Positions 1-33,614 of a stretch of 33,614 bases of DNA are shown one piece after another (position 1 is the first letter of the stretch; each line of letters starts with the position of its first letter). The position numbers were made by a program, and so were the translations under genes. The notes under the pieces are model-generated. The model saw nothing but the letters and a program-made list of their open reading frames with translations. It was not told the origin of the DNA and made no database searches. Source of the stretch: Candidatus Zhuqueibacterota bacterium (GTDB lineage: Bacteria > Zhuqueibacterota > Zhuqueibacteria > Residuimicrobiales > Krinioviventaceae); NCBI GenBank assembly GCA_016929295.1, contig JAFGJB010000144.1:1-33614 (forward strand), in the 5' to 3' direction.

Positions 1-1380
1 GGCCAATTCAGCCAGTGGATCGGCGCCAAAATCATGGGCAGCGGCCTGGTGCAGCTCTGGCCAGGGGTGCCAGTGAGCGTACCGCTATTCGATGGCGACA
101 GCGTCATTGGCATACGGCTCGCCAATCAGGGTGTCGACAAAAAGGGCGATCCCGATGCTGGCTTCATGCCTGGCATGGATGTTCATGCGGACTTGACCGT
201 GGTCGGTGATGGTCCGGTCGGCTCTGTCGGGCAACAGCTTGACCATTTTGGCGTGCCCGAGGGCAATGAGCGCAAAGACTGGGCGGTCGGCATGAAGATG
301 GTTGTCGAGCTGCCGGCGCATTCGACGCTGCAAGCGGGCACGGTCGTGCACACGCTTGGTTTTCCCGAACCGGAAATTTTTGGCTTTCTCTATGTTCATC
401 CGGATCGTCTTGCATCGCTGGGAATTTTCGTCCCGTCCTGGTTTGACCATCCGGCGCGCACCAGTTATCGATATCTGCAGCACTGGATGATGCACCCCTA
501 TTTGTGGAAGGATCTCGCAGGCGGGACGTTGAAATCATGGGGGGCCAAATCATTGCAGGAATCCGGCAAGCCTGGCGAGCCATTGCTTGCCGGCAATGGT
601 TTCGCGCGCATCGGCGAAGGATCGGGCTCGTCAAATGTCTTTCTCAATTCAGGAGTTGATGAGGCCTGGATGACCGGCATTCTGCTGGGCGAAGCGGTCA
701 TCGAATTAGCTGCAGGAAAAAAAGGCTTCAGCAGGGAGAATCTTGAGGCAACCTATGTCAGAAAACGCCGGGACAGCTGGCTGGAAAAAGAGTCATGGAT
801 AGCCGAGGGCGCCCGTAATGGATTTCAAAAAGGATTTTTCACTGGCCTTTTGGGCATGGGGATGACCATGATATCGCGCGGCAAACTGAAAATCGGAACG
901 CCGGTTCGGGCGACGCACGAGCGAGCCGGCCAGCTCAAGGATTTCTATAAAGGACGCATTCCCGCAGAAGAAGTGAAGAAGATTCAGGAGCAGTCCTATG
1001 CAAAAGGCATAGCTGCCAGCGACGCGCTGATGACGCGCGCGGGCTGGCCGGAGATCCCCTATGACGGTCAGCTGCTCATGACCCATCAGGATGCGCTCTA
1101 TACCGGCGGCAAGGTGCAGGCGGCGCCGGGCTATGAAGACCATGTCGTCTTTCTCTATCCGCACCTGTGCGAAACATGCGATGACAAGCTCTGCATCGAA
1201 ATCTGTTCCGGGCAAGCCATCACTGCCGGCGAAAAAGGTATTCCTGAATTTGAGCGCGAAAAATGCATTCACTGCGGCGCCTGCATGTGGAGTTGCGTCA
1301 AAACGATCCCTGATAATCCGACGAAGACGAACATCTCTTTTCAAGCCGGCTCGGGCGGCCTGCATTCTTCCGAAAATTAG
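1..1380 (+). CDS. ETF:quinone oxidoreductase-like protein with C-terminal ferredoxin domain (FixC-FixX fusion), 5' partial
   Basis: The frame is open from base 1, so the start and the N-terminal FAD-binding part lie outside the window. The visible 459 residues match the second half of electron-transfer-flavoprotein:quinone oxidoreductase. A stretch reading MPGMDVHADLTVVGDG resembles the region before the conserved GC/GG turn of the family, and MHPYLWKDLAGGTLKSWGAK corresponds to the part near the quinone site. The last 80 residues carry eight cysteines in two sets, CxxCx4CxxxC and CxxCxxCxxxC, as in FixX-type ferredoxins. In this family FAD and the iron-sulphur cluster pass electrons from ETF to membrane quinone. 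The start of etfB lies 96 bp downstream, so the three genes probably form one operon. Several family signatures are altered: the usual GCsaGflN region reads GEGSGSSNVFLN. It could be ETF-QO or the FixCX part of a FixABCX complex. Confidence 0.85.
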   Translation, partial: GQFSQWIGAKIMGSGLVQLWPGVPVSVPLFDGDSVIGIRLANQGVDKKGDPDAGFMPGMDVHADLTVVGDGPVGSVGQQLDHFGVPEGNERKDWAVGMKMVVELPAHSTLQAGTVVHTLGFPEPEIFGFLYVHPDRLASLGIFVPSWFDHPARTSYRYLQHWMMHPYLWKDLAGGTLKSWGAKSLQESGKPGEPLLAGNGFARIGEGSGSSNVFLNSGVDEAWMTGILLGEAVIELAAGKKGFSRENLEATYVRKRRDSWLEKESWIAEGARNGFQKGFFTGLLGMGMTMISRGKLKIGTPVRATHERAGQLKDFYKGRIPAEEVKKIQEQSYAKGIAASDALMTRAGWPEIPYDGQLLMTHQDALYTGGKVQAAPGYEDHVVFLYPHLCETCDDKLCIEICSGQAITAGEKGIPEFEREKCIHCGACMWSCVKTIPDNPTKTNISFQAGSGGLHSSEN

Positions 1381-1476
1381 CGCCGGGCTCAACAGGAAAT
1401 ACTCGATCAGCGGGCGCTTGTCTCGCACATCGGGTATCGCGCAAAAGTATTCAACACAACGATAGAGGAGAAATAC

Positions 1477-2283
1477 ATGCCTTTGACCATCGTCGTCTGC
1501 GCCAGCGTGGTGCCGGATCCGTTGCAATCGCTCATTCCGCTGCAAACAGCGGATGGATTCGGCCTCAAGAATGAAATGATGTTGCCGCACGTGCTCGATC
1601 CCTGGGCCGGGCATGCCCTGTATGAGGCGGCCAACCTGGCCAAACAGATCGACGGCTGCAAGGTCTATCTGGTCAGTCTGGGATTGAAAGCCAAGCTGCA
1701 GCAAACCATGATGACCATCGCGCAAAAAGCGCGCTTTGACCTCATTGCGATCGACGCCTCTCACAGCGGTTTCACCGATTCCGCCCAAACAGCGGCAGTG
1801 CTGGCAACGGCGATCGAACGCATAGCGGGACTCGATAGAGCCAACCTGCTCATATTCGGCGGATGGGAGTCCGCCTCCCGCGCAGCCGGCACGACCCTGC
1901 AAATCCTTGGCGAAAAGCTCGGCATCATCGATCAGTTCCAGGCCGTGGATGAAATAAAAATGAATGGCGACGGCTCATTCCAGGTGCTCGAACGCGTCGA
2001 CGGTGGCAAGCATCAGATATCGGTATGCGCCGGCCCGCCGGCCGTTCTCGGCTGGGCCACCGGCAATCTGCCCGAACCGCCCAACAATCCGCAGCTCGGC
2101 ATGATGAATATGCGCACGGCCATGCCGGCGATTCAGCAGGCTGGCTCGGCGGATATCAAAGACAAAGCTCTCGCCTTTCATAACGTGCAGGCGCCGGCGC
2201 AGCGCCGCGACACCAGGATCGTCAAAGATCTGTCCACAGCGGACATTGCTCAAGAAATAGTCGAGTGGCTCAAGCAAAACTGA
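1477..2283 (+). CDS. etfB: Electron transfer flavoprotein beta subunit (FixA-like)
   Basis: The 268-residue product has the length and fold signature of EtfB: an N-terminal IVVCASVVPDP strand-turn, a LDPWAGHALYEAA segment matching the conserved D..A.EEA helix, and a late PAVLGWATGNLPEPPNNP that matches the family's PaVltv...l.eP. A Shine-Dalgarno AGAGGAG at 1464-1470 sits 6 bases before the ATG. EtfB binds AMP in one-electron ETFs and FAD in bifurcating ones. The canonical D.d..Q.gp..A nucleotide loop is replaced here by ESASRAAGTTLQILGEKLG, so the usual aspartate is missing. It lies between the quinone oxidoreductase gene and etfA (18 bp to the etfA ATG). I am sure of the family and unsure which ETF class it belongs to. 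Confidence 0.85.
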   Translation: MPLTIVVCASVVPDPLQSLIPLQTADGFGLKNEMMLPHVLDPWAGHALYEAANLAKQIDGCKVYLVSLGLKAKLQQTMMTIAQKARFDLIAIDASHSGFTDSAQTAAVLATAIERIAGLDRANLLIFGGWESASRAAGTTLQILGEKLGIIDQFQAVDEIKMNGDGSFQVLERVDGGKHQISVCAGPPAVLGWATGNLPEPPNNPQLGMMNMRTAMPAIQQAGSADIKDKALAFHNVQAPAQRRDTRIVKDLSTADIAQEIVEWLKQN

Positions 2284-2301
2284 AAAAGCAGAGGTTTGAT
2301 C

Positions 2302-3309
2302 ATGGAGAAAATACTCTTTTTATCCCATACGGAAGCCACCGGCCGGCTGTCGGCGCACGCTCTTGAAGCGCTCGGCGCTGCCGTTCATCTGCGTGAGCGA
2401 ACGGGCGGTGAACTGGTCATCGGTCTTTTTGGAGGACGTGTCGAGACATCTCAGGTGAGCGGCACGGTTTTCAGCGTCTCCGGCGAAGCTTTTGCCGCAT
2501 CGCGCTATGCAACGGATGCCGCTGCCGGTGAACAGCTCTGCAAAGCCGCCGGGGCGACACTTGTCATTGCACCCGCCACCTCGCGCATGAGTCGCGTCTT
2601 CTCCGGCATTGCGGCGCGCTGCGGGGCTTGCGTCGATTCGCATGTCGCCGGTTTGCAGGTCAAAGACGAGGCCCTCGTCGTCACTCGCTGGTATTATCGA
2701 CAACGCCTGCAAGCCGAGATGACGCGCGCCTCGCGTCCATGGTTCATCAGCATAGACGCAGGTGTATTCGAACAATTCAAGGGCCCTGGCAATGTGATTG
2801 TCGAGCAGATTTCGCCGGCTGTCGATGCATCGATGATGCGAACCAGTGTCACAGGAATCCAGGCGCCGGCTGTCGGTGAACAGACCATCAAACCGGATGC
2901 TACGGCGCTCTTTGTCGCCGGCGCCGGCTGGACAAAAAAACAGGCGGATGGCCGATCGCATGTAGCCGAAGCGGCCGATCTCATACTAGGCTTTTTGAAA
3001 AAGTCAGGTGCTTCTCTTGGCTCGACAAAATCGCTTGTTGATCTCCAGGGCGAAGGCCAGGAGGTGTTGCCATTCATGACCCATTTGAACCAGGTGGGGC
3101 AAACCGGAGCAACGCCGCGTCACCAAAAAGGTCTTGCCGCCTGTTGTCACGGCGAAGAGCCGCATGTCGTTGGTTGGCGATTCATCAACGAACGTCGCGC
3201 CATCAACCTCGATGCGAACTGCGGCTGGGCGCGCGGCAAAGCCGATGTTTTGTATGTGGCGGATGCCTTTCAAGTCATGGAGCAGGTGAACAAGTTGTTA
3301 TCGGAATGA
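2302..3309 (+). CDS. etfA: Electron transfer flavoprotein alpha subunit (FixB-like), divergent
   Basis: This is the FAD-binding partner of EtfB. The ATG at 2302 is preferred over the in-frame TTG at 2296 because AGAGG at 2290-2294 lies 7 bases upstream; the product is then 335 residues. The N-terminal domain has the usual EtfA layout (LGAAVHLRERTGGELVIGLFGG). The C-terminal domain keeps NQVGQTGATPRHQKGLA and RRAINLDANCGWARGKADVLYVAD, which align with QvGqTGk.v.P.lYia and ivAINkD..Apif..AD. The family's hallmark GISGAiQH segment is replaced by GLAACCHGEEPHVVGWR, which contains two adjacent cysteines, and the SGGRG motif reads AGAGWTK. It is therefore a remote EtfA whose FAD environment probably differs. 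Gene order supports the assignment. Confidence 0.8.
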   Translation: MEKILFLSHTEATGRLSAHALEALGAAVHLRERTGGELVIGLFGGRVETSQVSGTVFSVSGEAFAASRYATDAAAGEQLCKAAGATLVIAPATSRMSRVFSGIAARCGACVDSHVAGLQVKDEALVVTRWYYRQRLQAEMTRASRPWFISIDAGVFEQFKGPGNVIVEQISPAVDASMMRTSVTGIQAPAVGEQTIKPDATALFVAGAGWTKKQADGRSHVAEAADLILGFLKKSGASLGSTKSLVDLQGEGQEVLPFMTHLNQVGQTGATPRHQKGLAACCHGEEPHVVGWRFINERRAINLDANCGWARGKADVLYVADAFQVMEQVNKLLSE

Positions 3310-3396
3310 TAAATACCAAATGGCGATCCTGCAAATTCTAACTGTTGAACCTGCCTTATACCTTGGCCAGCAAGATTTATAAAGACCTCGAAGGTT

Positions 3397-3431
3397 TGTC
3401 AAGCCACAAGCCGGCTTTGCCGGGCTTGACA
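3397..3431. repeat. Hairpin with 9-bp perfect inverted repeat after etfA
   Basis: TGTCAAGCC (3397-3405) is exactly complementary to GGCTTGACA (3423-3431), and the loop contains a further short CCGG/CCGG pairing around TTT. There is no clear T-run on either side, so it is a weak candidate terminator between the convergent etfA and the sigma fragment, or a small dispersed palindrome. Confidence 0.5.
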
Positions 3432-3457
3432 GTAGTAAACTGCTTGCGCGATACGAA

Positions 3458-3688
3458 CTAGCGACTGTTCCTTTTGCCAGATTTCATTTCCAAAATCTTG
3501 AATAGCCAGTCTCGGAAGCCGATGCTATAGTCGTACGTATCAAATCTCGAATAGGCGTGCGAAAAAGTGGATTGAACCAGAGCTTCGGCTTGCGCTGTCG
3601 TTCGCGCGATGCGAATGGCTCTTGTGTAGAGCGCATCCATATTGTCTCGAGCAAGTCGCTCAAATTCAGCAGATTTGCACATGTGCAT
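3458..3688 (-). CDS. ECF sigma factor region 2 only (truncated or standalone)
   Basis: The ATG at 3688 has AGGGAG (3695-3700) 6 bases upstream; a TTG at 3703 is possible but worse placed. The 76-residue product aligns with region 2 of extracytoplasmic-function sigma factors. EFERLARDNMDALYTRA corresponds to region 2.1, AQAEALVQSTFSHAY to the AEDLvQetf.raw helix of region 2.2, and GFRDWLFKILEMKSGKRN to the fraWLf.I..N segment of regions 2.3-2.4. Family members have about 160-200 residues, with region 4 binding the -35 element. Here the reading frame stops right after region 2, and no region 4 is visible in the 150 bp downstream. It is either a decayed sigma gene or a small protein using region 2 alone to bind RNA polymerase. 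The neighbouring DNA is unusually AT-rich. Confidence 0.6.
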   Translation of the reverse strand: MHMCKSAEFERLARDNMDALYTRAIRIARTTAQAEALVQSTFSHAYSRFDTYDYSIGFRDWLFKILEMKSGKRNSR

Positions 3689-4092
3689 CTCGTTCTCCCT
3701 CAATGTTCATTCCCTGCAACTAATTTCCCCTGAATATCACATAGTTGTGACAGGTAGAGGAGTTGCGAAAATCGTACCAGTTATATTGGCGGATTCGATG
3801 CTCCATTCGCCGGAAACAGAGCCCCAAATTGTTTCAAAATTGAAATCAGTGCTCAATTATGTCACATTTTTCAACACTTTTCCAGCATATCACTTGAATT
3901 TCAAAAGTACGTACATTACATTAGCCAGCGTATACCACGCACTGCACTGTTCACTTTTGCATTGGCCCACTTTCTGTTCTCATACGCGATCATTTGCTTT
4001 GTCTTGTATATTTATTGCCGATGAGGCGAATTTTGTTAAATTGAAAGCATCAATGCTGAAAAAATATCTTTGATTTGAAAGTTGGGCATTCT
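3689..4092. other. AT-rich intergenic region, no convincing gene
   Basis: About 400 bp separate the divergent sigma fragment and the YihY gene. A plus-strand frame is open through much of it (3642-4073), but its translation is low-complexity, resembles no protein I know, has no ribosome-binding site, and runs antisense over the start of the sigma fragment. I found no tRNA-like fold, terminator or well-spaced promoter pair that I would defend. Confidence 0.5.
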
Positions 4093-5466
4093 ATGAAAAA
4101 TTTCATCGAAAAAATCAAAAACATTATTTCATCACTACATCAATTTATTGCCCATGATATTGGCCGGCAGGACTATAGCAAGCTCTCCACGCTGCGCAAA
4201 ATACTCTATCAACAAGCTGTCATCGTCTACCTTGTCGTGCGCTCCTATGTCGAAGACAAACTGCCGATTCGGGCGGCCGCTTTGGTCTACTCCACCCTGC
4301 TGGCAGTGTTCCCGCTTCTGGCCATCACCTTTGCCGTCCTGCGCGGTTTTGATTACCACCTCAAGATAGAACCACAGCTGCTGGAATGGGCGGAACCTCT
4401 CGGCGAGCAGGTGAGTCAGCTCGTGCCACAAATTATACGAGGGATAAGCAGTCTTGATCTGAGACTCTTTCCCATTCTGGGCGTCTCTGTGTTGATTGTA
4501 TCAATATTTTCGATCGTCAACACCATCGAACGCTCCTTCAACGATATATGGAGGGTGCAGAAACAGCGCAGCATACCGCACCGATTTGCCAATCTGGCGG
4601 GCGTATTCTTTTTCATTCCGCTGCTCATCATCGGCGTGCCGGTCATCAACACCTATCTGCAGAGCATTCCGATCGTGCAAGCCATGACGCAAAACCCCGG
4701 CGCCATGTGGGTGATGAAAAATTCCACGCCGCTGGTGCTATCCATCTTTGTCTTCTTTTTCCTCTATATGGTTATACCCAATACCAAAGTGCGGTTGAGC
4801 TCAGCCCTCATGGGCGCGCTCATGGCAGGAATCGCCTGGCAGGTCGCCAATTTCTATTTCACAAAATATTTCGTATTGTCATTTCAATCAGGATTCAAAG
4901 GGGCTCTCTACTCCAGTTTTGCCAGTCTGCCCATGATCCTCATCTGGCTTTATTTGGCCTGGACGGTTGTTTTACTCGGGGCTGAAATCTCCTACGCCCA
5001 TCAAAATCAATCGCAATTATTATGGGACCTCCATCGCACAAAATACAGCTTTGATTTCAAAGAAAATGTGGCGCTGCACATCATTCTGTTCATCTATGAA
5101 AGATTTACGGCGGGCCAAACTGCCCCCAGTTATGCCGAGATCAAGGACTATTCTCTGCTGCCGGAACGGTTGATCGATGAGATCATTGCGAATTTAATTG
5201 AATTGCAGTTTGTCTATGCCATCGAGACGGATGAAGAAGAATCGCGATACACTCCAGCTCGCAGCGCTGAAAATTTGACAGTGCGCGACATACTATACGG
5301 TTTGCGAAGACACGGCGTCTCGGCAGAGTTTGAGAAAAATGGGGATCATATCCACTCTATTGTATTGAAGCTCTCACAAGAGTACAACGAGATCGTGGAC
5401 GATGCCTTTGCGCGCAGGTCGATAAAAGAGGTGCTGCAGGCGTCGAAGGCGGCCACATCTCTTTAG
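4093..5466 (+). CDS. YihY/BrkB family inner-membrane protein with C-terminal winged-helix-like domain
   Basis: The 457-residue product contains the YihY/BrkB core. LPIRAAALVYSTLLAVFPLL is the conserved amphipathic start of the first membrane segment. It is followed by segments near ILGVSVLIVSIFSIVNTIE, AGVFFFIPLLIIGVPVI, PLVLSIFVFFFLYMVIP and SLPMILIWLYLAWTVVLLGAEISYA. The motif RSFNDIWRVQKQR is typical of the family. Family proteins were once called ribonuclease BN, but that activity belongs to another gene, and their function is unknown. After the membrane part, about 140 residues (VALHIILFIYERFTAGQ onward) look like a winged-helix domain, as in some family members. The ATG at 4093 is chosen over a TTG at 4075; neither has a good ribosome-binding site. 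The lamin-tail gene starts 30 bp downstream. Confidence 0.9.
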   Translation: MKNFIEKIKNIISSLHQFIAHDIGRQDYSKLSTLRKILYQQAVIVYLVVRSYVEDKLPIRAAALVYSTLLAVFPLLAITFAVLRGFDYHLKIEPQLLEWAEPLGEQVSQLVPQIIRGISSLDLRLFPILGVSVLIVSIFSIVNTIERSFNDIWRVQKQRSIPHRFANLAGVFFFIPLLIIGVPVINTYLQSIPIVQAMTQNPGAMWVMKNSTPLVLSIFVFFFLYMVIPNTKVRLSSALMGALMAGIAWQVANFYFTKYFVLSFQSGFKGALYSSFASLPMILIWLYLAWTVVLLGAEISYAHQNQSQLLWDLHRTKYSFDFKENVALHIILFIYERFTAGQTAPSYAEIKDYSLLPERLIDEIIANLIELQFVYAIETDEEESRYTPARSAENLTVRDILYGLRRHGVSAEFEKNGDHIHSIVLKLSQEYNEIVDDAFARRSIKEVLQASKAATSL

Positions 5467-5496
5467 CAGACAGATCAAAAACATGGGGATGGGGAT

Positions 5497-7980
5497 ATGA
5501 GCTGCAGCAGGGTTGTCGTGCTGTCATTCTTCCTGGCGTTCAATTCATTTTCGCAAATTGTCTTGTCCGAAATCATGTTCAATCCGCAGGGCAATGAGCG
5601 TCATGATGAATTCATAGAGCTGTGTAATGTGAGCGAGACGGATGCCGTCGATCTCATCGGCTGGCTGCTCAGCGACGGAACAAAATTCAACACTCTTATC
5701 CCATTCTCCGCAACTTCCGTCCTTCTGCCGAAACAGTATGCCATCATACTGGTGCCGCTCTATTTTCAGGCGAGCGCCAGCTATGATGCAGTGATCCCGC
5801 AAGGGGCATTGATCCTGACGATTGCCGAATCGCAGTTTGGCGCGAATGGTTTGAAAAATTCCGGTGAAATCGTTTCAATTTACACGCCGGACACCACGCT
5901 GGTCGGTGCGTATCAATACACACCCGACAACAAAGATGGCTTTTCCGAAGAAAAAATCGACCTTGAGGGCGGCGATTCGGATATGAACTGGAGCAACTCG
6001 GCGCGACTCGGTGGCACGCCCGGTTATGCGAACTCGATCAAGCGACGATCCTACGATCTTGCCCTCACGACCACGCAGATCGCATGCGAAAACATCTCGT
6101 CCGCTGATTCTGTTCGTCTTTTTCTCGGCATCAAGAATGTCGGCAAGCTTGCTGCGGACTGTTGCACCTTGGTTTTGCACGATAGCACCCAGGATCGCAT
6201 CACATTGATGACAGAAAAGATGATCGCGCTCAATTCCCTCGCTGCCGGCGATTCACTGGCGCTCGCCCTGACGCTCGCTCCTTTGACAGCCGGATTTCAT
6301 TCCATTAATGTCCGCATCGATTTTGCTCTGGATGAAAAAATCTCCAACAACAGTGCTCGCATTCATTTTCAGGTCTGCGAAATCTATCCTCCGGCGTGTA
6401 TTGTGATCAACGAGATCATGTACGACACAGATGAAAAGTCGCAAGAATGGATTGAAATCCTCAATCACTCACACCTCGATATTGACATCGCCAACTGGCG
6501 TTTGCGAGATACGCGCAAATCCGTCATCTTGACACGCGAGAGCTGTATGCTCGAGGCCGGCAGTTACTGTATCCTGACCAATAATGAACTCGACAGCGTC
6601 GAGTGCGAACGTGTCATTGTCGTCAATCTGCCTGAGCTCAATAACACCGGTGACTCGATCGTGCTGCTGGATGCTGTCGGCGTCAGAATTGACAGCATGT
6701 CTTACGATCGGAGTTATGGCGGCGGACGCTTCATCTCGCTCGAACGAATTCGTAGTGAGAAGGAATCATGTGATCCGGATAACTGGAGTAGCTGCAGGGC
6801 TGAAAGCGGCAGTACGCCGGGTCAAGTGAACAGTGCCAGTCCAAAAGACTATGACGCGGCCATTGGCGAGATTCGCTTTCAACCGGCTCAACCGCATGAC
6901 GGGGATGATGTCCGCGTCACGGTCGATATAGTCAATGCGGGACGATATGCACTTGAACCTGCAGTGCTGACGTTGTCCTTCGAATCGATTGGCGATCGAG
7001 TTCGCACGCCAATCGGCGACTTTATAATCGCAGATACGGATGACATCAATGTCTATTCAGCCGAGCTCGTCTGGTCTCATATACCAGCGGGGATTCATAT
7101 CGTCACCGGTGAAATCAAGATGCATCAGGACATGTTGAGTGATAACAACATACGATCAGATACCATTACAGTGAGTTATTTGACCGGCAGCATGGTGATA
7201 AATGAGATCATGTACAGTCCCATTGTCGGAGAATGCGAATGGGTTGAGCTTTACAATCGCTGTGATCTATGCGTCGAATTGATGAATTGGTCGATTTCTG
7301 ACAGCGATTCACTGAAACGTATTCCATTCATCGACGCACCTTTCCTCATACCGCCGCAGCATTACATTGTCATCGGTCAAGATTCATCGATTCTGGAAAA
7401 GAGTCATTCCGCCATTGTCTGCGCAAAATTTCCGTCACTGGGGAATGAAGAGGACGATGTGATCCTTTATGACGGTTGCGGTCGAATCATCGATGGCGTC
7501 TCCTACACGTCGGCATTTGGCGGTGAACGTGGTCGTTCGCTGGAACGCATCAATCCTCATACCGACTCAGAGGAACGGACAAACTGGACGACTTGTGTGC
7601 ACAGCGAGGGCCATACGGCGGGACATTCGAACAGTATTGCCATCACCGTTATGCCGAAAATGACGTCCCTGTTCGTTTCACCCAATCCATTTTCTCCTGA
7701 CGGTGACGGCGTAGAAGACTTTGCCGGCATATTCTATTCCCTACCGGCGATCCTGGCGCGGGTCAATCTCAAGATCTTTGATATGAATGGTCGTCTTGTT
7801 CGTTTTTTGCTGAACAACAGTCCAAGTGGCGCAGAGCGAACAGTCTATTGGGATGGTCTCGATGAAAGCGGGGTGCGATGTCGCATGGGGATTTACATCA
7901 TTCTCTTGCAGGCGCTCAACGAATCGCAGATGCGCATAGAATGCGCAAAAAAGACCGTTGTATTGGCCGGGCGACTTTAA
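5497..7980 (+). CDS. Secreted protein with three lamin-tail domains and a C-terminal FlgD-like domain
   Basis: The product has 827 residues. The first 20 form a signal peptide with a hydrophobic core VVVLSFFLAF. Three lamin-tail domains start near residues 21, 302 and 569, each opening with VL/VINEIMY or SEIMF and containing an E(F/W)(I/V)E(L/I) strand (DEFIELCN, QEWIEILN, CEWVELYN) and a W.L.D turn. Two CARDB-like beta-sandwich spacers lie between them (about 187-290 and 450-560). The C-terminal 100 residues start with SPNPFSPDGDGVEDFAGI and hold a KIFDMNGRLVRFL segment, an Ig-like FlgD-type domain common at the end of FCB-group surface proteins. It lacks the LLVK ending of the other secreted proteins here. 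The ATG at 5497 follows a G-rich GGGGATGGGG that can serve as a ribosome-binding site. The role is probably adhesive or structural at the cell surface; no enzyme domain is visible. Confidence 0.85.
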   Translation: MSCSRVVVLSFFLAFNSFSQIVLSEIMFNPQGNERHDEFIELCNVSETDAVDLIGWLLSDGTKFNTLIPFSATSVLLPKQYAIILVPLYFQASASYDAVIPQGALILTIAESQFGANGLKNSGEIVSIYTPDTTLVGAYQYTPDNKDGFSEEKIDLEGGDSDMNWSNSARLGGTPGYANSIKRRSYDLALTTTQIACENISSADSVRLFLGIKNVGKLAADCCTLVLHDSTQDRITLMTEKMIALNSLAAGDSLALALTLAPLTAGFHSINVRIDFALDEKISNNSARIHFQVCEIYPPACIVINEIMYDTDEKSQEWIEILNHSHLDIDIANWRLRDTRKSVILTRESCMLEAGSYCILTNNELDSVECERVIVVNLPELNNTGDSIVLLDAVGVRIDSMSYDRSYGGGRFISLERIRSEKESCDPDNWSSCRAESGSTPGQVNSASPKDYDAAIGEIRFQPAQPHDGDDVRVTVDIVNAGRYALEPAVLTLSFESIGDRVRTPIGDFIIADTDDINVYSAELVWSHIPAGIHIVTGEIKMHQDMLSDNNIRSDTITVSYLTGSMVINEIMYSPIVGECEWVELYNRCDLCVELMNWSISDSDSLKRIPFIDAPFLIPPQHYIVIGQDSSILEKSHSAIVCAKFPSLGNEEDDVILYDGCGRIIDGVSYTSAFGGERGRSLERINPHTDSEERTNWTTCVHSEGHTAGHSNSIAITVMPKMTSLFVSPNPFSPDGDGVEDFAGIFYSLPAILARVNLKIFDMNGRLVRFLLNNSPSGAERTVYWDGLDESGVRCRMGIYIILLQALNESQMRIECAKKTVVLAGRL

Positions 7981-7986
7981 ACCGGT

Positions 7987-8838
7987 CTAGTCAATTTTTT
8001 CGGCCGCTTCAATGATCTTGTTGATGAACCCGGCCAAAGAGTCGGGTTTAAAAGCGATTTGTGATATACGCAGCGCCAAGCTATCAATATCGACATGAAG
8101 ATTCTCGACGATTTCCGCTCGAATGGAGTCCGGGATCATCGGCGCAAAATATATCAATCCCTGTTGCACAACTTGCGGCGCGAGGGAAAAATTCTCAAAT
8201 TTTACCAGGTCATCATCCGACATCTCCTCCAGTCGGCGACGTAAATCGGGATGATTTGTAAAGATGTACTGTTTGGCGAGGCTGGAATCAACCAGCAGGC
8301 GCAAGCCGTCATCCGCCACAAACATGGCGCGCTGGTAAAAAGCTCGGCAGGACGAGTCCTCTTGACATATCTTTTGTATCTCGTTCCGCAAGTCAACCAT
8401 CTCGTGATAATTACGCGCGAGCCGGTCAGCTTGAATATCATATTGAATTTTTCTTTCCGGGTGACTCTTTTCGCGCAATTGTCGAACTCGACGCTCCTGA
8501 CTGGTGTCGAGCGATGCATCCAGCAATGAACGCAGCTCCTGCGGCGAAGGTTTCTCGGGCGCCATTTGCATATTCAGAGCGCGGGCAAGGGTCACTTGCA
8601 CCTGATCTTGCGATATTTCATTCTTTTCGGCTTTCAGGATAAAATCTTCGATCCGTTTCGACAGTGCATCGCGTTCCTGTCCCTCGGGCACCATCGCCAG
8701 CAATTCATCGCCAAACATCTCCAGCGTGGAGCGCAGTATGTTATTTTTGACATCCTGATCCTGTATGAGCAGAAAAAAGATGCCGGACGAGAGAGCAAGG
8801 ACAAAAATAATGATCACGAGATTTTTTATCAAATTCAA
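7987..8838 (-). CDS. Membrane-anchored protein of unknown function
   Basis: I do not recognise this 283-residue protein. It starts with TTG at 8838, supported by TGGAG at 8846-8850 seven bases upstream. Residues 6-26 form one hydrophobic segment (LVIIIFVLALSSGIFFLLI) after two lysine/asparagine residues, so it is either an uncleaved N-terminal anchor or a signal peptide. The rest is charged, probably alpha-helical and outside the membrane. It has a heptad-like basic stretch (QERRVRQLREKSHPERK) and two cysteines six residues apart (ICQEDSSC). It lies 71 bp downstream of the lipid kinase gene on the same strand, so co-transcription is likely. Its stop is 6 bp from the stop of the convergent lamin-tail gene. 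Confidence 0.65.
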   Translation of the reverse strand: MNLIKNLVIIIFVLALSSGIFFLLIQDQDVKNNILRSTLEMFGDELLAMVPEGQERDALSKRIEDFILKAEKNEISQDQVQVTLARALNMQMAPEKPSPQELRSLLDASLDTSQERRVRQLREKSHPERKIQYDIQADRLARNYHEMVDLRNEIQKICQEDSSCRAFYQRAMFVADDGLRLLVDSSLAKQYIFTNHPDLRRRLEEMSDDDLVKFENFSLAPQVVQQGLIYFAPMIPDSIRAEIVENLHVDIDSLALRISQIAFKPDSLAGFINKIIEAAEKID

Positions 8839-8845
8839 TCTTGTA

Positions 8846-8850
8846 CTCCA
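8846..8850 (-). promoter_or_regulatory. Shine-Dalgarno site fixing a TTG start
   Basis: TGGAG on the minus strand ends 7 bases before the TTG at 8838. The only in-frame alternative nearby is another TTG two codons later, so this site supports a non-ATG start for the membrane-anchored protein. Confidence 0.6.
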
Positions 8851-8909
8851 ATAAAATCCTTTATCCGACTTATAGACTGATAAATTGCTCTTGCGGTTTC
8901 ATCTTTTTT

Positions 8910-9800
8910 TCAGGAATTTTCAGGAACAATCACTTTCAATGCCATAGGCAAAACCGACACATGCAGCGTTGTACCTCCATCGCGAGATTCGCCATCAAAA
9001 TGATATGGACCGGGATTTTCGCGAATGATCTCGACGCTTTGTGCCTGGTAACGGCTATATTTGCGCAGCTTCACCACCCCGCCGGTGAAGAGCTTGTAGA
9101 GGTTTGCGACGATATAATACCAGGGTGCACGATGAATGATGCAGATATCGAGCAGACCATCATCGCACTCCGCTTCGGGGGAAATGATTGCACCGCCACC
9201 CCATCCCTTCATATTGGCAATAGTGACGAAAAGAGCTGATACGGCAATTTGTTTATCGTTGAATTTGAGCACAAAAACTTCATACTTGTAGGATTTGTAC
9301 TCGCGAAAACCAATGGTGAAATAAGGCAACAGTCCCCTAATCTCCTGTTCATTGAAAATTTTGCTGATCAAAGCGTCGAAACCCAGACCAGTCACAATGA
9401 AAAATATTTCACCTTGAACTTGCGCCGCATCGATCGTGCGAATTTTGCCTGTTTTTATGATATTCGCGGCCTTGAGTGGTTGCATGGGAATACCCATGCC
9501 GCGTGCCAGGCCATTTCCGGAGCCGAGCGGTATGATGCCCAGTGCCGTTTGGGTGTGCACCAACGCCGAGCCAATCTCGTTGGTTGTGCCATCGCCGCCG
9601 ATAGCGACGACGGCATCGTATCCCTGGTCAGCAGCTTCTTTCGCCAGAATGTGTGCGTGGCCGGGGTATTCTGTTTCAATAATCTCGTAATAAAAATCAG
9701 AATTCGCGAAATTCCATTCTATTGCTTTTCGAATGACGCTCTGTGTTCGAATAATTCCGGATTTTGGATTGCGAATAAATCTTACTTTAGCGAGTTCCAC
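8910..9800 (-). CDS. Diacylglycerol kinase family lipid kinase (YegS/DgkB-like)
   Basis: The 296-residue product has the catalytic domain of the family: NPKSG at 11-15, GGDGT at 68-72 (nucleotide-binding loop) and PLGSGNGLAR at 91-100. A C-terminal beta-sandwich follows with the usual GWGGGAIISPEAECDDGLLDICII stretch, and FDGES is near the end. Such enzymes phosphorylate diacylglycerol or related lipids at the membrane, returning them to phospholipid synthesis or, in some members, acting on sphingoid or polyprenol lipids; the substrate cannot be told from sequence. The start is GTG, with AGAGGTG just upstream. The length is normal (about 290-310 residues). The gene precedes the unknown membrane-anchored protein. 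Confidence 0.93.
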   Translation of the reverse strand: MELAKVRFIRNPKSGIIRTQSVIRKAIEWNFANSDFYYEIIETEYPGHAHILAKEAADQGYDAVVAIGGDGTTNEIGSALVHTQTALGIIPLGSGNGLARGMGIPMQPLKAANIIKTGKIRTIDAAQVQGEIFFIVTGLGFDALISKIFNEQEIRGLLPYFTIGFREYKSYKYEVFVLKFNDKQIAVSALFVTIANMKGWGGGAIISPEAECDDGLLDICIIHRAPWYYIVANLYKLFTGGVVKLRKYSRYQAQSVEIIRENPGPYHFDGESRDGGTTLHVSVLPMALKVIVPENS

Positions 9801-9860
9801 TGCACCTCTTTCATCAAACTTTTTCTGCAGTCTGTCATGATCCGCTAGATCATTATCGAT

Positions 9861-10120
9861 CTAGACATTTCGTACGACAAAAACCATGATGCCGCTCTTA
9901 AAGTCATAAGGATGTCTTACAAAGCTGCCATGCACATTCATCACCTTATAACCAGCGAATCGCAATAAAATTTCCATCTCATATCGAAAAATGTAGCGAT
10001 ATTTCATGACAGCTCGTTATAGGGTGTCAGCTCGACTATGCCGAGGAGAAAATCCAGATCATTGTCCTTGTGTCCGTATTCAAGGTCATAATAAGGGGAG
10101 AACAAATCATATTCTGCCAT
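9861..10120 (-). pseudogene. SAM-dependent methyltransferase remnant with the middle deleted
   Basis: Two short overlapping frames read as the two ends of one class I methyltransferase gene. The first (10120 to 10004, 38 residues) begins MAEYDLFSPYYDLEYG, the N-terminus usual just before the SAM-binding motif in methyltransferase type 11/25 proteins. The second (10007 to 9861, 48 residues) reads YRYIFRYEMEILLRFAGYKV, then SFVRHPYDF and GIMVFVVRNV, which is the usual C-terminus. About 150 residues, including the glycine-rich motif I, are missing, and the halves are in different frames. The first stop and the second ATG overlap as ATGA. AAAGG at 10129-10133 is a plausible ribosome-binding site, so the promoter-proximal end looks intact. 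The product cannot bind SAM. The family assignment rests on pattern recognition of both ends. Confidence 0.7.
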
Positions 10121-10133
10121 TTTTTGTGCCTTT

Positions 10134-10165
10134 AAAAAAAAAGCCGCTGGAATACAGCGGCTTTT
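10134..10165 (-). terminator. Rho-independent terminator of the rplM-frr operon
   Basis: On the minus strand AAAAGCCGCTG pairs with CAGCGGCTTTT around a 5-base loop, followed by a run of nine T (the A-run at 10134-10142). It starts 22 bp after the frr stop. The flanking A and T runs make it usable from both sides. Confidence 0.92.
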
Positions 10166-10186
10166 CACGAACGAACAAGGCTGGGA

Positions 10187-10744
10187 TCAGCCACCCATAA
10201 TTTCTTTCTCTTTGATGGCCAACAAGTCATCGATCTTTTTGACATAATCATCGGTCAGTTTTTGCACTTCATTTTGGCCGTCATGCATCTGATCCTCTGA
10301 CACCTCACTCGCTTTCTCGGCTTGTCTGAGTTTATCATTGGCGTCCCGCCGGATGTTGCGCAAGGAAATCTTGCCATCTTCGGCGTGCTTTTTCGCGATT
10401 TTCACCAAATCTTTGCGCCGCTCCTCGGTCAGTTGCGGAATCGGGATTCTGATGACGATGCCATCGTTTGACGGATTAAATCCAAGGTCCGCTTTTTGGA
10501 TCGCCTTTTCGATGTCATTCAGCAAGCGTCTCTCCCAGGGCTGGATGACAATGAGTCGCGGCTCCGGCGCACTGATATTTGCCACCTGCTTGATCACCGT
10601 CGGATTGCCATAATAGTCGACATTGACATTATCCAGCAAGGCCGGTGACGCCTTTCCGGTGCGTAGTTTGGCGAATTCACCGCGGACAACATCAACAGCC
10701 TTCTCCATACGTTCCTTGGTATCTTTTTTTACTTTTTCTATCAT
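10187..10744 (-). CDS. frr: Ribosome recycling factor
   Basis: RRF works with EF-G to split post-termination ribosomes in the cytoplasm. The ATG at 10744 gives 185 residues, the standard length. It follows the pyrH stop by one base (TGATATG), and GGTGA just upstream serves as ribosome-binding site, so the GTG codons further up (10756, 10753) are unlikely. The sequence keeps the family marks: VRGEFAKLRTGKASPALLDNVNVDYYG at the N-terminus, PWERRLLNDIEKAIQKADLGFNPSNDG in the middle, and IPIPQLTEERRKDLVKIAKKHAED. It is the last gene of the operon, tightly coupled to pyrH and followed by a strong terminator. Confidence 0.98.
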   Translation of the reverse strand: MIEKVKKDTKERMEKAVDVVRGEFAKLRTGKASPALLDNVNVDYYGNPTVIKQVANISAPEPRLIVIQPWERRLLNDIEKAIQKADLGFNPSNDGIVIRIPIPQLTEERRKDLVKIAKKHAEDGKISLRNIRRDANDKLRQAEKASEVSEDQMHDGQNEVQKLTDDYVKKIDDLLAIKEKEIMGG

Positions 10745-10745
10745 A

Positions 10746-11474
10746 TCAGTCACCACTTACGTTGGTTCCCAGCTTTTCACCCAGAATGGCCTTTTTCAGG
10801 TTGCCGGGTTCATTCAGTTTGAATACGACAATGGGCAAATTGTTTTCCATGCACAAAGTGACAGCTGTTGTATCCATAACTTTGAGCTGTTTTTGCAGGA
10901 CTTGCATATAGGTTAAGCGGTCGAATTTGACAGCATCGGGAAATTGCAGCGGATCCTTATCGTAGACGCCATCTACCTTGGTTGCCTTGAATATAACGTC
11001 GGCTTCGATTTCGACAGCTCTCAGGGTTGCGGCTGTATCCGTTGTGAAATAGGGATTTCCGGTGCCGGCGCCAAAGATGACGACGCAACCGTGCTCAAGA
11101 TGATGAACAGCGCGTCGTCGAATGAAGGGTTCTGCAACCTCTTCCATTTTAATGGCTGTCATCACGCGCGTCTGCAGATTGTAACGCTCAAGATAGTCCT
11201 GCAAGGCGAGTGAATTGATCACGGTCGCCAGCATGCCCATATAATCGCCTGTCACTCGATTCAAGCCGCGAGCGCTTGCCGAGAGTCCACGAAAAATATT
11301 GCCGCCGCCGACGACAAGCGCGACTTGCACGCCCATGTGCGCGATTTCGCTCACTTCTTTGCAGATTTGATTGACCGTATCGGGATCAATTGCCAAACGA
11401 CGGTTTTCCCCCATCAGCGCTTCGCCGCTCAACTTGAGCAGAACACGATCATATGCAGGTCTATCATCGGACAT
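10746..11474 (-). CDS. pyrH: UMP kinase
   Basis: The enzyme phosphorylates UMP to UDP with ATP. The 242-residue product is a typical bacterial PyrH of the amino-acid-kinase fold: LLKLSGEAL at the start, [10 protein letters not shown] (phosphate-binding glycines), [37 protein letters not shown], and [12 protein letters not shown]. Bacterial UMP kinases are usually hexamers activated by GTP and inhibited by UTP. The ATG at 11474 has only a weak purine-rich site (GAAAG). It lies 29 bp after tsf and overlaps the frr ribosome-binding region, an arrangement conserved in many bacteria. Confidence 0.98.
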
Positions 11475-11503
11475 TCGGTTCTTTCAGTCACAATGATGCT
11501 GTC

Positions 11504-12094
11504 TTATTCGCCAAGTTCGAAACGGACAAATCGTTTGATGACCATGTTCTCGCCGAGCTTGGCGATTGTCTCTTTCAAATAGTCACCAATCGTTCGATCG
11601 GAATCCTTGACAAACGCCTGTTCCAACAAACAGGCATCCTGGTAAAACTTTTCCAACTTGCCGGTGATCACCCGTTCTATGACCTGTTCCGGCTTTCCCT
11701 GCTCGTGAGCTTGTGCGCGATAGATCTCCAGTTCGTGTTCAACTAGTCGCGCATCAACCTGTTCTCTTGACACCGCAATCGGTTTGGCGGCAGCAATTTG
11801 CATCGCCACATCTTTGGCAAAATTTTGAAAAGCCTCCGTTCGCGCCACAAAATCAGTCTCGCAGTTGATTTCAACCAGAACACCCAGGCGGCTGCCGGGA
11901 TGAATGTATGACTGGATGAGGCCCTGTTCAGTCGAGCGCCCCGTCTTTTTATCGACCTTTTGCATTCCCTTTGTTCGCAAATAGTCAATCGCTTTTTCGA
12001 AATTGCCTTCAGTTTCAGTGAGCGCTTTTTTGCATTCCATCATGCCGACGCCGGTCATATCACGTAATTTTTTCACATCAGCTGCCGAAACCAT
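11504..12094 (-). CDS. tsf: Elongation factor Ts (short form)
   Basis: EF-Ts exchanges GDP for GTP on EF-Tu. The signature VKKLRDMTGVGMMECKKAL at residues 8-26 is the N-terminal helical domain, and the EF-Tu-contacting TDFVAR motif follows. At 196 residues it is the short form lacking the long coiled-coil of proteobacterial EF-Ts, as in many FCB-group, thermophilic and Gram-positive bacteria. AAGGAGAC lies 8 bases before the ATG. It is the usual partner of rpsB, 34 bp upstream. Confidence 0.98.
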   Translation of the reverse strand: MVSAADVKKLRDMTGVGMMECKKALTETEGNFEKAIDYLRTKGMQKVDKKTGRSTEQGLIQSYIHPGSRLGVLVEINCETDFVARTEAFQNFAKDVAMQIAAAKPIAVSREQVDARLVEHELEIYRAQAHEQGKPEQVIERVITGKLEKFYQDACLLEQAFVKDSDRTIGDYLKETIAKLGENMVIKRFVRFELGE

Positions 12095-12128
12095 TCAATG
12101 TCTCCTTCACATGGTAATTGGCTTCATC

Positions 12129-12875
12129 TTATTCCTCTGTGCCTGCAGTGGCTTCCACAGCGACGGCCTCTTCAGCTGCTTCGCTTTGCTGTAGTCCCGC
12201 CCGACCATCAAGAATAGCATTTGTCAGCGCGTGTACGACCAGGTTGATCGCCTTGAACGCATCGTCGTTGCATGGAATGACATAATCTATGGGGTCCGGA
12301 TCAGAATTTGTATCGAGAATAGCAAAAACAGGCACATTCAATCGCATGGCTTCGCGAACGGCGATCGCTTCCTTTTTGGCGTCAACCACAAAAATTGCCG
12401 CCGGCAGGTGATTCATCTCCCGAATGCCGCCGAGGACTTTGCTGAGTTTTTCTTTTTCACGTTCAATCTGCAGTATTTCTTTTTTGGAGAGTTTATCATA
12501 GGTGCCGTCGGTCGCCTTTTTCTCCAGATTCTTGAGCCGTTTCACGCTCTTTTTGATCGTAATAAAGTTCGTGAGCGTCCCCCCCAACCAGCGATCCGTC
12601 ACATAGGGCATGCCGCACCGTTCCGCTTCGACTTTAATGATGTCTTTTGCCTGTTTCTTGGTGCCGACAAGCAAAATTTCTCCGCCCTTGCGGACAAGTT
12701 CGGCTGCCGCTTCGCATGCCTTGTTCAGGCTGACAAGCGTCTTTTTAAGGTCAATGATATGGATGCCATTACGTTCCATAAAGATGAACGGTTTCATCTT
12801 TGGGTTCCATCGCCGTGTGAGATGCCCGAAATGACATCCAGCCAACAATAAATCCTGAATTTTGATCTCTGCCAT
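12129..12875 (-). CDS. rpsB: 30S ribosomal protein S2
   Basis: The 248-residue product starts IQDLLLAGCHFGHLTRRWNPKM, the S2 signature, followed by IFMERNGIHIIDLKKT and the second signature region around PAAIFVVDAKKEAIAVREA and VPVFAILDTNSDPDPIDYVIPCNDDA. S2 joins the 30S subunit late and is needed for S1 binding and start-site recognition. The tail after residue 225 is alanine/glutamate-rich and poorly conserved, as is usual. It is preceded by a 108-bp gap after rpsI, which could hold a leader for S2 autoregulation; I see no hairpin there I would name. Confidence 0.98.
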   Translation of the reverse strand: MAEIKIQDLLLAGCHFGHLTRRWNPKMKPFIFMERNGIHIIDLKKTLVSLNKACEAAAELVRKGGEILLVGTKKQAKDIIKVEAERCGMPYVTDRWLGGTLTNFITIKKSVKRLKNLEKKATDGTYDKLSKKEILQIEREKEKLSKVLGGIREMNHLPAAIFVVDAKKEAIAVREAMRLNVPVFAILDTNSDPDPIDYVIPCNDDAFKAINLVVHALTNAILDGRAGLQQSEAAEEAVAVEATAGTEE

Positions 12876-12983
12876 ATAGTCCTCACTTTGGGGTTAATCC
12901 GCCATTCTTCCAAAAAATAAATGTCCTGCAAAGGGCACACCCCATGCTCAGGGAAGAATGTGTGAAATTCGTTGAAAATAGAA

Positions 12984-13376
12984 TTACCGCTTGGAAAACT
13001 GGAAGCGTTTCCGCGCGCCGGCGCGGCCATATTTTTTACGCTCAACCATTCGTGGATCGCGCGTCAGAAAACCGCCTCGCCGCAAGACGGATTTGAATTC
13101 TTGATCGCTTTTCACCAACGCGCGCGCAATGCCCAGCAGGAGTGCGCCGGACTGACCGGTCAAACCGCCGCCTTCAGCAAATGCCTTGATATCCACTTTG
13201 TCAATCATTCCGGTCGCAACGAGAGGTTGCTCGATAATCATCTTGAGGGTGTCGCGCTTGACATAATCGAGCAATTCGCGGTTGTTCACCGTAATTTTGC
13301 CGTTTCCGGGTTTCAGATAAACGCGCGCAACGGCGTTTTTTCGTCGGCCAGTTGCGTAGAGATATGTTTCCTTCAT
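12984..13376 (-). CDS. rpsI: 30S ribosomal protein S9
   Basis: The 130-residue product begins YLYATGRRKNAVARVYLKPG, holds the S9 signature GGGLTGQSGALLLGIARAL, and ends in the basic tail KKYGRAGARKRFQFSKR that reaches the P-site tRNA. It follows rplM by 21 bp, the near-universal L13-S9 pairing. AGGAC lies upstream of the ATG at 13376. Confidence 0.98.
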   Translation of the reverse strand: MKETYLYATGRRKNAVARVYLKPGNGKITVNNRELLDYVKRDTLKMIIEQPLVATGMIDKVDIKAFAEGGGLTGQSGALLLGIARALVKSDQEFKSVLRRGGFLTRDPRMVERKKYGRAGARKRFQFSKR

Positions 13377-13397
13377 CAGTTAAAAGTCCTTTTCACA

Positions 13398-13826
13398 TTA
13401 GACTCGTATTTTTTCCGGTTGTTGAGCTTCATGCGGATGTGTCGACGAAGCATAAATTTTGACATGCTTTAAAATCTTGCGACCCAGACGATTGTGCGGC
13501 AGCATGCCGCGCACAGCCTCGCGAATGATATATTCCGGATGCTTGGACTGTCGGCGGCGGAACGGAACCGCCTTCAAACCGCCGGGATAGCCGGAGTGAT
13601 GATAATAGACCTTGTCCTCTTCTTTGCGTCCGCTCAATCGCACTTTGTCCGCATTGATGATGACAACAAAATCGCCAACGTCAGCGTGCGGCGCCCAAAT
13701 TGGCTTGTGTTTGCCACGAACAACATGTGCGACCTTGACCGCCAAACGCCCCAACGCCTCACCATCCGCGTCTATCACATACCATTTGCGCTCCACATCT
13801 TGTGGTTTGGGCGAAAATGTCTTCAA
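13398..13826 (-). CDS. rplM: 50S ribosomal protein L13 (TTG start)
   Basis: I place the start at TTG 13826: AAAGGAG (13833-13839) ends six bases upstream and the product then reads MKTFSPKPQDVERKWYVIDA, matching the usual L13 N-terminus and the standard length (142 residues). A TTG at 13844 is in frame but would place the ribosome-binding site inside the gene. Conserved L13 parts follow: LGRLAVKVAHVVRGKHKPIWAPH, GDFVVIINADKVRLSG, and MLPHNRLGRKILKHVKIY. L13 is an early-assembling 50S protein. It is the first gene of the rplM-rpsI-rpsB-tsf-pyrH-frr operon. Confidence 0.97.
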   Translation of the reverse strand: MKTFSPKPQDVERKWYVIDADGEALGRLAVKVAHVVRGKHKPIWAPHADVGDFVVIINADKVRLSGRKEEDKVYYHHSGYPGGLKAVPFRRRQSKHPEYIIREAVRGMLPHNRLGRKILKHVKIYASSTHPHEAQQPEKIRV

Positions 13827-13832
13827 CTTTAT

Positions 13833-13839
13833 CTCCTTT
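13833..13839 (-). promoter_or_regulatory. Ribosome-binding site deciding the rplM TTG start
   Basis: AAAGGAG on the minus strand with a six-base spacer to TTG at 13826. It overlaps the coding sequence of the longer alternative start (13844), which rules that start out in practice. Confidence 0.8.
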
Positions 13840-13867
13840 ATCAAAATATTTACATAAAGACAAAGAA

Positions 13868-13894
13868 TTTATACAATTTGCATCAAAAAAGCAA
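13868..13894 (-). promoter_or_regulatory. Candidate promoter/operator of the ribosomal operon
   Basis: On the minus strand TATAAA (plus 13868-13873) is preceded by TTGCTT (plus 13889-13894) at 15 bp, shorter than the usual 17, so the promoter call is tentative. The TTGC forms an inverted repeat TTGC-N9-GCAA (13878-13894) that recurs with the same spacing in front of pyrR. Confidence 0.35.
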
Positions 13895-13965
13895 GATTTT
13901 TCTAAAAATCCATGATCATGATATCAAAAAAGGCTCGAAAAAGCAAACTGGACAGGTTTTTTCCC

Positions 13966-15285
13966 CTAATCGTTCACTGCCGCGCCGAGTGCTGTTCTGC
14001 AGATGAATCCTCGGTTCACCACCCCGTACACCTGCCCCGGCAATTCCATGCCATCATAGGGGGCATTCCTCGATTTTGATTTCGACTTGCATAGATCGTA
14101 GATGAAAGTCTTGTCGGGATGAAAGATAGTGAGATTGGCGATCTCGCCTTGCGCAATCAGCGGTATCGGCAGGTTGAGCAGCTCGCGGGGCGCCACGATC
14201 ATTTTTGCCAAGGCGGCTGCGAGCGTCAGCAAACCGCGCTTGACAATCTGCTGCAGGATGATGCCGAGCAGGGTCTCGAGTCCGAGTATGCCGAATGGAG
14301 CGGCGTCGAATTCAACCTCTTTGTCTTCAATGGTATGAGGCGCGTGATCCGAGGCGAACACATCGATGACGCCTTCCTTGATGCCTCGCTCCAAAGCAGC
14401 AATATCCTCTTCAGTGCGAAGCGGTGGATTCATTTTAAGATTGGTATCAAAAGAAATCAAATCAGCATCAGTGAAGAGAAGATGGTGTGGCGTCACTTCG
14501 CAGCTGACGCCAAGTCCCTCTTGCTTGGCCCGGCGAACAAGCTCGACCCCTTCCTTCACGGACAGGTGGGCGATATGAATGCGTCCGCCGGTCAGCCGGG
14601 CCAACTCTATATCGCGGCTGATGTGGATGGACTCGGCGGCATTTGGAATTCCGGGAATGCCGAGTTTTGTCGACATCGTTCCTTCGTTCATGTGCCCGCC
14701 ATGCGAAAGGGAACAGTCTTCACAATGATCGATTGTGAGCGCATCATACATGCTTGCATATTCCAGGGCATGGCGCATGATCGACGTGTCGACGACCGGA
14801 TTGCCGTCGTCGGAAAAGGCTACGGCGCCGGATCGTACGAGCTCGGCCATTTCGGTGATTTCTTTTCCTTGCCGGCCCTTGGTAATAGCGGCGACCGGAT
14901 AGACAGCGACAAGCTCATCCTCGGCTTTTTTCTTGACAAAGCGCACGACCTCCTGCGTGTCAATGGCCGGCGTTGTGTTGGGCATGCACGCAACAGCGGT
15001 GAAGCCACCCGCCATCGCTGCGGCGCAGCCGGTCGCAATCGTTTCCTTGTCCTCTCGACCCGGCTCACGCAAATGCACATGCATGTCCATCAAGCCCGGC
15101 ACGACGATATTGCCGGAGATGTCATGAACAACACCCCGAAAGCTGCCTCTATCGATCTCGCCAATTCGATCGATCTTGCCTTTCATCAGAACAATGTCGG
15201 CCTTTTCGCGCTTGCCGGATGAGAGATTCAAAATGTCACCGCCGGCGAGCAAGATATTGTCGGCTTTTTCTTTGAGCATATCCAA
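13966..15285 (-). CDS. pyrC: Dihydroorotase (class I)
   Basis: The enzyme interconverts carbamoyl-aspartate and dihydroorotate, the third step of UMP synthesis. The 439-residue product shows the metal-binding set of the class I amidohydrolase type: DMHVHLREPG at residues 67-76, AFSDDGNPV (the bridging acid that replaces the carbamylated lysine in this class), TIDHCED, GRIHIAHLS, and FASDHAPHT with the catalytic aspartate. Length is normal for the class. Two starts are possible, TTG 15285 and ATG 15279; GAGGAAAA sits nearer the TTG. It follows pyrB by about 25-30 bp. No clear terminator separates it from the ribosomal operon 120-140 bp downstream, so read-through is possible. Confidence 0.96.
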   Translation of the reverse strand: MDMLKEKADNILLAGGDILNLSSGKREKADIVLMKGKIDRIGEIDRGSFRGVVHDISGNIVVPGLMDMHVHLREPGREDKETIATGCAAAMAGGFTAVACMPNTTPAIDTQEVVRFVKKKAEDELVAVYPVAAITKGRQGKEITEMAELVRSGAVAFSDDGNPVVDTSIMRHALEYASMYDALTIDHCEDCSLSHGGHMNEGTMSTKLGIPGIPNAAESIHISRDIELARLTGGRIHIAHLSVKEGVELVRRAKQEGLGVSCEVTPHHLLFTDADLISFDTNLKMNPPLRTEEDIAALERGIKEGVIDVFASDHAPHTIEDKEVEFDAAPFGILGLETLLGIILQQIVKRGLLTLAAALAKMIVAPRELLNLPIPLIAQGEIANLTIFHPDKTFIYDLCKSKSKSRNAPYDGMELPGQVYGVVNRGFICRTALGAAVND

Positions 15286-15310
15286 CTCAGCTTTTCCTCG
15301 AATGAACAGG

Positions 15311-16249
15311 TCAACCAGATGACTCGTTAGAATCCATGCCGCTCAACAGCACCAGGACGGCCATGCGCACGGCGACGCCATTTGTCACCTGGTCGAGAAT
15401 GATGGAGGCGTCCGAGTCGGCGACGTCGCTATCCAACTCGACTCCGCGATTGATGGGGCCGGGATGCATGATGATCAACTCTTTTTTCGCGCGCTCGATT
15501 CGTTCGCGGGTGATACCAAATTCGGCGTGATACTCACGGAGCGTTGGGAACAATCCCTTTTCCTGTCGTTCAAGCTGAATTCGCAGGACGTTCAGGGCAT
15601 CAGCCCAGCCGATTGCTTCATCAATATCATAGCTGACGTTGACGCCGAATTCATGCAGGCCCGGCGGGATTAGCGTTTTCGGGCCACAGACCATGACCTC
15701 AGCTCCCATGGTCAAAAGACCTCGGATATTCGATCCGGCCACCCTGCTGTGCATCACATCGCCAATGATAGCGACCTTTTTCCCGGCCAGCTGCCCCCAT
15801 TTTTCTCGTAATGTCATCATATCCAAAAGCGCCTGGGTTGGATGCTCATGTTGGCCATCACCGGCATTGATGATGGTAGCATCCGTGCATTGGGTTAAAA
15901 AATAGGCCGCGCCGGCAGCCGAATGACGAATGACAATCATATTGATCTTCATGGCGGCGATATTGCGCACCGTATCCTTGAGCGTCTCGCCTTTTTTGAC
16001 TGAACTGGTGGAAGAGGAAAAATTTACCGTATCAGCGGACAGTCTTTTTTCGGCGAGTTCGAATGAAATTCGAGTTCGCGTGGATGCTTCGAAAAACAGA
16101 TTCACAACAGTTATTCCCCTCAGTGTGGGGACCTTGGGAATCGGACGATCGAATATTGTCTTTATATTTTCCGCGGTATCCAAAATCGTCCTGATATCAT
16201 CAGCTGGCACGCCCTCCAAACCGAGCAAATGCGAGCTCGATAATGCCAT
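15311..16249 (-). CDS. pyrB: Aspartate carbamoyltransferase catalytic subunit
   Basis: The enzyme joins carbamoyl phosphate and aspartate, the committed step of pyrimidine synthesis. The 312-residue product carries FEASTRTRISFELAEKRL (STRTR phosphate-binding motif), HPTQALLDMMTLRE, and MHPGPINRGVELDSDVADS near the C-terminus, all diagnostic of PyrB. There is no pyrI regulatory subunit next to it. AGGAGG lies within the last codons of pyrR, and only three bases separate the two genes, so translation is probably coupled. Control is likely through PyrR and the leader upstream. Confidence 0.98.
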   Translation of the reverse strand: MALSSSHLLGLEGVPADDIRTILDTAENIKTIFDRPIPKVPTLRGITVVNLFFEASTRTRISFELAEKRLSADTVNFSSSTSSVKKGETLKDTVRNIAAMKINMIVIRHSAAGAAYFLTQCTDATIINAGDGQHEHPTQALLDMMTLREKWGQLAGKKVAIIGDVMHSRVAGSNIRGLLTMGAEVMVCGPKTLIPPGLHEFGVNVSYDIDEAIGWADALNVLRIQLERQEKGLFPTLREYHAEFGITRERIERAKKELIIMHPGPINRGVELDSDVADSDASIILDQVTNGVAVRMAVLVLLSGMDSNESSG

Positions 16250-16252
16250 CGG

Positions 16253-16807
16253 CTAAACCTCCTTTGGCGCTTCAACTAACAGTACACAATCATCATCATC
16301 AACCTCACGCAACAGAACCCGAACTTCTTCGCCGATGGATGTCGGGATGGCTTTTCCCACATAATCAGGTTGTATGGGTAATTCCCGATGGCCGCGATCG
16401 ACAAGGACAGCCATTTGAATCGTTGCCGGCCGACCGATATCCATCAGCGCATCGAGGGCGGCGCGTGAGGTGCGTCCCGTATACAACACATCATCGACAA
16501 GGATGAGATTCTTGTCGTCAATATTAAAAGAGATCTCGGTGGCGCGCACGGTCGGCTGTTTGAGTCGCATGCGGAAATCGTCGCGATAGAGCGTGATATC
16601 GAGTATGCCAAAAGGCACCTGTTTTTTTTCAATTGCTTCAATTTTTTTCACCAGGCGTTCGGCGATCGTCGCACCTCGAGTTCGAATGCCAATGATGGCC
16701 AAATTCGTCGCGCCGGAATTGCGTTCAATTATTTCGTCCGCCAACCGTGTGATCGTTCTTTGCAGACCGTTTTTATCAATGACGATAGCCTTGATCTTCA
16801 AATCCAT
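16253..16807 (-). CDS. pyrR: Bifunctional pyr operon regulator / uracil phosphoribosyltransferase
   Basis: PyrR binds pyr mRNA in response to UMP and also has uracil phosphoribosyltransferase activity in several species. The open frame extends to 16933, but the ATG at 16807, with AAGGA upstream, gives the normal 184-residue protein starting MDLKIKAIVIDKNG; the longer N-terminus would run through the leader hairpin. Diagnostic parts are RTITRLADEIIERN, GIRTRGATIAERL, ILDITLYRDDF, the PRPP loop LILVDDVLYTGRT (101-113) and VLVDRGHRELPIQPDYVGK. It heads pyrR-pyrB-pyrC and lies divergent from the 115-residue conserved gene. Confidence 0.96.
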   Translation of the reverse strand: MDLKIKAIVIDKNGLQRTITRLADEIIERNSGATNLAIIGIRTRGATIAERLVKKIEAIEKKQVPFGILDITLYRDDFRMRLKQPTVRATEISFNIDDKNLILVDDVLYTGRTSRAALDALMDIGRPATIQMAVLVDRGHRELPIQPDYVGKAIPTSIGEEVRVLLREVDDDDCVLLVEAPKEV

Positions 16808-16829
16808 GCAAAAATCCTTTTGGTTTTGC

Positions 16830-16859
16830 AAAAAAAAGCCTTCCATCGACTCCAGAAGG
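16830..16859 (-). terminator. Probable attenuator in the pyrR leader
   Basis: On the minus strand CCTTC (plus 16855-16859) pairs with GAAGG (plus 16839-16843) around an 11-base loop, followed by C and eight T. It lies about 22 bases before the pyrR ATG and downstream of the candidate promoter, which is where an intrinsic terminator controlled by PyrR would sit. The stem is short. The G-rich leader just upstream (GGTGGGGG) could pair with CCTTC and act as antiterminator. Confidence 0.55.
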
Positions 16860-16881
16860 TCCCATCGTCCCCCACCGGCAA

Positions 16882-16910
16882 ATTTTAAATAAATTGCGAA
16901 TGAGAAGCAA
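16882..16910 (-). promoter_or_regulatory. Candidate sigma-70-type promoter of pyrRBC
   Basis: Minus-strand TTGCTT (plus 16905-16910) and TAAAAT (plus 16882-16887) are 17 bp apart, giving an expected start near 16875 and a leader of about 68 bases that contains the attenuator. The -35 matches consensus only in TTG. The same TTGC-N9-GCAA inverted repeat (16894-16910) occurs before rplM. Confidence 0.5.
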
Positions 16911-16995
16911 GAACTTTTTACCAGGTGAAACATCTTGATTTTTAGCGCCAGAATTCTTAGAATTATTTGTCGACAAAAAAGTAAAAAGGAGACTG

Positions 16996-17343
16996 ATGAT
17001 TCCGTATGGGAAAATGTTCCAGGTGGGCCAGGTTGTTCTTGTCTACATCGATAACGAACCTGGTTTTTTTGCGCGCATTGAAAAGATTGAGCCCGATCAG
17101 AAAAAGAACTGGTGGCAGATGTCTTTTTTAATTCTCTCCGTGCCCTTGAAATCCATGACCTGGATTCTCGATGATGAGCAGATGCGCGGCCAGCCGTTCA
17201 CCATGAACAGCGTCCCCATGCAGATCAAAAAAGTGGAGGCGCCCGAAGTCGAACATTTTCGCGATTCTAAAACGCGCGTGGCAGAAGAGAGTGAAAGCAA
17301 GGGCTACGGCGGAAATATCATTTCCATGTTTGAGGAAGAATAG
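16996..17343 (+). CDS. Small conserved protein of unknown function
   Basis: The 115-residue product has AAGGAG ending four bases before the ATG, so it is well supported as a gene. It begins with a basic-aromatic lead, then FQVGQVVLVYIDNEPGFFARIEKI, a compact all-beta pattern, and WWQMSFLILSVPLKSMTWILDDEQMRGQPFTMNSVPMQIKKV. I recall a family of similar short proteins with no assigned function in Desulfobacterota and related bacteria, sharing the PL..vTWIL...i.G.pFTM pattern. The polar tail (RVAEESESKGYGGNIISMFEEE) is probably disordered. There is no signal peptide or membrane segment, so it is cytoplasmic. It is divergent from pyrR, whose promoter lies about 85 bp upstream. Confidence 0.75.
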   Translation: MIPYGKMFQVGQVVLVYIDNEPGFFARIEKIEPDQKKNWWQMSFLILSVPLKSMTWILDDEQMRGQPFTMNSVPMQIKKVEAPEVEHFRDSKTRVAEESESKGYGGNIISMFEEE

Positions 17344-17348
17344 GCTGT

Positions 17349-17371
17349 AGCCTCTCTGTTCATGAGAGGCT
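17349..17371. terminator. Terminator between convergent genes
   Basis: AGCCTCTC pairs with GAGAGGCT around a 7-base loop, five bases after the stop of the 115-residue protein, followed on the plus strand by TTGTCATTT. The plus-strand T-tract is interrupted, and the minus side has no good T-run. Confidence 0.65.
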
Positions 17372-17374
17372 TTG

Positions 17375-18772
17375 TCATTTCACCAGCAGCATCTTGAGCG
17401 AGCTTTGGTAGCTGTTATCCCCTGAAGAAACGGTCAGGGATGCCACGTAGATGCCCGTCGGCGCCGGTCGTCCATCTGACATCCGACCACTCCAGACAAC
17501 TTTATGCGAGCCGGCTGACTGTACGGTGTTCACCAGCCCGTAAATTCGTTCACCCTGCATATTCACAATTGATAATTCGACGTGGGCGCGACAAGGCAGC
17601 TCGTACGAAATTGTGGTGCTCGGATTGAATGGATTTGGATAATTTTTCATCAACCCGTATGTTTGCGGCTTGTGCAACTGCGCCCGGTCATCGACCGCCG
17701 TCGTGCCGGTGAAATGCGATACGCCGTTATTCGTAGCAATCCACAGAGAGCCATCCACATCCACAGCGAGATCAAAAATATTGTTGCCGGCCAAACCATC
17801 CGCAACCGTATAGTTTGTAAAGGCATCCACTTCAATACCCCATTCGCCCGGTTTGTATTTGAATTTTGACAAACCATTGCTCGTTCCAATCCACATCACC
17901 ATCTCATCCCCTCGCACGATGGCCTGAACCAGATTGCTAACGAGTCCCTCCTCAACAGTGAAAAACTCCCAACCGGCTTTTGTCTCGGTCGTATCGTGAT
18001 AGCCAAAGCCGGCATCCGTACCAAACCACTGAGATCCATCATCGTCCATGAAAACGGCATAGACATTATGGGACCACAAGCCACTCCATTCGGAACTATA
18101 AGGGGATGGCGCGGTGATGGCATCGACATCCGTCAGACTGGTGCGCAAGCGCGCCACACCGTTGTTTTCACCGCTGCCTTGCGTGAGGCCGTTCTTGGTG
18201 CCAAAATATTTCCAACCGCTATCGGCATCCACGCCGATACAGGTGACATCCGTCCATGCCAGAATGGGATTCGTCGTCAGATCAAATGATCGCCAGCCCG
18301 TGGAGCTGAACCGGGAAGCACCTTTGGGCGTGCCAAACCACTGTTCGTGCCTGAGCGGATCAACTGCCACCGATGTCACGAAATTGTCAATGATGCCCGT
18401 GTTGTCGGTGCGATACGGCGTCGCTTTGGTCACGGCATCGATGGAGGGTATGGCAATGACGGATGCGCCATTGGCAGTGGCGATCCAGATTTCCGGCCCA
18501 TATGAAGTGACCTCGAACACCATGTCATTTATATTGTTATCGGCCAGCGTCTGCTTGTTGTCATCCTTCACATAGGTGACCCATTTGGCGCCGTCAAACG
18601 CGGAAAGACCTTGATCTGTGCCGAACCACTTGTTGCCATTGCCATCGATGACAATGGCTTTGACCAAATCGCTCGCCAGACCGCTATTAGCGGTGTTGTA
18701 GGATGTCCAATCGCCTGCAGTAAGAATGGACGAAAAGACTGTCATGAACAGCATGATAGCGATGGTTTTCAT
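17375..18772 (-). CDS. Secreted beta-propeller protein with type A (Por/T9SS) sorting domain
   Basis: The ATG at 18772 gives 465 residues starting with a signal peptide (IAIMLFMTVFSSILTAGD); the open frame continues 37 codons further upstream, but that part reads as non-coding. Seven W(F/I)GT.(N/D/Q)G(L/A/V) repeats (WFGTDQGLSAF, WIATANGASVI, WFGTPKGASRF, YFGTKNGLTQ, WFGTDAGFGY, WIGTSNGLSKF, WIATNNGVSHF) form one propeller of the two-component-regulator-propeller type. The last 90 residues, starting NYPNPFNPSTTISYELP and ending LKMLLVK, are a type A sorting domain, which directs export by the type IX system and cleavage or anchoring at the surface. No histidine kinase domain is attached, so it is likely a surface or secreted binding protein rather than a sensor kinase. 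Confidence 0.88.
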   Translation of the reverse strand: MKTIAIMLFMTVFSSILTAGDWTSYNTANSGLASDLVKAIVIDGNGNKWFGTDQGLSAFDGAKWVTYVKDDNKQTLADNNINDMVFEVTSYGPEIWIATANGASVIAIPSIDAVTKATPYRTDNTGIIDNFVTSVAVDPLRHEQWFGTPKGASRFSSTGWRSFDLTTNPILAWTDVTCIGVDADSGWKYFGTKNGLTQGSGENNGVARLRTSLTDVDAITAPSPYSSEWSGLWSHNVYAVFMDDDGSQWFGTDAGFGYHDTTETKAGWEFFTVEEGLVSNLVQAIVRGDEMVMWIGTSNGLSKFKYKPGEWGIEVDAFTNYTVADGLAGNNIFDLAVDVDGSLWIATNNGVSHFTGTTAVDDRAQLHKPQTYGLMKNYPNPFNPSTTISYELPCRAHVELSIVNMQGERIYGLVNTVQSAGSHKVVWSGRMSDGRPAPTGIYVASLTVSSGDNSYQSSLKMLLVK

Positions 18773-18981
18773 AAAGACATTTAACTCCCGGTTTGGTTGT
18801 AGAGTTTTGCAGATCGAGCAATCCTTCGAAGCACGTTTTCGACTGCCCTCTTGGACAGTGAAGAGATAAAAAACGCAAAACAATCTGATTTATCAAGTAA
18901 AAAAATGTAAAGTGTTGAGAAAAATTTAGGGTTCGATAACGAATCGAGCGGGGCACACTATCCTATTCATCGCGGCAAAAA

Positions 18982-19896
18982 TTAACCCACTAAAGTGGCG
19001 ATCATCGCGATAACTGGCTGGAAAACGCGCGTTTTCATGACTTCAGAGAAAAGTATAGCAAACTTTTTTCCTTGACTGACATAGACTCGCCCGAGAAACG
19101 GATTGTAATCATTTTTCTCAATCTGCTGCAGGATTCCCCGATAGATCTTGGATGCGGAGGTGATGGCAAAACGGGAATCTTGATCGAGCATAGCTATCCC
19201 CGGCTCTGCTTCATTAAAATATTGATGCGCCCGATTCACCTGAAATGTCATCAACAGGCGCAGATGATCGCTGAATCGTTCCCCCTTTATATCCTCTTCA
19301 GTGACGCCAAATTCCCGCATCTCCCGCTGTGGCAGATAAATTCTGTTCATTTTCACATCTTCTCGAATGTCTCTGATGATGTTTGTCAACTGCATGGCGA
19401 CGCCGAGTTTCTCCGCATAGATCAGCGCATCGTCATCTGAAAAACCGAGCACATGCGTCATCATCAGACCGACGACACCGGCGACCCGGTAGGCAAATTG
19501 GTATAAATCGGCAAAAGTCTCATAGCGATTTTTCACCAGATCTGCTTTGACGCCATCAAGCAGATCAAGAGGATACTGTATCGGTATGTGTCGTCGGATG
19601 GCGACTTCTACAAAAGGTTTGATTACCGGATGCTCGGACTCACCGCGCCGAAAGGCGATCTGCAGTTCACTGGCGACGGACGCCACTTCATCGAACAACT
19701 CCGCCTGCGAACGACCGCGCGGATTATCGACAATGTTGTCGACATATCGACAAAAACTGTACAGCGCAAAGGTGTCCCATTTTTTGCTCTTTGGCAGAAT
19801 TTGTGATGACAAATAAAAACTTTTTGAGTAGTATTCTGTCTGCGATCTGGCATACTCGAAAGCAGCCTGCATCGTCTTGTCCGCAAAGGGCCTCAT
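18982..19896 (-). CDS. Phytoene/squalene synthase family protein
   Basis: The ATG at 19896 with GAGGTG six to ten bases upstream is preferred to the ATG at 19908; the product has 304 residues. Both aspartate-rich motifs that hold the magnesium-diphosphate are present: DNIVD at 53-57 and DIRED at 176-180, the latter in TNIIRDIREDVKMNRIYLP, typical of head-to-head prenyl synthases. Such enzymes join two C15 or C20 prenyl diphosphates to give squalene or phytoene at the membrane surface. The NRIYLP stretch and length fit phytoene synthase (CrtB) or HpnC/HpnD-like proteins; sequence alone does not separate them. No desaturase, cyclase or other carotenoid or hopanoid gene is near. Its promoter region (19909-20051) is AT-rich. 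Confidence 0.92.
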   Translation of the reverse strand: MRPFADKTMQAAFEYARSQTEYYSKSFYLSSQILPKSKKWDTFALYSFCRYVDNIVDNPRGRSQAELFDEVASVASELQIAFRRGESEHPVIKPFVEVAIRRHIPIQYPLDLLDGVKADLVKNRYETFADLYQFAYRVAGVVGLMMTHVLGFSDDDALIYAEKLGVAMQLTNIIRDIREDVKMNRIYLPQREMREFGVTEEDIKGERFSDHLRLLMTFQVNRAHQYFNEAEPGIAMLDQDSRFAITSASKIYRGILQQIEKNDYNPFLGRVYVSQGKKFAILFSEVMKTRVFQPVIAMIATLVG

Positions 19897-20051
19897 GCAA
19901 CACCTCATCTGTCTATTTTATGTCTATCATTTTTTATTATGATCAAACAATTTTTAGACAAAAATAGTCCTTTAATTTGAAATGATTATCGTTCATATTT
20001 TGATGATTTATCAAAAATAAAGATACAGAGAGCCCGGCAATTTCACTTCTT

Positions 20052-20939
20052 TTATTTGGGAGCAGATTTTAACGAGCGACGATTGCGTATGATGCTTTCG
20101 GCGGTGAAGATGAGCAGGGCAGTCCAAATAATACAAAAGCCAAGAAAGCGCGTACGGTTGAACGGTTCGCCGTAGAGGAAGACGCCAATGAGGAACTGCA
20201 GTGTTGGTGCGATGTATTGCAGAATACCCAGCACCACCAGCGTCACACATCGCGCCGATGCGGAGAATAACAAGAGCGGAACAGCGGTGATGGCGCCGGA
20301 GAAAATGAGCAGCAATGAGGTGGATATAGAGCCGTGCATGAAAGCAGCCTGGCCGGATTTTTCGAAATAGAATGTGGCGGCCAGAGCGGGCAAAAGGAGA
20401 AACAACATCTCCAACGTCAGGCCCTCAATGGCGCCCAATGGCGCGATTTTTCGCGCCAGGCCGTAAAAGCCGAAGGAGAACGCCAGTACGAGAGCAATCC
20501 AGGGAAATGCGCCATAATTTATCGTCAAATAGATGACGCCGCTGCCGGCCAAAATAATGGCAGCCGTTTGACCCGCGCGCAACCGTTCTTTTAAAAAGAC
20601 CACGCCCAACAGCACATTGATGAGCGGATTAATAAAATATCCCAGACTCGCTTCGACAATAAACTCATTGTTGACCGCCCAGATATAGGTAAACCAATTG
20701 AAAGAGATGAGCAGCGCTGTAACCATGAAAATAAGGCTGTCGTGCGGACGTTGCCGGATGAGGCGCAGCCAGGCCCACTGTCTTCGCATGGCTAAAATGA
20801 TGAGCACAAATACGAGCGACCACATCGTTCGATGCAACAGAATTTCAAGAGGCAAAATATGTCCCAGCAGTTTCCAGTATATCGGCAGAAAACCCCACAA
20901 GACATAGGCGGCCAGACCCTGTAGTATTCCTTTTTCCAT
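20052..20939 (-). CDS. rarD: RarD-type EamA family transporter
   Basis: The 295-residue protein has about ten hydrophobic segments. It opens with GILQGLAAYVLWGFLPIYWKLL, the characteristic RarD start, then LEILLHRTMWSLVF and FNWFTYIWAVNNEFIVEASLGYFINPLINVLLG, the conserved core of the RarD subfamily. A second EamA half follows (VLGILQYIAPTLQFLIGVFLYGEPFNRTRFLGFCIIW). These proteins are inner-membrane carriers of the drug/metabolite superfamily. RarD is named for a chloramphenicol link in Pseudomonas, but the real substrate is not known. AGGA is five bases before the ATG. It is divergent from the sialate O-acetylesterase gene. Confidence 0.94.
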   Translation of the reverse strand: MEKGILQGLAAYVLWGFLPIYWKLLGHILPLEILLHRTMWSLVFVLIILAMRRQWAWLRLIRQRPHDSLIFMVTALLISFNWFTYIWAVNNEFIVEASLGYFINPLINVLLGVVFLKERLRAGQTAAIILAGSGVIYLTINYGAFPWIALVLAFSFGFYGLARKIAPLGAIEGLTLEMLFLLLPALAATFYFEKSGQAAFMHGSISTSLLLIFSGAITAVPLLLFSASARCVTLVVLGILQYIAPTLQFLIGVFLYGEPFNRTRFLGFCIIWTALLIFTAESIIRNRRSLKSAPK

Positions 20940-20990
20940 TCAGTCCTGCATGAACAACAAACAGGTAAATTTAACAAATACTTTTCCAAA

Positions 20991-21020
20991 TAGACAGCTT
21001 AAAAAAATCCTTTTTATAAT
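20991..21020 (+). promoter_or_regulatory. Candidate sigma-70-type promoter for the esterase gene
   Basis: TAGACA (20991-20996, five of six to TTGACA) and TATAAT (21015-21020, perfect) with an 18-bp spacer, about 60 bp before the ATG at 21081. It is the best promoter-like pair I found in the window. Confidence 0.6.
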
Positions 21021-21080
21021 CCGGCAATTTTTATACTTTCCCAACTGGAATTTACCGTTGCATATTGTATGGAGAAGACC

Positions 21081-23051
21081 ATGAAACGATTCGCACTTGG
21101 CTTTTTATTTCTGTTCATGATGCATTGCGACTATTTTGCCACGCCGGCCGAAGAGATCACATTGCCGTCGCTTTTCACTGACGACATGGTTTTGCAGCAA
21201 AAGATCAAGGCGCCTGTTTGGGGCAAAGCGACGCCTGCAGGAAAAGTGACAGTCGAATTTCAGGAGCAGAAAAAAGCGACTGTTGCGGATGAAAACGGCG
21301 ACTGGATGATTCGATTCGAGCCGTTGACCGCGGGCGGACCGTTCACATTGAAAATTAGCGGCAAGGATACAATCTTTTTATCAAACGTCATGGTCGGCGA
21401 AGTATGGATTTGCTCCGGCCAATCCAATATGGAATGGGGAGTTAATAATTCCAACAATGCCAGGGAAGAAATAATGGCGGCCGATTTTCCGAGCATGAGA
21501 CTGTTTCATGTCAATCATACCACCAGCCTGAATAAAAAAGAGGATGTCGATGCGGCAGGATGGAAAGTCTGCTCGCCGGCGTCCGTTCCGTCATTTTCGG
21601 CAGTGGCCTATTTCTTTGGCCGCCATTTACATCAAGAGCTGCAGCTGCCCATCGGTCTCATCCACACCTCGTGGGGGGGAACAGTCGCCGAGGCCTGGAC
21701 AGCAGCGGATTTTCTCGCGCAAATGGAGGATTTTGCACCGATCATTGAAGCATTGAAAACCTCCGCTGCGAGCGAAGAGGAATTGCGCGCAGATTATGAT
21801 CGCAAAATGCGAGAATGGAAAGAAAATGTGGACGCCAAAGTGAAAGCGCAATCAGGCGGCATTTCCTGGCAAAACGTCGATTGCGACGATTCTGCCTGGG
21901 AAAAAATGAGCCTGCCCGTGTTGTGGGAGGGCGCCGGACTGCCGGGATTTGACGGCATTGTCTGGTTCCGCAAGACAATCGAAATAGCCGATGATGCTGC
22001 AAATGAAGGCTTTACCCTGAGCCTGGGTCCAATTGATGATCAGGATATAACCTACATCAACGGGCAGCAGATCGGCACAACCGACTTGTATAATGCGCCG
22101 CGCGAGTACACCATTCCGGCGGGCACTCTAAAAGCCGGCGCCAATGTCATCGCCATACAGGTGCTCGATACCGGCGGTGGCGGCGGCATCTGGGGTGATG
22201 CCTCACAAATGTGGTTGAAGAGCGAATCCGGGGCCGTTGTGCAATTGTCCGGGGAGTGGAAATACAACATCGGCGTGAGCTTGCGAGACGTGCCGCCGCG
22301 CCCGCCGACACCGGATAATCCCAACTATCCGACCGTCCTCTACAATGCCATGCTGGAACCGTTGATGCCTTTCGCCATCCGCGGCGCCATTTGGTACCAG
22401 GGCGAGGGCAATGCAGGTCGCGCCTATCAGTATAGAGAGCTTTTCCCGACGATGATCACCTCGTGGCGGACAAACTGGGGCCAGGGTGATTTTCCCTTCC
22501 TGTTCGTCCAGTTGGCGAACTTTCGGCAGGTGCTCGACCATCCCGCGGAAAGCGATTGGGCTGAACTGCGCGAGGCACAAACCAAAACGCTGTCCCTGCC
22601 GAACACCGGCATGGCCGTGATCATTGACATCGGCGAAGCGGACAACATCCATCCCGGCAATAAGCAGCAAGTCGGCCGACGGCTTGCCCTGAACGCGCTC
22701 GCCAGAGTGTATGGTCAAGACATCGTCTATTCCGGCCCACTGTACAAATCCATGCGTTTGGAAGGCGACAAAATTCGACTGAATTTTGATCATGTCGATG
22801 GTGGTCTGCTTGCCAGAGGCGGAGACCTCACCGGATTCGCCATTGCCGGCCAAGATAGCAACTTTGTCTGGGCAGATGCGGTCATTGATGGTGAGACAAT
22901 CATTGTTTCGAGTCCGAATGTTGCCAATCCCCTTGCGGTGCGCTATGCCTGGGCGGATAATCCGATCTGCAATCTCTATAATGCCGAAGGATTGCCGGCA
23001 TCCCCATTTCGCACGGACGACTGGGCCGGTGTGACAAAAAATGCACAGTGA
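21081..23051 (+). CDS. Sialate O-acetylesterase family protein, exported
   Basis: GGAG at 21071-21074 favours the ATG at 21081 over that at 21069; the product has 656 residues with a signal peptide (FALGFLFLFMMHCDYFATPA). The cysteine in the signal region could allow lipid attachment but has no clear lipobox. It is an SGNH-type esterase: nucleophile Ser115 in CSGQSNMEW, and the Asp521/His524 pair in EADNIHPGNK. Residues about 255-400 (WQNVDCDDSAWEKM to VIAIQVLDTGGGGGIWGD) form an inserted galactose-binding-like beta-sandwich seen in many Planctomycetes and Bacteroidota members. The family removes acetyl groups from sialic acid, and related enzymes act on other acetylated glycans such as xylan. 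It is followed by a Tat-exported oxidoreductase. Confidence 0.92.
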   Translation: MKRFALGFLFLFMMHCDYFATPAEEITLPSLFTDDMVLQQKIKAPVWGKATPAGKVTVEFQEQKKATVADENGDWMIRFEPLTAGGPFTLKISGKDTIFLSNVMVGEVWICSGQSNMEWGVNNSNNAREEIMAADFPSMRLFHVNHTTSLNKKEDVDAAGWKVCSPASVPSFSAVAYFFGRHLHQELQLPIGLIHTSWGGTVAEAWTAADFLAQMEDFAPIIEALKTSAASEEELRADYDRKMREWKENVDAKVKAQSGGISWQNVDCDDSAWEKMSLPVLWEGAGLPGFDGIVWFRKTIEIADDAANEGFTLSLGPIDDQDITYINGQQIGTTDLYNAPREYTIPAGTLKAGANVIAIQVLDTGGGGGIWGDASQMWLKSESGAVVQLSGEWKYNIGVSLRDVPPRPPTPDNPNYPTVLYNAMLEPLMPFAIRGAIWYQGEGNAGRAYQYRELFPTMITSWRTNWGQGDFPFLFVQLANFRQVLDHPAESDWAELREAQTKTLSLPNTGMAVIIDIGEADNIHPGNKQQVGRRLALNALARVYGQDIVYSGPLYKSMRLEGDKIRLNFDHVDGGLLARGGDLTGFAIAGQDSNFVWADAVIDGETIIVSSPNVANPLAVRYAWADNPICNLYNAEGLPASPFRTDDWAGVTKNAQ

Positions 23052-23152
23052 AAATGGCATATTACATTTTGGCTAACCGGCGTCAGCGACCTGTTTTCGA
23101 CGCCAAGAGAATATCAATTCATTGAACATCATTAGGATAAGGAGAGAGCGCA

Positions 23153-24517
23153 GTGCAAGAAAAGAAAGAGAACAGCAGCATCAATCGCCGGCAGTTCCTC
23201 GGCGGCCTGGCCGCGGCTTCGGCATTCACCATTGTCCCACGCCACGTCCTCGGCGGCGCAGCCGGGCCAGCGCCAAGCGATAAACTCAATATCGCCGGCA
23301 TCGGCGTCGGCGGCATGGGCAAAGAGAATCTCAAAAACATGGCTACGGAAAACATTGTGGCTCTTGCTGATGTGGATTGGGAATACGCCAGGGAAGCATT
23401 TGAGACATATCCCGACGCACGTCGCTACAAAGATTTTCGTCTCATGCTGGAGGAACAGAAGGATGTCATTGACGCCGTTTTGATTGCCACGCCGGATCAC
23501 ACACATGCGGTTGCCAGCGTCGCGGCCATGCAGTTGGGCAAGCATGTGTATACCCAAAAACCGCTCACCCATACTGTGTACGAAGCGCGTGTTCTGGCGG
23601 ATATGGCAAAAGAGAAAAAACTGATCACGCAGATGGGCAACCAGGGCCATTCCGGCGAGGACATTCGTCTGGAAACCGAATGGCTGCAGGATGGCGCGAT
23701 CGGCGATGTGACCGAAGTACACATCTGGACGGACAGACCCGTGTGGCCGCAGGGAATTTATAAGCGCCCCGAGCAAATGGAGCTCAAAAAAGGCCTGGAT
23801 TGGGATTTGTGGCTCGGCCCGATGCGCTTCAGAGCGTATAACGAGATCTATCATCCGTTTCGTTGGCGCGGCTGGTGGGATTTTGGCACCGGTGCGCTCG
23901 GCGATATGGGATGCCACTTCATTGACCATCCGTGGACGGCCCTCAAGCTCACCTATCCCACAAGCGTGAACGCCAGTTTTTGCATGGATTTTACAGATGA
24001 AGACATCTGGCAAAAACTGCCGCTTGACGAAACGTTTCCCAAGGCATCCATTGTCACGTACAACTTTGGCGCCCGCGACAACATGCCGGCCCTCAAGCTC
24101 ATCTGGTACGATGGCGGTCTGCAACCACCACGGCCGGATGAACTGGAACCCCGTCGGCGAATGCCCACCAATGGTGCTCTCTATATTGGTTCCAAAGGCA
24201 AGTTGCTGCAGGGTGATGATATGGTGCGTTTGATTCCGGAATCGGCCATGAAAGCTTATACCATCCCGGAGAAGAGGATTCCCAGGATTGAAATCTCACA
24301 CGAGCAGAACTGGATCCAGGCAATTAAAGAGAACAAGCCGGCCAGTGCGGATTTCAGCTATGCGGGTCCGCTGGCAGAGTCGGTGCTGCTGGGCAATATC
24401 GCCTTGAAATTCCCCTATGAGGTGATCGAATATGATCCAGTCAATATGGTGATCAAAGGAAATGACGCCGCGACGGCGATGCTAAAGATGGCGTATCGCA
24501 AGGGATGGTCGCTATAG
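23153..24517 (+). CDS. Gfo/Idh/MocA family oxidoreductase with twin-arginine signal
   Basis: The GTG at 23153 is preceded by AAGGAG eight bases away and gives 454 residues. Residues 11-25 carry the Tat motif NRRQFLGG and a hydrophobic stretch, so the folded enzyme is exported. The NAD(P)-binding motif GIGVGGMG follows at about 49-56, and the family lysine is in QKPLTHTVYEA (usually EKP; QKP is common in Tat-exported members). The second half (GPMRFRAYNEIYHPFRWRGWWDFGTGALGDMGCHF) is the substrate domain typical of the Bacteroidota/Planctomycetes clade. Such enzymes act on sugars or inositols, and some remove sugars through a redox-assisted mechanism; the substrate is unknown. It lies 101 bp after the esterase and ends in a strong terminator. 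Confidence 0.93.
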   Translation: MQEKKENSSINRRQFLGGLAAASAFTIVPRHVLGGAAGPAPSDKLNIAGIGVGGMGKENLKNMATENIVALADVDWEYAREAFETYPDARRYKDFRLMLEEQKDVIDAVLIATPDHTHAVASVAAMQLGKHVYTQKPLTHTVYEARVLADMAKEKKLITQMGNQGHSGEDIRLETEWLQDGAIGDVTEVHIWTDRPVWPQGIYKRPEQMELKKGLDWDLWLGPMRFRAYNEIYHPFRWRGWWDFGTGALGDMGCHFIDHPWTALKLTYPTSVNASFCMDFTDEDIWQKLPLDETFPKASIVTYNFGARDNMPALKLIWYDGGLQPPRPDELEPRRRMPTNGALYIGSKGKLLQGDDMVRLIPESAMKAYTIPEKRIPRIEISHEQNWIQAIKENKPASADFSYAGPLAESVLLGNIALKFPYEVIEYDPVNMVIKGNDAATAMLKMAYRKGWSL

Positions 24518-24559
24518 CACGATTGTGCCCGAGATATTGTGAATGACGCTTCTTTTTCC

Positions 24560-24599
24560 AAAAAAGCCCGGCGGCCGCATGATGGCGCCGGGCTTTTTT
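24560..24599. terminator. Strong bidirectional rho-independent terminator
   Basis: AAAAAAGCCCGGCG pairs perfectly with CGCCGGGCTTTTTT (14 bp) around a 12-base loop. It lies between the convergent oxidoreductase and manA genes and has a T-run on both strands. Confidence 0.95.
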
Positions 24600-24658
24600 C
24601 CATCCATGTCCATCTTTAGAGAATCGGCATGATGTGCAAATGTCCGTTTCCACTCCGG

Positions 24659-25870
24659 TTAAAAGGGAACCCTGGCCCGGAAAAGCGTTGCATTATTCAG
24701 CGCGGTTATTTGGTAGCGTGTTGTCGCCGGCGAAAAAAAAGCCTCTCCGCGGTTGAATATATCTTGCTGTTGTTTGTATTTGACGGCTATCTTGCCATGC
24801 AGCAGCAAGACAATTTCGGGCGTTTCGCAGCGATCATTTGCAAAGGATTCATCGGCATACAAGGTTAATTTGCTCAATTCAAAATCTTCCGCGGGTGTGC
24901 GATAAATGCGTTCAGCATAGGAAACAGCCTGTCCGGTAAAAATCTCCGCTCGTTCATCGCTGTAATCTACGGTTCTCATCAATTCATTGACATCAATATA
25001 TTTCTCTGTCAATCCGCCGCGCAGCACATTGTCCGAGCTGGCCATCAATTCCATCGTTGTTCCGAACAAATAAGCGTGCAGCACGCCGGCGCCCTGAAAT
25101 GTGCTTTCACCTGGTTTAAGGTGCAGCAAATTCAGCAGATAGATAGAAAAAAGACCGCGATCACGATGCCCATCTGGTGAGGGGAATGTCTCGGCGGCTC
25201 TTTGTGCCCAGTAATCGGCTTGATCCATATCTTTGGGTTTTTCAGAATTCAACCTCATGATGAGAGAATTCAGCATCGCATCCACCTGATTTTGCGGCAA
25301 AAGCATGATGTGTCGGTAGAGTCCGGCGACTCCACTCGCATAGAATGGCGATAGCAATGGCCGAAACTCTGGCGTTGCTTTGAGACGTCGTTCTATTTCT
25401 TTCCGGGGTTGAAAACCATGCAGCATCCAAAAATCGGTCAACGCCACATGAACCTCCGGCTTATGATTGTCATCCTTATAGCAGCGATTGGGGGCGTCGA
25501 GCGCCACAGCCGAAGCGTTCTCTCTCGCAAATCCTTCCTCCGCTTGACTCTTTGATGGATGCACCTGAATGGAGAGCATCTCGCGGGCATCCAGCACTTT
25601 GAAGAGGTAGGGAAGATTTTTGCCAAATCGGCCAATGACATGTTGCCCCAGGGCGGATTTCGCGTCATTTTTGATGAACCTGTCCAGAAAAGTTTCGCTG
25701 TTTCCGGACATTAATTTTGCCGGCGCCTGAGCATGCGCGCCCAGCCACAGCTCGGCAAAGGGCAGTTTGTGATCATTTCTCAATCCCAGCAAATCCGGAA
25801 TAAAGTCATATCCACCCCACGCATAATGTTTCACCACCCCTCGCAATTGATAGACTTTGCCCTGTTCCAT
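24659..25870 (-). CDS. manA: Mannose-6-phosphate isomerase, class I
   Basis: The enzyme interconverts mannose-6-phosphate and fructose-6-phosphate, feeding GDP-mannose synthesis or glycolysis. The 403-residue product has the type I layout and zinc ligands: Gln102 and His104 in IQVHPSKSQAEEGF, Glu139 in NHKPEVHVAL, and His265 in GAGVLHAYLFG, followed by ELMASSDNVLRGGLTEKYID. The N-terminal LRGVVKHYAWGG is typical. The ATG at 25870 is preceded by GAGGG at very short spacing. It is alone on its strand, with a terminator after it and about 190 bp of non-coding DNA before it. Confidence 0.97.
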   Translation of the reverse strand: MEQGKVYQLRGVVKHYAWGGYDFIPDLLGLRNDHKLPFAELWLGAHAQAPAKLMSGNSETFLDRFIKNDAKSALGQHVIGRFGKNLPYLFKVLDAREMLSIQVHPSKSQAEEGFARENASAVALDAPNRCYKDDNHKPEVHVALTDFWMLHGFQPRKEIERRLKATPEFRPLLSPFYASGVAGLYRHIMLLPQNQVDAMLNSLIMRLNSEKPKDMDQADYWAQRAAETFPSPDGHRDRGLFSIYLLNLLHLKPGESTFQGAGVLHAYLFGTTMELMASSDNVLRGGLTEKYIDVNELMRTVDYSDERAEIFTGQAVSYAERIYRTPAEDFELSKLTLYADESFANDRCETPEIVLLLHGKIAVKYKQQQDIFNRGEAFFSPATTRYQITALNNATLFRARVPF

Positions 25871-26055
25871 ATCCCTCTACTCGGATGTGCTATACCCTGC
25901 AAACTCTTCGGCATTATGCGGAATTCATGAGATTCGCCATGTTGAAATTCTGACGATGTTTTCTCTTCACAACGAATGACTGTTAAATGTAACCTTTTGC
26001 AGTGAGGAAAAAAAATGATTTTTATCGGACGAGCGGAGAGGCGGGAAGGGCACGA

Positions 26056-26259
26056 TTATTCGAGAGGTTCAGCACCGGAAGAAGAGTGAGCAGGCGTCGT
26101 GCGCGAATATTTTTTCTTTTCAACTGGTATTGCGATCAGGCTTCCTTCTGAAATGGACAGATCGACGAATGAACCATCGTCGATCTGTGTTGTCAAGGCA
26201 AACGATGCGGGGATACGAATAGCTAAACTGTCACCCCATTTCTGAACTTGTATTTCCAT
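26056..26259 (-). CDS. Orphan AbrB/MazE-like DNA-binding protein
   Basis: The 67-residue product opens IQVQKWGDSLAIRIPASFA, the swapped-hairpin AbrB/MazE fold, and continues with VDLSISEGSLIAIPVEKKKYS. GGAG is five bases before the ATG. MazE antitoxins usually have a C-terminal tail, about 30-40 residues with a DWG..G.E.W end, that blocks the MazF toxin; here it is replaced by a short Ser/Thr/Pro-rich tail. No mazF lies downstream: the 185 bp to manA holds no open frame of note. It is either a free-standing regulator or a truncated antitoxin left after loss of its toxin. A TATAAT at 26404-26409 (minus strand) upstream has no good -35. Confidence 0.75.
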   Translation of the reverse strand: MEIQVQKWGDSLAIRIPASFALTTQIDDGSFVDLSISEGSLIAIPVEKKKYSRTTPAHSSSGAEPLE

Positions 26260-26498
26260 GACCGCTCCGTCGCTTCTTGCACATTGTAATGCTCACGCAC
26301 AGCTGCGCCTCTTGCCAGTCGGGCAAGTCAAGTCCGACAGCTTAAACTCATAATGGATTGCGGGTCATCATGCCGGCATTTTTTGAATGCGACAGACCCT
26401 GATATTATACCGCGCACTCTGCCTGAACAGTTCAAGCAACAGGCGTCTCGTCGGCGGCTAAGCTCTGCAAATCTCTGCACAGCACATCGCAACGCGCA

Positions 26499-26522
26499 GG
26501 TCGCCCGGTGAATCGGGCGACC
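26499..26522 (-). terminator. Hairpin after the secreted nuclease gene
   Basis: GGTCGCCCG and CGGGCGACC form a perfect 9-bp stem with a 6-base loop, 15 bp beyond the nuclease stop. There is no T-run on the transcribed side, so it may stabilise the 3' end rather than terminate alone. Confidence 0.5.
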
Positions 26523-26536
26523 GCGCGCGATCTCCC

Positions 26537-29500
26537 CTATTTCACCAGCAGCAGTCGTTGCACCGCCCCAAAGTCTCCGGCGTCCATTTTGCAGAAATAT
26601 AAACCGGCGGCGACGAGTTGATCCGCATCATTTCGTCCGTCCCAGCAGATCTCAAATGAACCGGCGTCGCGATTCTCATCCAACAACATCCTCACCAGTC
26701 GTCCCCGAACATCGTAAAGTCGAATCATCACACGTTCCGTCTTTGCCACGTCGTAGCGTATGATGGTGAATGGATTGAACGGATTCGGATAGTTGACATG
26801 CAGGGCAAAATCCGGCCGTAAATCTGCAGACACTTGTCCAAAGACTGTCACCGGCACCGGCCCATAGGATCTGATTTGGCCGTCAAGCGTCACGGATTCC
26901 AATTTATAAAAATGACTTGCTAATCCGGCGACATCGATATAACTATAGTCCGCGCCGCGACCAGAATCGCCCTGACTGGCAATGAGTTGGTCATTGATTC
27001 TGCTGAACGGTCCATCGCGGCCATCGCCCCTCAGGATATTATAGCCCGCGACGTTAATCTCGCTGTCGGTACGCCACAAGAGCGTGACACTGTTCCTTTC
27101 AAAACGGGCCTGCAAAAAGGACAACTTGATGACAATGGGCGCCAGTTGCAGGCCGACGATCACCGGATCGTGATCGGAGGATCGATAGGGTCCGGGATCA
27201 TAAAGGGCTGCAGCATTGCTGCTGTGATAGTCCAATGCTGCCGGCTCATCCGCATTGATGTGCCAGAGAGCCGTGCCGGCTATTTGCGAGTATAAAGACG
27301 GGGATACGAAAGCATGATCCAGCGCCCCTGCTTGTCCCTCGTAGACGTAACTGTAAACATTCGCCTCGGCCGTTTCAACGAGATTGACGTATCCCGCTTC
27401 TTTCAATACCGTAAGCGGATCTTCATGGCAATAAGCATTGAAATCACCCATGATGAGAATATCATCATCATTGGCGCCGGTTGGATTTGCCGCCAACCAC
27501 TCTTTCAAGGCAATAGCCGCATTGACGCGCGTCTGGTTGCAGTGTCCCTGTCCGTCTCCGGCATCTTCATCGCCGGGACACGGAGTGCTCTTGGAACGGA
27601 AATGGTTGATGACAAAAATGACCAGCTGCTCATTTTTATCCTGAAACATCTGCGCCAGTGACGGTCGATTGGAGGCATCAAACATGGGATCAACAGTATG
27701 ATCAAGAATCGCCAAATCGCCAACAGGTGTTAAAAATTCCGGCTTGTAGATGATGCCGCAGGTGATCTCGTCATCACCGATATGATCAAGACCGGGATCA
27801 ATGAAACTATATGCACCGGGCGTTGCCTCGTTCAATCCGCTCACCAGATCTTGCATGGCACTCTTCGCAGTAAATCCATCATTCTCCAATTCAGCAACGC
27901 CTAACAGGGCGGCATCGATTGCTGTCAGGGCGCTGATCAGCTTTTCGCGTTGTCGCACATAGTCGTCGAAAGTAGCTGCACCGCGACTCGTTGGGAAGCC
28001 ACCTCCTTGTCCGTCACCATTAAAAAAGTTGCCGAGATTGAAAGATGCGGCCTTGACGACACTATTGACCGATGCCGGCGCTCTTCGGGGATTCTCATCC
28101 ACAAGGCTGATATCCTCGGTTGGATGAATCTCGTATCGCGCAAAACTATAATCCAGCACACCCGTGAGAGATGACAGCTTTGCACCCAGGCGCAGCGTGT
28201 TTGCGAAAAAGTAGGGAATGGGTTCGGGATTTTCAGCACGACTACCGTCATCCAGTTGAATGCGTCGATGGTCATTTGCGAGCTGCAAATTGATGGCGTC
28301 CGCCCCTGGCGCAACACTATTTGTGGGTGCGAACAGACGTCCGTTGACAGCAAGTTCGAGCTCACCGTATTTCGCCAGGCCTTGTGTGCTGGTCACGGTC
28401 AGCTCCGAGCCGATTCGGATCAGCATGCCCTCGCAAGCTTCAAGCTCGTCGAGGGATGCAACCGGCAGGAGAAGGGGTTGCGGTTCAGGTACGGCGATAT
28501 GGCGGACGATGACCGCTTGAGTGAGTTCGGTTATTTCGGTGCGATCATAATAGTCGCGCACCTTCCCGGTCAGCCGAACCACATCTCCCACAGTGAAATC
28601 GACGCCAAAACCGCTATCATAGACAAAAATCCCTTCGGATGTCGATGCATGCGCGTCGAATTGCGCGCTCTCTTCCTGCATGAAGAAACCGTTCAGCTCC
28701 TCCCCCGCCTGGAAGTCGCCGGTGACAACGCCTTCGATCATGACGCCGGAGCGGCCGTCATATGGACTGGCGGCGGTGTTTCCCTGAATCGCGTGTATCA
28801 ATGTCGCCGACAAACTGTAACCGCCTGTGAATCGGCCGGGAGAGTAGAGCGCGCCGTCGGCATCCGGCGCCAGAGAATGCTTGATAAATGTTTCGCCGAT
28901 CACATCAGGTGATCGTGTGATCGATTGATTATCCCCGGCGGCTCCATCAAAAGTCACTGAAACGATATCGGATGAGCCATCATTCATGGTCACTGTGTCG
29001 CCGGAGTTATTCAAACCGAGGGATCCACTGCTCGCGGTTTGCACCAGAGCGCCGCCGAAATCGCCGCTCGGAGATCCGCCGCCAAACAGCACCAGCGCCC
29101 CACCCTTATGAAGAATCGTCCCATCAGCGAAAACATGGCGCACGCTGCTCGCATCCGCCAAAGACCAGCCCGACAAATCGACATCCCCATTCGAGCTATT
29201 GACAATTTCAACAAATTCATCATCAGCCGTGTCCACCACTCCGTCGCCATTGGCATCTCCCTGCTGGGCATCCGGATCGGCGAGAATTTCATTGATGACC
29301 AGCGCTGCATCCACATGCTGGCGAATATCAGCATCGCCACGAGGTTCAATGACAACATGGTCCTCATTCCAGTCAACGAGGCCAATGAGTCTGGTGAGTT
29401 GATCATCAACGACAGGGACGTAGGAAAAGGAGCCTTTCTTTCCGATCCGAACCTCGCCGGAGCCATCATTGACCGACCATTCGCCGTCGCCGAGATCAAT

Positions 29501-30445
29501 GCCGGACACCGTCACATTCTCGAGGCAGACCAGCACACTTTCCCACTGTTCGGCAGCGACCTCGCCGGTCGTAGCTACTGCCGGATCCGGCAGTTTATTC
29601 GCACTTGATGATATCTGAAATTGAGTTACATCGTCCAGTTCTGTCCGGCTGTCCTTTTCACGAACGGTGCCGGTCAATTTGACGCGATCCGCCGTCGCCG
29701 GATTGTTAACGTCATCGGCGATCCACAGGCCGCGCCACGGACCGCCGACCGCTTCGGCGATGAAATAACCGCCACTGAAGAGAGCTGTCACAACGCCTTC
29801 GGTCACAATATCCGCTTGATCTTTGAGAGGCGAATCACCGTCAGGAGCAGCGGTGTATTGAATATCATAAATAGGTGTGGCGCTCGCGCCGCAATCGGCG
29901 CTGTGAGCGCCGATCCCGTCGAACGTGTCCACTGCATAGCCAGACCATTCGGTCTCAAGCTGGAACACCGCATTGCCGGAGCAGACAGCGGGCAATCGAC
30001 GCAGGGTATTATCAGCCGTACTGAGCAGGTCGCTGCCCCATTCTGTCCCGGGATCTTGGCCGATGACGCCAATGATGTCAATGAGCACCTCGCCATGTCG
30101 GAGGGCGATGGCGTCATCACCATTATAGCCAAGGACCGAGCCGTTTGTCATATCAGCGACAGCGATGAGGAGTGAATCCGCGGATGAATGGGCGATGACA
30201 TAGACATCTGCATGGTCGAGAATGCCGGTGAGACCAACGGATGAAGAAACTTCGGCAGCGCCGTTGGTATAGCGCTCCAGGGTGTAGGCGGACAGATCGA
30301 TGGGCGATCCCGTACCATTGTACAACTCGATAGCTTTGTTAAAGCCGCTCCCTTCGACATATTCGGAGATGAACAGATCAGTTGGTTCACCCGTCACACG
30401 GGTGGCGATACAGAATAATGCAACAAACAAAGAGCGAATTTTCAT
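26537..30445 (-). CDS. Secreted multidomain nuclease (lamin-tail, OB-fold, endonuclease/exonuclease/phosphatase) with type A sorting domain
   Basis: The 1302-residue product resembles ExeM/NucH-type extracellular nucleases. In order: a signal peptide (about 1-19); a lamin-tail domain (DLFISEYVEGSGFNKAIELYN, about 22-180); an OB-fold (about 185-375); a second lamin-tail domain with the acidic loop DANGDGVVDTADDEFVEIVN (about 380-500); a second OB-fold (about 540-680); then an endonuclease/exonuclease/phosphatase domain (about 797-1105) with FNLGNFF, VAELEND, NHFRSK, MGDFNAY, LDHAFVS and SSDHDPV (metal and catalytic residues). A fibronectin-like stretch and a sorting domain (NYPNPFNPFTIIRYD to RLLLVK, about 1215-1302) end it. 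It probably degrades extracellular DNA or nucleotides outside the cell. GGAGG lies before the ATG at 30445. It is the largest gene in the window. Confidence 0.92.
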   Translation of the reverse strand: MKIRSLFVALFCIATRVTGEPTDLFISEYVEGSGFNKAIELYNGTGSPIDLSAYTLERYTNGAAEVSSSVGLTGILDHADVYVIAHSSADSLLIAVADMTNGSVLGYNGDDAIALRHGEVLIDIIGVIGQDPGTEWGSDLLSTADNTLRRLPAVCSGNAVFQLETEWSGYAVDTFDGIGAHSADCGASATPIYDIQYTAAPDGDSPLKDQADIVTEGVVTALFSGGYFIAEAVGGPWRGLWIADDVNNPATADRVKLTGTVREKDSRTELDDVTQFQISSSANKLPDPAVATTGEVAAEQWESVLVCLENVTVSGIDLGDGEWSVNDGSGEVRIGKKGSFSYVPVVDDQLTRLIGLVDWNEDHVVIEPRGDADIRQHVDAALVINEILADPDAQQGDANGDGVVDTADDEFVEIVNSSNGDVDLSGWSLADASSVRHVFADGTILHKGGALVLFGGGSPSGDFGGALVQTASSGSLGLNNSGDTVTMNDGSSDIVSVTFDGAAGDNQSITRSPDVIGETFIKHSLAPDADGALYSPGRFTGGYSLSATLIHAIQGNTAASPYDGRSGVMIEGVVTGDFQAGEELNGFFMQEESAQFDAHASTSEGIFVYDSGFGVDFTVGDVVRLTGKVRDYYDRTEITELTQAVIVRHIAVPEPQPLLLPVASLDELEACEGMLIRIGSELTVTSTQGLAKYGELELAVNGRLFAPTNSVAPGADAINLQLANDHRRIQLDDGSRAENPEPIPYFFANTLRLGAKLSSLTGVLDYSFARYEIHPTEDISLVDENPRRAPASVNSVVKAASFNLGNFFNGDGQGGGFPTSRGAATFDDYVRQREKLISALTAIDAALLGVAELENDGFTAKSAMQDLVSGLNEATPGAYSFIDPGLDHIGDDEITCGIIYKPEFLTPVGDLAILDHTVDPMFDASNRPSLAQMFQDKNEQLVIFVINHFRSKSTPCPGDEDAGDGQGHCNQTRVNAAIALKEWLAANPTGANDDDILIMGDFNAYCHEDPLTVLKEAGYVNLVETAEANVYSYVYEGQAGALDHAFVSPSLYSQIAGTALWHINADEPAALDYHSSNAAALYDPGPYRSSDHDPVIVGLQLAPIVIKLSFLQARFERNSVTLLWRTDSEINVAGYNILRGDGRDGPFSRINDQLIASQGDSGRGADYSYIDVAGLASHFYKLESVTLDGQIRSYGPVPVTVFGQVSADLRPDFALHVNYPNPFNPFTIIRYDVAKTERVMIRLYDVRGRLVRMLLDENRDAGSFEICWDGRNDADQLVAAGLYFCKMDAGDFGAVQRLLLVK

Positions 30446-30649
30446 TTCGACCCTCCATTATAAATTAAATTGAAATATCAACAATCTTGCGATCGTTACA
30501 AAATTCGATCTCACAACTGATGGCAAAAAATCGAGCGCATCAGCACGACTCGAAATCACGAGGCGCCAGGTTCGATTAAAGAGATACGGATATTGTGTAA
30601 AAATTCTCAGCTTTAATATAGAATCATGGCTTTTTATTGTAGAACAGAG

Positions 30650-30954
30650 ATGAGCTGGTGGCAGCAACTACCTGGGAAAATGAGTCCGACGATATTCAGC
30701 TATGGCGCCCTGCAAGTGCGCTGGTATGGCTTGATGTACGTCGTCGCGTTCGCCGTTGTTTACTTTCTGGTGATGTATCGCTATCGGGTTGAAGGTATTG
30801 TGATCAATAAAAAAGCGACGCAAAACTGGTTTAGCATAGCCATCTTGGCGCCGTTCTCGGACCTTTGAGCATGGGACAGACATTGTGCGTTGCCATGGTT
30901 CTTGCCGGTGCAGCGCTCATACCGATCGCCAGGAGAGGCGCAACATCAGCGTGA
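30650..30954 (+). pseudogene. lgt: lgt (prolipoprotein diacylglyceryl transferase) with the middle deleted
   Basis: From the ATG at 30650 the frame reads WWQQLPGKMSPTIFSYGALQ then VRWYGLMYVVAFAVVYFLVM, the start of Lgt (first membrane segment and the rwYGlmY motif), continues to ATQNWFSIAIL and stops at 30866-30868. In another frame, from about 30850, VLGPLSMGQTLCVAMVLAGA, ending at 30952-30954, matches the Lgt C-terminus (lSmGQ.lS.pmil.G). The roughly 180-200 residues between, with the Lgt signature and catalytic residues, are absent. The product cannot work. Because Lgt is essential in most bacteria with lipoproteins in their outer membrane, another copy should exist, or this is an assembly error. 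The C-terminal match is the weaker half. Confidence 0.65.
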
Positions 30955-30966
30955 TCATCCCACCCA

Positions 30967-32112
30967 TCAGACTTGATCCTGTCGCGGCAGCGAGAGTGGC
31001 AACGGACACCAGCCATTCAAAGCAGAATGATTGATCAGGCCACTCATCGCCGGAGGGAGAGGACCAAAGAGGAGTCGCATAGCTGAGAGAGGATCGCAGC
31101 AAAAGTGCGCCCTTTTCCGCGTCCGAATACAAGCAGCAGAAGGACCGTCGACGCACAATTCGATCACGCCGTAGCCCTCAATGCCCAAACGGAATATGTC
31201 GTTCATCAAAGTCATCGATTGGTGCTTCACTTTCAGTATGGCATTGACCACCCGCTGCCAGTCAAATATTTGCCAATTTCCTGACGAACGCGTGCTTTGC
31301 TGCTCGCAGATGCGCGTCAATTCCTTCACAATTGGATGCGGCAGCATGGCGGTTTCAAAGGCAACCTGAGCCTGGTCCTGTTGCGCCACCCAGGCTGGTA
31401 TGACGGCTTTCTCATCTGGCGTCGCCAATTCCAAGACTGCACCCGCCGCATTGGCGATGACATATCCCGCCAGTTCGTCGCGTGCGCTCATGGCGGCGAA
31501 CAGGTCATTCTGCCAGCTGCGCGAAATTTCGGCAAAGCTCGCAACAGGACGCGTACAATGGATGGGATGTGTATCATGCCACAATTTCATCTGCGTGAAG
31601 CGCTCATCAGGTGCGCAAATTTTTTCAAAATGAATGGCGGGCATCTCTGCATAGCCATGGCTGATATTCTTCTTGTTCACGGTAAAGACAGCGGTGCTGC
31701 CGCAGACCTCGTAACCGAAATAGCCGTAGCGTTGTCGCTGGCCGCCCAGCCAGGAGAGATGATAGCCTTCCGCCCGCATGACCTGCAGACAAAACTGCAG
31801 CAGACGCCGCATGTGCCCCTGACCGCGATCATTCGGATGAGATGAGACAGCGCCGATCGCCGCCAGTTTGAGCGGCGTCGCTCCCACATGCAGCTCTACG
31901 GGATACAATCCGACGATGGCGCGGATTTTCCCGTGCCGCTTGATGGCGTAATTCATCGACATACTTTCGTCGGTCGGCTTGTAGAGTTTTGGCAGGACCC
32001 GGGGAAAATCGATCGGATAATGCTCGGAAAAGACGAGATTTAAAAAATCGATGGCGTTTTCATAATCGCCCGCTGTAAGTTGAGTGATCGGTTCCATTCC
32101 GTCCGTCATCAT
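30967..32112 (-). CDS. GNAT family N-acetyltransferase (Eis-like)
   Basis: The 381-residue product starts with a GNAT domain: IRAIVGLYPVELHVG, then AIGAVSSHPNDRGQGHMRRLLQFCL, where the R.qG.m..L pattern binds acetyl-CoA. WLGGQRQRYGYFGYEVCGSTAVFTV follows, as in Eis-type proteins. A second, degenerate GNAT-like half and a C-terminal sterol-carrier-like domain (about 290-381) complete the Eis layout. Eis-type proteins acetylate amines, including aminoglycosides in some species, but this member's substrate is unknown. The start is one of the tandem ATG codons 32112/32109, or ATG 32097; none has a strong ribosome-binding site. It follows the GH44-like gene by 42 bp on the same strand. Confidence 0.85.
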   Translation of the reverse strand: MMTDGMEPITQLTAGDYENAIDFLNLVFSEHYPIDFPRVLPKLYKPTDESMSMNYAIKRHGKIRAIVGLYPVELHVGATPLKLAAIGAVSSHPNDRGQGHMRRLLQFCLQVMRAEGYHLSWLGGQRQRYGYFGYEVCGSTAVFTVNKKNISHGYAEMPAIHFEKICAPDERFTQMKLWHDTHPIHCTRPVASFAEISRSWQNDLFAAMSARDELAGYVIANAAGAVLELATPDEKAVIPAWVAQQDQAQVAFETAMLPHPIVKELTRICEQQSTRSSGNWQIFDWQRVVNAILKVKHQSMTLMNDIFRLGIEGYGVIELCVDGPSAACIRTRKRAHFCCDPLSAMRLLFGPLPPAMSGLINHSALNGWCPLPLSLPRQDQV

Positions 32113-32154
32113 TGCGTTTTTAGCGAATGCGTTGCGAAGAGCGGTCAGGGCTAT

Positions 32155-33483
32155 CTATTTCATCAGCAAGATTTTTATGCTGGCAACGGAAAAAGGTGTG
32201 GACACTTGCACGAGATAGACTCCGCTGGCCAGATCAGCGCCGTTCAATTGCAGGGAATGGCTTCCTGCCGCTTGCCTCTCTGTCGACAGCGATCGAACGA
32301 GGCGGCCCAGCGAATCAAAAACATTCAGCCTCACAACCTCTTCGTTCGGCAGCGAGTATGAGATCATGGTGGCAGAGTTGAAGGGATTGGGATGAGCTGT
32401 CAGGCGAAAAGTTTTTGGCGCCTGATGTCCGGTCACCTGAGTGTCGACTGTCTTTCCAGTGAAAAGAATGGCTGTCACCGACAGCTTTGGCAAGGTCAAC
32501 GAGCAGGCGCTGCTGGTCACTGCGACCGCATCATCCTTCAACGCATTGTCCGAATGCGATTTGAACGTTTCACTCGATGGCAAGTCACTCAATTGCAGAA
32601 CCTTGTATGCACCATCCGCGATTTCAAAATTCGCCAGATTGAGCGTGGCCGTCTGAGGATCGGTATCGCGGTTCACCAGGATCGCGGTCAGCGAATCGCC
32701 GGCGGCATTGACCGACGCGTAGGCGTTCACGATATCCGCCGCGCGCGTGGAAGAAAATATGCGCATATCGCGCATATAATGGCTGCAGAGATGCAGCACC
32801 TCCCACATGCCGACTTTCCAGCTCCACGGCGTGAACAGTTCGACGCCCTCATCCGCGAAAACGCCCAGGGTCGAGGCATACCAGACGGCTGTGACGTTCG
32901 GATTTTCGCTCCGGATGTCCATCTCGGTGACGCCGAGACCGACGCCATGGTCTGCGCCGATATATTTTTCCAGCCATCCAAGACATCTGCGGAATATATA
33001 CTCTTTGCGCAGTGCGTCATTCCAGCCCCCGCCGATGCGCTTGACGCCGTTGGCACCCGGATAGACATAGTCCTCATCAAACCAGACGCGATGCAAATTG
33101 AGGACATCCGAGACGCTGCTTTCACCGGGATAAAAATGCAGGTCGACCACATCCAGCAGTCGCACGCCGCTGGCAGCCTGTTCTTCAGCGATGCGCAGGA
33201 TGAAATACTCCAGCCAGACATAGCGCTTGCCTTTGTAAGAAATGGCATCATTTTTCCAGTTATACCACTGCCACTCATTCGCCGGCACCGGCCCGCCCAA
33301 TTTGATATCCGGAAAGTAGGCGCGCGCCTTTTTCGCCACTTCGAAATAGATCTGCATGAAGGACTCGGCATTGGGCTGTTGCGGCATCACATCGTCGTGG
33401 GTGCCATTCCAGATCTCCGGCTCGTTATCCATGCTCCAGTAACGGAATTGTGCTTTATCTGTTGATCCGATATAACAGGTCAA
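32155..33483 (-). pseudogene. GH44-like glycoside hydrolase lacking its N-terminus, with type A sorting domain
   Basis: The 442-codon frame holds the second part of a GH44-type (beta-1,4-glucan/xyloglucan) hydrolase. WSMDNEPEIWNGTHDDV carries the acid/base glutamate (Glu21 here), VDLHFYPG follows, and VTEMD contains the probable nucleophile (Glu187). A beta-sandwich follows, then a sorting domain opening HPNPFNSATMISYSLP and ending IKILLMK. The family has about 165 residues, including a signal peptide, before the DNEP motif; here an in-frame TAA (33496-33498) precedes the first possible start (TTG 33483, no ribosome-binding site). The missing part is replaced by repeat-like DNA. Without a signal peptide the protein could not be exported, and the barrel would be incomplete. 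Decay or misassembly at the window edge are both possible. Confidence 0.7.
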
Positions 33484-33484
33484 T

Positions 33485-33596
33485 GGTAAGAAAAGTTACG
33501 GAGAAATTCAAGGGATTAAAAGAGTGAAACGTGAAACGGCAGATGTGAGACGAAAGACGCTACGTCTCACATTTCACGTTTCACGTTTGACTTACC
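33485..33596. repeat. Palindromic repeat element at the broken end of the GH44 gene
   Basis: ATGTGAGACG (33543-33552) and CGTCTCACAT (33563-33572) form a perfect 10-bp stem with a 10-base loop. Outside it GTGAAACGTGAAAC (33524-33537) mirrors TTTCACGTTTCAC (33572 onward) with one mismatch, and GGTAAG (33485-33490) mirrors CTTACC (33591-33596). The GTGAAACGTGAAA tandem unit resembles dispersed intergenic palindromes found in many genomes. There is no coding potential. Confidence 0.7.
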
Positions 33597-33614
33597 GTTT
33601 CGTAGTATTATGAA

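Follow-up and report, generated by a model that had tools for sequence, protein, structure and literature searches.

The lgt gene of the window (the whole stretch of DNA analysed, 33,614 bases, which is the entire contig C260) is reduced to two abutting, out-of-frame ends, and is very probably an ordinary pseudogene of an accessory lgt, tolerated by way of a resident Lgt, LspA, and Lnt. Lgt, the product of lgt, is the first enzyme of lipoprotein lipidation. By itself the feature is an ordinary recent pseudogene; its demonstration removes a false alarm of essential-gene loss. The source genome is a draft assembly (4.34 Mb in 367 contigs, completeness 96%), apparently derived from a metagenome, and was compared with 60 related genomes (one genome per species), the nearest of which, G001, belongs to the same genus (candidate division KSB1 MAG, RQOI01000240). 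In what follows, "lgt2" denotes the family of the broken gene, "resident Lgt" denotes the intact divergent copy on contig C332, and residue numbers (H103, R143, etc.) are those of E. coli Lgt. Coordinates of the features are provided in Table 1.

Table 1. Remnants of lgt2, the deletion junction, and the flanking genes, in positions of the window.
Feature	Position	Strand	Remarks
Left neighbour, 1302-aa secreted-type protein	26537..30445	-	Same neighbour in G001, 76% identical
N-terminal remnant of lgt2	30650..30840	+	Roughly 64-66 codons; includes the TM1 region (RWYGLMY); PF01790 31.5 bits
Shortened open frame remaining after the deletion	30650..30868	+	72 aa; without positions H103, R143, N146, R239
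Deletion junction	30831..30848		Best break after 30840; two-block alignment to the G001 locus (L052)
C-terminal remnant of lgt2	30841..30954	+	37 codons plus stop TGA; contains LSMGQ
Right neighbour, GNAT-like acetyltransferase by appearance	30967..32112	-	Same neighbour in G001 (82%) and G006 (48%)

The N-terminal frame runs from an ATG at 30650 to a TGA at 30866-30868, the open reading frame list also giving an alternative start (ATG 8 codons upstream of 30650). Its lgt2 portion covers profile positions 1-48 of 240 of the Pfam LGT family (PF01790, cut-off 24.9 bits), matches TIGR00544 with an E-value of 2.4e-8, and shares 69% identity across 65 aa with residues 1-65 of the intact Lgt of G001. 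The C-terminal remnant lies in a different frame, in which 30841-30954 reads HLGAVLGPLSMGQ...ATSA* (sequence before the stop: HLGAVLGPLSMGQTLCVAMVLAGAALIPIARRGATSA). Taken singly, its match to PF01790 is weak (E = 0.049, profile 217-238 of 240), which is to be expected of a 37-residue tail, and the profile alone was rejected as proof of what the fragment is. Alignment of this fragment to Lgt profiles, as proposed in the earlier note, therefore gave little, and its identity was settled instead by comparison with the G001 gene: across 35 aa it shares 80% identity with residues 239-273 of the encoded Lgt; at the DNA level it falls within a 357-bp alignment (75% identity, E = 1e-65) that extends into the next gene. 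Neither remnant carries a further stop or frame change. Compared with canonical bacterial Lgt (PF01790/TIGR00544; E. coli Lgt, PDB 5azb and 5azc), the two ends match residues 1-65 and 239-273 of the G001 copy, while the window copy is frame-shifted and lacks about 174 codons. When assessed as a working Lgt (full-length frame, GRxGNFxNxE signature, essential residues), the window copy fails, given that residues ~66-238 are absent and the ends lie in different frames; assessed as an Lgt pseudogene, it shows homology to a single Lgt gene at each end and is sited where the copy of a relative is intact.

That intact copy, a 274-aa Lgt, occupies the same site in G001, where the surrounding genes agree with those of the window in kind and order (mannose-6-phosphate-isomerase-like, small AbrB-like, 1302-aa secreted-type, lgt, GNAT-like, and glycosidase-like, all names except lgt being assigned by appearance). 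It scores 239 bits against TIGR00544 (cut-off 118.9 bits) and retains Y26, H103, R143, N146, E151, G154, R239, and E243. In a two-block alignment with G001, 523 bases are missing from the window (1 modulo 3, a frame shift of 1), and 0 bases separate the remnants at the best break, with the other breaks across the junction interval nearly equal in fit; DNA identity in the N-terminal block is 76%. The earlier description of two lgt ends, out of frame and 0-20 bases apart, is thus borne out, and a real deletion, with the gene unbroken at this locus in G001, is the best reading.

The bases at the break are ATCTTGG, and those at the two ends of the deleted stretch in G001 are ATTCTGG and ATCTCGG (common word ATYYYGG). 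Because the break word resembles both deletion ends, the deletion is likely to have occurred between short words of similar sequence, as judged against a relative with 76-81% identity in the two blocks that meet there. Slippage during replication, or end joining, between such words would probably account for the loss of ~523 bases, an event that would have taken out the catalytic middle of lgt2 and left the two ends out of frame. Pseudogenes arising from short-repeat deletion likewise display a frame-shifting internal deletion, a short shared word, and no other lesions, and the window copy shows no notable difference from them. The missing stretch covers positions His103, Arg143, Asn146, and Arg239, and therefore no frameshifting event could restore a working enzyme.

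It is improbable that the broken gene is an assembly artefact or a minority strain allele, such that the population has an intact lgt2 and the contig is a collapsed or rare form; of these, an assembly fault is less likely than the allele of one strain. In favour is that the genome is a draft of 367 contigs, apparently metagenomic. Against it, the two sides of the break share a word of fewer than about 12 bases, well below the k-mer lengths that assemblers commonly use, and reads must therefore have joined both sides. Furthermore, the neighbours follow the gene order of G001, the assembly contains no stray fragment of the lost middle, and independent decay of lgt2 in G005 shows that its loss is tolerated. 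A profile search with PF01790 yielded exactly two matches in the genome, the intact one on C332 and the window remnant, and no copy of the missing middle of lgt2 elsewhere in the assembly; an lgt split by assembly with its middle located elsewhere was rejected on this basis.

Far more doubtful is the proposition that the 72-aa N-terminal frame encodes a functional short membrane protein. The frame is open, its start is kept, and pN/pS of the remnant relative to G001 is low (0.28); however, the C-terminal remnant, which is out of frame and cannot be translated with the N-terminal part, has an equally low pN/pS (0.25; 0.27 for the remnants together), and therefore both values reflect selection that preceded the deletion. 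The catalytic positions, moreover, are gone. The four intact neighbours have pN/pS values of 0.24-0.25. Given that the remnants are without other lesions and have pN/pS values like those of their neighbours, we read the loss of lgt2 as recent: most of the divergence from G001 would have arisen under selection, with the deletion coming late, although for pieces this short the values are an indication rather than a date.

The resident Lgt (contig C332, L001:1465-2289, 275 aa) gives full-length profile matches of 192.7 bits to PF01790 and 150 bits to TIGR00544 (cut-off 118.9 bits), and is orthologous to its G001 counterpart (87% identity, pN/pS 0.12). Genes for LspA and Lnt are present in the same genome, as is a BamD-like protein with the lipobox ILSC. 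We infer that the resident Lgt is active; together with LspA and Lnt it would still process lipoproteins, so that the cell would tolerate the loss of lgt2. The search for an intact lgt and lspA suggested in the earlier note thus found both, and of the two consequences drawn there from a real deletion, a second copy is present on C332, while an unusual lipoprotein pathway is not needed, LspA and Lnt being present. A pathway operating without Lgt is very unlikely and already contradicted by the intact Lgt of this genome, which also encodes LspA, Lnt, and proteins with a lipobox, and in which no sign of an unusual lipoprotein pathway and nothing in favour of an Lgt-free one was found. No publication on lipoproteins of KSB1 turned up in a literature search.

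Among members of the family, G001, G004, and G006 carry an intact lgt2; in G002, G003, and G007-G009 the lgt2 query drew no hits beyond weak ones of the kind that other Lgts would give, or no hit at all. In G005 the gene has decayed (L055, about 7162-7990): one TAG interrupts the N-terminal part and the sequence carries on in two other frames, and this is a second, independent loss. The lgt2 gene encodes an accessory canonical-type Lgt present in only part of the family. Surprise at a broken essential gene, implied when the feature was first noticed, is consequently unwarranted, the broken gene being of an accessory type that is absent from many relatives. In a tree of 70 Lgts from the compared genomes, the intact lgt2 copies (G001, G004, and G006) fall into a single clade, separate from the Lgt present in nearly every genome of the order. 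With the addition of 32 Lgts of other phyla, the three intact lgt2 copies still group together (100/98), and the clade sits among Lgts of Omnitrophota, Nitrospirota, Desulfobacterota, and Marinimicrobia, which suggests that lgt2 was acquired horizontally. An ancestor of part of the KSB1 family would have possessed both the divergent resident Lgt and a canonical-type Lgt whose relatives occur in Desulfobacterota, Nitrospirota, and Omnitrophota. No plasmid-borne relatives of lgt2 were found in a DNA search of a plasmid collection. G002 encodes a different second Lgt (L087, contig C496); its type, which has Tyr at position 103 and Cys at position 146, is the sole Lgt in other families of the class. 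Separately, G005, which keeps an intact C332-type Lgt, gave no LspA match despite 96% completeness in about 80 contigs.

Passages of PMC4728403 and PMC13251419 list Y26, H103, R143, N146, G154, and R239 as the essential residues of E. coli Lgt. According to passages of the former, none of the substitutions tested at H103 complemented; passages of the latter give H103 and N146 as absolutely required in E. coli, and name Y, W, or F for H103 and C for N146 as natural replacements. The resident Lgt keeps Y26, R143, G154, and R239, has Leu at H103 and Cys at N146, so that it lacks two of the six, and also has Cys at Glu151. C332-type Lgts in the compared genomes share this pattern: position 103 is aliphatic in 39/39 (Leu 33, Val 5, Met 1), Cys occupies Asn146 and Glu151 in all 39, and Tyr26, Arg143, Gly154, and Arg239 are kept, with one row gapped at 239. 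This type is the sole Lgt in many relatives (e.g. G003, G007, G009, G011, and G015-G020, every one of which has LspA). A functional aliphatic residue at 103 is not stated in the passages of PMC4728403 and PMC13251419 considered. N146C is known in other Lgts (PMC13251419), so the H103/N146 mismatch is not enough on its own to count the resident Lgt as inactive.

With the canonical lgt lost, this lineage shares with most of its order a sole Lgt that is aliphatic at His103 and has Cys at Asn146 and Glu151. We lean slightly towards the view that, if this protein is active, the essentiality assigned to His103 from E. coli would not be general, and a naturally His-free Lgt would serve a whole diderm lineage. 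Within one family, two lineages have lost the canonical Lgt but retain the divergent type; this amounts to a natural experiment, and both losses would point to the divergent, His103-free Lgt as sufficient. According to passages of PMC13251419, Mycobacterium smegmatis likewise has one canonical and one divergent Lgt (N146C) per genome (MSMEG_3222, MSMEG_5408); there the canonical Lgt is the major enzyme, whereas the genome of the window has lost its canonical Lgt and retains the divergent copy.

Elsewhere in the window, pS relative to G001 drops along 26537-33483, from 0.57 in the 1302-aa gene to 0.42 in the GNAT-like gene and 0.30 in the glycosidase-like gene, perhaps through recombination. 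Secreted-type proteins at 17375-18883, 26537-30445, and 32155-33483 (all on the minus strand) were seen by eye to end in PNPFN(P/S) plus a tail of ~80 residues, which we take to be typical of sorting domains.
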